A stretch of DNA of 64,000 bases from Dialister micraerophilus DSM 19965. GTDB taxonomy: Bacteria; Bacillota; Negativicutes; Veillonellales; Dialisteraceae. The notes below the pieces were generated by a model. It saw only the letters and a list, made by a program, of their open reading frames with translations. It was not told where the DNA came from and did no database searches. The stretch lies in assembly GCF_000194985.1 (NCBI RefSeq), contig NZ_GL878519.1, positions 23,904 to 87,903 of the forward strand. The letters are read 5' to 3'. Within the stretch, counting starts at the first letter, position 1, and each line of letters begins with the position of its first letter. Both the position numbers and the translations under genes were made by a program. Of the stretch, positions 1 through 64,000 are shown one piece after another.

Positions 1-30
1 TGATTTAAATCAATAGGTGTAATTTTTTAT

Positions 31-1566
31 TTAATTTGAAACTTTAACTTCAATTTCAAATAATCTTTTCCATGGAAATTTTGTTTTTATTATTTTGTTA
101 TTTAATTTAAGTTTTTTATTTGCAAAATCTTGCAATTCATTGGACATTTCTTTTTCGATATCATCAGTAATGAAATTTTTATTTTTAGAATTTTTTAAAA
201 TTAAAGATATTTTTTTTCGGACATTTGCTTGATAAGCCCAGTTATCAATATATTGCTCAGTGAGCATATTGTCATGTTCTTTTTTTGACATATATTGAGA
301 AAGTACAGCTTGTGCAATAGAATACCCTACAGTATTACTTGCAGTATTCCATCCGTTATAGGCACTAATATCATATAATAAATTATTTTTCATAAGACTG
401 TTCATTAAAGTGTTATCCGAACCGTTTGAAAAATATACATCTGCGATTGAAACCGGAATATTTTTTGATCTTATAAACTTAATTTTATCTACAAAATCAT
501 CTGTACTTGATTTGTTCATACCGAAGTTTATTGTTTCACTTGATTCTACAGTCGATTCAAGCGGTGTATTTACTGCTAAAACAAAGTCAGGTTTTTTATT
601 TGAAACAATATTCCCGCCTATTGCAATAATATGATCCGATACAGTTTTTCCTATAGATTGATTTTCATATCTAGGTATAGTTTCTTCTCCGCGACCTAAT
701 GGATAGATTACGGCGAATGTGGGGTTAAGTTTATGTAAATCAACATGATATTTAGCTATTAAAAGTAATGCCAATTGATCTGCTCCGGGGAAAGAACCGT
801 AGACTTTAGGAGATAAATTAGCAAATTCATTTTTTAAATAACGTGCTTCGAGTGTGGTTTGAGAATTTTTACTGTTATCATCATATCCTAAACAGTAATA
901 AGCAAATATACCTTTTTTTGAGTTATTAATCATAATTCTGTTTATGGAATCATTTTTTTGTCTTCTTTTAAACCAATCTTGTATATATTCACTAGGAATT
1001 GATAGTTTTAATGATAAAAGATTGGAGATTTCAGTTTTTGTTGCAGTACCACTGTCGACTTTATCCTGTAAAATTGATAAATTATAAATTTTATTACCGT
1101 AATTTCCGTAGTAATACGGTTCTACATCATTATCTGATGCGTATGGGGTTCTCATTATTGTTCCGAATGCATAAATAGGGATATTAGGATATTCATTATG
1201 TAGTTCATTGATACGGTCGGCACGTAAATATAATTCTTGCATCGAATCATTATGCTTACGAGAGTCTACCAATCCGCCATAAATTAGTGTATCTGTAGAT
1301 AATACACATGCATCTGCTGATGAAATATTGTTTTTTAACCAATTCCATATTTTATCCGGAGAGCCCTTGCGATTTCTTCCTGATAAATAAGATGTAGGTG
1401 GAGTTATTATAGTATATCCTGCTTTTTCTGCAGTAGAAACTGTATACGCAAGACTTACAGGCCGATCATCTTGTGGTATAAGTAATATTTTTTCAGCATA
1501 TGAGCTAAAACCTATGCTAATTGTAAATGTCAGAAAAAATCCGAAAATAATTTTAGATAATTTCAA
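31..1566 (-). CDS. DUF4127 family secreted protein
   Basis: Exported protein of the DUF4127 family; no reaction is known to me. Residues 1-24 read as a signal peptide (basic start, hydrophobic core, Ser-Ser-Tyr-Ala end). Family marks are IPQDDRPVS near residues 30-38 and STDTLIYGGLVDSRK near 90-104. These polar, conserved loops look like an active site, but that is inference. At 511 residues the length suits the family. The start is TTG: AGGAGG lies at 1573-1578, six bases upstream, and there is no better ATG. It stands alone: the metal ATPase upstream on the same strand ends in its own terminator (1720-1750). A TATAAT-like -10 on the minus strand lies at 1603-1608, without a good -35. Confidence 0.85.
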   Translation of the reverse strand: MKLSKIIFGFFLTFTISIGFSSYAEKILLIPQDDRPVSLAYTVSTAEKAGYTIITPPTSYLSGRNRKGSPDKIWNWLKNNISSADACVLSTDTLIYGGLVDSRKHNDSMQELYLRADRINELHNEYPNIPIYAFGTIMRTPYASDNDVEPYYYGNYGNKIYNLSILQDKVDSGTATKTEISNLLSLKLSIPSEYIQDWFKRRQKNDSINRIMINNSKKGIFAYYCLGYDDNSKNSQTTLEARYLKNEFANLSPKVYGSFPGADQLALLLIAKYHVDLHKLNPTFAVIYPLGRGEETIPRYENQSIGKTVSDHIIAIGGNIVSNKKPDFVLAVNTPLESTVESSETINFGMNKSSTDDFVDKIKFIRSKNIPVSIADVYFSNGSDNTLMNSLMKNNLLYDISAYNGWNTASNTVGYSIAQAVLSQYMSKKEHDNMLTEQYIDNWAYQANVRKKISLILKNSKNKNFITDDIEKEMSNELQDFANKKLKLNNKIIKTKFPWKRLFEIEVKVSN

Positions 1567-1719
1567 AATAAACCTCCTGATAAAATTGTTTAGTTATTAA
1601 GTATTATATCATGAAATAGTTAGATTTCTGTTTATAAATATTGAGGTTAATTAATCGAAATAAATTTAATTTTATATTACAATATTTATGTAAATTTAAG
1701 AAGTAAATTTAAAAATAAT

Positions 1720-1750
1720 AAAAAGTGAGATTTTGAAAATCTCACTTTTT
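1720..1750 (-). terminator. Rho-independent terminator of the metal ATPase gene
   Basis: Two perfect 15-base arms (1720-1734 and 1736-1750, core GTGAGATTTT) form a hairpin just past the stop codon of the ATPase, followed on the minus strand by a T-rich stretch. It separates the ATPase from the DUF4127 gene. Confidence 0.8.
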
Positions 1751-1752
1751 TA

Positions 1753-4347
1753 TTATTCGAATTTACGTAAAAAAAGATTCATTGAAAGAAGTATACATAA
1801 CAAAGTTACACCTGTATCTGCAAATACTGCAATCCACATATCAGCCATACCAATCAAACCCAAAATCATGACTGCAATTTTTATAAAAATTGCTATGAAA
1901 ATATTTATTTTGGTAGTAGTTATTGTTTTTTCAGCTATTGATATTGAGGTTGAAATTGCGGAAACATTATTATTTAAAAATACTATATCTGAGGCTTCAA
2001 TTGCAGCATCGGAACCGCTGCCCATTGCAGCACCTATATCAGCGGTTGCCAGTACAGGCGCATCATTTATTCCATCACCTACGAATAATGTTTTTGAATT
2101 GTTTGTAGTGTATTTTTTTAAGATTTTTATTTTGTCTAAAGGTAATAATTCGGAATAAAATTTTTTAATATTTAATTTTTTTGCAATATTTTTAGCGACA
2201 GCATTATTATCACCGGTAAGCATAATTATATCTATATTTTTTTTAGTTAATTTTTGTAATCCATTAAATGAATCTTTTTTCAATGCATCAGAAATTTTAA
2301 TTTTACCTAAAAGCTTCTTGTTTATTGCAACATATATTATAGTTTCAAAATCATTTGAATAATTATTATTATCTATTGTTATACCGTTTTCATTTAAAAG
2401 TTTCTTATTTCCTATAATTATATCTTTATTACCTAATTTTGTAATTATACCTTTTCCTGATATTTCATTTATAGCAGAAAATTTTGGAATATATAATTTT
2501 TTATCTTCAGCAGCTTGAATTATTGATTTTGCAATAGGGTGTGTTGAGTGAGCCTCTGCACCCGCAACAAGTGCCAAAAGTTTATCTTCGTTTATATTTT
2601 GGTATGTTTCAATTTCTCTTATTTTAAAACTTCCTTCCGTTAATGTTCCGGTTTTATCCAAAAGTATAACATTTGTTTTATTTAGTATTTCAATAATATT
2701 TCCACTTTTAAAAAGAATTCCGTGTTTGGATGCTACTCCAAGTCCTGAAAAAAATGATAACGGTACGGAAATAACTAATGCACATGGGCAGCTTATAACT
2801 AAGAATGTTAAAGCTATATAAAGCGCATCTTTGTAGGAATTTGTTGTGAAAAAAGGTAAAAATATAATTAAAAAAATTGCAGCAAATACTACTATTGGAG
2901 TGTAAATTCTTGAAAATTTAGTTATAAATTTATCGATTGAAGGTTTGCCGGCCAATGCATTTTCGATAGAATCCAAAATACGTGAAACCATAGATTCGGA
3001 TAATGTTTTTTCAACTTGAAGTTCAATGGTGGAGGATAAGTTTATTGTTCCGGAGTAAATAGAGTCACCTATAGTAACGCTTCTTGGAATGGATTCTCCG
3101 GTTAATAGCGATGTATCTATTTGTGTTTTACCTTTTGAAATAATTCCGTCAAGAGGGACTCTTTCTCCCGGTAAAATTCTTATTATGTCACCGATATCAA
3201 CATCTTCAGGGGTTATTGTTTCAATAATTCCATTTTTTAGTTTATGAACTGTTTCAGGGCGTAAATCTATAGTTTCGGTTATTTGTTTTCTACTTTTTTC
3301 AATCGCAAAATGTTCAAGATATTCTCCGATTTTATAAAAAAGTATAACACCCGTTGCCTCCGGATATTCTGAAATTGCTAATGCACCTAGTGTTGCAATG
3401 GACATTAAGAGGTACTCGTTGAAAACATTTTTATTAATGATATTTTTTATTGCTTTCATCAAAATATCATGCCCTAATAAAAAGTAAGAAATTATTAATA
3501 ATGAACTTGTAAGTAAATCCGAAAATTTAATTAAATCATAAAATCCTGATAATCCGATAACGTATAAGAAAAAACCTGTTGAATTTATAAATTTTGAATA
3601 TTTGTCGGATTTTGATTTATTTTGCTCATTTTTATTGTAATTAATTTTTTTTACTATTTTTGTGCCGGGTTCTATTTTATTGCAAACATTTATAATTTCC
3701 GGTAATAATTTATCAGGGTTTTCTGCTGTAATTTTTAATTGTTTTGTGGAAAATGTTACAGTAGCAGAAAATACACCTTGCTGTTGATTTATATTTTTTT
3801 CTAATTTTACTGCACATGAAGGACAATTCAGTGTAGGTATTACATATAATTCAGTATTAAGTTTAGTGTTTTGTTTAGGTGGGAGAATATTAATATTTTC
3901 ATTAAATGTTCTTGATATTTTTGTTATCTCGGGAATTAATAAATCAGGATTATTTTTAGATATAAGTCGTAATTCCTTTTTATTAAAACTTACAGATGCA
4001 AAAAATACAGAAGGGATTTTTCTTATTTTACCTTCCATCAATGCTGCACATTGTACGCAATCAAGGTTTTCTATATGATATAATCCGCGCTTATATTCTT
4101 TACCTAAGAAATCACATTTGCAGCTTTCGATTTCTTTGCCGCAATATTCGCAATCTTCCTCAATACAATGATCACAATGGCAGTTTTGTTGATGTCCTGT
4201 CAGGACATGAAGATTTTTGTCTATTATATGGCCGAAAGCTCTTCTTTCATCTTTAGAAATTTCAGCTTCATTTTCAAGTACGTGGTAAATTTCAATTTTT
4301 AAATTATTATCTTTTATATGATGATGTAAATTTTTATTGATTTTCAT
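1753..4347 (-). CDS. cadA: Heavy-metal P1B-type ATPase (Zn/Cd/Pb export type)
   Basis: ATP-driven export of divalent soft metals across the inner membrane. Visible motifs: CPC in the sixth membrane helix (C520-P521-C522), the phosphorylated Asp of DKTGTLT (D563), TGES, TGDN and GDGINDAP. The last helix pair holds AVFADTGVTLL with an Asp, as in the Zn/Cd subgroup rather than the Cu subgroup. The N-terminus is unusually rich in ligands: HHH at 8-10, a cluster of about ten Cys with several His near residues 50-80, then two HMA domains with CxxC at 97-100 and 175-178. At 864 residues it is longer than a typical CadA because of this extension. Start ATG follows AGGAG. Metal specificity is inferred from motifs only. 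Confidence 0.9.
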   Translation of the reverse strand: MKINKNLHHHIKDNNLKIEIYHVLENEAEISKDERRAFGHIIDKNLHVLTGHQQNCHCDHCIEEDCEYCGKEIESCKCDFLGKEYKRGLYHIENLDCVQCAALMEGKIRKIPSVFFASVSFNKKELRLISKNNPDLLIPEITKISRTFNENINILPPKQNTKLNTELYVIPTLNCPSCAVKLEKNINQQQGVFSATVTFSTKQLKITAENPDKLLPEIINVCNKIEPGTKIVKKINYNKNEQNKSKSDKYSKFINSTGFFLYVIGLSGFYDLIKFSDLLTSSLLIISYFLLGHDILMKAIKNIINKNVFNEYLLMSIATLGALAISEYPEATGVILFYKIGEYLEHFAIEKSRKQITETIDLRPETVHKLKNGIIETITPEDVDIGDIIRILPGERVPLDGIISKGKTQIDTSLLTGESIPRSVTIGDSIYSGTINLSSTIELQVEKTLSESMVSRILDSIENALAGKPSIDKFITKFSRIYTPIVVFAAIFLIIFLPFFTTNSYKDALYIALTFLVISCPCALVISVPLSFFSGLGVASKHGILFKSGNIIEILNKTNVILLDKTGTLTEGSFKIREIETYQNINEDKLLALVAGAEAHSTHPIAKSIIQAAEDKKLYIPKFSAINEISGKGIITKLGNKDIIIGNKKLLNENGITIDNNNYSNDFETIIYVAINKKLLGKIKISDALKKDSFNGLQKLTKKNIDIIMLTGDNNAVAKNIAKKLNIKKFYSELLPLDKIKILKKYTTNNSKTLFVGDGINDAPVLATADIGAAMGSGSDAAIEASDIVFLNNNVSAISTSISIAEKTITTTKINIFIAIFIKIAVMILGLIGMADMWIAVFADTGVTLLCILLSMNLFLRKFE

Positions 4348-4353
4348 AAAATA

Positions 4354-4423
4354 AAACTCCTACATAGTAAATTCTAAATGCATTCTAGCATTGAATTTTT
4401 TTGTGGTAAATATGTAGGAGTTT
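4354..4423 (-). promoter_or_regulatory. 13-bp inverted repeat covering the ATPase ribosome site
   Basis: AAACTCCTACATA at 4354-4366 is repeated exactly in inverted form at 4411-4423, 44 bases apart. On the minus-strand transcript the 3' copy contains the AGGAG ribosome site of the metal ATPase (start at 4347), so pairing would hide it. It could equally be two operator half-sites for a metal-sensing repressor. The repeat is seen directly; either role is inference. Confidence 0.5.
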
Positions 4424-4467
4424 AGAGTTTAATAAATCAAGTAACATGTAATAAAAACTTTAAAAAA

Positions 4468-6207
4468 TCAAGTTTTTTTACCGATGAAGAAGTCCGGGGA
4501 GTGGGGGATAACTAAAATTGATTTTTCGTTTGTATAAGATACTCTACCTGCTTTTGTATTTGGTATTCTTTTTACATTTTTTATGAATGTGTAATCTACC
4601 GTAATTTTTCCGGAATCTTTTCCGCTGCTGTAAAATGCTGCAACAGAGGCCACTTTTTCCAATGTTTCAATCGGTACAATTTGCTTTTCGGTTTTAATAA
4701 TTACATGAGAACCGGGTATTTGTTTAACATGTAGCCAAATGTCTTCGCTTGATGATTTTTTAAATGTTAAAATTTCGTTTTCTTTACTGTTTTTTCCAAT
4801 AAAAATTTTAAATCCATCAATACAAAATTGTAAAAAATTGTGATTCAAAGTTTTATTTTTAAATAATTTTTTTTCTATGTTTTTCTTAGCTTTTATACCT
4901 AATGTTTCAAGTTCCTTACTTAAAGCATATAATTCTTCATTTGAAGTTATGAGTGTTGAATAATAATATATGTGATTTAAAGCATCAATATTTTCTTTGC
5001 AGTTTTCAACTTTTTCTTTTCCTATTTGTATACGTGTTTTCATTTTATTGTATTTTTTAAAATATAATTGGCTATTTGATGACAAAGATTTTTCTTTGTT
5101 AATTGGGATTTTGATTTTGTTTTGTTTTGCGTCAAAAATATTGTCTAAAATTATAAAATCTTCATATGGTGTTTTCTTATATGCATGAATTGCCAGTAAA
5201 TTTCCCCATAATTTGTAAGTATTCATCTTGGATGTTTCTTTCAGCTCATCTTCTATTTTTAATAATTTTCTTTTTTCTTTTTTTATCAGTGAATGGATTT
5301 CTTTTTGTAAAGACAAAGAAATATTGTTGCTATTATTTTTATGATTTTGTAAGTAATATAATATAGCATCATTTACAGATAATTTTAAAGGTGTTTTATC
5401 ACTATTATTTAACTCTAAAGGTGAAAGTAAGTATTGATTGGATGTATTATATAAATTGATTGCAGATACTTGTTTTATAGTATTTTTAAAATTACATATT
5501 ACATCGACTATGAATTCTATATCTTTGATATTTAACGTACTTGATTCTTTAGTAAGCATAAAACTATGATTTTTAAATATTTCTTGCAATAATAACTCAC
5601 TGAATCCGTTAAAAAGAGTAAAAATAAGTTCTTTTAAGGCATTAGATGTGTTTTTGTTGTAAGTTAATATGTCAAGTAATTCGGATTTTGAAAATTGAGT
5701 AAAATCCATTCTGTTTTGACTTCCGGGGAGAATATATTTTTCTTTAGGCGAAATAATGCGATCTTTTTTGTTTCCTTTTAAGCACGCATCTAAAATTAAA
5801 TTGTTTTCAGTTAAGATTATATTCGGTGCAGAGGGGATAAGTTCAATATATAAGTTTTTTACCTTGATTTCTCCGGCAGTTTCAATTCTTGAAAAATTAA
5901 TTTGTATGACTCTGTCCAAGTTAATTTGTTTTATATCTGTAATTTTACTTCCTTCCAAGTGTTTTCTAAGTGACATGCAAAAGTTTTGTGCAGGCGTATA
6001 ATTTAAGTTTTTATTTTCATCGTTAATATATATAAGCGGTGGATTATAACTTGAAATTATTAATTTTGCGGGAGATGAAGAAGGTTTAAAAATTTCCAAA
6101 ACCATTGTACGGTTATTTATTTGATGAATTTTTCGTACTTGGCCATATATAAGTTCTTTTTTTAGTTCTTTTGTAAGAATGTATATAATTGAACTGTCCA
6201 GTTGCAT
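4468..6207 (-). CDS. rqcH: RqcH / NFACT-family ribosome quality control protein
   Basis: Binds stalled 50S-peptidyl-tRNA complexes and recruits tRNA-Ala to add C-terminal Ala tails (bacterial RQC); older annotations call it fibronectin-binding protein. The N-terminal NFACT-N domain begins with MQLDSSIIYILTKEL and keeps YGQVRKIHQ; a long basic, helical middle follows (about residues 280-420). The NFACT-R domain holds DIWLHVKQIPGSHVII near residues 489-504 and TVDYT-x-IKNVKRIP near the end. 579 residues is normal. ATG at 6207 has an AGAGGAA ribosome site. It is divergent from dapF, sharing a 160-base gap. Confidence 0.9.
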   Translation of the reverse strand: MQLDSSIIYILTKELKKELIYGQVRKIHQINNRTMVLEIFKPSSSPAKLIISSYNPPLIYINDENKNLNYTPAQNFCMSLRKHLEGSKITDIKQINLDRVIQINFSRIETAGEIKVKNLYIELIPSAPNIILTENNLILDACLKGNKKDRIISPKEKYILPGSQNRMDFTQFSKSELLDILTYNKNTSNALKELIFTLFNGFSELLLQEIFKNHSFMLTKESSTLNIKDIEFIVDVICNFKNTIKQVSAINLYNTSNQYLLSPLELNNSDKTPLKLSVNDAILYYLQNHKNNSNNISLSLQKEIHSLIKKEKRKLLKIEDELKETSKMNTYKLWGNLLAIHAYKKTPYEDFIILDNIFDAKQNKIKIPINKEKSLSSNSQLYFKKYNKMKTRIQIGKEKVENCKENIDALNHIYYYSTLITSNEELYALSKELETLGIKAKKNIEKKLFKNKTLNHNFLQFCIDGFKIFIGKNSKENEILTFKKSSSEDIWLHVKQIPGSHVIIKTEKQIVPIETLEKVASVAAFYSSGKDSGKITVDYTFIKNVKRIPNTKAGRVSYTNEKSILVIPHSPDFFIGKKT

Positions 6208-6294
6208 ATAGATTCCTCTTTCATTTTTATCATTTGTTTTATAGTATAGCAGACAAATTTGAAATATGTGAAAGTTATTTAATACAATATATAC

Positions 6295-6324
6295 TCGACA
6301 GTTTTTACAAAAATCGTTTATAAT
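6295..6324 (+). promoter_or_regulatory. Promoter of the dapF operon
   Basis: TCGACA (6295-6300), 18-base spacer, TATAAT (6319-6324), about 40 bases before the dapF start. On the opposite strand TATACT (6243-6248) may serve rqcH, without a clear -35. Confidence 0.55.
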
Positions 6325-6370
6325 ATTTGTATTGTTAATTTAAATATTTGCACGAAATATGGTGATTTTA

Positions 6371-7231
6371 ATGTATTTTTCAAAATGGCAAGCTTGCGGT
6401 AATGATTTTATTATTTTCAATTCATTTAAGAATAAATTTATTTTTTCTTCTGAATTTGTAAAAAAATTATGTAACAGAAATTTCGGTATAGGAGCGGATG
6501 GTATTATTTATGTTCTTCCTTCGTTAGATGCTGATTTTAAAATGCGTATTTTTAATAGCGATGGAAGTGAAGCCGAGATGTGCGGTAATGGAATTCGTTG
6601 TTTTGCCAAGTTCGTAGTTAATCAAAAATTGATAAATAAATCTTCATTTTCAGTTGAAACAGGAGCCGGAATTTTATTTCCTGAAATTTTAAAAAACGGG
6701 AATGTTTGTGTAGATATGGGAATTCCGAATTTGAATTCTGATGATATTCCTGTAAAAGGATTTTCTAAAAAGGTAGTAATTGATGAATTGTTAAATATTT
6801 CTCATGAAAATACGGCATATAGAATTAATTGCGTGTCTATGGGAAATCCTCATTGTGTTATTTTTACTGATAAAATTGACAGTATTAATATTGAAGCTGA
6901 TGGAAGTATTATTGAAAATCATAAACAGTTTCCCAAAAAAACTAATGTTGAATTTGTACAGAAAATCTCAGATTCAATTTTAAGAATGAAGGTTTGGGAA
7001 AGAGGTGCCGGTATTACTTTGGCTTGTGGAACAGGTAGTTGTGCCGCTGTAGTTGCTGCAACATTAAATAATTTAGTAAACAATAAAGCTGATGTTATTT
7101 TAGATGGCGGTAAATTAAATATTTTTTGGGATAAAGATAAGACTAATCATGTGTTTATGACGGGTCCGGCTGAAAAAGTTTTTGATGGAAATATAGAGGT
7201 TGATTATGAACAGCATGACGGGATACGGTAA
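6371..7231 (+). CDS. dapF: Diaminopimelate epimerase
   Basis: Interconverts LL- and meso-diaminopimelate, supplying meso-DAP for peptidoglycan and lysine. Both catalytic Cys motifs are present: EMCGNGIRCF in the N-terminal half and LACGTGSCAA in the C-terminal half. The start is placed at ATG 6371 (MYFSKWQACGNDF) because GGTGA lies at 6361-6365; the ATG at 6359 has no ribosome site. 286 residues is family length. The 3' end overlaps yicC by 26 bases, so the two are translated together. It heads the dapF-yicC-remA-gmk-rpoZ-coaBC operon. Confidence 0.95.
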   Translation: MYFSKWQACGNDFIIFNSFKNKFIFSSEFVKKLCNRNFGIGADGIIYVLPSLDADFKMRIFNSDGSEAEMCGNGIRCFAKFVVNQKLINKSSFSVETGAGILFPEILKNGNVCVDMGIPNLNSDDIPVKGFSKKVVIDELLNISHENTAYRINCVSMGNPHCVIFTDKIDSINIEADGSIIENHKQFPKKTNVEFVQKISDSILRMKVWERGAGITLACGTGSCAAVVAATLNNLVNNKADVILDGGKLNIFWDKDKTNHVFMTGPAEKVFDGNIEVDYEQHDGIR

Positions 7232-8093
7232 AGGGCAGGTAAATTCCGATTTAGGAGAATTGTTAATTGAAATTAAGACTGTAAATAGTCGTTACTTGGA
7301 GTTTAATTTTAAATCCGACGGTATATCTCCTCTTTTAGAAGAATTAATAAAAAGAGAATTGAAAAAAGTTTTATATAGAGGGAAAGTTTCAGTCAGAATA
7401 AAATTCATTTCTGACAATTCAAAAAATATAAAATTGTCTGTTAATGAAGCTTTGTTGAATTCTTACATAGAAATTTTTAACGATATAAAAAGGAATAAGC
7501 TTAAATCGAATGAATTTGTAAATATTTCAGAATTGTTGAAAGTTCCGGAACCGTGGATTGAGGTAACTTTCGATAAAACTGATGAAGAAAAATTGCAAAT
7601 TATGGTAAAAGATGCACTGAGTCAAGCAATACCTTTACTTTTGGAGATGCGTAAAGTTGAAGGTTGTAATTTGAAAAATGATTTATTAAAAAGAGTTGAA
7701 TTTATAAAGAAGAAATTATCTTACATAAAGGAACGTCAATATTCATTAAATGATCAATATAGGGAAAAGTTGCGAACGAAAATAAATGAATTTATAGAAG
7801 AAAATTCTTTTAAAGCAGACGAAAACCGTATATTGCAAGAAGTAGTAATATATTCGGATAAAACTGATTACACTGAGGAAGTTACTAGGTTTGAAAGTCA
7901 TATTATTCAACTTTTAGAATCTTTAGATAATAAAGGGCCTTTAGGAAGACAATTGGATTTTTTAATTCAAGAAATAAATAGAGAGATTAATACTATTGCA
8001 TCTAAGACGGATCAAATTGATGTAACGAATTGTGTTATAATAATCAAAACGGAATTGGAGAAAATAAGAGAGCAAATCCAAAATATAGAATAA
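7206..8093 (+). CDS. yicC: YicC/YloC family endoribonuclease
   Basis: Begins with the family signature [10 protein letters not shown] and ends with the conserved C-terminal block [19 protein letters not shown] followed by the SK-x-D pattern. Members are reported to be endoribonucleases in E. coli and B. subtilis. The start is ATG 7206, preceded by GAGG; an in-frame TTG six bases upstream is less likely. 295 residues is normal. It overlaps dapF and is followed after 10 bases by remA, which has a strong AAGGAG. The placement beside remA, gmk and rpoZ is conserved across Firmicutes. Confidence 0.9.
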
Positions 8094-8103
8094 GGAGATT
8101 TTT

Positions 8104-8379
8104 ATGGATTTTTCATTAATAAATATAGGATTTGGAAATATGGCATCTACATCTAGGATAATAGCAATAATAAGTCCTGAGTCCGCACCCGTAAAGCGTA
8201 TGATACAGGAAGCCAGAGATAAAGGCTCTCTCATAGATGCAACATATGGACGTAAAACGAGAGCTGTTTTGGTTATGGACAGCAACCAAATTATTTTATC
8301 TGCAGTTCAACCGGAAACGATTTCTCATAGAGCAATAAATAAAGAGGTTATTTCTGCAGATTTGGCGGATGAGGATTAA
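8104..8379 (+). CDS. remA: RemA-like DUF370 DNA-binding regulator
   Basis: Small DNA-binding protein of the DUF370/RemA family, which in B. subtilis activates matrix and osmoprotection genes. The family start [11 protein letters not shown][16 protein letters not shown] is clear, as is the central [15 protein letters not shown]. At 91 residues it is full length. ATG follows AAGGAGATTTTT. Position between yicC and gmk is the usual one. Its targets in this organism cannot be read from the window. Confidence 0.9.
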
Positions 8380-8383
8380 TTTT

Positions 8384-9028
8384 ATGAATAATAAAAAAGA
8401 TGAGGGAATACTTCTTGTAGTTTCCGGACCGTCAGGAGCAGGTAAGGGAACTATTTGTGATGAAATTCGTAAAATGAATCCTGATTTGTTTTATTCTGTT
8501 TCGATGACCACAAGAAGTCCGAGAAAAAATGAAAAAGATGGAATAAATTACTATTTCAGAAGTGTTGAAGAGTTTGAAAAATTAATAAAAGAAGATGCTT
8601 TTCTTGAATATGCAAGAGTTTATGATAATTATTATGGAACTTTGAAACAAAATACTTTTGATTTACTCAAACAAGGAAAGTCTATACTTTTAGAAATAGA
8701 TATTCAAGGTGCTATGCAAGTTAAAGAAAGATATCCGAAGGGGGTTTTTATATATATAGTGCCTCCGTCATTGGAAATTTTATCTGAAAGAATACATAAA
8801 CGAGGAACAGATAGTGAAGAGTCAATTCGAAAGCGCTTGTCTCAGATAACTAAAGAGTTATCGCTAGCTCACAAGTATGATTACATAGTTGTTAATGAAG
8901 TATTGAAAGATGCTGTTTATAAAACTCAAGCGATATTGGACGCTGAAAAATGTAAGCTTTCGAGAAATGAATGCAGAGTAGAGACTATTTTTAAACAATA
9001 TATTACTAAGGAGGTATCTTTAAAATGA
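8384..9028 (+). CDS. gmk: Guanylate kinase
   Basis: Phosphorylates GMP/dGMP to the diphosphate. The P-loop GPSGAGKGT lies near residues 15-23, followed by SVSMTTRSPRKNEKDG for GMP binding and a conserved lid region. The start is ATG 8384 with GAGGA at about 8371; a frame opening upstream inside remA has no support. 214 residues is somewhat longer than E. coli Gmk but normal for this group. The last codons overlap the rpoZ start (ATGA). Confidence 0.95.
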   Translation: MNNKKDEGILLVVSGPSGAGKGTICDEIRKMNPDLFYSVSMTTRSPRKNEKDGINYYFRSVEEFEKLIKEDAFLEYARVYDNYYGTLKQNTFDLLKQGKSILLEIDIQGAMQVKERYPKGVFIYIVPPSLEILSERIHKRGTDSEESIRKRLSQITKELSLAHKYDYIVVNEVLKDAVYKTQAILDAEKCKLSRNECRVETIFKQYITKEVSLK

Positions 9029-9228
9029 TGTCATTTCCTTCAATTGATGAATTAGTTAAAATTGTTGATACTAAATATACATTAGTTACTTTGGTGGCTA
9101 TGCGTGCAAGAGAGTTGACAGATAATGAGGCTCAGTTAATAAGAGAAAAAAATAAAAAAGCAGTTACTATAGCACTTGAAGAAATTTATGAAAATAAAGT
9201 TGAACCAAAGAAAATCGGAAATATTTAA
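9025..9228 (+). CDS. rpoZ: RNA polymerase omega subunit
   Basis: Omega subunit assisting assembly of RNA polymerase. The 67-residue product keeps SIDELV near the start and the hallmark MRARELT near residues 26-32. A strong AGGAGGT lies at 9009-9015. ATG 9025 overlaps the gmk stop; the next codon is also ATG. gmk-rpoZ-coaBC is a widely conserved order. Confidence 0.92.
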   Translation: MMSFPSIDELVKIVDTKYTLVTLVAMRARELTDNEAQLIREKNKKAVTIALEEIYENKVEPKKIGNI

Positions 9229-9230
9229 AT

Positions 9231-10430
9231 ATGAATTTTAAGAATAAAAATATAATTGTAGGTATATGTGGAGGTATAGCATCTTATAAAACTGCCGATT
9301 TAGTAAGTAAGTTGCGCCAAAAAGGTGCAAATGTTAAATGTATTATGACATCTCATGCACAAGAATTTGTTAAACCTGTAGTGTTCGGTGAATTAAGTGG
9401 AAATCAAGTTTTTACCGATATGTTCGGAGAAATAAAAGAATGGGATGTTGAGCATATATCTTTGGCAATGTGGGCAGATATTTTTGTTATTGCACCTGCT
9501 ACAGCGAATATTTTAGGAAAATGTTCCAATGGAATTGCCGATGATATGCTTTCTACTACATTGATTGCGACTAAGAAGCCTGTTTTATTTGTACCTTCAA
9601 TGAATAGCAATATGTTTGAAAATCAAATAGTTCAGGAGAATATAGCAAAATTAAAAAGTTACGGTTATTACATGCTTGAACCTGATATTGGTCACTTGGC
9701 TTGTAATGTGATAGGTAAGGGACGTTTTCCCAAGACGGAAAAAATTATTGAGAACATAGATAAAATACTTAGCGGGAAAAAATTACTTTCAGGCAAGAAG
9801 GTGGTTGTGACTGCAGGTGGTACTAAAGAAGAATTCGATCCTGTAAGATATATAGGAAACTATTCTTCAGGACTTATGGGCTATTCTATAGCAAAAGCTG
9901 CAGCGAAAGAAGATGCTGAAGTTATACTTATTTCTACCGAAAATTTTGAAGAAATTTATGAGAATCTGAAAATAAAAAAAGTTAAAACTGCAAATGAAAT
10001 GCGGAGTGCTTCATTAACGTTATATGATGAAGCGGATGTATTTATTATGGCAGCGGCAGTTGCGGATTATCGGCCTGAGAAAAAGTTTACAAAAAAAGTA
10101 AAAAAAGAAAACATTGAGAATTTGTGTATAAATCTTGTTAAAAACCCCGATATTTTAATGGAGTTGGGGAAAAATAAGAAAACACAGTTTTTAGTAGGAT
10201 TTGCAGCGGAAACAAATAATCTTATAGAAAACGGATTAAAAAAATTGAAAAATAAAAATTTAGATATGCTTATTGCAAATGATGTAACTCAATCAGGAGC
10301 CGGATTTGAATCTAAAACTAATATTGTTTCCGTAATTTATAAAGACGGAAAAATAGATTCTTATCCAAAGATGTCTAAAATTGAATTGGGAGAAATCTTA
10401 ATAAATAAAATAAGTTCAGCTTTAGAATAA
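9231..10430 (+). CDS. coaBC: Bifunctional phosphopantothenoylcysteine decarboxylase/synthase
   Basis: Two steps of coenzyme A synthesis: CoaB joins Cys to 4'-phosphopantothenate and CoaC decarboxylates the product. The N-terminal flavin domain begins IIVGICGGIASYKTADLV and contains the substrate-clamp motif PSMNSNMF near residue 125. The C-terminal CoaB domain contains VVTAGGTKEEFDPVRYIGN and AAAVADYRPE with the essential Lys region after it. 399 residues is standard for the fusion. It begins two bases after rpoZ and ends the operon. Confidence 0.95.
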   Translation: MNFKNKNIIVGICGGIASYKTADLVSKLRQKGANVKCIMTSHAQEFVKPVVFGELSGNQVFTDMFGEIKEWDVEHISLAMWADIFVIAPATANILGKCSNGIADDMLSTTLIATKKPVLFVPSMNSNMFENQIVQENIAKLKSYGYYMLEPDIGHLACNVIGKGRFPKTEKIIENIDKILSGKKLLSGKKVVVTAGGTKEEFDPVRYIGNYSSGLMGYSIAKAAAKEDAEVILISTENFEEIYENLKIKKVKTANEMRSASLTLYDEADVFIMAAAVADYRPEKKFTKKVKKENIENLCINLVKNPDILMELGKNKKTQFLVGFAAETNNLIENGLKKLKNKNLDMLIANDVTQSGAGFESKTNIVSVIYKDGKIDSYPKMSKIELGEILINKISSALE

Positions 10431-10473
10431 TGCATAGATTTAAATTATCGGGAAATATATATAATAAATTTAG

Positions 10474-10502
10474 TTGACGTTATAAAAAAATTATGCTAGC
10501 AT
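10474..10502 (+). promoter_or_regulatory. Promoter of the cold-shock gene
   Basis: TTGACG (10474-10479), 17-base spacer, TAGCAT (10497-10502). The short leader has a small GCCC-AAATA-GGGC hairpin near 10512-10524 and then a GTAGGAGGAA ribosome site. Confidence 0.6.
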
Positions 10503-10550
10503 AAAGCTATGCCCAAATAGGGCTATTAGTTATTTGTAGGAGGAATTTCC

Positions 10551-10748
10551 ATGAAAGGTACAGTTAAGTGGTTCAGCGCAGAAAAAGGCTATGGTTTTAT
10601 TGAAAGAGAAGAAGGCGGCGATGTTTTCGTACATTTTTCTGCTATTCAGACTGAAGGCTTCAAGACGCTGACTGAAGGTCAGAAGGTTGAATTCGATATT
10701 ATCGAAGGTGCTAGAGGACCGCAGGCTGCTAATGTAGTCATTCTTTGA
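10551..10748 (+). CDS. Cold-shock protein, CspA family
   Basis: Single-domain nucleic-acid chaperone. RNP1 (KGYGFI) and RNP2 (VFVHFS) are intact in a 65-residue OB fold beginning [16 protein letters not shown]. It has its own promoter and terminator. Codon use is richer in G and C than in its neighbours, as expected for a highly expressed gene. Confidence 0.95.
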
Positions 10749-10795
10749 TCACTTACTGAGCGATACAGCGTAGGTTTTTGAATCAGGAATTACTG

Positions 10796-10854
10796 AAAAA
10801 AGACTTGGATTTAAAGTTCAAATTTTGTATTTGTAATTTATCCGGGTCTTTTTT
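10796..10854 (+). terminator. Terminator of the cold-shock gene
   Basis: AAAAAAGAC (10796-10804) pairs with GTCTTTTTT (10846-10854), extended inward by GGAT/ATCC with two G-U pairs, across a loop of about 29 bases, and ends in a T-run. Confidence 0.65.
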
Positions 10855-10857
10855 ATT

Positions 10858-10886
10858 TTGAATTGTTTAATAGTTTATTATATAAT
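10858..10886 (+). promoter_or_regulatory. Promoter of hpf
   Basis: TTGAAT (10858-10863), 17-base spacer, perfect TATAAT (10881-10886), about 45 bases before the hpf start. Confidence 0.7.
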
Positions 10887-10931
10887 ATATATAGTAGATA
10901 CATTCTTTGTAGTGTAATAAGGAGGACTATC

Positions 10932-11462
10932 ATGGAATTAAAAATAAGAGGAAAGAATCTTGAAGTCACAAAAGCATTACATAGTTACGTTGAAAAACAT
11001 ACAGGTAAAATTCAAAGATATTTTGATAAACCTATAAAAATGAATGTATTGATGCGTATTTCCAATAAAACTAACACATGTGAAGTTACAGTTTTTGTTG
11101 AAGGCGTGATTTTACGTGGTGTAGAAAAATCTGATGATATGTATAAATCAATTGATTTAGTTTTTGATAAAGTTGAAAGACAAATACATAAATATAAAAC
11201 CAGATTGGCAAGACGCTATAGAGAAGAAAATGTTTTCAGTAAGAAATTCAGAGAAGAAAAAGAAACTTTCGGTGAAGAAGAATTTGAAATTGTAAAAACA
11301 AAAAAGTTTAACATAAATCCGATGTCGCCGGAGGAAGCAATTCTACAAATGAATTTGGTAGGGCATGATTTCTTTATGTTCTTTAACTCTGAAACTTCAG
11401 ATATAGCGGTAGTTTATAAAAGAAATGACGGAAAATACGGATTGATAGAAATGAAAAGATAG
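10932..11462 (+). CDS. hpf: Ribosome hibernation promoting factor, long form
   Basis: Binds the 30S subunit and dimerises ribosomes into inactive 100S particles in slow growth. The N-terminal ribosome-binding domain runs about residues 1-100 (start MELKIRGKNLEVTKAL). A linker leads to the C-terminal dimerisation domain with MSPEEAILQMNLVGHDFFMF and VVYKRNDGKYGLIE, so this is the long form. The start is ATG 10932 with AAGGAGGA; a longer frame to 10863 would run through the promoter. 176 residues is normal. Confidence 0.93.
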   Translation: MELKIRGKNLEVTKALHSYVEKHTGKIQRYFDKPIKMNVLMRISNKTNTCEVTVFVEGVILRGVEKSDDMYKSIDLVFDKVERQIHKYKTRLARRYREENVFSKKFREEKETFGEEEFEIVKTKKFNINPMSPEEAILQMNLVGHDFFMFFNSETSDIAVVYKRNDGKYGLIEMKR

Positions 11463-11468
11463 TAAATA

Positions 11469-11510
11469 AAATACCCTCTTTACTGGATAGTCAGTAAGGA
11501 GGGTATTTTT
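11469..11510. terminator. Bidirectional terminator between hpf and the acyltransferase
   Basis: 17-base arms at 11469-11485 and 11492-11508 (core TACCCTC/GAGGGTA, one G-U pair) are flanked by A-run and T-run, so the hairpin can stop transcription from both convergent genes. It reaches the acyltransferase stop codon. Confidence 0.8.
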
Positions 11511-12585
11511 ATATTAATTTTTTAAAATACGGAATTTTTTTTATAAAATATGTTATAACCGCTCCAAGACAAAATCCTGATATAATCCATATAAATGCTG
11601 CAGTAAGAGGCCAGTTAGGTAAAAATTTTATTAAATATTTTTCGAATATAATACCGGTTAGTCGTCGTGCAATATCGTCGAAGAGCATTATTCCAAATGC
11701 CAAAGTGCTTAAGGAAAATATTGCTTTTTTATAAAATTGAGGAATTTTATGATGTATAAAAAACCATTTAAAAAAACAATATATAAATGCGGTGTTTAAA
11801 AATAGAAAAGAATCATAAAAGCGTTCTGAAATTGCTTCTGTTAATCCATTTGCAACAATACCATGATAATATGTCATCAGAGCAGATATTATTGTTCCAC
11901 ACATAGCTGCGATAAAAAGATAAAGTAAATTCTTTTTTGTCAGCCAATGATCAGGTAGAACATTTTCAATCCAATATCCAATAATAAAATAAAAAGACGG
12001 TTCACTTACAGCGAGTAAAGGATTTATAAACCAATTTATTTCAGCTGTTCCTTTGAAAATTAAAAATGAAAAAACAGGAATAAATCCTACAAAAAATAAA
12101 TTAAGAGATATAAGATAAATAAAAATTTTATTAGTTAAGTTTTTTACTAAAGCTCTCCATATTGGAAGCATAAGTAAAAATGACATATATATATATAGAA
12201 AATAGTAAGCGGTTGCAAGTGTTTGTGAGTATAAAAGTGAACTAAAAAGGCTTATATTAAAATTTCTATAATTATATAAATAGTTTATAAAAGAAAATAT
12301 TATAAGAACTTGAGCAAAACGCCAAATACGTTTTTTAAAAATAACAGATAGCGGTTCTTCTTTTTTTAGTAAAAGAGCACCTGAAATCATAAAAAATATG
12401 GGTACTGCAGTTTTTATCCAAAACGGAATAATTATGTATAGCGGGAACCAATTTGAATTTATTTTATTTAAATACAAAGAAAATCCGGAAGTTGATGTAT
12501 GTGTAAACATTACTAAAAATATGCACAATATTCTTAGGAAGTCTATGTGCAATAATCTGGTTTTAGTTTTTATTGATAAGTTCAT
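11509..12585 (-). CDS. Acyltransferase-3 family membrane protein
   Basis: Integral membrane O-acyltransferase of the acyltransferase-3 (OafA/WecH-like) family, which acylates cell-surface sugars. About ten hydrophobic helices are visible. The opening LHIDFLRILCIFLVMFTHTS, with the conserved His of helix 1, and the AVPIFFMISGALLL block of helix 2 are typical. 358 residues fits. ATG at 12585 has AGAGG upstream. It is the only minus-strand gene between 6.3 and 44.4 kb and has no glycan genes beside it, so its substrate cannot be inferred. Confidence 0.8.
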   Translation of the reverse strand: MNLSIKTKTRLLHIDFLRILCIFLVMFTHTSTSGFSLYLNKINSNWFPLYIIIPFWIKTAVPIFFMISGALLLKKEEPLSVIFKKRIWRFAQVLIIFSFINYLYNYRNFNISLFSSLLYSQTLATAYYFLYIYMSFLLMLPIWRALVKNLTNKIFIYLISLNLFFVGFIPVFSFLIFKGTAEINWFINPLLAVSEPSFYFIIGYWIENVLPDHWLTKKNLLYLFIAAMCGTIISALMTYYHGIVANGLTEAISERFYDSFLFLNTAFIYCFFKWFFIHHKIPQFYKKAIFSLSTLAFGIMLFDDIARRLTGIIFEKYLIKFLPNWPLTAAFIWIISGFCLGAVITYFIKKIPYFKKLI

Positions 12586-12700
12586 TTATTATTACCTCTG
12601 TGTTATTTTACTTTAATATAATAACATGGATTCAATAATAAAGTGAATTTTATATTTACATATTATTTATATTTAAATTAAAAATAATATATTTTTGTGC

Positions 12701-12729
12701 TTGATAACATCGAATGTTTTTGGTAGAAT
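12701..12729 (+). promoter_or_regulatory. Promoter of rpsB-tsf
   Basis: TTGATA (12701-12706), 17-base spacer, TAGAAT (12724-12729). Transcription would start near 12736, leaving a leader of about 90 bases before rpsB. Confidence 0.7.
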
Positions 12730-12735
12730 TAAAAA

Positions 12736-12828
12736 GTATGAATACACATGTGCATGGATTTTATATTTGTGCCTTATGGTGGTTATAAAAGTAGAAGTGC
12801 ACAGAGGTTAAAACAGGAGGATTTTAAA
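12736..12828 (+). promoter_or_regulatory. rpsB mRNA leader, possible autoregulatory element
   Basis: The leader contains TGTGCA near 12750 and TGCACA near 12798, able to pair around an inner GC-richer section, and then AGGAGG. S2 autoregulates through its leader in other bacteria. Whether this one does so is inference, and I do not recognise a described fold. Confidence 0.3.
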
Positions 12829-13590
12829 ATGTCAGTAGTATCAATGAAACAATTATTAGAAGCAGGTGTTCATTTCGGTCACCAAACACGTCGTTGGAAT
12901 CCGAAAATGTCCAGATTTATTTTTACAGAACGTAACGGTATTTACATTATCGATTTACAAAAAACTGTAAAAAAAGTTGAAGAAGCATACAATTTTATTC
13001 GTGAAGTTGCTGCAAATGGACAAACAATTTTGTTTGTAGGAACAAAAAAACAAGCTCAAAATGCAATTAAAGATGAAGCTTTAAGATGCAATATGTTTTA
13101 TGTAAATCAGCGTTGGTTGGGCGGTATGTTGACAAATTTCCGCACAATTCAGAATCGTGTTGCAAGACTTAAAGAATTGGAAAAGATGTTTGAAGACGGA
13201 ACCGTTGAACAATATCCTAAGAAAGAAGTTATTCTTATGAAGCGTGAATTGGATAAGCTTGAAAAGAATCTTGGCGGAATTAAGGATATGAAGAAACTTC
13301 CGGGATGTATAGTTGTTATAGATTCAAAGAAGGAAGAAATTGCAGTTAAAGAAGCACGCAAGCTTAATATACCTGTAATTGCTACAGTGGATACCAATTG
13401 TGATCCGGATGTAATTGATTTCCCGATTCCGGCAAACGATGATGCAATTCGTGCTGTAAAACTTTTAGCATCAAAGATGGCTGATGCAGTATTGGAAGGA
13501 CGTCAAGGACAGCAGGAAGAACAAGGTGAACAAGAAGTGGCAGAAGATGTTGCTGATGAACAGGAAGTAATAGAAGAATCCGCTGAATAA
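12829..13590 (+). CDS. rpsB: 30S ribosomal protein S2
   Basis: Structural protein of the small subunit. The start [19 protein letters not shown] and the blocks [18 protein letters not shown] and GTKKQAQ are diagnostic; the tail after residue 225 is rich in Glu and Gln. The start is ATG 12829, eight bases after AGGAGG. The frame stays open upstream to 12748, but that part is the leader. 253 residues is normal. tsf follows after 26 bases. Confidence 0.97.
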
Positions 13591-13616
13591 GTCTTTGTTT
13601 TTATGGAGGTTATATA

Positions 13617-14264
13617 ATGATTACGGCTAGTTTGGTAAAAGAGCTTCGTACACGCTCCGGCGCAGGAATGATGGATTGTAAAAAAGCACTCGTTGAAGCA
13701 GACGGTGATATTGAAAAAGCAGTAGATATTCTCCGTGAAAGAGGATTGGCAAAAGCTGCGAAAAAAGCAGGACGTATTGCAGCTGAAGGTATTGTAGGAT
13801 CCTATATTCATGGAAATGGTCGTATAGGCGTATTGATTGAAGTAAACTGTGAAACTGATTTTGTCGCAAAGACAGATGCTTTCCATGCATTGGTAAAGGA
13901 TATTGCAATGCAGGTTGCTGCTACAAATCCTCAGTACGTGCGTCGTGATGAAGTTCCTGCAGATGTAATCGAACACGAAAGAGCGATATTCCGTCAGGAA
14001 GCTTTAAATGAAGGTAAACCTGAAAAGATTGTTGATAGAATGACCGAAGGTCGTTTAGAAAAAATGTATAAAGAAATTTGTTTGGAAGAACAACCGTTTA
14101 TTAAAGATGGTGATAAAACTATTGAAAGAGTTATTACAGAAGCGGTTGCTTCAATGGGAGAAAAAATTTCAATCAGACGTTTTACCCGTTATCAATTAGG
14201 TGAAGGTATTGAAAAGAAACAGGAAAATTTTGCTGATGAAGTTATGAGTCAAATTAACAAATAA
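13617..14264 (+). CDS. tsf: Elongation factor Ts
   Basis: Nucleotide exchange factor for EF-Tu. The N-terminal UBA-like part ([24 protein letters not shown]) and the TDFVAKTD motif in the core ([16 protein letters not shown]) are intact. At 215 residues it is the short form, with one core subdomain smaller than in E. coli. ATG follows TGGAGG. A strong terminator ends the rpsB-tsf unit. Confidence 0.96.
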
Positions 14265-14265
14265 T

Positions 14266-14303
14266 AAAATAAGAGAACACATTTGTGTTCTCTTATTTTG
14301 TAA
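14266..14303 (+). terminator. Terminator of rpsB-tsf
   Basis: Perfect 16-base arms (14266-14281 and 14284-14299, core AAGAGAACACA) with a two-base centre directly after the tsf stop. A TATAAT at 14312-14317 just beyond probably belongs to the pyrH promoter. Confidence 0.8.
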
Positions 14304-14336
14304 ATATATAGTATAATTATATAGCGGAGGGAATAA

Positions 14337-15056
<720 letters not shown>

Positions 15057-15058
15057 AT

Positions 15059-15616
15059 ATGTATACAGAAAAAATAAATGAACTTAGAGAAAGAATGGAT
15101 AAATCGATTCAGGCATTAAAAACTGAATTTTCTTCTATAAGAACAGGGCAAGCAAGTCCAAGCCTTTTAGATCGTATTTTTGTAGATTATTATGGTACAC
15201 AAACTCCAATTTCTCAAGTTGGAAGCATAAGTGTTCCTGAAGCGCGTATGTTGGTAGTACAACCATGGGATAAAAGTGTTTTGAAAGAAATTGAAAAAGC
15301 TATTCTTCAATCCGACTTAGGATTGGTACCCATGAATGACGGTAATTTAATTAGAATGGCTATACCTCAACTTACAGAAGAACGTCGTAAAGATTTAGTT
15401 AAAATTGCGAATAAAAAAGCGGAAGAGGCTAAAGTTGCAATAAGAAATATTCGAAGAGACGGCAATACTTTTTTGAAGAAAGAAGAGAAAAAAGGCGATA
15501 TATCTAAAGATATTATTTCTGAAGCGGAAGATGAAGTTCAAGATCTTACAGATATTAAAATTAAAGAAATTGATGCTGTAACTGAAAAGAAAATTAAAGA
15601 GATTATGTCCGTATGA
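15059..15616 (+). CDS. frr: Ribosome recycling factor
   Basis: Splits post-termination ribosomes together with EF-G. The three-helix protein is recognised by LKTEFSSIRTGQASPSLLD near the start and LTEERRKDLVKIANKKAEEAK. 185 residues is standard. It begins two bases after pyrH. Its stop codon overlaps the next start as ATGA. Confidence 0.96.
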   Translation: MYTEKINELRERMDKSIQALKTEFSSIRTGQASPSLLDRIFVDYYGTQTPISQVGSISVPEARMLVVQPWDKSVLKEIEKAILQSDLGLVPMNDGNLIRMAIPQLTEERRKDLVKIANKKAEEAKVAIRNIRRDGNTFLKKEEKKGDISKDIISEAEDEVQDLTDIKIKEIDAVTEKKIKEIMSV

Positions 15617-15843
15617 TAAATGATAACTTATATCCGGGTTTGTTTTGGGATAAATCAACAGAACATAAATTTAAGTTACAATATCCGTTTGCACAAATAA
15701 TAAAAACTAAAGGTAATCATTATGCATTAGATGAAAATAATTTTTATTTAGTGCGTTTAGGAAAAAAATCTGTAATTATGCCACGAATGGTATATAGCAA
15801 AGAGGCCCATGAGGCCTTTCTGCATTTATATGGTGAGGAGTAA
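15613..15843 (+). CDS. Small conserved-context protein of unknown function (76 aa)
   Basis: I do not recognise this 76-residue protein. It starts at an ATG overlapping the frr stop (ATGA) and ends three bases before uppS, so it sits in a tightly coupled operon and is very likely translated. It has no signal peptide or membrane helix. The sequence is aromatic and basic, with LYPGLFWDK near the start and LGKKSVIMPRMVYSKEAHE near residues 48-66. Codon use matches its neighbours. A role tied to translation or undecaprenyl synthesis can only be guessed from position. Confidence 0.75.
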   Translation: MINDNLYPGLFWDKSTEHKFKLQYPFAQIIKTKGNHYALDENNFYLVRLGKKSVIMPRMVYSKEAHEAFLHLYGEE

Positions 15844-15846
15844 ATT

Positions 15847-16569
15847 ATGTATGACAAAAAAATAATGCCTCAACATGTTGCGATTATATTGGATGGTAAC
15901 GGCAGATGGGGGAAAAAGCATGGTAGAGAGCGTACATATGGGCATAAATTCGGTGCAGCAAATGTAAAAAAAATTGTTCGTTCTGCAGCTTCTTCGGGTA
16001 TTAAAAAATTAACATTATATGCATTTTCTACAGAAAACTGGAAACGTCCTAAGTTGGAAGTTAAATTTTTAATGACACTTTTTAAAGAATATCTTATAGA
16101 GCAATTACGTGAATTAACAGAAGATAATGTTCAGGTTCATGTTGTGGGAGATGTTTCAAAACTGTCAAAGTCATTACAAGAAGAAATTAAATCTTGTGAA
16201 AATGATACTAAAAACAATGATGGATTAATTTTGAATATTGCTATAAATTATGGGGGACGGCAAGAACTTATACATGCTTTTAGAAAAATTGCATCTGATG
16301 TAAAAGCAGGTATTTTGAATCCTAGTGAAATCGATGAAGAGAATATAAAAGATGCATTATATGCATCAGATGCGGATGATGTCGATTTGCTTATACGTAC
16401 CGGTGGAGAACAACGGATATCGAATTTTCTTTTATGGCAAATTTCTTATAGTGAATTGTATTTTACTTCTGTTTTATGGCCTGATTTTGATGAAAGAGAA
16501 CTTGAAAATGCAATTAAATGGTTTGTTAATAGAAACAGAAGATTTGGCGGATTGATGGTGAATAAATGA
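15847..16569 (+). CDS. uppS: Undecaprenyl diphosphate synthase
   Basis: Cis-prenyltransferase that makes the C55 lipid carrier for peptidoglycan and glycans. The catalytic Asp region AIILDGNGRWGKKHGRERTYGH lies near residues 12-33 (given in two parts: AIILDGNGRWG and KKHGRERTYGH). STENW-x-RP and the C-terminal RTGGEQRISNFLLWQ-x-SYSEL are intact. 240 residues is normal. It overlaps cdsA by four bases. Confidence 0.96.
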   Translation: MYDKKIMPQHVAIILDGNGRWGKKHGRERTYGHKFGAANVKKIVRSAASSGIKKLTLYAFSTENWKRPKLEVKFLMTLFKEYLIEQLRELTEDNVQVHVVGDVSKLSKSLQEEIKSCENDTKNNDGLILNIAINYGGRQELIHAFRKIASDVKAGILNPSEIDEENIKDALYASDADDVDLLIRTGGEQRISNFLLWQISYSELYFTSVLWPDFDERELENAIKWFVNRNRRFGGLMVNK

Positions 16570-17375
16570 AGACTCGTATTATTACTGCAATTATCGGTAT
16601 TATACTTGTATTAGGATTAATAATTTTAGGAAATTGGATATTAACTTTTGCAGTATTGGCAATTGCAGGAATAGCATTAACTGAATATGGATGTATGTTG
16701 GAACGTTTAGGGATAAAAATACGATTTAAAATCTCGTGTATTTTTTTAGCTTTAATTATTTTATCCGCCTATACCGGAATTTTGAAATTTTTTGTAGCGG
16801 GATTATTCGGGTCGTTTTTAATTTTATGCTTTTCAATTCTTAAAATTTCAAAAAAATCAATTAACGATTTAATGTATACCGTTTTCGGTGTATTATATTT
16901 GGGTATAGGTTTCGGTTCTCTTCTCTTTTTGCGACAGAATAATGAATTTTTCGATATAGGGTTATTTAGTATAAATAATGGAGTTTTCACAATTTTATTT
17001 GCTTTAATCGGAACATGGGCAAGTGATTCTTTTGCTTATCTTGTTGGAAAACGATTTGGAAAGCACAAAATGGCACCTCATATAAGTCCAAGTAAAACGT
17101 TAGAGGGTTTATTTGGTGGAATAGTAGGTACTATTGTACTTTGCAGTATTTTTTCGATATATTTCGGACTTGTATTGTGGAAAGGTGTGCTTTGCGGAGC
17201 AATAATATCTGTAGTTGCACCGATAGGTGATTTATTTGAATCTTATTTGAAACGTGCATGTGATGTTAAGGATTCCGGTAAGTTACTTCCCGGACATGGA
17301 GGTATGTTGGATCGTTTTGACAGTATTTTATTTGTATCACCTGCGATGTTGATAGTTTTATATTTAATACAATAG
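16566..17375 (+). CDS. cdsA: Phosphatidate cytidylyltransferase
   Basis: Makes CDP-diacylglycerol from phosphatidate and CTP. It is a membrane protein with about eight hydrophobic helices. The family signature lies near the C-terminus: GDLFESYLKR-x-x-x-VKDSG-x-LLPGHGG-x-LDRFDS. Upstream, the cytosolic loop contains SDSFAYLVGK-x-FGKHK. 269 residues is typical. The ATGA overlap with uppS shows translational coupling. Confidence 0.95.
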   Translation: MKTRIITAIIGIILVLGLIILGNWILTFAVLAIAGIALTEYGCMLERLGIKIRFKISCIFLALIILSAYTGILKFFVAGLFGSFLILCFSILKISKKSINDLMYTVFGVLYLGIGFGSLLFLRQNNEFFDIGLFSINNGVFTILFALIGTWASDSFAYLVGKRFGKHKMAPHISPSKTLEGLFGGIVGTIVLCSIFSIYFGLVLWKGVLCGAIISVVAPIGDLFESYLKRACDVKDSGKLLPGHGGMLDRFDSILFVSPAMLIVLYLIQ

Positions 17376-17379
17376 GATA

Positions 17380-18549
17380 GTGAAATTAGTGAAAAGAATA
17401 GCGATTTTAGGAAGTACGGGATCAATAGGCAGACAAACTTTAGAAGTTGTAAGAATGTATCCCGATGATTTTTCTGTGGAAGCAATATCTGCAAACAGAA
17501 ACGTTGAATTACTTTTAAAACAAGCAAAAGAATTTAATCCGTCTATTATAGCTATAACCGATGAATTTGCAGGAAATAAATTTTTGACCATGTATAAAGG
17601 TAATGCTGAAGTTATCATAGGCAAAGATTCAATTTCTGAAATAGTGAAAGCAAGCAGTATTGATTTGGTTTTAATTTCTGTAGTTGGAATTTCAGGATTA
17701 AAACCCACGTTGAATGCCATTGATAGTGGTAAAGAAATAGCTTTAGCAAATAAAGAAACTTTGGTTGCAGGCGGTAGCATTGTTATGAATGCTGCAAAAA
17801 ACAAAAAAATTGTTATTAAACCGGTAGATAGTGAGCATAGTGCTATTTTTCAATGTTTAATGGGACAAGATAAAAGCAGTATTCATAAAATATTACTTAC
17901 AGCTTCCGGAGGACCTTTTAGAGGTAAAACAAAAGAGGAATTAAAATTTGTAACTGTAAATGATGCTTTGAAACATCCTACATGGAATATGGGGTTAAAG
18001 GTTACTTTAGATTCAGCAACAATGTTTAACAAAGGTTTGGAGTTAATAGAAGCTCATTGGCTTTTTAACGTGGACTATGAAAATATAGATATATTGATTC
18101 AACCTCAAAGCTTAATACATTCAATGGTAGAATTTAATGATGGTTCTGTTATTGCACAAATCGGTAATCCTGACATGAGAATTCCTATTCAATTTGCATT
18201 AACATATCCGGATAGAAAAAATTCACCTTCAAGACAATATGTTGATTGGACAAAATATGGAAATATAATTCTTGAAAAACCGGATGTTGAATTGTTTAAA
18301 TCATTAAAAATGGCTTATTATGCCGGAAAATCCGGTGGAAATATGACAACTGCATATAATGCTGCCAATGAAGAAGCTATAAAAGCATTTATTGACGGAA
18401 AGATTAACTTTTTACAAATATTTGATGTTGTTGAATCTGTTTTAAATAAATGGGATACAAAAATAATGAATTCTTTTGAAGATGTTTTAATTTCTGATAA
18501 GAATGCCAGAATAAATGCCAAAAAGGAAATAAGCAAGATAAATTTATAG
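17380..18549 (+). CDS. dxr: 1-deoxy-D-xylulose 5-phosphate reductoisomerase
   Basis: Second enzyme of the non-mevalonate (MEP) isoprenoid pathway, making MEP with NADPH. The NADPH-binding start is RIAILGSTGSIGRQTLEVV. Metal and substrate loops include PVDSEHSAIFQCL, ASGGPFRG, MGLKVTLDSATMFNKGLE and EAHWLF. 389 residues is normal. The start is uncertain between two in-frame GTGs at 17380 and 17389; AGGAT lies just upstream. rseP normally follows in this group but does not here. Confidence 0.95.
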   Translation: MKLVKRIAILGSTGSIGRQTLEVVRMYPDDFSVEAISANRNVELLLKQAKEFNPSIIAITDEFAGNKFLTMYKGNAEVIIGKDSISEIVKASSIDLVLISVVGISGLKPTLNAIDSGKEIALANKETLVAGGSIVMNAAKNKKIVIKPVDSEHSAIFQCLMGQDKSSIHKILLTASGGPFRGKTKEELKFVTVNDALKHPTWNMGLKVTLDSATMFNKGLELIEAHWLFNVDYENIDILIQPQSLIHSMVEFNDGSVIAQIGNPDMRIPIQFALTYPDRKNSPSRQYVDWTKYGNIILEKPDVELFKSLKMAYYAGKSGGNMTTAYNAANEEAIKAFIDGKINFLQIFDVVESVLNKWDTKIMNSFEDVLISDKNARINAKKEISKINL

Positions 18550-18560
18550 ATAACAATATT

Positions 18561-18665
18561 ATGATAATGTTATCTATATATAAAGCTTTATTAATTTATT
18601 TTGCTTATATTATTTTAGGAATAATTGTTAATTTATTTATAATAAAACAATATGGTGAAAAATAG
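18561..18665 (+). CDS. Possible 34-residue hydrophobic peptide between dxr and ispG
   Basis: An open frame from ATG 18561 to TAG 18665 encodes 34 residues, one long hydrophobic segment (LLIYFAYIILGIIVNLFII) ending in KQYGEK. Its stop abuts the ispG ATG. Against it: no ribosome site, and AT-rich DNA readily yields short hydrophobic frames by chance. It occupies the place where rseP stands in relatives but does not resemble RseP. Confidence 0.3.
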   Translation: MIMLSIYKALLIYFAYIILGIIVNLFIIKQYGEK

Positions 18666-19730
18666 ATGAAAATTACAAGACAGGTAAGGGTCGGAAAAGT
18701 ACTTGTAGGAGGAGGAGCTCCTATCGCTATTCAGTCTATGAGTACATTCAATCCTGTTGATGTTTCATATGCTGCGGCACAAATTAATGCACTTGGGGAA
18801 GCCGGTGCAGATATAGTTAGAATGGCAGTGCCGAACAAACAAGCTGCGGAAGCATTAGCCGATTTAAAAAAAGTAACAAAAGTTCCTCTGGTTGCAGATA
18901 TACATTTTGATTACAGATTGGCACTTACCGCTATGGAATCAGGGATAGATGCATTGCGTATAAATCCCGGGAATATAGGTAAACGTGAGAATGTAATAAA
19001 AGTGGTAAGTATGGCGAAGGAAAAGCAAATACCTATACGTATAGGTATAAATGCAGGATCATTGCCTATGCATATTTTAAAGGAACATGGTGGACATCCT
19101 ACAGCGGAAGGTATGGTAGCCGGTGCATTAGAACATGTTAAAATTTTAGAAGAAGAAAATTTCTTTGATATAGTTATCTCTGTAAAAGCTACTGATGTGC
19201 CTATGATGGTTAAGGCTAATAGAATGCTTTCCGAAAAAACTATATATCCACTGCATTTAGGTGTAACAGAAGCGGGTACTTTGTATAGAGGTACTATAAA
19301 ATCTGCTATAGGTATAGGAACATTACTTTTAGACGGAATTGGTGATACAATTAGAGTATCATTAACTGATGATCCTCTGAAAGAAGTTAAAGCTGCAAAA
19401 GAAATTTTAAGTTCTATAGGTAAACAATTATATGGGCCGGTTATGATTTCCTGCCCAACTTGTGGACGAACACAAGTAAATTTAATTAAAATGGCACAAA
19501 TAGTTGAGGAAAAATTGCAGCAATTTAAAAAACCTATAAAAGTAGCCGTTATGGGTTGTCCTGTTAATGGCCCGGGAGAAGCGCGTGAAGCCGATTTCGG
19601 TATAGCAGGAGGAAAAGGGTGTGGATTACTTTTTAAAAAAGGAAAAGTTATAAGAAGTGTACCTGAAGAGCAATTGATAGATGCATTAATGGAAGAAATT
19701 GAAAAATTTGAAAAAGAAGGAGATATATAA
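18666..19730 (+). CDS. ispG: 4-hydroxy-3-methylbut-2-enyl diphosphate synthase
   Basis: Iron-sulfur enzyme of the MEP pathway that converts MEcPP to HMBPP. The start has VRVGKVLVGGGAPIAIQSMS. The 4Fe-4S ligands are CPTCGR near residue 262 and GCPVNGPGEA near residue 297. 354 residues is standard. The ribosome site is GGTGA and the ATG follows directly after a TAG. It ends with a single base before proS. Confidence 0.96.
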   Translation: MKITRQVRVGKVLVGGGAPIAIQSMSTFNPVDVSYAAAQINALGEAGADIVRMAVPNKQAAEALADLKKVTKVPLVADIHFDYRLALTAMESGIDALRINPGNIGKRENVIKVVSMAKEKQIPIRIGINAGSLPMHILKEHGGHPTAEGMVAGALEHVKILEEENFFDIVISVKATDVPMMVKANRMLSEKTIYPLHLGVTEAGTLYRGTIKSAIGIGTLLLDGIGDTIRVSLTDDPLKEVKAAKEILSSIGKQLYGPVMISCPTCGRTQVNLIKMAQIVEEKLQQFKKPIKVAVMGCPVNGPGEAREADFGIAGGKGCGLLFKKGKVIRSVPEEQLIDALMEEIEKFEKEGDI

Positions 19731-21455
19731 ATGAAAGCATCAAAATTATATGCACCAACATTAAGAGAAATACCGTCTGAAGCTGTAGTAATAAGTCATA
19801 AATATATGTTGAAAGCCGGTATGATTCGTAAAATTTCAAGCGGGTTTTATTCATATTTGCCATTAGCATGGAGAAGTATAAAGAAGATTGAAAATATTAT
19901 TCATGAAGAAATGGCTAAAATAGAATCACAAGAAATATTGATGTCAATAGCACAACCTGCTGAAATATGGCAGCAAACAGGACGTTGGGATGTATATGGG
20001 GAAGAAATGTTTAGACTCAAAGATCGCCACGAAAGAGATTATTGCCTTGCTCCTACACATGAAGAATTAGTAACTACCTTGGTTCATATAGATACTTTTT
20101 CTTATAAACAATTGCCTGTAAGTTTATATCAGATTCAAAATAAATATCGTGATGAAAAAAGACCTCGTTTCGGACTTATGAGAAGTCGTGAATTTATTAT
20201 GAAAGATGCATATACTTTTGACGTTGATGAAGAAGGTTTAGATAAACAATATCATGATATGTATGATGCATATACAAATATATTTACAAAATGCGGTTTG
20301 AATTTCCGTACGGTAATTGCAGATTCAGGTGCAATAGGTGGAAGTTCATCTCATGAATTTGAAGTTCTTGCAGAAGCCGGAGAAGCAGATATTGTTTACG
20401 AAGTTGACGGTGAATTTGCAGCAAATGTAGAAGCCGTAATACCTGATACTATATCTTGTAATTTAAAAAACGATTTGGAAAAGGAAATAGTTGCAACGCC
20501 AGGTCAAGAAACAATAGAAGATGTATGTAAATTTTTAGGACTTCCTGTTACACAATCAATAAAGGCCGTTATTTATAAATTAGATGATAAAATTGTGCTT
20601 GCATTAGTACGCGGTGATCACGAAGTAAATGAAGTTAGATTACAAAACATTTATAATGCCATAAATGTAAGTATGGCAACAGAAAAGGATTTGAAAAAAG
20701 CAGGACTGGTTGCCGGATACATAAGTCCGATAGGATTAAAGAAAAACAAAGATTTTGATATTATAGTAGATAAGACTGTTATGGAAATGAAAGATGCATG
20801 TTGCGGTGCAAATATTAAAGACAAACATTATATACATGTAAATCCGAAACGTGACTTTGATTCAGTTCGTATAGAAACTATAAGATTAATTGATAAAAAT
20901 GATGTGTCTCCATGGACGGGGAAAGAAATTGAATTTAAAAAGGGAATTGAAGTTGGTCAAGTATTCAAATTGGGAACTAAATACAGTGAAAGTTTAAATT
21001 GCACATATTTAGATAAAAACGGAAAATCCAAACCAATGGTAATGGGATGTTATGGTATAGGTGTAACAAGAACAATGGCAGCTTCAATTGAACAAAATCA
21101 TGATAAAGACGGTATTATTTGGGCGGTATCAATAGCGCCATATGAAGTTGTTATAATTCCTGCAAATAACAAAAATTCCGAAATAATGAAAGTCGCAGAA
21201 GAATTATATAGAAATATGTCAAAAGAAAATAATGAAATTGTATTTGATGATAGAAATGAAAGAGCAGGAATAAAATTTAAAGATGCTGATTTAATCGGAT
21301 ATCCGATTCGCGTAACAATTGGTAAGAAATGGGAAGAAAACGGAAAAGTGGAAATAAAAATACGTAGAACCGGAGAAGTAATTGAAATTGATTACAAAGA
21401 TTGCAAAGCAAAGGTTGAATCTATACTTGACGATTTACGTAGTAAAAATTTGTAA
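19731..21455 (+). CDS. proS: Prolyl-tRNA synthetase, bacterial type
   Basis: Charges tRNA-Pro. Class II motifs are present (motif 2 with RDEKRPRFGLMRSREFIMKD, in two parts: RDEKRPRFGLM and RSREFIMKD; motif 3 with GCYGIGVTRTMAA). An editing (INS) domain occupies about residues 225-400, so it can clear Ala-tRNA-Pro. The anticodon domain ends the protein. 574 residues matches the bacterial ProS type. It is the last gene of the pyrH run. Confidence 0.96.
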   Translation: MKASKLYAPTLREIPSEAVVISHKYMLKAGMIRKISSGFYSYLPLAWRSIKKIENIIHEEMAKIESQEILMSIAQPAEIWQQTGRWDVYGEEMFRLKDRHERDYCLAPTHEELVTTLVHIDTFSYKQLPVSLYQIQNKYRDEKRPRFGLMRSREFIMKDAYTFDVDEEGLDKQYHDMYDAYTNIFTKCGLNFRTVIADSGAIGGSSSHEFEVLAEAGEADIVYEVDGEFAANVEAVIPDTISCNLKNDLEKEIVATPGQETIEDVCKFLGLPVTQSIKAVIYKLDDKIVLALVRGDHEVNEVRLQNIYNAINVSMATEKDLKKAGLVAGYISPIGLKKNKDFDIIVDKTVMEMKDACCGANIKDKHYIHVNPKRDFDSVRIETIRLIDKNDVSPWTGKEIEFKKGIEVGQVFKLGTKYSESLNCTYLDKNGKSKPMVMGCYGIGVTRTMAASIEQNHDKDGIIWAVSIAPYEVVIIPANNKNSEIMKVAEELYRNMSKENNEIVFDDRNERAGIKFKDADLIGYPIRVTIGKKWEENGKVEIKIRRTGEVIEIDYKDCKAKVESILDDLRSKNL

Positions 21456-21528
21456 AATGATAAATTTAATAAAAACAGTTATTGCATTAAGATTATTATT
21501 AAATTGAATTTATACCGGAGAAAAATTT

Positions 21529-23661
21529 ATGGATGATTATATTAAAGGAATAGTAAAGGTGGTAATATTTTCGTCAAATGATGAAACATTTTCGGTATTT
21601 AAAATTGAAAATGATATCAACAATGATGTAATAACCGTTGCCGGAAAAACAGGTAAACCTTATATTGGTGAACATGTTAAAATCAGAGGATGCTGGAATC
21701 GGCATCCTCGTTTTGGTATGCAATTTAAAGCAGAAAGTTTGGAGAGGATAAAGCCTCAAAAAAGTGAAGAAATTTATAATTTTTTATCTTCAGGGCTAAT
21801 TAAGGGGATTGGTCCTACCGTTGCACGACGAATTGTTAATCATTTCGGTAAAAAAACTCTGGAAATATTTAATGACAATATAGATATGTTATTGACAATA
21901 CACGGCATAGGAAATAAAACTTTAGAAAAAATTCGTAATTCATATGAAGAAGTAAAAAGTTTGCAAGAAATTATTATTTACCTTCAATCTATAGGTATAT
22001 CACATAAAATTGCCACACAAATGCATAAGGTTTACGGGGATAATGTTATAGAAGTCATAGAACACGATCCTTATCGTATGATACATGAGATTACAGGATT
22101 AAGTTTTGAAAAAATAGATAAAATAGCTTTAGAAAAAGGTTTTGATAAAAACGGGGAAGAACGTATAATCAACGGACTATTTGAAATTTTATTCAGGGCG
22201 GGCATACAAGGACATACTTGTTTACCTGAATCTGTTGCGTATAGCGAAACTTCTTGTTTATTGGGCGTAGATCTAAATACGGTAAAAAACAAGATTGAAA
22301 GTTCTATAGAATCCGGAGAAATACCATCAATTACATTTAATGGAGAAAAATATTTATATAATATAAGACTTTATGAATCTGAAACTGAAACTGTTCATCA
22401 TGTAAAAGAACTTTTAAAATTACCTAAATTAAATAACTTGACTTTATCTATAGAACAATTTGAAAAAGAAAATAAAATTAATTTAGATTTATTGCAAAAA
22501 CAAGCAATTAAAGAATTATCAAATTCCGGATTTTTAATAGTAACCGGTGGACCTGGAACCGGTAAAACCACATTGATTCGTGCATTTATAAAAGCGGCGG
22601 AACAAGAAGGACTTAGAATTAAACTTATGGCGCCTACAGGAAGAGCAGCCAAACGAATGTCTATTTTGAGTGGTAAAAATGCTGAAACTATACATAAAGC
22701 ACTGGAAGCTGAACTTAGAGATAATAATAGAATTTTTTTTAATAAAAATGAAATGAATACTTTGAATTCAGATTTAGTTATTATCGATGAAGCCTCAATG
22801 GTGGATATATCAATGTTTTATCATTTATTATGTGCACTAAAACCGTCATGTAGATTAATTCTTGTTGGAGATGTGGAACAATTACCGCCGGTAGGACCGG
22901 GAATGCCTTTAAAAGATTTAATTATGTGGGGTAAAGTTCCAGTTATTAAATTGGAACATGTTTTCAGACAAAAAGAAGGCAGCGGAATCATAAAAAATGC
23001 TAATTTAATTAAAAAGGGGAAACTGTGTATTGATAATAAAGATGAAGATTTTGAAATTGTTTTTGTAAATAACGAAAATGAAGCATTTAATAAAATAAGT
23101 GAATATTGTAAAAAACTTAATTATATAAATTCAGATAATTTGTTAACAATGCAAGTTTTATCTCCGGTATATAAAGGAATTTGTGGAGTTGATTCATTAA
23201 ATAAATTAATCAGACAATCAATTGTAGAAACTTTTAATTCCGATAAAAAAATTTTTAAAGTCGGAGATAAAGTTATGCAAAGTAAAAATAACTATGAAAA
23301 AGATGTATATAATGGTGATATAGGTACAGTTTGGGCAATAAGTGAAAATAAAATATTTGTTAAATTTTTTGAAAAAGAAATTGTTTATGATTCAGATGAA
23401 ATTAGTCAACTTAAACTTGCTTATGCTATAACTGTTCATAAAAGTCAAGGTAGCGAATATAATACTGTAATTATGATATTATTACCGTCACAATACAATA
23501 TGCTACAAAGAAATTTATTGTATACCGGTATTACAAGAGCTACAAATAAAACTATTTTAATAACAACAAAATTTGCAATGAAAAAAGCAATTGAAACATA
23601 TAAATCAAATATAAGATATAGTTTGTTTTTACCATTATGCAAAGGAGATGTAGAATTATGA
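21529..23661 (+). CDS. recD2: RecD2-type 5'-3' DNA helicase
   Basis: SF1B helicase of the RecD2 (YrrC) type, active in replication and repair without RecBC. An OB-like N-terminal region is followed by helix-hairpin-helix repeats (GIGPTVARRIV, GIGNKTLEKI) near residues 95-140. The helicase core has Walker A GGPGTGKTT near residue 340, APTGRAAKRM, the DEAS Walker B and GDVEQLPPVGPG. The C-terminal motif is TVHKSQGSEY. 710 residues is normal. ATG follows CCGGAGAAA. The stop overlaps the comFC start. Confidence 0.93.
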   Translation: MDDYIKGIVKVVIFSSNDETFSVFKIENDINNDVITVAGKTGKPYIGEHVKIRGCWNRHPRFGMQFKAESLERIKPQKSEEIYNFLSSGLIKGIGPTVARRIVNHFGKKTLEIFNDNIDMLLTIHGIGNKTLEKIRNSYEEVKSLQEIIIYLQSIGISHKIATQMHKVYGDNVIEVIEHDPYRMIHEITGLSFEKIDKIALEKGFDKNGEERIINGLFEILFRAGIQGHTCLPESVAYSETSCLLGVDLNTVKNKIESSIESGEIPSITFNGEKYLYNIRLYESETETVHHVKELLKLPKLNNLTLSIEQFEKENKINLDLLQKQAIKELSNSGFLIVTGGPGTGKTTLIRAFIKAAEQEGLRIKLMAPTGRAAKRMSILSGKNAETIHKALEAELRDNNRIFFNKNEMNTLNSDLVIIDEASMVDISMFYHLLCALKPSCRLILVGDVEQLPPVGPGMPLKDLIMWGKVPVIKLEHVFRQKEGSGIIKNANLIKKGKLCIDNKDEDFEIVFVNNENEAFNKISEYCKKLNYINSDNLLTMQVLSPVYKGICGVDSLNKLIRQSIVETFNSDKKIFKVGDKVMQSKNNYEKDVYNGDIGTVWAISENKIFVKFFEKEIVYDSDEISQLKLAYAITVHKSQGSEYNTVIMILLPSQYNMLQRNLLYTGITRATNKTILITTKFAMKKAIETYKSNIRYSLFLPLCKGDVEL

Positions 23662-24308
23662 ATTTTTTAAGTTCATTAATTTCTTTGTTGTTTCCTTTCA
23701 CATGTCCAGAGTGTGGTAAAGCATTAAAAGAAGGGGATTTTTGGTGTGATATTTGTTTAAGGAAAAATTTAAACATTCATTTAATTAATAGTTCTTTTAA
23801 CGAATATCTTGATGGCTGTTATACGTTGTCGAATTATGATAAAGGTATACGAAGAGCTTTGATACAACTGAAATATAATAACCAAAAAAGCAGAAAAAAA
23901 TCTATTGAATATATGGTAGAGTCATTCAATTATTGGGATAGATTTAAAAAATATAAATTAGTCGTTCCTATTCCTCTTTCAAAACAAAGATTAGAAGAAA
24001 GGGGTTATAATCAAGTGGATTTAATTTTTAAAGATGTTTTCAAACGCAAAAATTTTTTCTATAAGTCAAATTTATTGATAAAAAAAAGAAATACAAAAGT
24101 TCAATCAAAACTACGTAAGAAAGATAGAAAAGAAAACATGAAAAATGTATTTATAGTAAATAAAAGATTTAATATAAAGGATAAAAATATTTTGTTGTTG
24201 GATGATATATATACCAGTGGAGCAACAATGTTGTATGCAGCAAAAGCATTAAAAAAAGCCGGTGCAAAATCGGTTATGGGGTTTGTTGTATCAAGCGGAG
24301 CTATATAA
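23658..24308 (+). CDS. comFC: ComF family phosphoribosyltransferase-like protein
   Basis: ComFC-type protein linked to DNA uptake and single-strand DNA handling in transformable bacteria. An N-terminal zinc finger is formed by CPECG and CDIC (near residues 15-35). A PRTase fold follows, with PIPLSKQRLEERGYNQ and the PRPP loop LLLDDIYTSGATM. 216 residues is typical. The start is ATG 23658, overlapping the recD2 stop (ATGA), with AAGGAG upstream. Competence itself cannot be shown from this window. Confidence 0.9.
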   Translation: MNFLSSLISLLFPFTCPECGKALKEGDFWCDICLRKNLNIHLINSSFNEYLDGCYTLSNYDKGIRRALIQLKYNNQKSRKKSIEYMVESFNYWDRFKKYKLVVPIPLSKQRLEERGYNQVDLIFKDVFKRKNFFYKSNLLIKKRNTKVQSKLRKKDRKENMKNVFIVNKRFNIKDKNILLLDDIYTSGATMLYAAKALKKAGAKSVMGFVVSSGAI

Positions 24309-24369
24309 AAATGTTAATTTTGAGCTGTTTAATAAAAACTTGTTTTAATTCTATTTAACATGAACCTTT

Positions 24370-24398
24370 TTGACTATAAGAATAGCTTTTGATAAAAT
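24370..24398 (+). promoter_or_regulatory. Promoter of secA
   Basis: TTGACT (24370-24375), 17-base spacer, TAAAAT (24393-24398), about 55 bases before secA. The preceding gap holds no clear terminator for comFC. Confidence 0.6.
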
Positions 24399-24452
24399 AA
24401 AACAGATATATTATCAACAAAAATATAAGATTGATTCAACGAGGAGAATTCG

Positions 24453-26894
24453 ATGTTTGATAAATTTTTTGACAGATTATTTAATGGATCAAATGAAAAA
24501 GAAATAAAAAAAATTCGTAAAATTGTAGAGAGAGAAATAAACCCATTGGAAGAATCATTAATGAAATTAAGTGATTCTTCTTTGTCGTCGAAAACGGTTG
24601 AGTTTAAAAACAGATTACAAAAAGGCGAAACTTTGGATGATATTTTACCGGAAGCTTTTGCCGTTGTAAGAGAAGCTTCAAGACGTGTTTTAGGTATGCG
24701 TCATTTTGACACTCAGCTTATCGGCGGTATAGTTTTACATCGTGGAAATATTGCTGAAATGAGTACAGGTGAAGGAAAAACTTTAGTAGCGACTGCACCT
24801 GTATATCTTAATGCACTTGCAGGTAAAGGTGTTCATGTAATTACTGTAAACGATTACCTAGCTAAACGTGACAGTGAATGGATGGGGCAGGTTTATAAGT
24901 TTTTAGGATTATCAGTCGGACTTATTATTCATGATTTGGATTTTAATCAACGTAAGATTGCTTATAACTCCGATATTACATATGGAACAAATAATGAATT
25001 TGGTTTTGATTATTTAAGAGATAATATGGTTGTCAGTTTGAATCAAATGGTTCAGAGACCTTTGCATTTTTGTTTAATAGATGAAGTAGACAGTATTTTA
25101 ATAGATGAAGCTCGTACTCCGCTTATTATTTCAGGACCGGGACAAAAATCAACGGATAATTATTATGTTTTAGCTAAATTGGTACCGAAACTTAAAGCTG
25201 AAGAAGATTATACAATTGATGAAAAACAAAAAACTGTTGCACCTACAGAAAAAGGTGTTGCAAAAATGGAAAAATTATTAAATGTTGAAAATTTGTATGA
25301 TCCTGAAAATATTGAATTGAATCATTTGTTTGTACAAGCATTACGTGCACAAACTATGATGATTAAAGATCGTGATTATGTAGTTAAAGATAATGAAGTT
25401 ATAATAGTCGATGAATTTACAGGTCGTCTTATGTATGGAAGACGTTATTCTGACGGATTACATCAAGCTATAGAAGCGAAAGAAGGTTTACAGGTTGCAA
25501 GAGAGAGTCAAACTTTGGCAACAATAACATTCCAAAATTACTTTAGAATGTATAGTAAATTGGCGGGTATGACCGGTACTGCAAAAACAGAAGAACAAGA
25601 ATTTATAAAAATTTACGGTTTACCGGTTCTTCAGATCCCCACAAATAAACCGATTCAAAGAAAAGATTTGCCGGATGTTGTTTATAAAACTCAAAAAGGT
25701 AAATATAAAGCTGTTGTAAGAGAAATACAAAGAAGACATGCAACAGGTCAACCAATGCTTATAGGTACTACATCAATAGAACAGTCTGAACAATTAAGTC
25801 ATATGTTGAAAAATGCCGGAGTTGTTCATAATGTTTTGAATGCAAAATATCATGAAAAAGAAGCAATGATTGTAGCTCAAGCCGGTCAAAAAGGACAAGT
25901 AACTATTGCAACAAATATGGCAGGTAGAGGGACAGATATTACATTGGGAGAAGGCGTACCTGAATTAGGTGGATTGGCTATAATAGGTACGGAAAGACAT
26001 GAGAGCAGACGTATAGATAATCAGTTGCGTGGTCGTGCCGGACGTCAAGGTGATCCCGGAAGCAGTCAATTTTTCTTGTCTTTGGAAGATGACTTAATGA
26101 GAATTTTTGGCGGAGATAACATAAAGAATTTTATGGACAAGATGGGATTGGAAGACGATGAAGAAATTAAAAGTAAAATGGTTTCCAATGCAATCAGAAA
26201 AGCACAAAAACGTGTAGAAAACCGTAATTTTGATATACGTAAATATGTGTTGGAATATGATGATGTTATGAATCAACAACGTAAAGTAATTTATGAACAA
26301 CGTCACAAGGTTCTTATAGGGGAAAATCTCAAAGAACAAATATTAGCAATGATTGATGGATTAATATCAGATGCTATGAATATTTACGTTGATCCTAAAG
26401 TTTATCCTGAAGAATGGGATTTTGAAGAATTAATAAAATATTGTGAAAAATACTTTTTAATCCCTGGAGAAATTACTGTTGAACAAGCAGAAAATTTATC
26501 ACGTGAAGATGTAGAAAAAACGTTGATTGAATTTGCACATAAAACATATGAAAATAGAGAAAATTCTATAGGTGCTCCTTTGATGAGAGAACTTGAAAAA
26601 GCTGTAATGCTTAAGGTTATCGATTCAAAATGGATGGAACATCTTGACGATATGGATATGCTTAAAGAAGGTATCGGATTGCGTTCATATGGTCAGAGAA
26701 ATCCAATTATCGAATATAAAGTGGAAGCTTTTGATATGTTTGAAGAAATGCAACATGCGATGGTTGAGATGATAATAATGTATCTCTATCATATTCAAGT
26801 TCGTGTGGAAAATGATCAAAATAACACAACTAATGTGCCTAAAACGGAAGATCATTTAAAAGATGCCACAGAACATTATGTTGATGAAAATTAA
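24453..26894 (+). CDS. secA: Protein translocase ATPase SecA
   Basis: Motor of the Sec pathway. NBD1 has the Walker A region [12 protein letters not shown] and [16 protein letters not shown]. The preprotein cross-linking domain follows. NBD2 has [10 protein letters not shown] and the arginine-finger block [23 protein letters not shown]. The product is 813 residues and lacks the Cys/His zinc-binding tail found at the end of many SecA proteins; it stops in an acidic, Asn-rich tail. A frameshift is unlikely to be the cause, because the prfB start follows closely. ATG has a GAGGAG site. Confidence 0.96.
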
Positions 26895-26926
26895 TAAAAA
26901 TAAAACTCGAAAGAGAGATGATAAAT

Positions 26927-28028
26927 ATGTTGGAAGATTTGAAAAAAAACCTTACCGAACTTCTTAATCACGAAAAAGAAATCAGGGATTCACTTTGACT
27001 TGCCTAGATTAAAAGAGACAATTAGAAGTTATGATATTCAGATGAGTGACCCGTCTTTTTGGGATGACTCCGAAAAAGCCAGAGCAATATCGCAAAAAGC
27101 CACGCAAGCAAAGGATGCATATGAAACGTATACAAAACTGTTTGAACGAGCAGAATCCTTACAAGAGTTATTAGACATGGCGATTGAAGAAGATGATCAA
27201 GGCATGGAAGGTGATTTAAAACAAGAGATTGAAGAACTTTCAGCTATTTTAAATAAAAAAGAAATAGAACTTCTTTTAAATGAAGAATATGATACGAATA
27301 ATGCCATTATTACCTTTCATGCAGGTGCCGGAGGAACTGAAGCTCAAGATTGGACAGAAATGCTTATACGTATGTATATAAAGTGGGCAGAATCTGAAGG
27401 GTACGGAATTGAAGAACTTAATATGCTTCCCGGTGATGAAGCAGGTATTAAAAGTGCAGAATATATTATAAAAGGTGAATTTGCATACGGTCTTTTGAAA
27501 TCTGAAAAAGGAGTTCATAGATTGGTAAGAATTTCTCCTTTTGATGCCGCTAAGCGTCGTCATACTTCATTTTCTGCGGTTGATGTAATGCCTGAAATCA
27601 GCGATGATATAGAAGTAGATTTGAATATGAACGATGTTCGTGTGGATTATTATAGAGCCAGCGGTGCCGGTGGACAGCACGTTAATAAAACAAGTTCTGC
27701 CGTTCGAATGACTCATTTACCTACAGGTATAGTAGCTGCATGTCAAAATGAACGCTCTCAAACTCAAAATAAAGAGCAATGTTTACGTATTTTAAGAGCC
27801 AAGTTGTTTGAATTGGAAATGAAAAAACATGAACAATTAAAAAGGAATATACAAGGAGAGCAACAAGCTATTGAATGGGGAAGTCAAATTCGTTCATATG
27901 TATTTCAACCATATACTCTTGTCAAGGATAACAGGACCGGAGTGGAAACAGGAAATGTACAGGCAGTGATGGACGGCGATTTGAATCCATTTATAGAGGG
28001 ATTTTTAAAGAGTAAAATTAATAAATAA
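26927..28028 (+). CDS. prfB: Peptide chain release factor 2 (programmed +1 frameshift)
   Basis: Releases peptides at UGA and UAA. Translation starts at ATG 26927, reads 23 codons to a UGA at 26996-26998, and shifts +1 there to continue from 26997, giving about 366 residues. The coding parts are 26927-26995 and 26997-28028. The GGQ catalytic motif (GAGGQHVNKTSSAVR) and the RF2 recognition region are present. The in-frame UGA is the normal autoregulation of this gene and not damage. It lies directly downstream of secA, the usual order in Firmicutes. Confidence 0.96.
26984..26999 (+). promoter_or_regulatory. prfB: prfB +1 frameshift signal
   Basis: AGGGA (26984-26988) is an internal Shine-Dalgarno-like element, followed by CTT-TGA-C (26993-26999). 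Spacing is the same as in the E. coli signal AGGGGGTATCTTTGAC. Low RF2 activity lets the ribosome slip at CTT-T. Confidence 0.95.
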
Positions 28029-28048
28029 TTCATAAAGGTGAAAGAATA

Positions 28049-30073
28049 ATGAATTTTGTAGAAAAATCTGCATTTAAAATTTTAAGTTTTTTTGTGATAA
28101 TAGGAATTTTGGCTGCAGCTTTAATATCATTTCAACGATATACCGTTGAAAATAATGCAAAAACTGTCGAGATGGTTTATGACTATAAAAATATTATTGA
28201 ACGAGCATCAGTAGAAAATACATCTACTGATGATTTGTTTAGATTATATAAAAATAGCGGAATCACATCATTGGCAGTTTATGAAGAAACAGTAGAAAAT
28301 TTACAAAACAACGGTAAAATTTTTGTTTATAAAGGGAGTCAATTAATAAATCCAGATAATGATAATGTAATTGAATCCAATCATATTTATCTTCAACAAG
28401 GTACTTCTGAAGATAGCCAAAGTGTATTTGAAGATTTAAAAAAATCACTTAAACTCAGAATACCTTCTGAAAATATTAAAATTATAAATTTGAATAATAA
28501 AATAACAATTGACGTAAAGGCAAATTACAGTCAATTCATTCATTTGCCGTTAGGAATATTTAAAACTGATTTGGATTCGGTAAAAAAAGCCGGATTTATG
28601 GCTGTAATACGTCCTCTTAATGTTCCTCATATGAGTAAAGAAATAGCGGAACAACTTATTGAAACTATTGATTATTCTCAAAATATCAGTGCTGTATTGT
28701 TTCAAGGAAAGCAAGCATTTGGATATAAAGATCAATTATCTTATTTTACAAATGAATTGAAGAAAAGAAATATTCCGGTTGCTTTAATAGAGGCTCAAAA
28801 TCAATTGGGATTTGAACGTCAAGACGGAATACTTAATATGGCTAAAGATACGAATTATAATATTATTCGTGTTTATGCAATGCCGAAGGATGAACTTATA
28901 AAAATTACACCTGATGAAGCGGAATCAAGATTTTATATCAGTGATATAGAACGAAATATAAGAATGAATTTGTTTCCGTCTTATAAGTTTCCAAATAAAG
29001 AAAAAACTTTATCCGAAACTAATGCATATTATATCAGCGGAGTAAGAGATAGACTTTTAGAACATGGATTCAATATAGGTAAAGCATCTGTTTTTGATTT
29101 TTATTTTCCAAATATTGTTTTGCGTAGTATAGCACTTTTAGGGGCTATTTCATTATGTGTTATTACATCTATTTTTGTATTACCTAAAATTCGTAAATTT
29201 TGGTTTATTCTTGAATTGCTTATTTTTATAATATTCGAAGCATTGTATGTTATAAAAGGTAGTGTAATTCCCTTGCAAATTGCCGCACTAGGCTCAGCTT
29301 GTTCGGTGCCTGTAGTAATAGTAACTTTGTTTATTCAATATTGCTTAAATATAAAAGAGAAAAAAGAAAAAAATTGGTTTAAATTATTTACTGAAAGTTT
29401 GATTATACTTTGGATATCAGGGATATTATCTCTTTTGGGTGCTTTATTTGTAAGCGGATTATTAGGTGATGTTCGTTTTTTGGTAGAAATGCAAATATTC
29501 AGAGGTGTAAAATTAACATTTATTTTACCAATTATATTAATTTCAATAATTTATATACAAAAATTTCCGTTTTTCGGTAAAACAATTACGAATACAGATG
29601 AATTTACAGAATTTTTGAAAAAATTCTGTAATGTACCCATAAAACTAGGAATATTAGGAGTTTTAATGCTACTTGCACTTGCAGCATATATGTTTATAGG
29701 TAGAAGCGGAAATAACGGCGCACCAGTATCTAATATAGAAATTCAATTTAGAAGACTGTTGGAAAATTTATTATATGCAAGGCCTCGACAAAAAGAGTTT
29801 ATGTTCGGACATCCTGCAGTGTTATTGGCATTAGCAGCTGTTTATAGAAAATGGCCACAAGTTTTACATTACTTGTTCATAGTTGCAGTTACTATAGGAC
29901 AGGGGTCTATAGTTGAAACATTTGCACATATGAGGAGTCCCTATATATTGAGCCTTATACGTGGATTGAATGGATTATTATTCGGGTCTTTGTCTATTTT
30001 TATCATTTCAATTTTATTAATTTTTTTAATTCAAATTACAAAATTTTTCGGAGAAAAATATGCAAATAAGTAA
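28049..30073 (+). CDS. DUF5693 family multi-spanning membrane protein
   Basis: Membrane protein of the DUF5693 family, function unknown, commonly found beside csaB in this group. One membrane segment near residues 10-28 is followed by a large extracytoplasmic domain up to about residue 350 (containing GFMAVIRPLNVPHMSKE). Then come eight or more hydrophobic segments. A conserved-looking ARPRQKEFMFGHPAVLLALA block sits near residue 580. 674 residues. It overlaps csaB by 14 bases, suggesting a joint role in export or attachment of the pyruvylated cell-wall polymer; that is inference. Confidence 0.8.
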   Translation: MNFVEKSAFKILSFFVIIGILAAALISFQRYTVENNAKTVEMVYDYKNIIERASVENTSTDDLFRLYKNSGITSLAVYEETVENLQNNGKIFVYKGSQLINPDNDNVIESNHIYLQQGTSEDSQSVFEDLKKSLKLRIPSENIKIINLNNKITIDVKANYSQFIHLPLGIFKTDLDSVKKAGFMAVIRPLNVPHMSKEIAEQLIETIDYSQNISAVLFQGKQAFGYKDQLSYFTNELKKRNIPVALIEAQNQLGFERQDGILNMAKDTNYNIIRVYAMPKDELIKITPDEAESRFYISDIERNIRMNLFPSYKFPNKEKTLSETNAYYISGVRDRLLEHGFNIGKASVFDFYFPNIVLRSIALLGAISLCVITSIFVLPKIRKFWFILELLIFIIFEALYVIKGSVIPLQIAALGSACSVPVVIVTLFIQYCLNIKEKKEKNWFKLFTESLIILWISGILSLLGALFVSGLLGDVRFLVEMQIFRGVKLTFILPIILISIIYIQKFPFFGKTITNTDEFTEFLKKFCNVPIKLGILGVLMLLALAAYMFIGRSGNNGAPVSNIEIQFRRLLENLLYARPRQKEFMFGHPAVLLALAAVYRKWPQVLHYLFIVAVTIGQGSIVETFAHMRSPYILSLIRGLNGLLFGSLSIFIISILLIFLIQITKFFGEKYANK

Positions 30074-31166
30074 TATTGTTATTTCCGGTTATTACGGGTT
30101 TAATAATGCCGGGGATGAAGCTATGCTTTTTTCAATACTTCGTTCTTTAAAAAAAGAATATCCTGAAGCCGGAATTACCGTTATATCCGGAAATCCGAAA
30201 AATACAACTGATTCTTTTAATGTTAAATCAATTTTCAGATTTAAAATGGTAAGCATTTTTAAAGAATTAATGAAATCACAATTATTAATAAGTGGAGGCG
30301 GAAGTTTACTTCAAGATGTAACAAGTTCAAAGAGTATACTGTATTATCTTTCAATTATTTTGATTGGAATTTTATGTAAGTGTAAAGTTTTTTTATATGC
30401 TCAAGGAATAGGTCCTGTAAAGAATAGATTTACTAAATTTTTTTTGAAATGGTGTTTATTACATGTAGACGGTATTACTGTGCGTGATCCTGAATCGTAT
30501 AAATTTTTAAAAAATTTAGGAATTAAAAAGAAATTGTTTCTTACTGCAGATGCCGTGTTATCTCTTGAACCCGTACTTTTAGATAAGGGGAGCGCTATTT
30601 TATCTGCTAAAAAAGTTGATTTAAAAGCAAAAAAAATCGGTATATGTGTGAGAAATTGGAATAACTCGGATAATTGGATAAAACAATTCAATATTTTATT
30701 AAAAAAACTAAAAGATTATCAAATTATATTTATACCTATGCAATATCCTGAAGATTTTAATATAGGGCATAAAATAGATAATCTTGATTGCAAAAATATT
30801 TTTCATTTAGATAGGAATTATACGTCTGAAGAATTAATGTCTATTATAGGTAATATGGATTTATTAATAGGTGTAAGGTTACATGCACTGATTTTTGCAA
30901 CGATTATGAAAGTTCCTGTGATAGGGATTTCGTATGATCCTAAGATAGATAATTTTTTAAAATCAATTAAAGAAAATTCTATAATTAAACTTAGTAATTT
31001 TAATGCCGAAGAAATTTATAGTAAAATTATAAAAAAACTAAGAAACAAAAATGATTATAATATCGAAATCCTAAATTCTCTTAATCAAAAAGCGAATTTA
31101 ACTGTTAATTTATTAAAACTTGTTACAAGTGAAAGGGGACTTCCTAATGAACACACTAACCTCTGA
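30060..31166 (+). CDS. csaB: Polysaccharide pyruvyl transferase CsaB
   Basis: Adds pyruvyl ketals to cell-wall polysaccharide, creating the ligand that SLH-domain proteins bind. The sequence starts IVISGYYGFNNAGDEAML, has SGGGSLLQDVTS near residues 78-89, and ends with GVRLHALIFATIMKVPVIGISYDPK, all typical of the family. 368 residues is normal. In Negativicutes, SLH-domain outer-membrane proteins such as OmpM tether the outer membrane to peptidoglycan, so CsaB would supply the anchor. No SLH gene lies in this window. Confidence 0.9.
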   Translation: MQISNIVISGYYGFNNAGDEAMLFSILRSLKKEYPEAGITVISGNPKNTTDSFNVKSIFRFKMVSIFKELMKSQLLISGGGSLLQDVTSSKSILYYLSIILIGILCKCKVFLYAQGIGPVKNRFTKFFLKWCLLHVDGITVRDPESYKFLKNLGIKKKLFLTADAVLSLEPVLLDKGSAILSAKKVDLKAKKIGICVRNWNNSDNWIKQFNILLKKLKDYQIIFIPMQYPEDFNIGHKIDNLDCKNIFHLDRNYTSEELMSIIGNMDLLIGVRLHALIFATIMKVPVIGISYDPKIDNFLKSIKENSIIKLSNFNAEEIYSKIIKKLRNKNDYNIEILNSLNQKANLTVNLLKLVTSERGLPNEHTNL

Positions 31167-31980
31167 GGAAATTTTATATTTAGAGGAAAAAGCAAAAGAA
31201 ATACGAATAAGCATTTTAAAAATGATAACTAAAGCAAAATCCGGACACACCGGAGGATCTCTTTCTATTGCAGATTTAGTAACACTTTTGTATTTCAAAG
31301 AGATGAATATTTTTCCAAATGACATCCATAATAAATATCGTGACAGACTTGTGTTATCTAAGGGACATGCAGCTCCGGCGGTATATGCCGCTTTGGCAGA
31401 AAAAGGTTTTTTTGACAAAGAAGAATTAAATCATTTAAGGCAGGTAAACTGCATGTTGCAAGGTCACCCTGATATGAAACATACACCGGGCATTGATATG
31501 ACAACCGGATCGTTGGGACAAGGATTTAGTGCTGCATGCGGAATAGCATTATCAGGTAAAATTGATAATGGCTCATGGAAAGTATTTTCTATATTAGGTG
31601 ACGGTGAGCTTGAAGAAGGACAAATTTGGGAAGCCGCAATGTATGCAAGCCATTATAAATTAGATAATTTAATTGGATTTGTAGATAATAACGGATTACA
31701 AATAGATGGAAAAATTACAGATGTAATGTCATCTTTGCCGATTAAAGAAAAATTTGAATCTTTCGGTTGGAATACAATTTGTGTTAACGGACATAGTTTT
31801 GTTGAATTGCATTCTGCTATTGTGGAAGCAAAAAAAATTAAAAATAAACCAACTATGATTATTATGAAAACCGTAAAAGGTAAAGGAATACCGGAAATCG
31901 AAGGATTGGCAAGTTGGCATGGAAAGGCTCCGTCAGAAGAACAATGTGAAAGATTTATTAAAATATTGGAGGGGAAATGA
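31147..31980 (+). CDS. Transketolase, N-terminal subunit
   Basis: First half of a split transketolase of the pentose phosphate pathway. It holds the thiamine diphosphate domain: KSGHTGGSLSIADL, SKGHAAPAVYA, HPDMKHTPGIDMTTGSLGQG (three parts) and the GDGELEEGQIWEA Mg/ThDP motif. 277 residues is normal for the N subunit. The start is ATG 31147 with AAAGGGGA; it overlaps the csaB end. It overlaps the C subunit by one to four bases. Confidence 0.95.
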   Translation: MNTLTSEEILYLEEKAKEIRISILKMITKAKSGHTGGSLSIADLVTLLYFKEMNIFPNDIHNKYRDRLVLSKGHAAPAVYAALAEKGFFDKEELNHLRQVNCMLQGHPDMKHTPGIDMTTGSLGQGFSAACGIALSGKIDNGSWKVFSILGDGELEEGQIWEAAMYASHYKLDNLIGFVDNNGLQIDGKITDVMSSLPIKEKFESFGWNTICVNGHSFVELHSAIVEAKKIKNKPTMIIMKTVKGKGIPEIEGLASWHGKAPSEEQCERFIKILEGK

Positions 31981-32912
31981 TGGCAAAGGCTACTAGAGAT
32001 GCATATGGTGAAATTTTAAAAGAATTAGGGCATCGAAATAAAGATATTATAGTTTTAGATGCTGATTTATCATCATCAACTAAGACAATAGTTTTTGCAA
32101 AAGAATTTCCCAATCGATTTTTTAATACCGGAATTGCTGAACAGAATATGATTGGTGTTGCTGCAGGATTGGCAACTACAGGAAAAATTCCGTTTGCATC
32201 TACATTTGCAGTTTTTGGAGCCGGACGAGCTTATGAGCAAATTCGTAATTCTGTTTGTTATCCCAATTTAAATGTTAAAGTTGCAGTAACTCATTCAGGT
32301 CTTACTGTAGGTGAAGACGGTGCAACACATCAAATGCTTGAAGATATAGCATTAATGCGTGTACTTCCAAATATGTATGTAACTGTACCTGCAGATGCTT
32401 GTGAAACAAAGGCAATTGTATCTTGGGCAGTTGAACATAAAGGACCTGTTTATATAAGAATGGGACGCTCAAAAGTTGGTGAAATTATGCCGTCAAACAC
32501 AGTGTTTGTTCCGGGGAAAAGTACCGTTTTACATGAAGGTAAAGATATTACGGTTATAGCTTGCGGTATAATGGTTGAAAAAGCTGTTCAAGCTGCTGAA
32601 ATTCTTGAAAAAGAAAATATTTCGGTAAGGGTTATAAACATGAGTTCAATAAAACCTATTGATAAAGATGCTATTTTAAAAGCTGCAGTCGAAACCGGAG
32701 CAATATTGACTTGTGAAGAACATTCAGTCATCGGTGGATTGGGTAGTGCGGTTTCCGAAGTACTATCTCTTGAAAAACCCACTATAATGGATATGATAGG
32801 TATTAATGATACATTCGGTGAATCAGGTAAAGCAAATGATTTACTGGAAAAATATGGATTAACATCTTCAAATATAGTTGAAAAAATAAAATTGTTAATT
32901 CAAAAAAAATGA
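31980..32912 (+). CDS. Transketolase, C-terminal subunit
   Basis: Second half of transketolase, with the pyrimidine-binding domain: VLDADLSSSTKT, FNTGIAEQNMIGVAAGLA with the catalytic Glu, and THSGLTVGEDGATHQ. The C-terminal domain contains EEHSVIGGLGSAV. About 310 residues. Two adjacent ATGs (31977, 31980) are possible; 31980 has better spacing from GGAGGGG. The split into two genes is common in Firmicutes and archaea and is not damage. Confidence 0.95.
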   Translation: MAKATRDAYGEILKELGHRNKDIIVLDADLSSSTKTIVFAKEFPNRFFNTGIAEQNMIGVAAGLATTGKIPFASTFAVFGAGRAYEQIRNSVCYPNLNVKVAVTHSGLTVGEDGATHQMLEDIALMRVLPNMYVTVPADACETKAIVSWAVEHKGPVYIRMGRSKVGEIMPSNTVFVPGKSTVLHEGKDITVIACGIMVEKAVQAAEILEKENISVRVINMSSIKPIDKDAILKAAVETGAILTCEEHSVIGGLGSAVSEVLSLEKPTIMDMIGINDTFGESGKANDLLEKYGLTSSNIVEKIKLLIQKK

Positions 32913-32919
32913 GGCACTT

Positions 32920-33605
32920 ATGATTACTTTTGATAATGTATCTATGCAATATGATAGCAAGCATACTGCACTAAGGAATATTAATATAAAAATAGATAAA
33001 GGTGAATTTGTATTTATTGTAGGACCTAGCGGTGCTGGAAAATCAACTTTTGTTAAAATGTTGACACATGAACTTACACCTGCAAGCGGAAAAGTTATTG
33101 TAGATGGTGTGGATATTACAAATCTTAACAGAAGTGAAGTACCGTATTATCGCAGAAAATTAGGTATAGTTTTTCAAGATTTCAGACTTTTACAAGAAAA
33201 ACCGTTTTTGAAAATATTGCATTTGTTCTCCGTGTAACAGGAACAAAAAGTAAAGAAATAAAAGAACGTGTAGCGAAAGTTTTGAGTCTAGTAGGATTGA
33301 AAAATAAAGCTAATGATTATCCTTCTAAATTATCCGGCGGAGAACAACAGCGTATAGCTATAGCAAGAGCATTGGTAAATCAGCCGTTGCTTCTGATAGC
33401 AGATGAACCTACAGGAAATCTAGATCCTGTTATATCTGAAGAAATCATGGAACTTTTTAATCATATAAACCATATGGGTACCACTATAATTATGGTTACA
33501 CACAATAAAGAATTAGTTAATTCCATGCATAAAAGAGTTGTGAGTATTGAAGATGGATTAATTGTAAATGATGTAAAGAAAGGTGGCTATGACATTCATG
33601 TTTAG
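32920..33605 (+). pseudogene. ftsE: Cell division ATP-binding protein FtsE, frame broken by one missing A
   Basis: ATPase of the FtsEX complex that activates periplasmic peptidoglycan hydrolases at the division site. Walker A GPSGAGKSTFVKM is in the first frame. The signature LSGGEQQRIAIARAL and Walker B LLIADEPTGNLD are in the second. The frames part at the A-run 33197-33201: as written it reads QEKPFLK and stops at 33237, but one added A gives QEKTVFENIAFVLRVTG and one continuous 228-residue FtsE, exactly family length. Nothing else is degraded and ftsX is intact, so a sequencing deletion is more likely than a true pseudogene. Confidence 0.9.
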
Positions 33606-34482
33606 TTCTTTAGCTTACTTTTTAGCAGAAACAACAAAGTCGTTGTTTCGAAATAGATTTATGACGATGGCGTCGATTTTAACCGTAACTTTATCCATGT
33701 TTATATTAGGAACTTTTTTGTGTGTAGTTTTAAATATTAATCATATGGCATCTTATTTGGAAGATCAGGTTGAAATGAGTGTATATATGAAAGATGGTCT
33801 TACCACCTCACAAGTTATGGATATTGGTAAAAAGTTAAAAGCTCTACCTGAATTGAAAGAAATAAAATTTACAAATAAAGATCAAGCAATGGCAGAATTT
33901 AGAGAACGTATGGGAGAACAGTCAGGATTACTTGACTCAATAAATGGAAACCCCCTGCCTGCATCATATAGAATATCTTTTTCAAATCCTGAAGCACTTA
34001 AAAAATCTGTAGACATTGTAAAAAAATATCCTGGAGTAGACGGAGTACAGTATGGACAGGATATTATTGAGCAATTATATAAAATTGCGCAGATTATTCG
34101 TATTAGCGGAATTATTTTAATGGGATTTTTGGCGGCAGCCGAATTATTTATTATTTCAAATACTATAAGACTGACAGTATTTGCAAGACGTAGAGAAATA
34201 CAAATAATGAAATATGTAGGTGCAACTAACGGATTTATAAGATGGCCTTTTATTTTCGAAGGAATAGTAATAGGATTTATAGGTTCAGTTATAGCATCAA
34301 TTATTTTATGGCAAGGGTATCAGTATGTAGTAAATGCTATTTTTAACGCCGGACTTGTGTTTGTTCCGACAATTAATGTTTTTCCTTTTATGTTTTATGT
34401 TGCAGGTATAATTATTTTATTTGGAATAATTATAGGTGTATTGGGCAGTGCTATTTCTTTAAGAAAATATATGAAGGTATAA
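33589..34482 (+). CDS. ftsX: Cell division protein FtsX
   Basis: Membrane partner of FtsE. It has four membrane segments (near residues 25-45, 170-195, 220-245 and 265-290) and the extracellular loop after helix 1 that contacts a hydrolase activator. The C-terminal core contains RLTVFARRREIQIMKYVGAT, typical of FtsX. The start is ATG 33589 behind AAAGGTGG, inside the end of ftsE. The length, about 297 residues, fits Gram-positive-type FtsX. It is followed directly by an M23 peptidase. Confidence 0.93.
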   Translation: MTFMFSSLAYFLAETTKSLFRNRFMTMASILTVTLSMFILGTFLCVVLNINHMASYLEDQVEMSVYMKDGLTTSQVMDIGKKLKALPELKEIKFTNKDQAMAEFRERMGEQSGLLDSINGNPLPASYRISFSNPEALKKSVDIVKKYPGVDGVQYGQDIIEQLYKIAQIIRISGIILMGFLAAAELFIISNTIRLTVFARRREIQIMKYVGATNGFIRWPFIFEGIVIGFIGSVIASIILWQGYQYVVNAIFNAGLVFVPTINVFPFMFYVAGIIILFGIIIGVLGSAISLRKYMKV

Positions 34483-34483
34483 T

Positions 34484-35632
34484 ATGAATAAAAGAAAGAA
34501 AATATTAATTGCAGTATTAATAGGTTCACTTACATTTTCATCTTCAATGTATAGTGTATTTGCTGATGATTTAGAAAACGAATTATCAACAATACAAAGT
34601 CAAATTGATGAATCAAGATCGACTCAAGCTTCTTGGCAATCTATTATTGAGGAAGTAAGTACAAAATTACGTGCAATACAAGTTGAATTGGATAGTGCAA
34701 CACAAAAGCTTAAAGATATAGAAAAACAAAAAAATCAAATTAATGAACAAATAAAACAAACTGAAAATGAAATACAAAAAGCACAAAATGAATTGGTAAA
34801 ACGTCAAAATATTTTAAATAAGCGTGTACGTGCAATTTATATGAACGGACAATTGAGTTATTTGGAAGTAATTGTAGGATCGAAAAATTTCAGTGATTTT
34901 GCCAATCGTGTTGAATTGTTAAAACGAATAATACGTGCAGATTTTAATCTTATAAAAGATATACAACAACAAAAATCAGGAATTGAAGCTAAAAAATTTG
35001 AACTTGAACTTAAACATAATGAGCTTGAAAAATTAGCACAAGAAGCGAAAAAGACTACAGATGAGATAGCAAAGAAAAAGAGTGAACAGCAAGACGTATT
35101 AAATGAAGCGAAGACTCATAAAGATGCTGCACAACAATTAGAAAACGATCTTTTGGCACGTAGTGAACAAGTTAGAGAGATGATTAATGAAAGAGTTCGT
35201 CAAAGACAAACTCAGTCGCAACAATCAGGCGGTAGTTATACTCAAGGGACAGGTGCTTTGAGTTGGCCTTGTAACGGTCCGATTACATCTCCGTTCGGAT
35301 ATCGTGTACATCCTATATTCGGTACGACAATTTATCACTCCGGAATAGATATAGGTGTAGATTATGGAACTCCTATACATGCTGCAGATAGCGGAACCGT
35401 TATTTATGCGGGTTGGATAGATGGATACGGAAACACAGTAATTATCGATCATGGAAATAATATTACTACGTTATACGGGCACAATAGTTCACTTGCAGTT
35501 AGTGACGGTCAAAGTGTATCTAAAGGTACTGTAATAGCATATGCAGGTTCCACAGGTAATTCTACAGGACCGCATTGTCATTTTGAGGTACAAGTAGGAG
35601 GATCGGCAGTAGATCCTATGGGATACCTATAA
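34484..35632 (+). CDS. Coiled-coil M23 (LytM) peptidase, EnvC-like
   Basis: Exported peptidoglycan hydrolase or hydrolase activator. A signal peptide ends near residue 27 (SVFADD). Residues about 30-245 form long coiled coils (Gln/Lys/Glu heptads). The LytM domain from about 265 keeps zinc ligands HSGID and HCHFEV, so it appears catalytically competent, unlike E. coli EnvC, which lost its site. Placement directly after ftsEX implies that FtsEX controls it during division. It shares TAATG with ctpA. Confidence 0.9.
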   Translation: MNKRKKILIAVLIGSLTFSSSMYSVFADDLENELSTIQSQIDESRSTQASWQSIIEEVSTKLRAIQVELDSATQKLKDIEKQKNQINEQIKQTENEIQKAQNELVKRQNILNKRVRAIYMNGQLSYLEVIVGSKNFSDFANRVELLKRIIRADFNLIKDIQQQKSGIEAKKFELELKHNELEKLAQEAKKTTDEIAKKKSEQQDVLNEAKTHKDAAQQLENDLLARSEQVREMINERVRQRQTQSQQSGGSYTQGTGALSWPCNGPITSPFGYRVHPIFGTTIYHSGIDIGVDYGTPIHAADSGTVIYAGWIDGYGNTVIIDHGNNITTLYGHNSSLAVSDGQSVSKGTVIAYAGSTGNSTGPHCHFEVQVGGSAVDPMGYL

Positions 35633-36780
35633 TGATTAAATTTTCAAAAAAATATAATTCTTTATTTAATTTTATTTTAGGAATTTTAGGCGGAATACTA
35701 ATTTCATTATGTATTATTTTTATCAGTGTAGGTAATCCGAAAGAACTAGTTGAATTTCTGAAAAATTATAATATTATAAAAAGATACTATTACCGAGATG
35801 TTTCAGATAAAGAATTATTTGAAGGCGCATTAAAAGGTATGACAAAATCTTTAAATGATCCGTATTCAATATTTTTAAATAAAGATGAATATTCAGCTTT
35901 ATTACAAGAAACAAATGGAGAATATTCCGGAGTTGGAATAATTTTAGGAAAAAATAAAAATGAAGATATTGTTGTTATGGGAGTTCTTGAGAATAGCTCG
36001 GCAAAGCAAAATGGTATATTAAACGGAGATATTATTTTAGAAGTAAATCGGAAAAGTATAGATAAAAACGATTTGTCACAAGTTGCATCTAAGATAAGAG
36101 GTAAAGCAGGAACTGAAGTTTTTTTGACTGTAAAAAGAAACGGTATTGAAAAAGAGATTAAATTAGAACGAAAAGATATAAATTTACCTACAGTAAAAAG
36201 CAATATGGCAACTGATACTATAGGATATATACATATTTATTCTTTTGGAACAAGAACATCGGATGAAGTTAAATCAGCACTATCAGATTTAAAAAGTAAA
36301 GGTGCTAAAAAATTTATAATTGATTTACGCATGAATCCTGGAGGAATAATAGATTCCGTTGTAGATGTTTCAAATCAATTTCTTCATGAAGGGACTGTTG
36401 TAAGTTATTGTCCTAAAAATGGAAATGAAAAAATTTATAAAATAGATGGTGTAAAAACTTTTTATCCTATTGTCGTTTTAATTGATAAATATAGTGCAAG
36501 TGCTTCTGAAATTTTTGCAGGTGCAGTTCAAGATAAAAAAGAAGGTATTGTAATAGGAGAAAAAAGTTTCGGAAAAGGAACCGTACAATCTATAATAACC
36601 AATTCTGACGGAACAGCACTTAAGGTTTCTATAGCAGAATATAAAACTGCAAAAGGTAGGAAAATTGATAAAATAGGAATTGAACCGGATGAAAAGGTTG
36701 AACAAAAGGGAGAAATTTTTAATTTTGAAACTGATTCGGTTTATAAAAGAGCTGTTGAAATTTTAAATAATGAGCCTTAA
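35632..36780 (+). CDS. ctpA: C-terminal processing peptidase (S41)
   Basis: Membrane-anchored extracytoplasmic serine protease of the CtpA/Prc family. An N-terminal membrane segment spans residues 14-35. A PDZ domain runs about 95-180 (GEYSGVGIILGKN, GDIILEVN). The catalytic Ser sits in YSASASEIFAGA and the catalytic Lys in GEKSFGKGTVQS. 382 residues is normal. Such proteases often trim cell-wall hydrolases, which suits its place after the M23 gene. A terminator follows. Confidence 0.93.
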   Translation: MIKFSKKYNSLFNFILGILGGILISLCIIFISVGNPKELVEFLKNYNIIKRYYYRDVSDKELFEGALKGMTKSLNDPYSIFLNKDEYSALLQETNGEYSGVGIILGKNKNEDIVVMGVLENSSAKQNGILNGDIILEVNRKSIDKNDLSQVASKIRGKAGTEVFLTVKRNGIEKEIKLERKDINLPTVKSNMATDTIGYIHIYSFGTRTSDEVKSALSDLKSKGAKKFIIDLRMNPGGIIDSVVDVSNQFLHEGTVVSYCPKNGNEKIYKIDGVKTFYPIVVLIDKYSASASEIFAGAVQDKKEGIVIGEKSFGKGTVQSIITNSDGTALKVSIAEYKTAKGRKIDKIGIEPDEKVEQKGEIFNFETDSVYKRAVEILNNEP

Positions 36781-36800
36781 AAATATAAATAAATATTTTT

Positions 36801-36834
36801 CTGAAGGTATTCAATGAATATCTTCAGTTTTTTT
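36801..36834 (+). terminator. Terminator after ctpA
   Basis: CTGAAGGTATTC (36801-36812) and GAATATCTTCAG form a 12-base stem with one G-U pair and a short loop, followed by seven T. A TATAAT at 36872-36877 beyond it probably serves obgE, without a clear -35. Confidence 0.8.
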
Positions 36835-36931
36835 ATATTGATAGCGGAAGTATAGAAGATTTGTGATAAAATATAATTATAAGAAGTGATAATAATACAT
36901 AATTACAATAATAAATATGAAGGAGTTAATA

Positions 36932-38227
36932 ATGTTTATAGATAGAGCACGAATTTTTGTTGTATCAGGAGCCGGTGGAGACGGAATGGTTTCATTTCGT
37001 AGAGAAAAATATGTTCCACGTGGAGGTCCCAGCGGTGGAGATGGAGGTAAAGGAGGTTCTGTAATTTTAAGAGCTACCTCAAACATAAATACTTTGATGG
37101 CATTCAGACGTCGTAAAAAATTTGTTGCCGAACGTGGCGAAAGAGGCGGACCGAAAGATATGTTCGGCAAAATGGGTAAAGATTGTATAATTGAAGTTCC
37201 ATTAGGAACTGTTGTTTATGATGTAAAAACAAATGAATTGCTTGCAGATATGACTAACGAAGGGCAAGAAGCAATTTTAGCTAAAGGCGGTCGCGGAGGA
37301 AGAGGCAATTCCCACTTCGCAACAAGTGCCGTACGTGCACCTATGTTTGCAGAAAAAGGTGAACCGGGAGAAGAAAAGGAACTTAAACTTGAGTTAAAAG
37401 TTCTTGCAGATGTAGGATTATTAGGATTTCCAAGTGTTGGTAAATCAAGTTTAATCCGTAAAGTTTCAGCCGCGCGTCCTGAAGTTGCAGCATATCATTT
37501 TACTACTTTAACTCCTGTTTTAGGTTTGGTAAGTTTGGATGAATCTCGTAATTTTGTTATGGCGGATATACCGGGTTTAATTGAAGGTGCAAGTAACGGA
37601 AGCGGATTGGGAGATCAGTTTCTTAAACATATAGAACGCACAAAACTGCTTATTCATGTATTGGATGCTGCCGGAAGTGAAGGTAGAGATCCTTTTGATG
37701 ATTTTCACATAATTAATAAAGAATTGGCAATGTACAGTTCAGTATTAACAAAAAAGAAACAAATTGTTGCTGCTAATAAAACAGATTTAATTCAAGATAA
37801 TAAAAAATTGGATGATTTATGTTCAAAAATAAAAGCTGAAGGATATGATATTTTTCCTATTTGTACATTGACCGGAGAAGGTATATCCGAATTGATGGAA
37901 GCTGTTTGGAAGATGTTGCAAGAAATACCTGAACAAGAAATACCAGCTCTAAACAGAACAATAGTTTATGAAATTCCTAAAATTGAATTTACAGTGGAAT
38001 GTATAGATAATGTATATAAAGTAAAAGGAAAACGTTTAGAAAAATTAGTTTCTATGACAAATTTTGATAATCCTGTATCATTACGTCATTTTGAACGCAG
38101 TTGGCATTTTATGGGACTTGACAAATTGCTTATAAAAGAAGGCGTAAAAGAAGGCGATACTGTAGATTTGTATGGATTTGAATTTACATTTTCAGAAAAT
38201 ACTAATGAAGATAAAGAAGGAGAATAA
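36932..38227 (+). CDS. obgE: Obg GTPase
   Basis: Essential ribosome-associated GTPase for 50S assembly. The glycine-rich Obg fold covers residues 1-157 (GAGGDGMVSFRREKYVPRGG). The G domain has GFPSVGKSSLI, DIPGLIEGA and NKTD. A C-terminal OCT domain runs from about residue 340. 431 residues is typical for Firmicutes. The start is ATG 36932 with AAGGAG; the frame extends 15 bases further upstream without a ribosome site. It heads the obgE-to-cvfB run. Confidence 0.96.
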   Translation: MFIDRARIFVVSGAGGDGMVSFRREKYVPRGGPSGGDGGKGGSVILRATSNINTLMAFRRRKKFVAERGERGGPKDMFGKMGKDCIIEVPLGTVVYDVKTNELLADMTNEGQEAILAKGGRGGRGNSHFATSAVRAPMFAEKGEPGEEKELKLELKVLADVGLLGFPSVGKSSLIRKVSAARPEVAAYHFTTLTPVLGLVSLDESRNFVMADIPGLIEGASNGSGLGDQFLKHIERTKLLIHVLDAAGSEGRDPFDDFHIINKELAMYSSVLTKKKQIVAANKTDLIQDNKKLDDLCSKIKAEGYDIFPICTLTGEGISELMEAVWKMLQEIPEQEIPALNRTIVYEIPKIEFTVECIDNVYKVKGKRLEKLVSMTNFDNPVSLRHFERSWHFMGLDKLLIKEGVKEGDTVDLYGFEFTFSENTNEDKEGE

Positions 38228-38228
38228 A

Positions 38229-38519
38229 ATGCTTACTGGAAAACAAAAACAGTATTTAAAGGGTATTGCCTCTAAATTTCCGGCGGTAGTACAAATAGGT
38301 AAAAACGGTATTGAAGAATCTGTGATTGAAAGTATTTTTAATGCACTTAAAGCAAGAGAGTTGATTAAGGTAAAAATTAATCAAAATTCTGTAGAAGATA
38401 TAAATAATACTGCAAAGTTTTTATCTGAAAAATTATCCTGCGAATTAGTGCAAGTTATAGGAAGAAATTGTATTTTATTTAATCAAAAAAAGGAAAAAAG
38501 TCATTATGAACTACCATGA
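38229..38519 (+). CDS. yhbY: YhbY family RNA-binding protein (CRM domain)
   Basis: Small CRM-domain protein bound to pre-50S ribosomes. It begins MLTGKQKQYLKGIASKFPAV and has the GKNGI loop that stands for the GxxG RNA-binding motif. 96 residues is full length. The start is ATG 38229 with AAGGAGAA; it starts one base after obgE. Its end overlaps the proB start by 14 bases. Confidence 0.92.
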   Translation: MLTGKQKQYLKGIASKFPAVVQIGKNGIEESVIESIFNALKARELIKVKINQNSVEDINNTAKFLSEKLSCELVQVIGRNCILFNQKKEKSHYELP

Positions 38520-39647
38520 TGAATTATCAAGGCAGCGAATAAAAACCAAAAAAAAATTGTCATTAAAGTTGGAACAAGTTCTTTAACTTATAAAAACGGT
38601 AAAGCAAATTTACAATTTATTGATCATTTAGTTTCTCAAATTGTAGATTTAAAAAATAGGGGTAATCAAGTTATTCTTGTATCTTCAGGAGCAATAGGAA
38701 TAGGTTTGCCGATACTCAGATTTGAGAAAAAACCTGATTTCTTACCCTATAAACAAGCTGTTGCTGCAGTTGGACAATGTGCATTAATGGGATTGTATGA
38801 AAACTATTTTCATAGGTATGGACAAATTATAGGTCAAGTATTAATGACAAAAGGAGATTCTTTAAGTAGTAAAAGATATCTTCATATGAAGGGAACATTA
38901 AGTTCTCTTCTTGAACTTGGTATTGTACCGATAATTAATGAAAATGATGCAGTAAGTGTTGATGAAATAAAAATAGGAGATAATGATACCTTATCTGCAA
39001 TTGTTGCGAGTATATGTGAGGCGGATTTATTAATTATTCTTTCGGATATAGAAGGTATGTATTCAGAAGATCCTAAAAACAACCCTAAAGCCGAACTGAT
39101 TCATGAAGTACCGCAATTTACACGTGAATTGTTTAAAATAGCAGGAAGTGCAGGTACCGCAAGGGGAACCGGAGGTATGTATACAAAAATGCAGGCTGTT
39201 GAAATTTGTGCACATTCCGGTATAGATACGGTAATAGCAAACAGTCATACAAAGAATATAATTTATAAATTGATGAATGGTGAAAGACTTGGAACGTATT
39301 TTATAGCAGATAATGTTCATCCACAATTAAAGCGTAGGAAAATTATAATAGGTTCAGAAATTAAAGGCAAAATACTTATAGATCAAGGATGTTATAATGC
39401 ACTTATAAATAAAGGTTCAAGTTTACTTCCTGTAGGAATTATAGATGTAATCGGAACTTTTGAAGACGGAGATACTGTATCGGTTTATTTTGGAGAAAAG
39501 GAAATAGCCAGAGGAATATCTCATTATACAAGTCATGATATACAACGAATGAAAGGTTTTCATACGGAAGAATTGGATAAAATACTTGGTGAACCTGCAC
39601 CATATAATACAGTTATACATCGTGATAATTTGTTGATTATGTATTAA
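38506..39647 (+). pseudogene. proB: Glutamate 5-kinase, frame broken by one missing A in an A9 run
   Basis: First step of proline synthesis (ATP-dependent phosphorylation of Glu). From ATG 38506 the frame reads 26 codons and stops. The kinase proper (KVGTSSLTYKNG, SSGAIGIGLP, GDNDTLSA, GTGGMYTKMQA, C-terminal PUA domain) continues in another frame, which has no start of its own before 38706. Adding one A to the run 38548-38556 joins them as KTKKKIVIKVGTSSL and gives 380 residues, family length. It is otherwise intact and followed by proA, so a read error or slippage on the A-run is likelier than loss. Confidence 0.9.
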
Positions 39648-39658
39648 GGAGAAGCCGT

Positions 39659-40912
39659 ATGACTGAAAATGAATTATTTTTAAATTTACAATCAGTTAAG
39701 CAAGCGTCTTTACAATTAATAAATCTTAGTGAAGTAAAGAAAAATAAAATACTTCAAGACATAGCGAAATTATTATTATTGAAAAAAGAAACTATATTAA
39801 GAGAAAATGCAAAAGATATAGAAAATGCAAAAATAAATGGATTATCGAATGCTATGATAGAAAGATTGGCATTAGATGATGCAAAACTTTTAGATATATC
39901 TATGAGCGTGAAAGCATTGATTAAATTACCCGATCCGTGTAAAAAAATTCGTGCACATAGTATTTTGAAAAACGGTATAGAACTTATAAAAACTACCGTT
40001 CCTTTTGGAGTTATTTCTATAATTTATGAATCACGTCCGAATGTAACAATAGATTCGGCAGCACTTTGTATAAAAAGCGGAAATGCATGTGTACTACGTG
40101 GAGGTAAAGAAGCTCATTATACGAATATAGCTTTAACTGAAATTTTACATGATGCATTAGTAAATCAAAATCTTTCAAAAAATATTGTGTATAGTTTGAC
40201 TGATTCAAATCGTAAACTTGTACCGATTATTTTAAAAGCTAAAAAATATATTGATTTAGTTATTCCGCGTGGAAGTAGTAATTTAATTAAATTTATTACG
40301 GAAAACAGTATTGTACCGGTTATAGAAACAGGTAGCGGTGTATGTCATACCTATGTAGATAGCGAAGCTGATTTGGAAAAAGCGGTAAAAATTATTATTA
40401 ATGCTAAAGTTCAGAGACCTTCGGTCTGTAATGCAATGGAAACTCTTTTAATACATAAAGACATTGCTGAAAAATTTATTAATAAAGTATTTCCTGAATT
40501 AATTAAAAATAATGTAGAAATAAGGGGAGATGAAACTTGTAAAAAGTTATATTCTTCAATTTCCGTTGCTACTGAAAAAGATTGGGAAACGGAATATAAC
40601 GATTTAATTTTATCGGTAAAAGTTGTAAAATCTATGAATGAAGCCATTGAACATATACAAAAATATACAACTCATCATTCAGAATGTATTGTTACTGAAA
40701 ATTTAGATAATGCAGCAAAGTTTATGAATAATATTGATGCTGCCGTTATATATATGAATGCTTCAACTAGATTTACAGATGGATTTCAATTTGGATTCGG
40801 ATCTGAAATAGGTATAAGTACTCAAAAGCTACATGTAAGAGGTCCTGTAGGACTAGAAGATTTAGTAACGTATAAATATAAAGTATTCGGCAACGGACAA
40901 ATACGAGAATGA
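39659..40912 (+). CDS. proA: Gamma-glutamyl phosphate reductase
   Basis: NADPH-dependent second step of proline synthesis. It shows PFGVISIIYESRPNVTIDSAALCIKSGNA (two blocks: GVISIIYESRPNVTIDSAAL and CIKSGNA), LVIPRGSSNLI, and the catalytic Cys region QRPSVCNAMETLLIH. 417 residues is standard. AAGGAG precedes the ATG. The stop codon overlaps the ATG of the next small frame (ATGA). Confidence 0.96.
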   Translation: MTENELFLNLQSVKQASLQLINLSEVKKNKILQDIAKLLLLKKETILRENAKDIENAKINGLSNAMIERLALDDAKLLDISMSVKALIKLPDPCKKIRAHSILKNGIELIKTTVPFGVISIIYESRPNVTIDSAALCIKSGNACVLRGGKEAHYTNIALTEILHDALVNQNLSKNIVYSLTDSNRKLVPIILKAKKYIDLVIPRGSSNLIKFITENSIVPVIETGSGVCHTYVDSEADLEKAVKIIINAKVQRPSVCNAMETLLIHKDIAEKFINKVFPELIKNNVEIRGDETCKKLYSSISVATEKDWETEYNDLILSVKVVKSMNEAIEHIQKYTTHHSECIVTENLDNAAKFMNNIDAAVIYMNASTRFTDGFQFGFGSEIGISTQKLHVRGPVGLEDLVTYKYKVFGNGQIRE

Positions 40913-41052
40913 AAATCAGTATTTTTACAAAAATAAAAAGTTTAATTTATTACTATATTAATACGGAAAAAGGAAAATTTGAATTATTTCATTATTTTCA
41001 GCTGTTTATTTACGGTAGTATAGTTGTAATTTTTATAGAAATGATTATTTAA
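40909..41052 (+). CDS. Small single-pass membrane protein (47 aa), unknown
   Basis: An unrecognised 47-residue frame fills the gap between proA and nadD. Its ATG overlaps the proA stop as ATGA, and its TAA ends two bases before the nadD ATG. The N-terminal third is basic (KISIFTKIKSL). The C-terminal part (LFIYGSIVVIFIEMII) is a membrane segment ending at the C-terminus. There is no clear ribosome site, so translation would depend on coupling. The exact fit between two genes is the main argument for it. Confidence 0.5.
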   Translation: MKISIFTKIKSLIYYYINTEKGKFELFHYFQLFIYGSIVVIFIEMII

Positions 41053-41054
41053 TT

Positions 41055-41657
41055 ATGGAAAAGCGAATAGGTATATTTGGAGGCTCATTTAATCCGATAC
41101 ATATAGGACATTTAATTATTGCAGAAGCCGCATGTCAAAAATTTAATCTTGAAAAAGTGATTTTTATTCCGTCAGGCGATACGCCAAACAAAAGTATGCA
41201 TAATATAAATAAATTTGTGAGATATGAAATGGTGAAGATTGCAATTGAAGATAATTATAAGTTTGATATTTCACCTATTGAAATTAATCGTAATGGGCCG
41301 TCATATACCGTTAATACAATACACGAATTAAAAGATATTATGAAAGAAAAATATAGAATATTTTTTATTGCGGGTTCCGATGCGATAGCAGATTTGCCTA
41401 ATTGGAAACATAATATGGAATTATTGACGTTATGTGATTTTATTTGCGTAGAACGTTCAGGCGATGAAAAATTGCTTTTAAAATCTATAATGTCTTTTGA
41501 TGAATTGGGAAAAACCAAAATACATAGATTAAAAATACCTAAAGTTGATATTTCATCAACAATTTTAAGAAATATGATAAAAGATAATCGTTCAGTAAAA
41601 TATTTTATACCTGATAAAGTAATTGAGATTATACATAAATTTAATTTATATAAGTAA
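41055..41657 (+). CDS. nadD: Nicotinate-nucleotide adenylyltransferase
   Basis: Forms nicotinate adenine dinucleotide from NaMN and ATP. The nucleotidyltransferase start RIGIFGGSFNPIHIGHLI has the HxGH motif; PSYTVNTI and the late ISSTILRNMIKDNRSVKYFIP (two parts: ISSTILRNMIKD, RSVKYFIP) are conserved. 200 residues is typical. It is followed by yqeK after 16 bases, the usual pairing in Firmicutes. Confidence 0.95.
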   Translation: MEKRIGIFGGSFNPIHIGHLIIAEAACQKFNLEKVIFIPSGDTPNKSMHNINKFVRYEMVKIAIEDNYKFDISPIEINRNGPSYTVNTIHELKDIMKEKYRIFFIAGSDAIADLPNWKHNMELLTLCDFICVERSGDEKLLLKSIMSFDELGKTKIHRLKIPKVDISSTILRNMIKDNRSVKYFIPDKVIEIIHKFNLYK

Positions 41658-41673
41658 AAAGGGGATTTTTTCG

Positions 41674-42261
41674 TTGAATATAGATATTCAAAAAATACAA
41701 GAAAAATTGAAAACTAATTTATCTCATAAACGTTATATTCATTCAGTAGGGACGGCTGAAGTTGCAAAAAAATTAGCAATAAAATACAATGCAGATTCAG
41801 AAAAAGCTTATTTGGCCGGTTTATTACATGACAGTGCGAAAGAAATTTCATTGGAGAAAATGAATCAGTTAATTGATTCTAAAGGCATTGTTTTTAACGA
41901 TTTGGCAAGAAAGAGCAAAGCGATACTTCATGGACCGGCAGGAAGTATTTTAATCGAAGAGGAATATAATATTTTTGATGAAGAAATACAAAATGCAATA
42001 TTTTATCATACAACAGGAAAACCCGATATGAGTGTTTTAGAAAAAATTATATTTTTAGCTGATTATATTGAACCTTCAAGAGATTTTCCCGGAGTAGATG
42101 AATTAAGAAAAACAGCCGATCAAGATTTAAATAAAGCAGTAATTGCAGCATATAATTCAACAATAAAATTTTTACTGGATAAAAATGAATATATTTATGA
42201 ATTAACATTTTTTGGGAGAAATTATTTAATTTGTGAACAAGATGATAAATATAAAAAATAG
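41674..42261 (+). CDS. yqeK: YqeK family HD-domain Ap4A hydrolase
   Basis: HD-domain phosphohydrolase; YqeK proteins symmetrically cleave diadenosine tetraphosphate. The HD ligands are visible: KRYIHSVGTAEVA, the LLHDSAKEIS pair, and later LHGPAGSIL and LADYIEPSRDFPGVDELR. The start is placed at TTG 41674 because AAGGGGAT lies at about 41658-41665 and the longer frame has no ribosome site. 195 residues fits. Confidence 0.9.
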   Translation: MNIDIQKIQEKLKTNLSHKRYIHSVGTAEVAKKLAIKYNADSEKAYLAGLLHDSAKEISLEKMNQLIDSKGIVFNDLARKSKAILHGPAGSILIEEEYNIFDEEIQNAIFYHTTGKPDMSVLEKIIFLADYIEPSRDFPGVDELRKTADQDLNKAVIAAYNSTIKFLLDKNEYIYELTFFGRNYLICEQDDKYKK

Positions 42262-43132
42262 ACGTTTAAAAGAAAGAAAAAATAAAAGTAAAATTAAATA
42301 TAAAAAAATATTTATTTTTTTGTTATGCTTTATAATATTAATTTCAGGAATTTCTTTCGGTGTTTGGAAAGTAAAAGATAAATTATTTTTTTGGGAAAAA
42401 CAAACTGAAGAAAAGCCGGTTTATTATTTGTTAATAGGTGAAGATGAAAATAAAAATGCTGATGCCATAGCCGTTGTATCACTTATAGATAACTCGGATG
42501 GATTTACAATTATTTCATTTCCTCCAAACACAAAAATAAACAATACCAAAGAAGATAAAGATGTTTTATTAAAAGAAACATTAGTTGAAAATGGGGCAGA
42601 TGGAGTTAAATCTGCGATTGAAAATCTGTTGCATATTAAAATAGATAAATATGCTGTTTTTGATTATAATTCTTTTATTGAAAGTACGAAATTTTCAAAA
42701 AATTTTGATTTTTATGTCGAGAAACAGATGGAGCATACAAATTCAGAAGGAAATTATGATATTCAACTTAAACAAGGTTATCAACAATTAAGTAACTCCG
42801 AAATGTTGGCTTATATAAGATATATTGATGAACAAAATGAAATTGAGAGAATTCAGCACCAAGAAAGATTGGCAAAATCTTTAATAAGAAAATGTGGTAA
42901 TAATTTTTCATTTATAAATAAAATAGGAGCATATTATTTTTGGAAACCTAAAGAAAGTAATATTTCTTCGAAAGAAGCATCTGATTTGATATTGAAATTA
43001 ATTAATAGTAAAGAAGAAAATTCAAATTTTGTAATTCTTCCCGGTGAAGAACAATTAATTAATAAAAATAAAGTTTGGATTGTAAATCAAAATGAATTGC
43101 AAAAAACTATTGCATTGACTTTAAACAAATGA
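42242..43132 (+). CDS. Divergent LytR-CpsA-Psr (LCP) family protein
   Basis: Membrane-anchored LCP protein; the family transfers glycopolymers from lipid carriers to the cell wall. Residues about 20-45 form one membrane segment after a basic stretch. The extracytoplasmic LCP domain has YYLLIGEDENKNADAIAVV and an IRYIDEQNEIERIQHQERLA equivalent of the late RxxRQ region. The usual PRDTR motif reads PPNTK here, losing the key Arg, so activity is doubtful. ATG 42242 overlaps the yqeK end; a GTG nine bases upstream is possible. 296 residues. The position between yqeK and rsfS is usual. Confidence 0.75.
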   Translation: MINIKNRRLKERKNKSKIKYKKIFIFLLCFIILISGISFGVWKVKDKLFFWEKQTEEKPVYYLLIGEDENKNADAIAVVSLIDNSDGFTIISFPPNTKINNTKEDKDVLLKETLVENGADGVKSAIENLLHIKIDKYAVFDYNSFIESTKFSKNFDFYVEKQMEHTNSEGNYDIQLKQGYQQLSNSEMLAYIRYIDEQNEIERIQHQERLAKSLIRKCGNNFSFINKIGAYYFWKPKESNISSKEASDLILKLINSKEENSNFVILPGEEQLINKNKVWIVNQNELQKTIALTLNK

Positions 43133-43142
43133 GGGAGATTTT

Positions 43143-43496
43143 ATGAATCAAATTGTAGAAACTATATGTAAAGCACTTTCTGAAAAAAAGGGCTTGGATA
43201 TTAAAATTTTTCATGTTACCGATGTAACATCAATTGCTGATTATTTTATTGTTTGTACAAGTATGAATAAAAAACACGGACAATCTTTGGCAGATAATGT
43301 AGAAATAAAATTGCAAAATGACGGAATACATGCACTTCATAAAGAAGGGTATAAAGAGGGTGATTGGATTTTGATGGATTTCAGTAATGTGATTTTACAT
43401 ATTTTTTCATATGAAGAGAGACAAAGAGTACAATTGGATCAATTATGGCAAGATGCGCCTGTTGAAGTTTTTGAAGATAATGACGGTGTAAAATGA
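43143..43496 (+). CDS. rsfS: Ribosomal silencing factor RsfS
   Basis: Binds L14 on the 50S subunit and blocks joining in starved cells. Recognised by KKGLDIKIFHVTDVTSIADYFIVCT (two parts: KKGLDIKIFHVTDVTSIADY and FIVCT), KEGYKEGDWILMDF and VILHIFSYEER. 117 residues is normal. ATG has GGGAG upstream. It overlaps cvfB by four bases. Confidence 0.95.
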   Translation: MNQIVETICKALSEKKGLDIKIFHVTDVTSIADYFIVCTSMNKKHGQSLADNVEIKLQNDGIHALHKEGYKEGDWILMDFSNVILHIFSYEERQRVQLDQLWQDAPVEVFEDNDGVK

Positions 43497-44377
43497 ATGA
43501 TATAAATGATTTGAATAAACAAGACTCTATTAAGGAAAATTCTATAGCGTGTCTTGAGGTTGTAAGAAAAAGTGATTTTGGTGCTTTTTTATCAGCCGGA
43601 ACAGGAAATACATCGGATGATATTTTATTGCATAAAGGTCAACAAACTCGTGATGTTGAAATAGGAGAAAAAATAAAAGTTTTTATTTATAATGATAAAC
43701 ATCATAGATTAACTGCAAGTATGCATTTGCCACAGATTGAAATTAATGGAATAGGATATGTAGAAGTTATTTTAAAAACCAGATTCGGTGCTTTTGTAGA
43801 TGTGGGTACTGAAAGAGGAATTTTTCTTCCGTTTACAGAAACTGAAGGTAAGATTGAAGTAGGACAGAAAATTTGGGTAAAATTATATTTAGATAAAACA
43901 GGCAGATTGGCAACAACTATGCATGTAGATAAAGAAATTTTAAAAATTGCCTCAAAATGTTATGGTATTAAAGTTGGAGGTAAAGTTGAAGGTACTGTTT
44001 ATAATATTACCGAATCCGGTGCATTTATAATTACAAGGGAAAAGTGGATTGCATTTTTATATAAGGAAAATATGCCTAATGATTTAAAAATGGGACAAAA
44101 AATAATCGGTCGAGTAACATATATAAGAGATGATGGAAGATTAAATATTTCAATAAGACCGGTAAAAGAAAAAGCTATGAGCTTAGATGCGGAAAACATT
44201 TATGAATTTATGAAAAAAAATAACGGAGAAATGAAATTAACCGATAAAAGCAATCCTGTGATTATTAAATCAACTTTAGGAATAAGTAAAAGTGCATTTA
44301 AGCGTGCTATAGGGAATTTGCTGAAAGATAGAAAAATTATATTAAAAGAAGATAAAATTATTTTGTCGGATATGTAA
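43493..44377 (+). CDS. cvfB: CvfB family S1 RNA-binding protein
   Basis: Several S1-like OB domains followed by a winged-helix C-terminus, as in CvfB (YitL), a regulator of virulence-factor expression in Staphylococcus. The repeats are marked by KSDFGAFLSAG, KTRFGAFVDVGTERGIFLP and ITESGAFIITREKWIAFLY. The last 70 residues contain TLGISKSAFKRAIGNLLKDRKI. 294 residues is normal. The ATGA overlap with rsfS places it last in the obgE run, before a bidirectional terminator. Confidence 0.88.
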   Translation: MNDINDLNKQDSIKENSIACLEVVRKSDFGAFLSAGTGNTSDDILLHKGQQTRDVEIGEKIKVFIYNDKHHRLTASMHLPQIEINGIGYVEVILKTRFGAFVDVGTERGIFLPFTETEGKIEVGQKIWVKLYLDKTGRLATTMHVDKEILKIASKCYGIKVGGKVEGTVYNITESGAFIITREKWIAFLYKENMPNDLKMGQKIIGRVTYIRDDGRLNISIRPVKEKAMSLDAENIYEFMKKNNGEMKLTDKSNPVIIKSTLGISKSAFKRAIGNLLKDRKIILKEDKIILSDM

Positions 44378-44390
44378 AATCGGATATGTA

Positions 44391-44452
44391 AAAAAGCTTT
44401 TAATAGTAATGAGATTGAATTTATATCTCGTTTATACTATTAAAAGCTTTTT
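44391..44452. terminator. Bidirectional terminator between cvfB and lexA
   Basis: Perfect 18-base arms at 44391-44408 and 44435-44452 (AAAAAGCTTTTAATAGTA and its complement) plus inner pairing of GAGAT with ATCTC. With A-run and T-run on the two sides it serves both convergent genes and marks the strand switch. Confidence 0.85.
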
Positions 44453-44453
44453 A

Positions 44454-45083
44454 TTATATATTTCTATAAAGTCCGATTACTTTACCTCTTATAATTACAT
44501 TTCTTGAAATAATCGGTTCATAATTATCATTTTCAGGTTTAAGTAAGACATAATCCGTTTTTTTATAAAAACGTTTTACTGTAGCATCTTCATTATCTAC
44601 TAAAGCAACAACGATATCTCCATCATTTGCGGTATTTTGTTCAGAAACAATAAGATAATCACCTTCATTAATGCCTGCATTAATCATACTATCTCCACGA
44701 ACAACAAGTATAAAACAGTTTCCGTTACTTCCAATCATTTCAGCGGGTAATGGAAAAACTGTTTCAATATGTTCATCTGCAAAAACAGGTTCTCCGGCTC
44801 GTACTGAACCCACAACCGGCATCGGCAACATTTTTTTTGATTTCCATGATTCGTTATGATCTATCAGTTCAATAGCACGTGAACTTGAGGGGTTTCTTTT
44901 TATAACACCAAGTTCTTCCAAGCGTGTTAAATATCCATGTACTGTAGATGTAGATTTTAAACCTACAGCTTGACAAATTTCTCTTACAGTAGGAGGAAAA
45001 TTTGAGTCTTCAATTTTTTTTCGAATAAAGTCAAGTATACTTTGCTCACGAGAAGTAAGTTTGCGCATAGTTTTTGTATTCAC
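44454..45083 (-). CDS. lexA: LexA SOS repressor
   Basis: Represses DNA-damage genes until RecA-stimulated self-cleavage. The winged helix-turn-helix lies at about residues 28-55 (TVREICQAVGLKSTSTVHGY). The cleavage bond is A96-G97 in VRAGEP. The catalytic Ser is S132 (GDSM) and the Lys K170 (TVKRF). 209 residues is normal. The start is GTG 45083, five bases after AGGAGG; ATG 45068 is an alternative. LexA-like boxes overlap its own promoter, so it is autoregulated, and it faces a YneA-like gene. Confidence 0.96.
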   Translation of the reverse strand: MNTKTMRKLTSREQSILDFIRKKIEDSNFPPTVREICQAVGLKSTSTVHGYLTRLEELGVIKRNPSSSRAIELIDHNESWKSKKMLPMPVVGSVRAGEPVFADEHIETVFPLPAEMIGSNGNCFILVVRGDSMINAGINEGDYLIVSEQNTANDGDIVVALVDNEDATVKRFYKKTDYVLLKPENDNYEPIISRNVIIRGKVIGLYRNI

Positions 45084-45116
45084 AACGACCTCCTATATAA
45101 TTTACGTATATTAATA

Positions 45117-45145
45117 ATTATACTATAGTAAAAAAAATAATTCAA
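45117..45145 (-). promoter_or_regulatory. lexA: lexA promoter
   Basis: On the minus strand TTGAAT (45140-45145), 17-base spacer, TATAAT (45117-45122). The -35 overlaps LexA-like box 45144-45155. Confidence 0.8.
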
Positions 45146-45240
45146 ACACATGTTCCCGAACAAATATTTCAAAGCTCTTGACCAAACAAATATTCTGGTA
45201 TATAATAACTACAGAATATTTGTTCTGAGAAAATATGTTC
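45144..45240. promoter_or_regulatory. Cluster of five LexA-like operator boxes
   Basis: Five 12-base near-palindromes share a GAACAnATATTC / GAATATnTGTTC pattern: AAACACATGTTC (45144-45155), GAACAAATATTT (45158-45169), AAACAAATATTC (45184-45195), GAATATTTGTTC (45214-45225) and GAAAATATGTTC (45229-45240). Their half-sites resemble the Gram-positive LexA box GAAC-N4-GTTC. One covers the lexA -35, one fills the opposite promoter's spacer, and two lie just past that promoter's -10. Confidence 0.8.
45178..45206 (+). promoter_or_regulatory. Promoter of the YneA-like gene
   Basis: TTGACC (45178-45183), 17-base spacer, perfect TATAAT (45201-45206). The spacer begins with the LexA-like box 45184-45195. 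This strong promoter would be shut by LexA and opened on DNA damage. Confidence 0.8.
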
Positions 45241-45261
45241 TACTTGGAAGTGGTGAATTTC

Positions 45262-45513
45262 ATGAAAAAAATAATAGTTTTTTTATTAATAAGTATATGT
45301 TTTTATGGATTTATAGTTAATGCATCTACATTGCAAGAAAAGAAATACAAAGAAGTAATGATTGAAAAAAACGAAACTTTATGGGATGTAGCAAAACGTA
45401 ATGTGGGAACTGATAAGGATATAAGAAAGTATATATATGAAATACAGAAAATAAATAAAATAGAAGATCCGGGAAAGATAATTCCTGGTAAAATTATAAA
45501 ACTTCCTGAATAG
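45262..45513 (+). CDS. Small LysM protein, probable SOS cell-division inhibitor (YneA-like)
   Basis: An 83-residue exported or membrane-anchored protein. Residues 1-20 (MKKIIVFLLISICFYGFIVN) form a membrane/signal segment. The rest is one LysM peptidoglycan-binding domain (EKNETLWDVAKRNVG through IIPGKIIKLPE). The start is ATG 45262 behind GGAAGTGGTG. The frame stays open to 45235, but that would place codons inside a LexA box. B. subtilis YneA has the same build, size and place, divergent from lexA, and halts division during SOS. Function here is inferred from that parallel. Confidence 0.8.
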   Translation: MKKIIVFLLISICFYGFIVNASTLQEKKYKEVMIEKNETLWDVAKRNVGTDKDIRKYIYEIQKINKIEDPGKIIPGKIIKLPE

Positions 45514-45514
45514 T

Positions 45515-45572
45515 AAAAAGAACACTTGTTTGTTTGATTGCCGGTAGTGCTAAACAAACAAGTGTTCTTTTT
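45515..45572. terminator. 21-bp perfect inverted repeat, bidirectional terminator
   Basis: Arms of 21 bases at 45515-45535 and 45552-45572 (core GAACACTTGTTTGTTT) flank a 16-base centre. The outer A-run/T-run makes it a good terminator for both the LysM gene and the recombinase, whose stop codon lies in the right arm. The stem is unusually long, so a second role as a recombinase site is possible. Confidence 0.75.
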
Positions 45573-46554
45573 ATGTTTTGTTAAAAATAATGGAAATAGG
45601 ATTGTTAATAAATAAATCAGCTTCATTTATATAATGACGTACCATTTCAACAGAATGATGACGTGTTTGTTTCATTATTATTCGTTCTTCAATGCCGTTC
45701 ATTGCCGCAAATGTTGCAAAACCATGTCGTAAACTGTGAGCACCATATAATTCTTTTTGTAATCCTATTTTATTTACATATTTTTTTACAATTAAATTTA
45801 CACTTTTATCACTTAATGCATTATCAGATGTTTTTCCATTTTTCAGTAAACGACGAAACAAGGGTCCTTTAGTGATATGTGCTTCTTTTATCCATAATTT
45901 AAGAGCAGAAACGGCACACATATTTTTATCTTCAAGATAGGGTATGCCTATAGTTTGTCCGGATTTTTCTTGATCGGTTTTAGATTCTTTAACTATAATT
46001 ATAATACCTTGAGGAACAAATGTAATATCATTTAATTCTAAAGATGTTAATTCACTTCTTCTGAATGCACCCATAAAACCTAAAAGTAATATCGCTTTAT
46101 CTCTTATATCGGTTAAGCATGATAAATTCATTGTAACTATTATTTTTTTCAAGTCTTCCCAATAAAGAGGAGTTTTACCTTTTTGCCGTGTACCTTTTTT
46201 TCGATTGAGTCCTATTAAAGCTTCCTTTATAATCCAATTTTTACAGGGATTATTTACGTTTATTCCTGAAGCTATAGCAGCATTGTAATTTTCGGAGATT
46301 GCACTTACACGTCTTTTTATTGTTGATGATTTAGCATAATCAGCTAAATCATTTATATAATTAACAACAGTTTCCGAAGTTGCAGGAAAAGCAGAAAATT
46401 TATTATAAATACACCAATTGCAAAAGTCATCCCAATCTGATTCGTAAGCATTAATAGTATTTTCAGATTTTGTTTCTGAAAGTGTAGATAAGGATTTATT
46501 TGAAAGTAATGTACTGTTTATTATTTTTTTTAAATAGAAATGTTTGTTATTCAT
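45571..46554 (-). CDS. Tyrosine recombinase / integrase
   Basis: Site-specific recombinase of 327 residues. The SAM-like N-terminal DNA-binding domain covers about residues 30-120 (NTINAYESDWDDFCNWC). The catalytic set is complete: R165 (FRRSEL), Lys in KESKTDQ, H273-xx-R276 (HSLRHG), H300 and nucleophile Y308 (VRHYINEADLF). From memory, FRRSEL-SLELNDI and KTDQE-SGQTIGIPY resemble integrases of plasmids and accessory elements more than XerC/XerD. It stands alone, without excisionase, phage or transposon genes. Base composition matches the neighbours. Perfect inverted repeats flank it on both sides. Confidence 0.88.
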   Translation of the reverse strand: MNNKHFYLKKIINSTLLSNKSLSTLSETKSENTINAYESDWDDFCNWCIYNKFSAFPATSETVVNYINDLADYAKSSTIKRRVSAISENYNAAIASGINVNNPCKNWIIKEALIGLNRKKGTRQKGKTPLYWEDLKKIIVTMNLSCLTDIRDKAILLLGFMGAFRRSELTSLELNDITFVPQGIIIIVKESKTDQEKSGQTIGIPYLEDKNMCAVSALKLWIKEAHITKGPLFRRLLKNGKTSDNALSDKSVNLIVKKYVNKIGLQKELYGAHSLRHGFATFAAMNGIEERIIMKQTRHHSVEMVRHYINEADLFINNPISIIFNKT

Positions 46555-46571
46555 ATTTTTACCAAGTTATT

Positions 46572-46616
46572 GCACAATTAGTTCCGATAATTTAAGATTA
46601 TCGGAACTAATTGTGC
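46572..46616. repeat. 20-bp perfect inverted repeat upstream of the recombinase
   Basis: GCACAATTAGTTCCGATAAT (46572-46591) and its exact complement (46597-46616) around a 5-base centre. It lies between the mtaD stop and the recombinase start. On neither strand is it followed by a T-run, so it is a poor intrinsic terminator. A binding or crossover site for the adjacent recombinase, or an operator, is possible. Confidence 0.7.
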
Positions 46617-46638
46617 TTAGAAAGCAAATATTTTGACA

Positions 46639-47922
46639 TTAATGTTTAAATGAATATAATTTTTTTATTACACGTGAAATTTCATAATCTAACTTTTCTG
46701 TATCTATAGTTAAAAGTTCTTTATTTTTCATAACAGTTTTTCCATGAATTATAACTGTATTTACATCAAAAGAATTTCCGGCATAAACTAATAGTGAAAT
46801 ATCATTTAAACGAGGCTTCCAATGAAATCCTGTTCGATCTATTAATTGTATATCTGCTAAATAGCCTTCTTTAAGTTCACCTAAATCTGAATATCCTAAA
46901 CATTTTGCACCATTTTTTGTTGCAAGATTGATAGCTTCTTTTGATGTAATTGCATACGGATCCAATGTATTTGCTTTATGAATCAAAGCTGCCAATCTCA
47001 TTTCGGAATACATATCTAATTTATTATTGCTGGATGCTCCATCAGTTCCAAGTCCTACTGTTATTCCTTTTTTTATTATTTTAGTTATAGGTGATATTCC
47101 CGATGCTAATTTTAAATTACTGCCGGGATTATGTGCAACTTTTACATTTTTTTTAGATAATATGTTTATATCATTATCGTTTACATATACGCAATGTGCT
47201 GCCAGTGTAGGATAATCAAATAAACCTATATTGTTCATTAATTCTATCGGTGTTATACTATATTGTTTTATACAGTCATTTACTTCATTTAAAGTTTCTG
47301 CCAAATGTATATGTATAGGCATATTTTCTTTTTTTGCTACTTTACAAACTTTTTTTAAGTAGTCCGGAGGGCATGTATACGGTGCATGTGGTCCTAACAT
47401 TACTCTAAAACGTCCATTATCTGCATTATTCCAATTTTTATATAATTCTATATTTTCTTGTAAGGCTTGGTCTGCATTTGGGCTTATTCCGGATAGTCCA
47501 CGTGCAATATTACCTCTTATTCCGGCTTTCTCAGCAGCTTTTGCGCAAGAATCCATAAACATATACATATCGCAAAATGCAGTTGTGCCGCCTCTTATCA
47601 TTTCGGCAAATGCCAGCATACTTCCCCAATAAACAATATCATTATCTAAATGATCTTCAGCAGGCCATATTTTTGTTTGTAACCAATCCATCAGCGCCAT
47701 ATCATCTGCATAACTTCTAAATAGAGTCATTGCAACATGTGTATGTGTATTTACAAATCCCGGGATTGCCAACATACCATTACCATTTATTATTTCATCG
47801 TATTCAGTTTCATCAGGACTAATTGGGAAATTCTTTATTCTATTATTTTTTATTGCAATATTTTGTTTAGTCTTAATTTTATTATTTACATATATATCTA
47901 CATTTTTTATTAATATTGACAT
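46639..47922 (-). CDS. mtaD: 5-methylthioadenosine/S-adenosylhomocysteine deaminase
   Basis: Amidohydrolase that deaminates methylthioadenosine, S-adenosylhomocysteine or related nucleosides. Metal ligands are visible: VNTHTHVAMTLFRS near residues 58-71, HIHLAET, AHCVYV and GLGTDGASSNN. 427 residues is family length. The ATG follows GGGAGATAAT. It sits downstream of mtnA and mtnP in one minus-strand run, so the block handles the methylthioadenosine left by polyamine and radical-SAM reactions. Confidence 0.93.
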   Translation of the reverse strand: MSILIKNVDIYVNNKIKTKQNIAIKNNRIKNFPISPDETEYDEIINGNGMLAIPGFVNTHTHVAMTLFRSYADDMALMDWLQTKIWPAEDHLDNDIVYWGSMLAFAEMIRGGTTAFCDMYMFMDSCAKAAEKAGIRGNIARGLSGISPNADQALQENIELYKNWNNADNGRFRVMLGPHAPYTCPPDYLKKVCKVAKKENMPIHIHLAETLNEVNDCIKQYSITPIELMNNIGLFDYPTLAAHCVYVNDNDINILSKKNVKVAHNPGSNLKLASGISPITKIIKKGITVGLGTDGASSNNKLDMYSEMRLAALIHKANTLDPYAITSKEAINLATKNGAKCLGYSDLGELKEGYLADIQLIDRTGFHWKPRLNDISLLVYAGNSFDVNTVIIHGKTVMKNKELLTIDTEKLDYEISRVIKKLYSFKH

Positions 47923-47943
47923 ATTATCTCCCTTTATATATTT

Positions 47944-48968
47944 TTATTTAAGTTTTAAAAAAGATATATCGTATGGAGGGTACAATATTTCTTTTTCAGT
48001 AATAAAACCGGTTATCAGCGTATTATCTGTTACATCAAACGCCGGATTATATACATCAATTTCTGTTGGTGATATTTCCTTATTATTATACTCTTTTATT
48101 TCTTTTGAGTCGCGCTCTTCAATTATAATTTGATTTCCGTTTTTTAGATTAAAATCAAATGTAGACGAAGGTGCCGCTATATAAAAAGGTATGTTATGAA
48201 ATTTTGCTGCTATAGCCAATCCGTATGTACCTATTTTATTTGCGGTATCACCGTTAGATGCAATTCTATCGGCTCCAACTATTACGGCATCTATTTTTTC
48301 TTTTTTTAATATAAATGCAGCTGTACTGTCTGTTATAAGTTTACAAGGTACTTTTTCATTATTCAATTCATATGCTGTTAAACGTGATCCTTGTAATAAC
48401 GGTCGTGTTTCATCTATATAAATACACTTTATTTGTTTATTCAGATTGAGTTTTTTTATAATCCCCAATGCAGTTCCTATACCCTGGGTTGCTAGTGAAC
48501 CTGTATTACAATGTGTTAAAATTTTTAAATTTTTTTATTTTTAAATAGTTCAATACCGTTATTTGCAATTTTATCGCATAATATTTGATCTTCTTTATCT
48601 ATATCGGTGGCTTCTTTTAATAAGATATTTATAATATTTTTAAAATCGCTTTTTTCTGTTAGTTTAAGTATTTTATTTATAACTAAGGATAAATTAACTG
48701 CGGTAGGTCTGGTATTTTTCAATTTGTTACCTGCATTTATTATAAAATCTTTTTGTCTGCTTTTAGGAAGTTTTTGTGATTCTATTGCAGCTAATACCAT
48801 TCCATAAGCGGCAGCTATACCTATTAAAGGTGCACCTCGTACTGATAATGTATATATTGCATCAATTACAGTTTTATATGATTTACATTTTATATAAGAT
48901 GTTGTTAATGGTAATTTACGCTGGTCTAAAATAATAAGTTCATTATTGTTCCATTTTATTGCATTCAT
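47944..48968 (-). pseudogene. mtnA: Methylthioribose-1-phosphate isomerase, frame broken by one missing base
   Basis: Isomerises methylthioribose-1-P to methylthioribulose-1-P. The upstream frame (48968 to 48525) carries VRGAPLIGIAAAYGM. The downstream frame (to 47944) carries the catalytic-Asp motif VGADRIASNGDTANKIGTYG. Between them, adding one A (minus strand) to the run at 48530-48536 reads FKNKKNLKILTHCNTGSLAT, restoring the catalytic Cys and giving a 341-residue protein of family length. The ATG overlaps the mtnP stop (ATGA). A read error is the likeliest cause; true loss cannot be excluded. Confidence 0.9.
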
Positions 48969-49759
48969 ACTTTAATAACCTCTGCACGTGGAATATTTTT
49001 ATTTGTAAATTTTTCAGGATTTTCTATATATATATCAGCTATATTTTTCAAGATGTTTTGAAATTTTATAGAGTTTTTTTTCATACATTCAAATACTTCG
49101 TCTTGTGTTATTATGTTTTTTGAAATTCCTGCAGCAAAATTTGTAATCATACATATGGTTACATAAGCAATACCTGCTTCTCTTGCAAGTTGGCATTCAG
49201 GTACATTTGTCATGCCGACAACGGTTCCACCAAATTTTTTAAACATTTTTATTTCTGCAGGTGTTTCAAATCTTGGACCTTCTGTACAAATATAAGTTCC
49301 TCCGTTATGTATTGTAATATTAAGTTTATTTGCTTCTTTTAATATTAATTTTCTTATTTCAGGAGAATATGGTTCTGTCATATCTACATGAGCTACTCCA
49401 TGTAAAATACCATCAAAAAAAGTATTTTCTCTCATTTTCGTCATATCTATAAATTGATTTATCAATATAAAATCTCCCAACTTATATTTTAAAGTCAAAC
49501 TACCTACTGCAGATGTGGAAATAATTGTCGTTACACCTAATATTTTTAATGCATATATATTTGCTCTATAATTAATTTTATGAGGAGGAACAGTATGTTT
49601 ATTTCCATGACGTGCCATGAAAATTATTTCTTTATTTTTATATATACCAGAAGTATAGTATGAAATTCCGTAAGGAGTTTCAATTTTTTTTTGTTTTGTT
49701 TTTTCTAAAATTTTAGGGTCATAAATACCGCTTCCGCCTATAAACGCTAATTTATTCAT
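48965..49759 (-). CDS. mtnP: S-methyl-5'-thioadenosine phosphorylase
   Basis: Cleaves methylthioadenosine with phosphate to adenine and methylthioribose-1-P, the substrate of the next gene. PNP/MTAP marks: LAFIGGSGIYD at the start, MARHGNKHTVPPHKINYRAN (RHG and HxxPPH for phosphate and sugar), TEGPRFETPAEI and GMTNVPECQLAREAGI. 264 residues is typical. It overlaps hslO by eight bases and mtnA by four. Confidence 0.94.
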   Translation of the reverse strand: MNKLAFIGGSGIYDPKILEKTKQKKIETPYGISYYTSGIYKNKEIIFMARHGNKHTVPPHKINYRANIYALKILGVTTIISTSAVGSLTLKYKLGDFILINQFIDMTKMRENTFFDGILHGVAHVDMTEPYSPEIRKLILKEANKLNITIHNGGTYICTEGPRFETPAEIKMFKKFGGTVVGMTNVPECQLAREAGIAYVTICMITNFAAGISKNIITQDEVFECMKKNSIKFQNILKNIADIYIENPEKFTNKNIPRAEVIKV

Positions 49760-50576
49760 TGTTATTCTCCGTTTTTATGAGATTTAATATATCATTTTTT
49801 GTAAAACTATAATTTTTACCACAGCCATTACATGTAATTTCAATTGCTCCTCTTTTTAACAATTCATTTTGTTCCGAGTGTGAAAGAAGTTTTAAAGAAG
49901 AAAAAACTTTTTCTCTTGAGCAGGTGCATTTATATTTTATTTTTGTTTCATATATCAATCCAAAATTTTCTTTTTTTATTAGTTCATCTAACGTTTGATT
50001 TTTATATAATTCATTTATTTCTTTAAATTTTTTCATATTTCCTTGGGGTAATAATTGAATTAAAAAACCGCTTGCTTTTGTTATTTGTCCATTTATATCC
50101 GTGTCGACATTTGTATGAAATTCGGATTTTATTTGTTCTGATTTAATTGTAAAATCTGTAAATATTTTATCAATTGAATTTTCTGTAGTTTTTATAATAC
50201 TTTTAAAAGGATGTTTAAGTAGAGAGTATTTATTTATTGATAAAATACCTTTATATTTCGCAAGGAATTCTTTTTCGTTTTTTTCTTTTATTAAATTTTC
50301 TTGAGAAGTTTTAATATATCCTCTTAAATAATTTACATTATATGCATCTGCAAATATTATTCCTAACGGGCTGTTTGTTTGCCATTGTAATGAAATAGAT
50401 TCTTTATTTTTAAAGTCTTTTGCCAATAGTACTGTACTTAAAAACACTTTGGATAAAATTGTTGCCGAAAATGCAGATAATTTATGTAATTTTTGTACAC
50501 TTTGTGTAATTTCCGTAAGATCTGTTGATATAATACGTAAATTGTAAGAGTTTATATAGTGTTTAATATATCCCAT
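49752..50576 (-). CDS. hslO: Hsp33 redox-regulated chaperone
   Basis: Holdase chaperone switched on by oxidation. The four zinc-binding Cys are present near the C-terminus as CTC and CNGC (YKCTCSREK and ITCNGCGKNY). The N-terminal domain has SAFSATILSKVF and a QWQTNSPLG-like segment. 274 residues, slightly short. ATG 50576 has AGAGG. It is the first gene of the unit with mtnP, mtnA and mtaD, downstream of the rpe terminator. Confidence 0.93.
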   Translation of the reverse strand: MGYIKHYINSYNLRIISTDLTEITQSVQKLHKLSAFSATILSKVFLSTVLLAKDFKNKESISLQWQTNSPLGIIFADAYNVNYLRGYIKTSQENLIKEKNEKEFLAKYKGILSINKYSLLKHPFKSIIKTTENSIDKIFTDFTIKSEQIKSEFHTNVDTDINGQITKASGFLIQLLPQGNMKKFKEINELYKNQTLDELIKKENFGLIYETKIKYKCTCSREKVFSSLKLLSHSEQNELLKRGAIEITCNGCGKNYSFTKNDILNLIKTENNNE

Positions 50577-50598
50577 GTTTTTCCTCTTTTATAATAAA

Positions 50599-50619
50599 AA
50601 AGACCCTAAACGGATCTTT
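50599..50619 (-). terminator. Terminator of the priA-to-rpe run
   Basis: AAAGACCC / GGATCTTT with one G-U pair and a five-base loop, overlapping the rpe stop codon and followed on the minus strand by a T-run. hslO begins only about 20 bases later. Confidence 0.7.
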
Positions 50620-51259
50620 ATATTTTGAGTATGTCTATAGCTTTTTTTCTATCAGGCTTACCGAACACTGCCGATCCTGCAACACAAATATCAGCCCCGG
50701 CATCTTTTAGCAATTGAATATTTTCTGCTTTGATTCCTCCGTCAACTTCAATCAAAGTATTATATCCGTTATTTTGTATTATTTTTTTGAGTTTTTTTAC
50801 TTTTTCGAGTGTATAATATATGAATTTTTGGCCACCGAATCCCGGATTTACACTCATTATTAAAACATAATCCAAAATAGGTAAAATCGGTTCTATGTTA
50901 TTAATTGATGTTGCGGGATTAATAGCTATTCCTGCTTTTATTTTTCTTTCTTTGATTTCCTGAATTATGCGATCTTGGTGAATACTTGCTTCTTGATGAA
51001 ATGAAATCATTTGTACTCCGACTTTTTCTAGTTCACTTAAATATTTTTCAGGATTAAAAACCATCATGTGTATATCAAATGGTAATTTTGTATGTTTTCT
51101 TATAGCATTTATAATAGGTACTCCAAATGTTAAATTTGGAACAAAATGCCCATCCATCATATCTAAATGCAATAAATCAGCACCGCTTTTTTCTATTTCT
51201 CTTACTTCTTTTTCTAAATTAGCAAAATCTGCTGATAATAAAGATGGTGCAATTTTCAT
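50618..51259 (-). CDS. rpe: Ribulose-phosphate 3-epimerase
   Basis: Interconverts ribulose-5-P and xylulose-5-P, feeding the split transketolase encoded at 31.1-32.9 kb. TIM barrel with APSLLSADFANLEKEV, HLDMMDGHFVPNLTFG, MSVNPGFGGQKF and EVDGGI. 213 residues is normal. The ATG overlaps the rsgA stop (ATGA). Confidence 0.96.
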   Translation of the reverse strand: MKIAPSLLSADFANLEKEVREIEKSGADLLHLDMMDGHFVPNLTFGVPIINAIRKHTKLPFDIHMMVFNPEKYLSELEKVGVQMISFHQEASIHQDRIIQEIKERKIKAGIAINPATSINNIEPILPILDYVLIMSVNPGFGGQKFIYYTLEKVKKLKKIIQNNGYNTLIEVDGGIKAENIQLLKDAGADICVAGSAVFGKPDRKKAIDILKI

Positions 51260-52131
51260 TTATAAAGCCTCCTCTTATTTTCTTCTATTTCAAGTAATAT
51301 TTTTTTATAAGAGTTATATCTTAATTTAGAAATTAAATTATTTTCCAATGCATCTAAGACGGCACATTTAGGTTCTGATAAATGTTTACAGTCTGAAAAT
51401 TTACAGAGTCCGATATAATTATTAAATTCTTTAAATAATGTATCAATTTTGGCATCTATAAGAGATGTTGTATCTAAGCAAGTAAATCCGGGAGTATCTA
51501 TAATATAAGTTTCAGAATTTAATTTTACAAGTTCTACATGTCTCGTAGTAGTTTTTCCTCTACCGGTATATGCACTTACTTCTTGAGATTTAAAATAATC
51601 TTTACCTATTAATTGATTGAGTATAGTTGATTTGCCTGCACCTGACGGTCCTGTGAATGCATTAATTTTATCTGAAAGATTGTATTTTAAGTTTTCAATG
51701 CTTTCCGGTACAAATTTTGATATCAATATTGAAGTGTATCCTATTTTTTTGTATAAATTTTCTATTTTTTTTGCATAATCGTGTGATAAATCAAACTTAT
51801 TTATACATATGATAGGTATACTGTTGTTATTTTCAGCTATTGCTATCATTTTATCTAATAGAATTAAATTTATATCAGGATTTTTTATAGCAACAACTAA
51901 AACTAATTGATCTATATTTGCCACAGGTGGTCTTTGGAGAGTATTTTTTCTGGGATATATTTTAGTTATGACCGGATTTGAGCCTATTTCCAAGTCATAT
52001 TCTACAATATCTCCTACCAATAAATTTGTTTTCATTTTTAAATTGCCGCGTGAACGACAAAGCTCTAATTTATCGGTTTTTCCAAGAATTGAGAAATATC
52101 CGTTCTCGTTTTTTATAATTATACCTTTCAT
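51256..52131 (-). CDS. rsgA: Ribosome small-subunit GTPase RsgA
   Basis: Circularly permuted GTPase for late 30S maturation. An OB domain opens the protein. The G motifs occur in permuted order: NKFDL (G4), then GPSGAGKSTILNQL (G1), then DTPGF (G3). A C-terminal zinc knuckle contains CKFSDCKHLSEPKCAV. 291 residues is typical. It shares TAATG with prkC, the common prpC-prkC-rsgA-rpe order of Firmicutes. Confidence 0.95.
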   Translation of the reverse strand: MKGIIIKNENGYFSILGKTDKLELCRSRGNLKMKTNLLVGDIVEYDLEIGSNPVITKIYPRKNTLQRPPVANIDQLVLVVAIKNPDINLILLDKMIAIAENNNSIPIICINKFDLSHDYAKKIENLYKKIGYTSILISKFVPESIENLKYNLSDKINAFTGPSGAGKSTILNQLIGKDYFKSQEVSAYTGRGKTTTRHVELVKLNSETYIIDTPGFTCLDTTSLIDAKIDTLFKEFNNYIGLCKFSDCKHLSEPKCAVLDALENNLISKLRYNSYKKILLEIEENKRRLYK

Positions 52132-53987
52132 TACAAATTCCGTTCTTGTACTAAATCATCATTTATATAAACTTGAATTCTTACATCTCCTACACCTGAT
52201 ACGTTTATGGATACGACTTCTCCGGGTGGAACCATATTGTCATATACAGAGTGTTTTCCATTATCATCAATAGCATAAATTACAACGTGTCGATCAGAAC
52301 CTGTTTTAGGCATTGAAACACTTACATTTCCGCTCTTTCGTGTGGATTTTGATCTACCAATTACAAGATTTACTATATTTTTATCTGTAAAACCTACAGC
52401 CGGATCTTGTGATACTACTATTGAATTCATATCTGATTCTGATGCACCGTCTTGTGATGTAATGCTTCCTAAATTTAATTTTGAGTTTGTAAGTGATGCT
52501 TTTGCATCTCCTAAAGTCATTCCAACAACACTGGGAACGACAAGTTTTTGTTTCATATTTACTACAACGTTAACTGTTGTTCCCTTATCTACCTTAGTTT
52601 TTGCTACCGGATTTTGTGATAAAATCGTATCCGGTTCTTCTTTACTGTCATTTCCGTTTTCTATTGCACCTAATGATAATCCTAATTTTTCCAATCGTTC
52701 TTTAGCTTGTTCTATAGTTAATCCTTTTAAATCGGGAACTAAAATAACTGATCCGCCTTTACTTACAGTTAAATGTATGATTCGTTGTTCTTTGACATTT
52801 GTACCGGCCTGAGGTGTTTGTGAGATAACTTCTCCGGCAGGTACTTCATTATCGGATATTTCATCAACGGATACCCTTAAATGTTTATTTTTTAAAATAT
52901 GTTCGGCAACTTCAACCGGTTTACCTACTACGTTTGGAACAGGTATATTTTCCGTACTCCAAAAATTTCCGAAACTGAAAAATGCCCATGCAAAACAAAT
53001 GACAAATAACGCTATCATACTTATCCAAATATATTTTTGAGGCATTTGATTCAAAAATTTTAAAACTTTATTTTCTTTTTTTATTTTATTTCTGTTATTT
53101 AAATTTGTTTTTAAAATAGGTTTAGTTATAGAGTTTAAGTCGTGATCTGCACGTTTATATATAGACATTGTAAATCCTTGTGCTATGCGTAATTCCGAAA
53201 TAAAATCGGAAATTGTGTCATATCTTTTATCTGGATTTTTTGCAAGTGCAGTCAATAAACATTCTTCCAGCATTGGAGATATTGCCGGATTGAATTTAGT
53301 TGGTTTTGGAATATCATTTTGCATATGTTTTAATGCAATACTTACTGCAGTGTCTCCTTCAAATGGAAGATGATGTGTAAGCATTTCATAGAAAACGATA
53401 CCTAATGAATAGATATCTGTTTTTTCAGTAACTTTATCACCGGCAGCTTGTTCAGGTGATAAATAATGAACAGATCCTAAAATGGATTCTTTGTTCATTA
53501 TTGTAGATGAATTTACAGCTCTTGCTATACCGAAATCTGTAACTTTTACTTTACCTGATTCAGTAAGCAATATATTATGCGGTTTTATGTCACAATGTAT
53601 TATTCCGTTTTTATGAGCTTCTTCTAATGCACTGCCTATTTCTATAGTAATTCTTACAGCAACGTCAATAGGAATATGCTTATGTAAATTAATATATTGT
53701 TTTAATGTTTCACCTTCAACATATTCCATAACTATATAATGAATAGATTGATCACAACCTACATCATAAATTCCTACTATGTTAGGATGCGATAATTTAC
53801 CGGCAGATTGTGCTTCATGTCGGAATCTTACTATAAAATCATTATCTTCAGCGAAATTACTATGAAGAATTTTTACAGCAACAATTCTATCAAGTAAAAT
53901 ATCTTTTGCTTGATAGACATCCGCCATTCCACCGGAACCGATTTTTTTCTCTAATTTATATCTTTCATCAAGAATTTTACCAATCAT
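52131..53987 (-). CDS. prkC: PASTA-domain Ser/Thr protein kinase (PrkC)
   Basis: Membrane kinase sensing muropeptides or lipid II. The kinase domain spans about residues 1-270 (GSGGMADVYQA, the Lys of VAVKIL, DFGIARA, SPEQA). A membrane segment lies near 335-355. Three or more PASTA domains follow (VPNVVGK, VPDLKGL, VPSVVGM), then a C-terminal beta-rich domain. The catalytic loop reads H131-C132-D133 in place of HRD, so the activating Arg is missing (non-RD). The start is ATG 53987, six bases from GGAG; ATG 53990 and TTG 54005 are alternatives. Confidence 0.93.
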   Translation of the reverse strand: MIGKILDERYKLEKKIGSGGMADVYQAKDILLDRIVAVKILHSNFAEDNDFIVRFRHEAQSAGKLSHPNIVGIYDVGCDQSIHYIVMEYVEGETLKQYINLHKHIPIDVAVRITIEIGSALEEAHKNGIIHCDIKPHNILLTESGKVKVTDFGIARAVNSSTIMNKESILGSVHYLSPEQAAGDKVTEKTDIYSLGIVFYEMLTHHLPFEGDTAVSIALKHMQNDIPKPTKFNPAISPMLEECLLTALAKNPDKRYDTISDFISELRIAQGFTMSIYKRADHDLNSITKPILKTNLNNRNKIKKENKVLKFLNQMPQKYIWISMIALFVICFAWAFFSFGNFWSTENIPVPNVVGKPVEVAEHILKNKHLRVSVDEISDNEVPAGEVISQTPQAGTNVKEQRIIHLTVSKGGSVILVPDLKGLTIEQAKERLEKLGLSLGAIENGNDSKEEPDTILSQNPVAKTKVDKGTTVNVVVNMKQKLVVPSVVGMTLGDAKASLTNSKLNLGSITSQDGASESDMNSIVVSQDPAVGFTDKNIVNLVIGRSKSTRKSGNVSVSMPKTGSDRHVVIYAIDDNGKHSVYDNMVPPGEVVSINVSGVGDVRIQVYINDDLVQERNL

Positions 53988-54001
53988 CATTTTCTCCACA
54001 A

Positions 54002-54736
54002 TCAATCATTTTCATAACTAATAAGAATTAGTGATATATTATCACTTGCACCTGCGTCATATACCAATTCCATTAATTTTTCTGCACAGTTTTTTAAATT
54101 TTCATCAGTATTGAATTTGTATTCGGATAAAACTTTATTTATTGTGTAATCTTCCAGCATTCCGGTGAGTCCGTCACTGCAAATTAAAATTACTGAGTTT
54201 TTTTCAAGCCTGATTTCTCCTGTATCGACGTTTAAATCTTCATTTATACCGACCGCACGTGTAATTTCGTTTCTTCTCGGGTGTTTTTTTGCTTCATCTA
54301 TGGTAATTTTCCCTTTTTTTAAAAGATTCATTACAAAAGAGTGATCTTCAGTAATCTGTTTTAATATTCCGTTTTTAAAATAATATATGCGACTGTCTCC
54401 AACATGAGCCCAATATATTTTATCTTTATTTAAGGCAACGGTTATTAAAGTACTACCCATTTGATTTAAATTAGGGTAATCTTTTTTTTGTTCCAAAATT
54501 ATCTTATTTGCATATAAAATAGACTTCTTCATTACCTCTTCAGAAACAGATACCTGAGGAGTTTCTTTAAAGAAGTCTTTCGCGGATTCTACCGCAATCC
54601 TACTTGCTATTTGTCCGCCTTTATATCCGCCCATTCCGTCGGCAAGTATAAAATAAGGATTATTTGAAACATATATATAATCTTCGTTTAATTTTCTGAC
54701 TAAACCTTTTCTACATTCACCATAAACTCTTATCAT
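54002..54736 (-). CDS. prpC: PP2C-type Ser/Thr phosphatase (PrpC/Stp)
   Basis: Dephosphorylates PrkC targets. Metal-binding motifs of the PPM family are present: ADGMGGYKGGQIAS, HVGDSRIYYF, ICSDGLTGML and GASDNISLI. 244 residues is normal. It lies just upstream of prkC, its end close to the kinase start, so kinase and phosphatase are made together. Confidence 0.95.
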   Translation of the reverse strand: MIRVYGECRKGLVRKLNEDYIYVSNNPYFILADGMGGYKGGQIASRIAVESAKDFFKETPQVSVSEEVMKKSILYANKIILEQKKDYPNLNQMGSTLITVALNKDKIYWAHVGDSRIYYFKNGILKQITEDHSFVMNLLKKGKITIDEAKKHPRRNEITRAVGINEDLNVDTGEIRLEKNSVILICSDGLTGMLEDYTINKVLSEYKFNTDENLKNCAEKLMELVYDAGASDNISLILISYEND

Positions 54737-54807
54737 GATTTTATTTCTCCGATATGCAGAAACTCAACTTGTTTTCATATTACCATTTGATATATTTATA
54801 GTCAATT

Positions 54808-55842
54808 TTATCTGTTTTCCAAATATCTTCGCTTTAATTGTCCGCATGCAGCTTGTATTTCATTTCCCATTTGTCTGCGTACTGTAGCACTTTTCCCCAT
54901 TTTTTCAAGAATTTGCTGAAATTCAAATATTTCTTTTTTCGAAGGTGCAAATAGTTGAATATGTTCCGTTCCATTGACAGGAATCAAATTAATGTGACAA
55001 TTTAAATTTCCAATTAATTTAGCTAATTCTACAGCATGTTTCGGAGCTGCATTTATTCCTTTTATGAGTATATATTCAAATGTAATTCGTCTACCTGTAT
55101 TTTCAAAATAATGTTTTGAAGCACGTATAACGTCTTCTATTTTGAAATGCTTACTTGAAGGTAAAATTTCATTGCGAATTTTGTCATTAGGAGCATGAAG
55201 GGATATTGCAAGTGTTATAGGTAAATTTTCTTTTTCCAATCTATATATTTGAGGTACTATTCCACATGTAGATAAAGTTATATTTCTATAACTTATATTT
55301 AAAATTGAGGAGTCATTACACAATTTTATAAATTTCAAACAATTTTCATAATTTGTTAAGGGTTCTCCCGCTCCCATTAATACAATTGAATGTACAGAAA
55401 TGTTTTTTAATTTTTTAAATGCATATACTTGCGATAACATTTCTCCAAATGTTAAATTACGTTCCAATCCATTTCTAGTTGAAGCACAAAATATACACCC
55501 CATCGCACAACCGATTTGTGTTGAAACACAAATTGAATTTCCGTACTTATGGTGCATGCAAACAGTTTCTGCCAATGATCCGTCTTTTAATTTAAAAAGA
55601 ATTTTTGTTGTATTACCGTCATTGGATTGTATACTGTTTATTACTTCAGGTATATATATACTTGCATTTTCTTTTAACCATTCACGCATATTTTTCGGTA
55701 GCTGTTTCATTTCATCAAATGTAAATATGCATCTATGATAGAGATAATCATGTATTTGTTTTGCTCTGAATTTAGGAAAATTGTTTAATGTTATATATTC
55801 TTCCAATTCTTTTAATGACTTTCCCCATATATCCAAACCCAT
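54808..55842 (-). CDS. rlmN: 23S rRNA/tRNA adenine-C2 methyltransferase RlmN
   Basis: Radical-SAM methyltransferase for A2503 of 23S rRNA and A37 of some tRNAs. The cluster motif CAMGCIFCAS gives CxxxCxxC near residues 112-119. The substrate Cys lies in QAACGQLKRR near the C-terminus. GAGEPL and SLHAPND are typical. 344 residues. The ATG has AAGGAG. Its S-adenosylmethionine comes from metK in the same region. Confidence 0.95.
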   Translation of the reverse strand: MGLDIWGKSLKELEEYITLNNFPKFRAKQIHDYLYHRCIFTFDEMKQLPKNMREWLKENASIYIPEVINSIQSNDGNTTKILFKLKDGSLAETVCMHHKYGNSICVSTQIGCAMGCIFCASTRNGLERNLTFGEMLSQVYAFKKLKNISVHSIVLMGAGEPLTNYENCLKFIKLCNDSSILNISYRNITLSTCGIVPQIYRLEKENLPITLAISLHAPNDKIRNEILPSSKHFKIEDVIRASKHYFENTGRRITFEYILIKGINAAPKHAVELAKLIGNLNCHINLIPVNGTEHIQLFAPSKKEIFEFQQILEKMGKSATVRRQMGNEIQAACGQLKRRYLENR

Positions 55843-55845
55843 AAA

Positions 55846-57192
55846 TTATCTCCTTTTGAATTTAGCGATAAAAAATCCGTCACTTTTCAGAGTATCGGGC
55901 CATAAAGTCAACATCCCGTTTTCAGAATTTATAATATCATTAACAGCTATAGAATCTAAATAAAATTCTTTCTTTTGATTTAAAAACCAGTCAACAATTT
56001 TTTCATTTTCATTTATATTTAACGTACATGTACTGTAGACTAAGGTACCACCTTTTTTTACATATGTAGATGCACATTTCAGTAAATCTTTCTGTGTTGA
56101 TATTAATGATTCAATAGTTTCTTCAGTTCTACGCCATCTTAATTCAGGTTTATGTCCTAAAACACCTAATCCCGAACAAGGTGCATCTAACAATACTTTA
56201 TCATATTGCCCAGTTAATGTCGGTAATAATTTTGTTGCATCTTGCAATTTAGGAGTTACTATTTTTACACCCAATCTGTTTATATTTTCTTCTATTAATT
56301 TAATTTTATGAGGATATAAATCCCAAGCATCTATAGAACCCTTATTATCCATTAATTGTGCTATTTGAGTTGTCTTACTTCCCGGTGCCGCACACATATC
56401 CAAAACTTTTTCATAAGGTTTCGGATCTAATGCATAAGCAGGAATTATGGAAGATATTGATTGTATAAAAATATACCCCTTTTCTAATAAATCTGTTTTA
56501 AAAAGATTTACACCATTTTTTATAAGAAAAATATTTGGGAAATTTTCAACACCGGAATATTCAATTTTGTTTTCATCAAATATTTTAATCAGGTCATTTG
56601 TTGTAATTTTTAATTCATTACAACGAACAAATAAATTTTCAGGTAAATTAAAAGCTTGCAGAATTTCTTTTGTTTTATTTATACCATAATCTTTGTTCCA
56701 TTTTTGTATTAACCAAATCGGCTGATTGTAAATCAATGATAATTTTTCAAATTTACTTAACTTGGAAAAATCATTAATTTCAGCTTTTTTTCTTAAAAAA
56801 TTTCTCAAAATTGCATTTACAAATCTGACATTACCTTGATGTGTAATTTTTTTTGTCAATTTTACGGTTTCGTTTACAGCAGCAGATTCAGGAATTTTAT
56901 CTAAATATATTAATTGATACAAACCTAAATATAATAAAATTCTTACGCTTTTATGAATTTTATTTATTGAACGATTACTTAATTTTTCAACAATATATTG
57001 GAGATAATTGCATTTTCTGCAAATTCCATATACCAATTCAGTTATTAAAGCTTTATCCCTACTAAGTAACTTATGTGATTTAAAAATTTTTTGTAGGCTT
57101 AAATTAGCATATGCATCTCTATAAAAAATCTCATATATACACTGATATGCTAATAATCTTTCATTAATTTGTTTAATATTCGAATTTTTCAT
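55846..57192 (-). CDS. rsmB: 16S rRNA cytosine-967 C5 methyltransferase RsmB
   Basis: The N-terminal NusB-like domain covers about residues 1-140. The catalytic domain has DMCAAPGSKTTQIAQLM, DAPCSGLGVLGHKPELRWRR and the second Cys in VYSTCTLNINENE. 448 residues is normal. It overlaps the fmt end by about 20 bases and is followed by rlmN. Confidence 0.95.
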   Translation of the reverse strand: MKNSNIKQINERLLAYQCIYEIFYRDAYANLSLQKIFKSHKLLSRDKALITELVYGICRKCNYLQYIVEKLSNRSINKIHKSVRILLYLGLYQLIYLDKIPESAAVNETVKLTKKITHQGNVRFVNAILRNFLRKKAEINDFSKLSKFEKLSLIYNQPIWLIQKWNKDYGINKTKEILQAFNLPENLFVRCNELKITTNDLIKIFDENKIEYSGVENFPNIFLIKNGVNLFKTDLLEKGYIFIQSISSIIPAYALDPKPYEKVLDMCAAPGSKTTQIAQLMDNKGSIDAWDLYPHKIKLIEENINRLGVKIVTPKLQDATKLLPTLTGQYDKVLLDAPCSGLGVLGHKPELRWRRTEETIESLISTQKDLLKCASTYVKKGGTLVYSTCTLNINENEKIVDWFLNQKKEFYLDSIAVNDIINSENGMLTLWPDTLKSDGFFIAKFKRR

Positions 57193-58120
57193 TTATTTTT
57201 ATTTGATATCCATTAATAAAATCACGTGATGACATGCATTTATGATTTTCAGGTTGCAAAGCATAAATTTCTAAAACACCTTTACCTGTAGATACATGAA
57301 TAATATCATCTTTTAAAGATATTATTGTTCCTGAAGGAATATTTTTATTATCTACATTTTTATAATTTGATTTATGCAATTTTATTCGTTTTTTCCTGAA
57401 AAATGTATATGTACCGGGATTCGGATACATTCCACGTATAAGATTATGTATTGTGTTTGCAGGTAAATTCCAATTTATATGTCCGGAAGATTTTGTTATT
57501 TTTTCTGCGTATGTTGCTTCTCTTTCGTTTTGAGCTATAGATTCGCTGAGTTTTCTTTCTAAATCATTTAAAACTTTTACAAGTTCATATGAACCTTCTT
57601 TTGCAAGAATTTCAAATAAATTTTCTGCAGTTGATTCTTGAGAAATAGGAATTTCCTTTTGTGAAATAATATCTCCTGTATCCATACCTTTATCCAATTT
57701 CATAATGGTTATTCCGGTTTTTGTTTCTCCGTTGATTATGGCTCTTTGGATTGGTGCTGCACCTCTGTATTTAGGTAATAATGATGCATGAACATTTATT
57801 GCACCATATTTGGGAATTCTTAATATATTTTCAGGTAAAATTTTACCGTAAGCTATTACAACAATAATATCAGGTTTGTATTCACTAATTAATTTATACT
57901 GGCTTTCATCTTTTAAAGTTGTCGGCTGGTGTATAGGAATATTTTGTTCTAATGAATATAATTTCACAGGAGAAAAAGTAATTTTTCCGTTTCTTCCGTT
58001 TATTTTATCCGGTTTAGTAAATACAGCTATGGGGGTATATTCATTTTTACAAAGCATTTCTAAAGATTGTTTTGCAAATTCCGGTGTACCCATAAAAATT
58101 ATTTTATATTTATTTTGCAA
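57173..58120 (-). CDS. fmt: Methionyl-tRNA formyltransferase
   Basis: Formylates initiator Met-tRNA. It shows IIFMGTPEFAKQSLEML, the catalytic region INVHASLLPKYRGAAPIQ with conserved Asn and His, and KLDKGMDTGDII. 315 residues is typical. The start is TTG 58120, with AGAGGT about ten bases upstream; the nearest ATG would cut into the conserved strand. def lies eight bases upstream. Confidence 0.95.
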   Translation of the reverse strand: MQNKYKIIFMGTPEFAKQSLEMLCKNEYTPIAVFTKPDKINGRNGKITFSPVKLYSLEQNIPIHQPTTLKDESQYKLISEYKPDIIVVIAYGKILPENILRIPKYGAINVHASLLPKYRGAAPIQRAIINGETKTGITIMKLDKGMDTGDIISQKEIPISQESTAENLFEILAKEGSYELVKVLNDLERKLSESIAQNEREATYAEKITKSSGHINWNLPANTIHNLIRGMYPNPGTYTFFRKKRIKLHKSNYKNVDNKNIPSGTIISLKDDIIHVSTGKGVLEIYALQPENHKCMSSRDFINGYQIKINEKFEY

Positions 58121-58128
58121 TTATTTGA

Positions 58129-58590
58129 TTACCTCTTGTTTAATGTAATAGCTTTATCAATAAATAAAGTTCCATTTAAATGATCAATTTCATGCTGAAC
58201 ACATCTTGCAAACAATCCTGTTGCTTTTTTCTGTTTTCTTTTACCGCGAATGTCTTGATACTTAACTATTACATGAGCATATCTTTCGACTTCTCCATAT
58301 AAATCTGAAACTGAAAGACATCCTTCCGTTTCAATTACTTTTGAATCATCAAGTGGTTCCCATTCAGGATTTATATATACATCAAATCCTTCGTTACAGT
58401 CTGCAACAAAAATACGTTTTGATAATCCAATTTGCGGAGCAGCAAGTCCTACTCCATTTTCCGCATACATAGTTTTTTTCATGTCTGCAATTAAGTGTTT
58501 CATTTTTTTATGTTGCAAAAACTCTTCTTCTGTTACGGGCTTGGCAACTTCTCTAAGTACGGCTTTACCTACTTTTACTACTTCACTCAC
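58129..58590 (-). CDS. def: Peptide deformylase
   Basis: Removes the formyl group added through Fmt. All three motifs are intact: GVGLAAPQIG, EGCLSV and QHEIDHLNG, with metal ligands Cys, His, His. 153 residues is typical. The start is GTG 58590 with AGAGG seven bases upstream. The priA-def-fmt-rsmB order is the usual one. Confidence 0.96.
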   Translation of the reverse strand: MSEVVKVGKAVLREVAKPVTEEEFLQHKKMKHLIADMKKTMYAENGVGLAAPQIGLSKRIFVADCNEGFDVYINPEWEPLDDSKVIETEGCLSVSDLYGEVERYAHVIVKYQDIRGKRKQKKATGLFARCVQHEIDHLNGTLFIDKAITLNKR

Positions 58591-58627
58591 AATATAACCT
58601 CTTTCTTTATAAAATTAACTTTTTAGT

Positions 58628-60991
58628 TTAATATATAGGATCTACATCTATAATTATATCATTTTCTTCAGAAATAAAAGAATTTCTTATTATTGTTTTT
58701 ATTGAAGAAAGATTTTTCCCTTTTATTAATATTGAAATATAATATTTGTCTCGAATTTTTTTCAGATTTTCATCATAAGGCGGTGCAATTATAACGTCAT
58801 TTTGATTGTTTTGTGATAAATACTTATATATACGATTAGCTTTATATAATGCTTTTTCATATATTTTATTAAAACTTGATATTTTAATTAATTTTGAAAA
58901 CGGCGGATAAAATAAAGCTTTTCTATATTCGATTTCTTTTCTGTAAAATTCTTCATAATTATGTTTTGCTATAGATTGTATAACATAATGAGATGGATTA
59001 TAAGTTTGCAGAATTACTTCTCCTTGTTCTTTATTTCTACCGGCACGACCTGCACATTGAGTAAGTGTATTAAAAGTGTTTTCTGCAGATAAATATCCGG
59101 GAGTATTCAACATTCCATCAGCATTTAAAATTCCTACGGTTTTAACATCGGGGATATCATGTCCTTTTGTAACTAATTGTGTACCTAATAAAACATCAAA
59201 TAATCCTGAACGAAAATCATTTAATATTTGAGCCGAACTTCCTTTTTTTGAAATACTGTCTATATCTAATCGTTTACATTTTAACTCAGGCAAATATTTA
59301 TGTATTTCATCTTCAATTCTTTGTGTTCCGAATCCTTTATATATCAATTTATTACTACATTTCGGACAAATTGTAATTACATCAAAAAATTTTTCACATG
59401 AGTGACATTGTAATCTTTTTTTATCTTTATGATAAACCAATGAAACGTCACAATGTTGACATTTTACAGTATTTCCACATTTAGTACAAATGAGATATGT
59501 AAAAAAACCTCTTCGATTTAAAAAAAGTATAGATTTTTTATTATTTGTTTTGGTATCTTTTAATTTTTTTAAAAGATATCCGGAGAATAACGAGTAATTT
59601 CCTAAAAGATATTCATCCTGCATATCTATTATATTTATCTTAGGAAGTGGAGTTTTATGAATCCTATAATTCATTTCAAGTAAATCTATTTGTTTATTCT
59701 CAGCAGAATTATATGTAGATATTGATGGTGTAGCTGCACCTAATATAATTGGGCAATTATGAATTACTGCCAACATTTTGGCTACATCTCTTCCGTGATA
59801 TCTTGGTCCATCACTTTGTTTGTATGAAAAATCATATTCTTCGTCAACTATAATAAGCTTTAAATTATTAAAAGGCATGAATAAAGCTGAACGAGAACCT
59901 ATAATAATTCGTGCTTCGCCGTTTTGTATTCTCATCCTGTTGTTATAACGTTCACTTTTATTTAAGTTGCTATGCATAAAAACAATATTCGAACCGAAAT
60001 ATTCAGTAAAGTATGATATGATTTGATCCGTCATTGATATTTCAGGTACAAGTATTAAAACAGTACCGTTATTTAATAATACGTTTTCTGTAGCTCTTAA
60101 ATAAACTTCTGTTTTTCCGCTACCCGTTACACCTTTTAATAAAATTCCTGAATATTTATTTTCTTTTATTTTTTTTAGTATATTTTTCAGAACATTATTT
60201 TGTTCATCAGTTAAAATTTTTTTATCTTTCTTTTTTATTGTATCTTTTATCAAAGAAAACGTTTTTCTGTATTTGTAAAAATATTTTGCTATATTTTTAT
60301 CACAAACAGCATTTATTACCGAACTTGAAAATCCTTTTTCCTTTAAATTGTCTACAGAAGCTTCTTTGTTTTTATCTAAATATTTTTTTAATTCAAATTG
60401 CTTTGGACCGAGTTTAAAATTTATATCGGTATTATTTAATTTTATCCATTTATCTAAAGGACGTTTATATGTAGAATCATAAATTTCTTGAACAGAAAAA
60501 AATTGCTTATCTATATATTCTTGAATATTATTTTTTGATAATATCTTTTCTATTGCATCTTTACGTACCGTTTTTACAGAAATATCTATTAGTTCTTTTA
60601 TTTTGTGATTTTCAGGTATTATGTCCCAATTTATAAAATAACTTATATCTTTTTTTATACCTTTTTTGTCAATTAAAAATAATCTGAGTGCATCTAATAA
60701 AGTACATAAATAATATGAAGATATCCAATATGCCAATTGCATCATTGAATCTGAAAACCAATTATATGAATCAATTGTATTTTCAATGTCTAAAACTTTA
60801 TATGATACTGAATTTTCTTCAATTTCTCTTATTGAAATTATAATACCTTCCTCTTTATGTTTTCCAAAAGGAACGACACATCTCCAACCTATATTTATAT
60901 AACTTAAATTTTTAGGAATGCGATATGAAAATGTACGATTTAAATGCTTTGATGGTCTATTTATAAGTATTTCAGCTATAGTTATTTTCAT
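58628..60991 (-). CDS. priA: Primosomal helicase PriA
   Basis: 3'-5' helicase that restarts stalled replication forks. Walker A is GVTGSGKTEVYL. The Walker B box reads D383-E384-E385-Y386, where DEEH is usual. Zinc-binding Cys pairs follow in CTKCGNTVKCQHC and CHSCEKFF to CPKCSNKL. GTQLVTKGHDIPDV and CAGRAGRNKEQGEV complete the core. 787 residues is slightly long. It starts at ATG 60991 with a weak GGG site and follows the metK terminator. Confidence 0.95.
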   Translation of the reverse strand: MKITIAEILINRPSKHLNRTFSYRIPKNLSYINIGWRCVVPFGKHKEEGIIISIREIEENSVSYKVLDIENTIDSYNWFSDSMMQLAYWISSYYLCTLLDALRLFLIDKKGIKKDISYFINWDIIPENHKIKELIDISVKTVRKDAIEKILSKNNIQEYIDKQFFSVQEIYDSTYKRPLDKWIKLNNTDINFKLGPKQFELKKYLDKNKEASVDNLKEKGFSSSVINAVCDKNIAKYFYKYRKTFSLIKDTIKKKDKKILTDEQNNVLKNILKKIKENKYSGILLKGVTGSGKTEVYLRATENVLLNNGTVLILVPEISMTDQIISYFTEYFGSNIVFMHSNLNKSERYNNRMRIQNGEARIIIGSRSALFMPFNNLKLIIVDEEYDFSYKQSDGPRYHGRDVAKMLAVIHNCPIILGAATPSISTYNSAENKQIDLLEMNYRIHKTPLPKINIIDMQDEYLLGNYSLFSGYLLKKLKDTKTNNKKSILFLNRRGFFTYLICTKCGNTVKCQHCDVSLVYHKDKKRLQCHSCEKFFDVITICPKCSNKLIYKGFGTQRIEDEIHKYLPELKCKRLDIDSISKKGSSAQILNDFRSGLFDVLLGTQLVTKGHDIPDVKTVGILNADGMLNTPGYLSAENTFNTLTQCAGRAGRNKEQGEVILQTYNPSHYVIQSIAKHNYEEFYRKEIEYRKALFYPPFSKLIKISSFNKIYEKALYKANRIYKYLSQNNQNDVIIAPPYDENLKKIRDKYYISILIKGKNLSSIKTIIRNSFISEENDIIIDVDPIY

Positions 60992-61007
60992 TTTACCCTA
61001 CTTTTAT

Positions 61008-61050
61008 AAAATAAAGAGATGTAACATTAACTGCTACATCTCTTTATTTT
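61008..61050 (-). terminator. Terminator of metK
   Basis: Perfect 16-base arms (61008-61023 and 61035-61050, core TAAAGAGATGTA) with an 11-base loop just past the metK stop. Confidence 0.8.
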
Positions 61051-61060
61051 ATCACATCTT

Positions 61061-62248
61061 TTATTTTATACCTGATTCTTTTTTCAATACAGATACTTTA
61101 TCTAATTTTTCCCATGGTAAATCCAAATCGTTTCTTCCAAAATGTCCATATGCCGCAGTTTGTTTATATATAGGTCTCTTTAAATCAAGCATATCAATAA
61201 TACCGGCAGGACGTAATTCGAAATTTTTGTTGATTAATTCAACGATTTTTTCTTCAGAAATTTTACCTGTACCGAATGTATCTACTCTTATTGAAACGGG
61301 TTTTGCCACACCTATAGCATAAGCTAATTGAATTTCACATTTGTCGGCAATTCCTGCAGCGACAATGTTTTTAGCTACATATCTTGCTGCATATGCTGCA
61401 GAGCGATCGACTTTTGTAGGATCTTTTCCTGAAAATGCTCCGCCGCCGTGACGTGCCATACCGCCATATGTATCTACTATTATTTTACGTCCGGTAAGTC
61501 CTGCATCACCTTGCGGTCCACCGATAACAAATCTTCCTGTAGGATTAATAAAATATTTTGTATCTTTATCAAGATACTTTGCAGGAATAATTTTCTTTAC
61601 AACATGTTCTATTATATCTTTTTCTATTTTATCATGAGATACTTCCGGACAGTGTTGTGTTGATATTACAACCGTATCAACACGATGCGGTTTATTATCA
61701 ATGTATTCTACCGTAACTTGTGTTTTTCCGTCGGGACGTAAATAATTTAATTCACCGCTTTTTCTTACTTCGGCTAATTTTCTAGCTAATTGTTGTGCCA
61801 ATTGAATCGGCAGAGGTATAAATTCTTCAGTTTCATTTGTTGCATAACCGAACATCATACCTTGATCTCCTGCACCGATATCATATTTAATGTTCTTGTT
61901 TTTCTTTGCTTCTAATGATTTATCAACACCCATTGCAATATCAGGAGATTGTTCATCAATTGATACAAGTACACCGCATGTTTTACTGTCAAACCCATAA
62001 TCTGAATTTACATATCCTATTTTTTCAATAGTATCTCTTATTACTTTCGGTATATCTATATAACATTTGGTAGATATTTCACCGAAAACATGTACTTGTC
62101 CTGTTGTTACAATTGTTTCACAAGCAACACGTCCATCAGGATCTTTTGATAAAATTGCGTCTAATATGGCATCAGAAATTTGATCGGCTATTTTATCAGG
62201 ATGACCTTCAGTAACTGATTCTGAAGTGAATAATGTTTTATTGGGCAT
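61061..62248 (-). CDS. metK: S-adenosylmethionine synthetase
   Basis: Makes SAM from Met and ATP. It shows [20 protein letters not shown] (P-loop-like His), [30 protein letters not shown] and [20 protein letters not shown]. 395 residues is standard. The start is ATG 62248 (MPNKTLF), because the GGAGG ribosome site lies between it and an in-frame ATG at 62260. Expression is under a SAM-I riboswitch directly upstream. Confidence 0.97.
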
Positions 62249-62271
62249 AATAACCTCCATTATTATTTAAT

Positions 62272-62294
62272 AAAAAAACCTCCGCACAGGGAGG
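62272..62294 (-). terminator. Riboswitch expression-platform terminator
   Basis: On the minus strand CCTCC-CTGTGC-GGAGG followed by seven T, between the SAM-I aptamer and the metK ribosome site. It forms when SAM is bound and stops metK transcription. Confidence 0.85.
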
Positions 62295-62302
62295 AATATT
62301 TC

Positions 62303-62400
62303 CTCTCATCTGCCAGCTTTTGCTGTTGGAATTAGCACCGTTTCTTAATGATGGTTGCCGTAGCTTCATAGGGCCAGTCCCTCTGCTACTCTTGATGAGC
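62303..62400 (-). ncRNA. SAM-I (S-box) riboswitch upstream of metK
   Basis: The minus-strand RNA has the S-box core: P1 strands CTCATC and GATGAG, the conserved AAGAGTAGCAGAGGGACTGG, CCCTATGAAGC with GGCAACC, and GGTGCTAATTCCAAC. Binding of SAM stabilises P1 and the following terminator, lowering metK. All landmarks are read directly; SAM specificity follows from the family. Confidence 0.95.
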
Positions 62401-62429
62401 GACATAAGTCTCATATTTAATTCAAAGTC

Positions 62430-62458
62430 ATTATAAATCTTTATTAATAATTTATCAA
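62430..62458 (-). promoter_or_regulatory. metK: metK promoter
   Basis: On the minus strand TTGATA (62453-62458), 17-base spacer, perfect TATAAT (62430-62435), placing transcription start some 20 bases before the riboswitch. Confidence 0.8.
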
Positions 62459-62468
62459 GTAAGACTTT

Positions 62469-63206
62469 TTATAAAACTTGTGAAAGGAAAGCTTTTGTTC
62501 TTTCTTCTTTCGGTGATTTAAATAAGTTGTTGGGTTCTCCTTCTTCAACTATAATTCCGTGATCGATAAAAACTGCTCTTGTTGCTACTTCACGCGCAAA
62601 ACCTATTTCATGAGTAACAACAACCATTGTCATACCTTCGTTTGCAACTTCTTTCATAACATCTAAAACTTCATGTACCATTTCAGGATCCAATGCCGAT
62701 GTAGGTTCATCAAATAATAGCGCTTTAGGTTTCATTGCTAAAGCACGTGCAATGGCTACACGTTGCTGTTGACCACCGGAAAGTTGAGAGGGTTTAGCAT
62801 TTTCTTTATCTTGTAATCCAACTTTTTTTAATAAATTCATACCTCTGGTATAAGCTTCTTCCTTTGATAATCCTCTTACTTTCATAGGTGCAAGCATTAA
62901 ATTTTTTATGACACTCATATGCGGAAATAAATTGAAACGTTGAAAAACCATACCAACTTCAGTACGAACAGCGTTAATGTTTTCTTCTCCGTTTAGAGGC
63001 ATATCGTCAAATGTTATAATTCCGGTAGTAGGAGTTTCCAAACCGTTTATACATCTGAGCAATGTGCTTTTACCTGAACCTGATGGTCCTATAATAACGA
63101 CAACTTCACCCTCATTGACTTTTAATGATATATCATTAAGAACTGAAGTATTTTCAAATGATTTACTTATATGATTTACATTTATTAAAGTTTTTGTGGC
63201 TTCCAT
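62469..63206 (-). CDS. Polar amino-acid ABC transporter ATPase
   Basis: Cytoplasmic ATPase of a GlnQ/HisP-type importer. Walker [14 protein letters not shown], signature [15 protein letters not shown], Walker [15 protein letters not shown] and the GlnQ-type [15 protein letters not shown] are intact. 245 residues is normal. The start is ATG 63206 (MEATKTL) with GGAG upstream; the frame stays open for 27 more codons inside the permease gene, but those read out of its frame. It overlaps the permease stop (TAATG). Confidence 0.94.
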
Positions 63207-63847
63207 TATTTTCTCCGTTCTAAAAATGATACTAAACGAGAAATAGCTAATGTCATAACAAGATATAAAAATGCAACTGTAAGCCAAATCTCAAAAGAAC
63301 CATACGTTTGTGCAATAATTAATTGTCCTCTACGTGTTAATTCTTCAAATCCAATAACAGAAACAAGTGAAGAATCTTTTAGCATTGCAATAAATTCATT
63401 ACCTAACGGTGGAAGTATATTTCTTAAAGCTTGAGGCAATATTATATGGTACATTGTTTGCCACCATGTTAATCCTAATGATCTTCCAGCTTCCATTTGA
63501 CCTATATCAATTGATTGTATTCCTGCACGTATGATTTCCGAAACATAAGCTCCGCTATTTATACCACATGCAGTAACTGCAGCCAAAAACGGATCAACTC
63601 TATGTCCGCTAATCATAGGTAAAGCAAAGTAAATTAAAAATATCTGAACCAATAAAGGAGTACCTCGGATACAATCAGCATAAATTGTTGCAATAATTCG
63701 CAATACACGAATCTGACCGATACGTAATATTCCTATAATCAATCCTATAATTAATCCTATAGCAACGCTTACAGCTGTTATTTCAATAGTTACTCCAGCC
63801 CCCAAAAGTAATAATGGGAATGCCTGTTGAATCAATTCAAAATTCAT
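63206..63847 (-). CDS. Polar amino-acid ABC transporter permease
   Basis: Inner-membrane permease of the HisM/GlnP family, 213 residues with about five membrane helices. The start [17 protein letters not shown] and the EAA loop [33 protein letters not shown] (blocks [13 protein letters not shown] and [16 protein letters not shown]) that docks on the ATPase are clear, as is [17 protein letters not shown]. The substrate (Gln, Arg, His or cystine) cannot be told without the binding protein, which probably lies just beyond the window edge. Confidence 0.93.
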
Positions 63848-63896
63848 AATTTATCCTATTTTTCCTTTTAAATAAAATTTAAATACAACATGTATA

Positions 63897-63925
63897 ATTT
63901 TACATTTAAGAGAATAGTTAGTCAA
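63897..63925 (-). promoter_or_regulatory. Promoter of the ABC transporter genes
   Basis: On the minus strand TTGACT (63920-63925), 17-base spacer, TAAAAT (63897-63902), about 50 bases before the permease. Confidence 0.65.
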
Positions 63926-63945
63926 CAATATTATTTAAAAAAATA

Positions 63946-63975
63946 AACGAAGAGTTATTTACTGAACTCTTCGTT
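63946..63975 (-). terminator. Terminator of the gene entering from the right edge
   Basis: AACGAAGAGTT (63946-63956) and AACTCTTCGTT (63965-63975) form an 11-base stem followed on the minus strand by a run of T. Confidence 0.75.
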
Positions 63976-64000
63976 CATTAATTCTCTTAAATAGTTAAAC
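63955..64000 (-). CDS. Partial 3' end of a gene, possibly the transporter's binding protein
   Basis: The last minus-strand frame before the terminator ends FNYLRELMNEEFSK and a TAA at 63955-63957 inside the hairpin. Solute-binding proteins of polar amino-acid importers usually precede permease and ATPase, so this could be its C-terminus. Fourteen codons are too few to identify it, and another frame is possible. Confidence 0.35.
   Translation of the reverse strand, partial: FNYLRELMNEEFSK

Follow-up and report, generated by a model that had tools for sequence, protein, structure and literature searches.

LexA boxes of the type found in this work follow the consensus 5'-GAACN4GTTC-3' (PMC4234289). 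In B. subtilis, a passage of PMC8457756 cites three sites upstream of lexA, and SOS-induced inhibition of division by YneA acts through FtsW and needs the Asp (D46) of the peptidoglycan-binding DT motif of YneA (PMC13396833). In C. thermocellum, Clo1313_1449 (LexA) and Clo1313_1450 (YneA-like) are divergent; lexA is preceded by three LexA sites and the YneA-like LysM gene by a conserved one, and there is DAP-seq support for LexA (PMC8457756). In S. aureus, SosA, one of several Gram-positive division inhibitors, is a small membrane protein with a single pass, and its LexA-controlled gene lies next to lexA (PMC6851548).

The window, the whole stretch of 64,000 nucleotides analysed here from Dialister micraerophilus DSM 19965, contains a comparable locus, in which 97 bp between lexA and a divergent gene for a membrane segment plus LysM domain hold five 12-base LexA-box-like sites. 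Its features are as follows.

44454 to 45083, minus strand: lexA, 209 aa, matching TIGR00498, PF01726 and PF00717, with a DNA-binding domain.
45117 to 45145, minus strand: lexA promoter, -35 TTGAAT (45145-45140), 17-bp spacer, -10 TATAAT (45122-45117), 10 of 12 consensus matches.
45144 to 45155: LexA box 1, AAACACATGTTC, with a 2-base overlap with the lexA -35.
45158 to 45169: LexA box 2, GAACAAATATTT, weak by the matrix.
45178 to 45206, plus strand: promoter of the YneA-like gene, TTGACC (45178-45183), 17 bp, TATAAT (45201-45206), 11 of 12 matches.
45184 to 45195: LexA box 3, AAACAAATATTC, inside the spacer of the YneA-like gene promoter.
45214 to 45225: LexA box 4, GAATATTTGTTC, covering the point where transcription is expected to start and a near-perfect inverted copy of box 3.
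45229 to 45240: LexA box 5, GAAAATATGTTC, 15 bp after box 4.
45262 to 45513, plus strand: YneA-like gene, 83 aa, membrane segment plus LysM (PF01476, NF010723).
45515 to 45572, plus strand: terminator-like hairpin downstream of the YneA-like gene, folding as single-stranded DNA at -20.1 kcal/mol (z -8.2).

As the original prediction had stated, the locus shares with B. subtilis the divergent layout of lexA and a membrane-plus-LysM gene. Multiple boxes of the GAAC-N4-GTTC type are also common to both. It differs from B. subtilis in having five boxes instead of three, in the degeneracy of boxes 2-4 at position 4/9, and in its diderm host with LpxC. The likeness to C. thermocellum lies in the divergent genes with LexA sites on both sides, whereas the number and sequence of the boxes differ. 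As in S. aureus, the gene next to lexA encodes a small membrane protein with a single pass and would be controlled by LexA, but SosA is without LysM and the small gene here has it. The genome (1.28 Mb) encodes LpxC, which supports an outer membrane and a diderm host, and its LexA is of the Bacillota type, in agreement with the earlier description of the organism as a diderm relative of Firmicutes. The locus shows that diderm Firmicutes retain the LexA/YneA-type checkpoint layout. How such bacteria divide under an outer membrane during SOS is little studied, and the box positions given here can be used for SOS mapping in this group. Full-text literature on LexA and Dialister yielded nothing on the topic, and literature on LexA and Negativicutes, judged by title, none about it.

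The boxes were scored with a matrix built from 73 boxes of two other families only. With this matrix, boxes 1 to 5 ranked 4th, 24th, 25th, 10th and 5th among the 63,989 positions of the window, and the top 25 positions thus include all five: two strong, one middling and two at the edge. In 200 simulated windows (first-order Markov, same dinucleotide make-up), the maximum number of such sites per 100 bp was one in 180 cases and two in 20, compared with five in the real window. Since the sites lie at the coordinates predicted for them, rank high and were never matched by more than two in simulation, the observation is real: near-palindromes are present at 45144, 45158, 45184, 45214 and 45229, and their clustering is far beyond chance.

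The predicted relation of the boxes to the two promoters was likewise confirmed. The box at 45144 overlaps the minus-strand TTGAAT by two bases, and the position of the lexA promoter relative to box 1 is the same in relatives. The box at 45184 begins directly after the plus-strand -35 and occupies 12 of the 17 spacer bases between TTGACC and TATAAT. LexA matched TIGR00498 over its full length with 224.2 bits (cut-off 110.95), and its A96-G97 cleavage site, S132 and K170 are invariant in the alignment with relatives.

Conservation was followed in a sample of 30 lexA loci from the order to which the window genome belongs, in which GAAC-N4-GTTY-type boxes lie upstream of lexA and an automated pick found a divergent LysM gene in 26. 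On the lexA -35, nearly all relatives have AAAC....GTTC at the equivalent position. On the opposite side, a box recurs in the order within the promoter spacer, where it follows TTGAC directly; the next lies some 27-37 bp beyond it, past the -10, and often there is one more box 15 bp further. The arrangement in G023, which belongs to another family, matches that of the window (spacings 15, 28, 36 and 15 vs 14, 26, 30 and 15), with its second lexA-side box at 15 bp. Three to five boxes at conserved positions in the same layout occur across the order, one more family of the order likewise having them. The number five had been presented as unusual; at least six order relatives also have five sites, and one further relative reaches five via very weak sites only, so the uniqueness of five boxes was rejected.

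Beyond the order, the divergent gene was found in 26 of 80 further loci across the class, in many families, and 12 of 71 named lexA loci in a mainly clostridial set had a divergent match, one of them doubtful (L212, from an actinobacterium; the frame is 264 aa long). The layout is also present where local GC is 45-56% and is therefore not an AT-rich artefact. The divergent layout, with the box on the lexA -35 and the one in the spacer of the other promoter, recurs across the order and in some Clostridia; it is found in many families of the class and has been reported for C. thermocellum (PMC8457756), and is thus ancient and not new to the literature. Because the layout is shared by many related bacteria, the region in the window is ordinary: a known kind of control region, and a real and well-founded annotation. 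Two large families of the class, f12 and f16 (L308-L350), are without a divergent yneA-like gene and mostly without boxes upstream of lexA, which suggests loss or rewiring of the checkpoint there.

Intact LexA, clustered boxes and conserved layout bear out the SOS control region predicted between lexA and the YneA-like gene, and we consider it highly probable that LexA represses this divergent control region, which is of the Bacillota type, and that division is delayed after damage. The genes, promoters, boxes and conservation are direct observations, to which LexA binding, induction and division inhibition are added from what the protein families are known for. LexA dimers on box 1 (and box 2) at the lexA promoter would provide autoregulation, and LexA on box 3 in the spacer, box 4 at the start site and box 5 would keep the membrane-anchored LysM protein off. 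Upon DNA damage, RecA filaments would trigger self-cleavage of LexA and both genes would be turned on, and the LysM protein would then delay division until repair is done, like YneA in B. subtilis. The points against this repression model are the low-scoring boxes 2-4, the lack of a box at recA and dinB, and a YneA score below the cut-off.

The first of these points concerns box strength. The boxes at 45158, 45184 and 45214, near-copies with AACAAATATT in common, carry A/T where G/C is normally fixed and score low (6.3-9.2, vs 12.3-14.1 for boxes 5 and 1). The summed matrix strength of the boxes here fell short of the values for one family member and for every one of the 20 f3/f4 loci, and exceeded those of other members of its own family; the claim of an "unusually tight" shutdown is therefore unsupported, because the boxes are weaker than those of most relatives. 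It is conceivable, if rather unlikely, that boxes 1 and 5 function by themselves and that boxes 2-4, with their shared sequence and low scores, bind weakly or via their neighbours. A GAAC-N4-ATTT site (vanR) tested in C. difficile was not stably bound (PMC4234289), which fits such weakness, but the positions of boxes 3 and 4 carry boxes in nearly all relatives, and GAAC-N4-ATTC is found both as the promoter-spacer box of a different family (GAACATTTATTC) and at other DNA-repair promoters of close relatives in the genus, namely those of umuC and rSAM_link_UDG (three genomes each). AAACAAATATTC lies before uvrB in one close relative. Because A at position 9 recurs at the umuC, rSAM_link_UDG and uvrB promoters of close relatives, its use instead of G in spacer boxes is a genuine habit of the lineage, likely giving weaker operators, not a new specificity. 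AT-richness as the sole cause of this drift was rejected, as AT-rich relatives of f4 and G006 keep intact GAAC/GTTC. At the umuC-like and rSAM_link_UDG loci of the genus (L224, L229, L241, L251, L252 and L253), the GAAC-N4-ATTC boxes are adjacent to the -10, and rSAM_link_UDG has GAAAAAATGTTC near the start site as well.

The small gene has the build of YneA that had been described for it. A hydrophobic N-terminus, read from the sequence by eye, stands ahead of a LysM domain (PF01476, 24.2 bits, cut-off 20.9), and the best NCBIfam family is YneA NF010723 with 50.4 bits (E 1.6e-13), below the curated cut-off of 60. As the counterparts in four order relatives score 46-49 bits, also below 60, the whole group is to be called YneA-like and not certified YneA. 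The start codon would most likely be the ATG at 45262, rather than 45235, which overlaps box 5; by eye, a GGAAG ribosome-site-like sequence lies upstream of the former, and relatives begin with the same MKK... The sub-threshold score, together with a DT-motif Asp that by eye is apparently Glu here (NETLW), leaves a minor chance that the gene is SOS-controlled but encodes another LysM envelope protein, not a division inhibitor. YneA is nevertheless the best family by far, with relatives scoring alike; size, build and location are the same as in YneA, and the motif Thr and an Ile near the C-terminus are kept (by eye).

Downstream of the YneA-like gene, the arms of the terminator-like hairpin contain box look-alikes (45520-45531 and 45556-45567), GAACACTTGTTT and its reverse complement, which score at least as high by the matrix as all five promoter boxes. 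This look-alike pair was seen in this genome only, the relatives being without it. A tyrosine recombinase (45571-46554) reads towards the YneA-like gene, and since the apparent end of the same recombinase gene was seen by eye after yneA in many order relatives too, the neighbourhood seems conserved. In B. subtilis, yneA is followed by a different recombinase-like gene, yneB.

The original prediction also offered a consensus, GAACAnATATTC, for defining the SOS regulon, which did not hold. It rests mostly on boxes 2, 3 and 4 and has two exact matches in the genome, one here and one at G000:C1:103732, which was rejected as a regulatory site, lying inside a rarA-like ORF. With up to three mismatches, it gave 443 matches vs 399.5 ± 19.7 expected and is useless as a scanner, and the uvrB box does not fit it. 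A lineage LexA of changed specificity with a GAAC-N4-ATTC box, as this consensus would suggest, is very improbable: GAAC-N4-ATTC does stand before umuC and rSAM_link_UDG in the genus and AAACAAATATTC before one uvrB, but an altered recognition helix was rejected, as in the alignment the helix region (STSTVHGYL) is the same as in lineages using GAAC-N4-GTTC; moreover, GTTC/GTTT ends persist in boxes 1, 4 and 5 and at uvrB of this genome, and where the A occurs, it is mostly in promoter-spacer boxes and in their -10-facing half.

LexA boxes had been expected upstream of recA, uvr genes and dinB. The genome was covered by pattern searches and selected regions, and the expectation was borne out for uvrB, where a box, GAACTGTTGTTT, lies near a TATAAT and heads a uvrB-uvrA-uvrC run; recA and dinB had no LexA box within about 350 bp. 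The recA gene is located after ftsK-like, rimO-like and cinA-like genes, and no convincing recA promoter box was found in the family members searched either. With no box near recA in the family, recA itself may not be SOS-induced there.

The most interesting thing seen is a covariation of paired operators. Boxes 3 and 4 (45184-45225) together make up an inverted repeat of 13-14 bp whose loop contains the -10, and folding of a single DNA strand gave -10.1 kcal/mol (z -5.5). Across loci, the N4 cores of the two boxes gave 86 reverse-complement matches vs 64.8 ± 5.1 when re-paired between loci, and 10 exact reverse-complement core pairs vs 1.7 expected, while direct-orientation matches were not raised. 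The effect remained when repeated core pairs were taken out (P 0.001) and when shuffling was confined to families (P 0.014; exact pairs P 0.0006). Box pairs 1-3, 1-4 and 4-5 showed no comparable effect when tested in this way. With only the class set, in which the spacer core is ATAT in most cases, the effect for boxes 3 and 4 was not significant, and extension of the inverted repeat into the flanks was weak (P 0.025 and 0.10).

The effect in this first set was found post hoc, and the rule for its replication, in which it held, was fixed beforehand. The replication covered the phylum of the window genome and mixes lexA-yneA with other box pairs. The 55 pairs among the matches listed gave 133 reverse-complement matches vs 103.1 ± 5.3 (P <1e-4) and 103 direct-orientation matches vs 99.7. 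With one pair per family (47 families among the matches listed), the corresponding values were 122.7 vs 92.9 expected and, in direct orientation, 92.9 vs 91.6; this family collapse is not a tree, and its core lists were entered by hand. Composition or position preference as the cause was rejected by the cross-locus shuffles and the direct-orientation control. We are evenly divided on whether, in Bacillota, box pairs straddling the -10 of the yneA promoter (and similar pairs elsewhere) co-evolve as an inverted repeat. On this reading, the unconstrained N4 cores are mutually reverse-complementary, so that one strand could pair with itself, the stem again making a LexA operator and the loop containing the -10. 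The cause could be selection for a hairpin or cruciform at the SOS promoter, or mutational homogenisation by template switching. If true, a rule by which operators paired around a -10 covary in one orientation only would be a new constraint on promoters under repressor control. Literature searches on covariation of paired operators returned nothing alike among the titles, which is weak evidence of novelty.

One further site was noted outside the lexA loci. At L225 (G000:C1:805033, locus position 1501-1518), a TATAAT is directly adjoined by a LexA box, GAACAAACGTTC, that is a perfect palindrome. The two lie between an ORF with no Pfam match and a sigma-70-like gene (PF04542) that is divergent, with DUF1659 and DUF2922 genes nearby, and the box possibly marks an SOS-controlled sigma factor.
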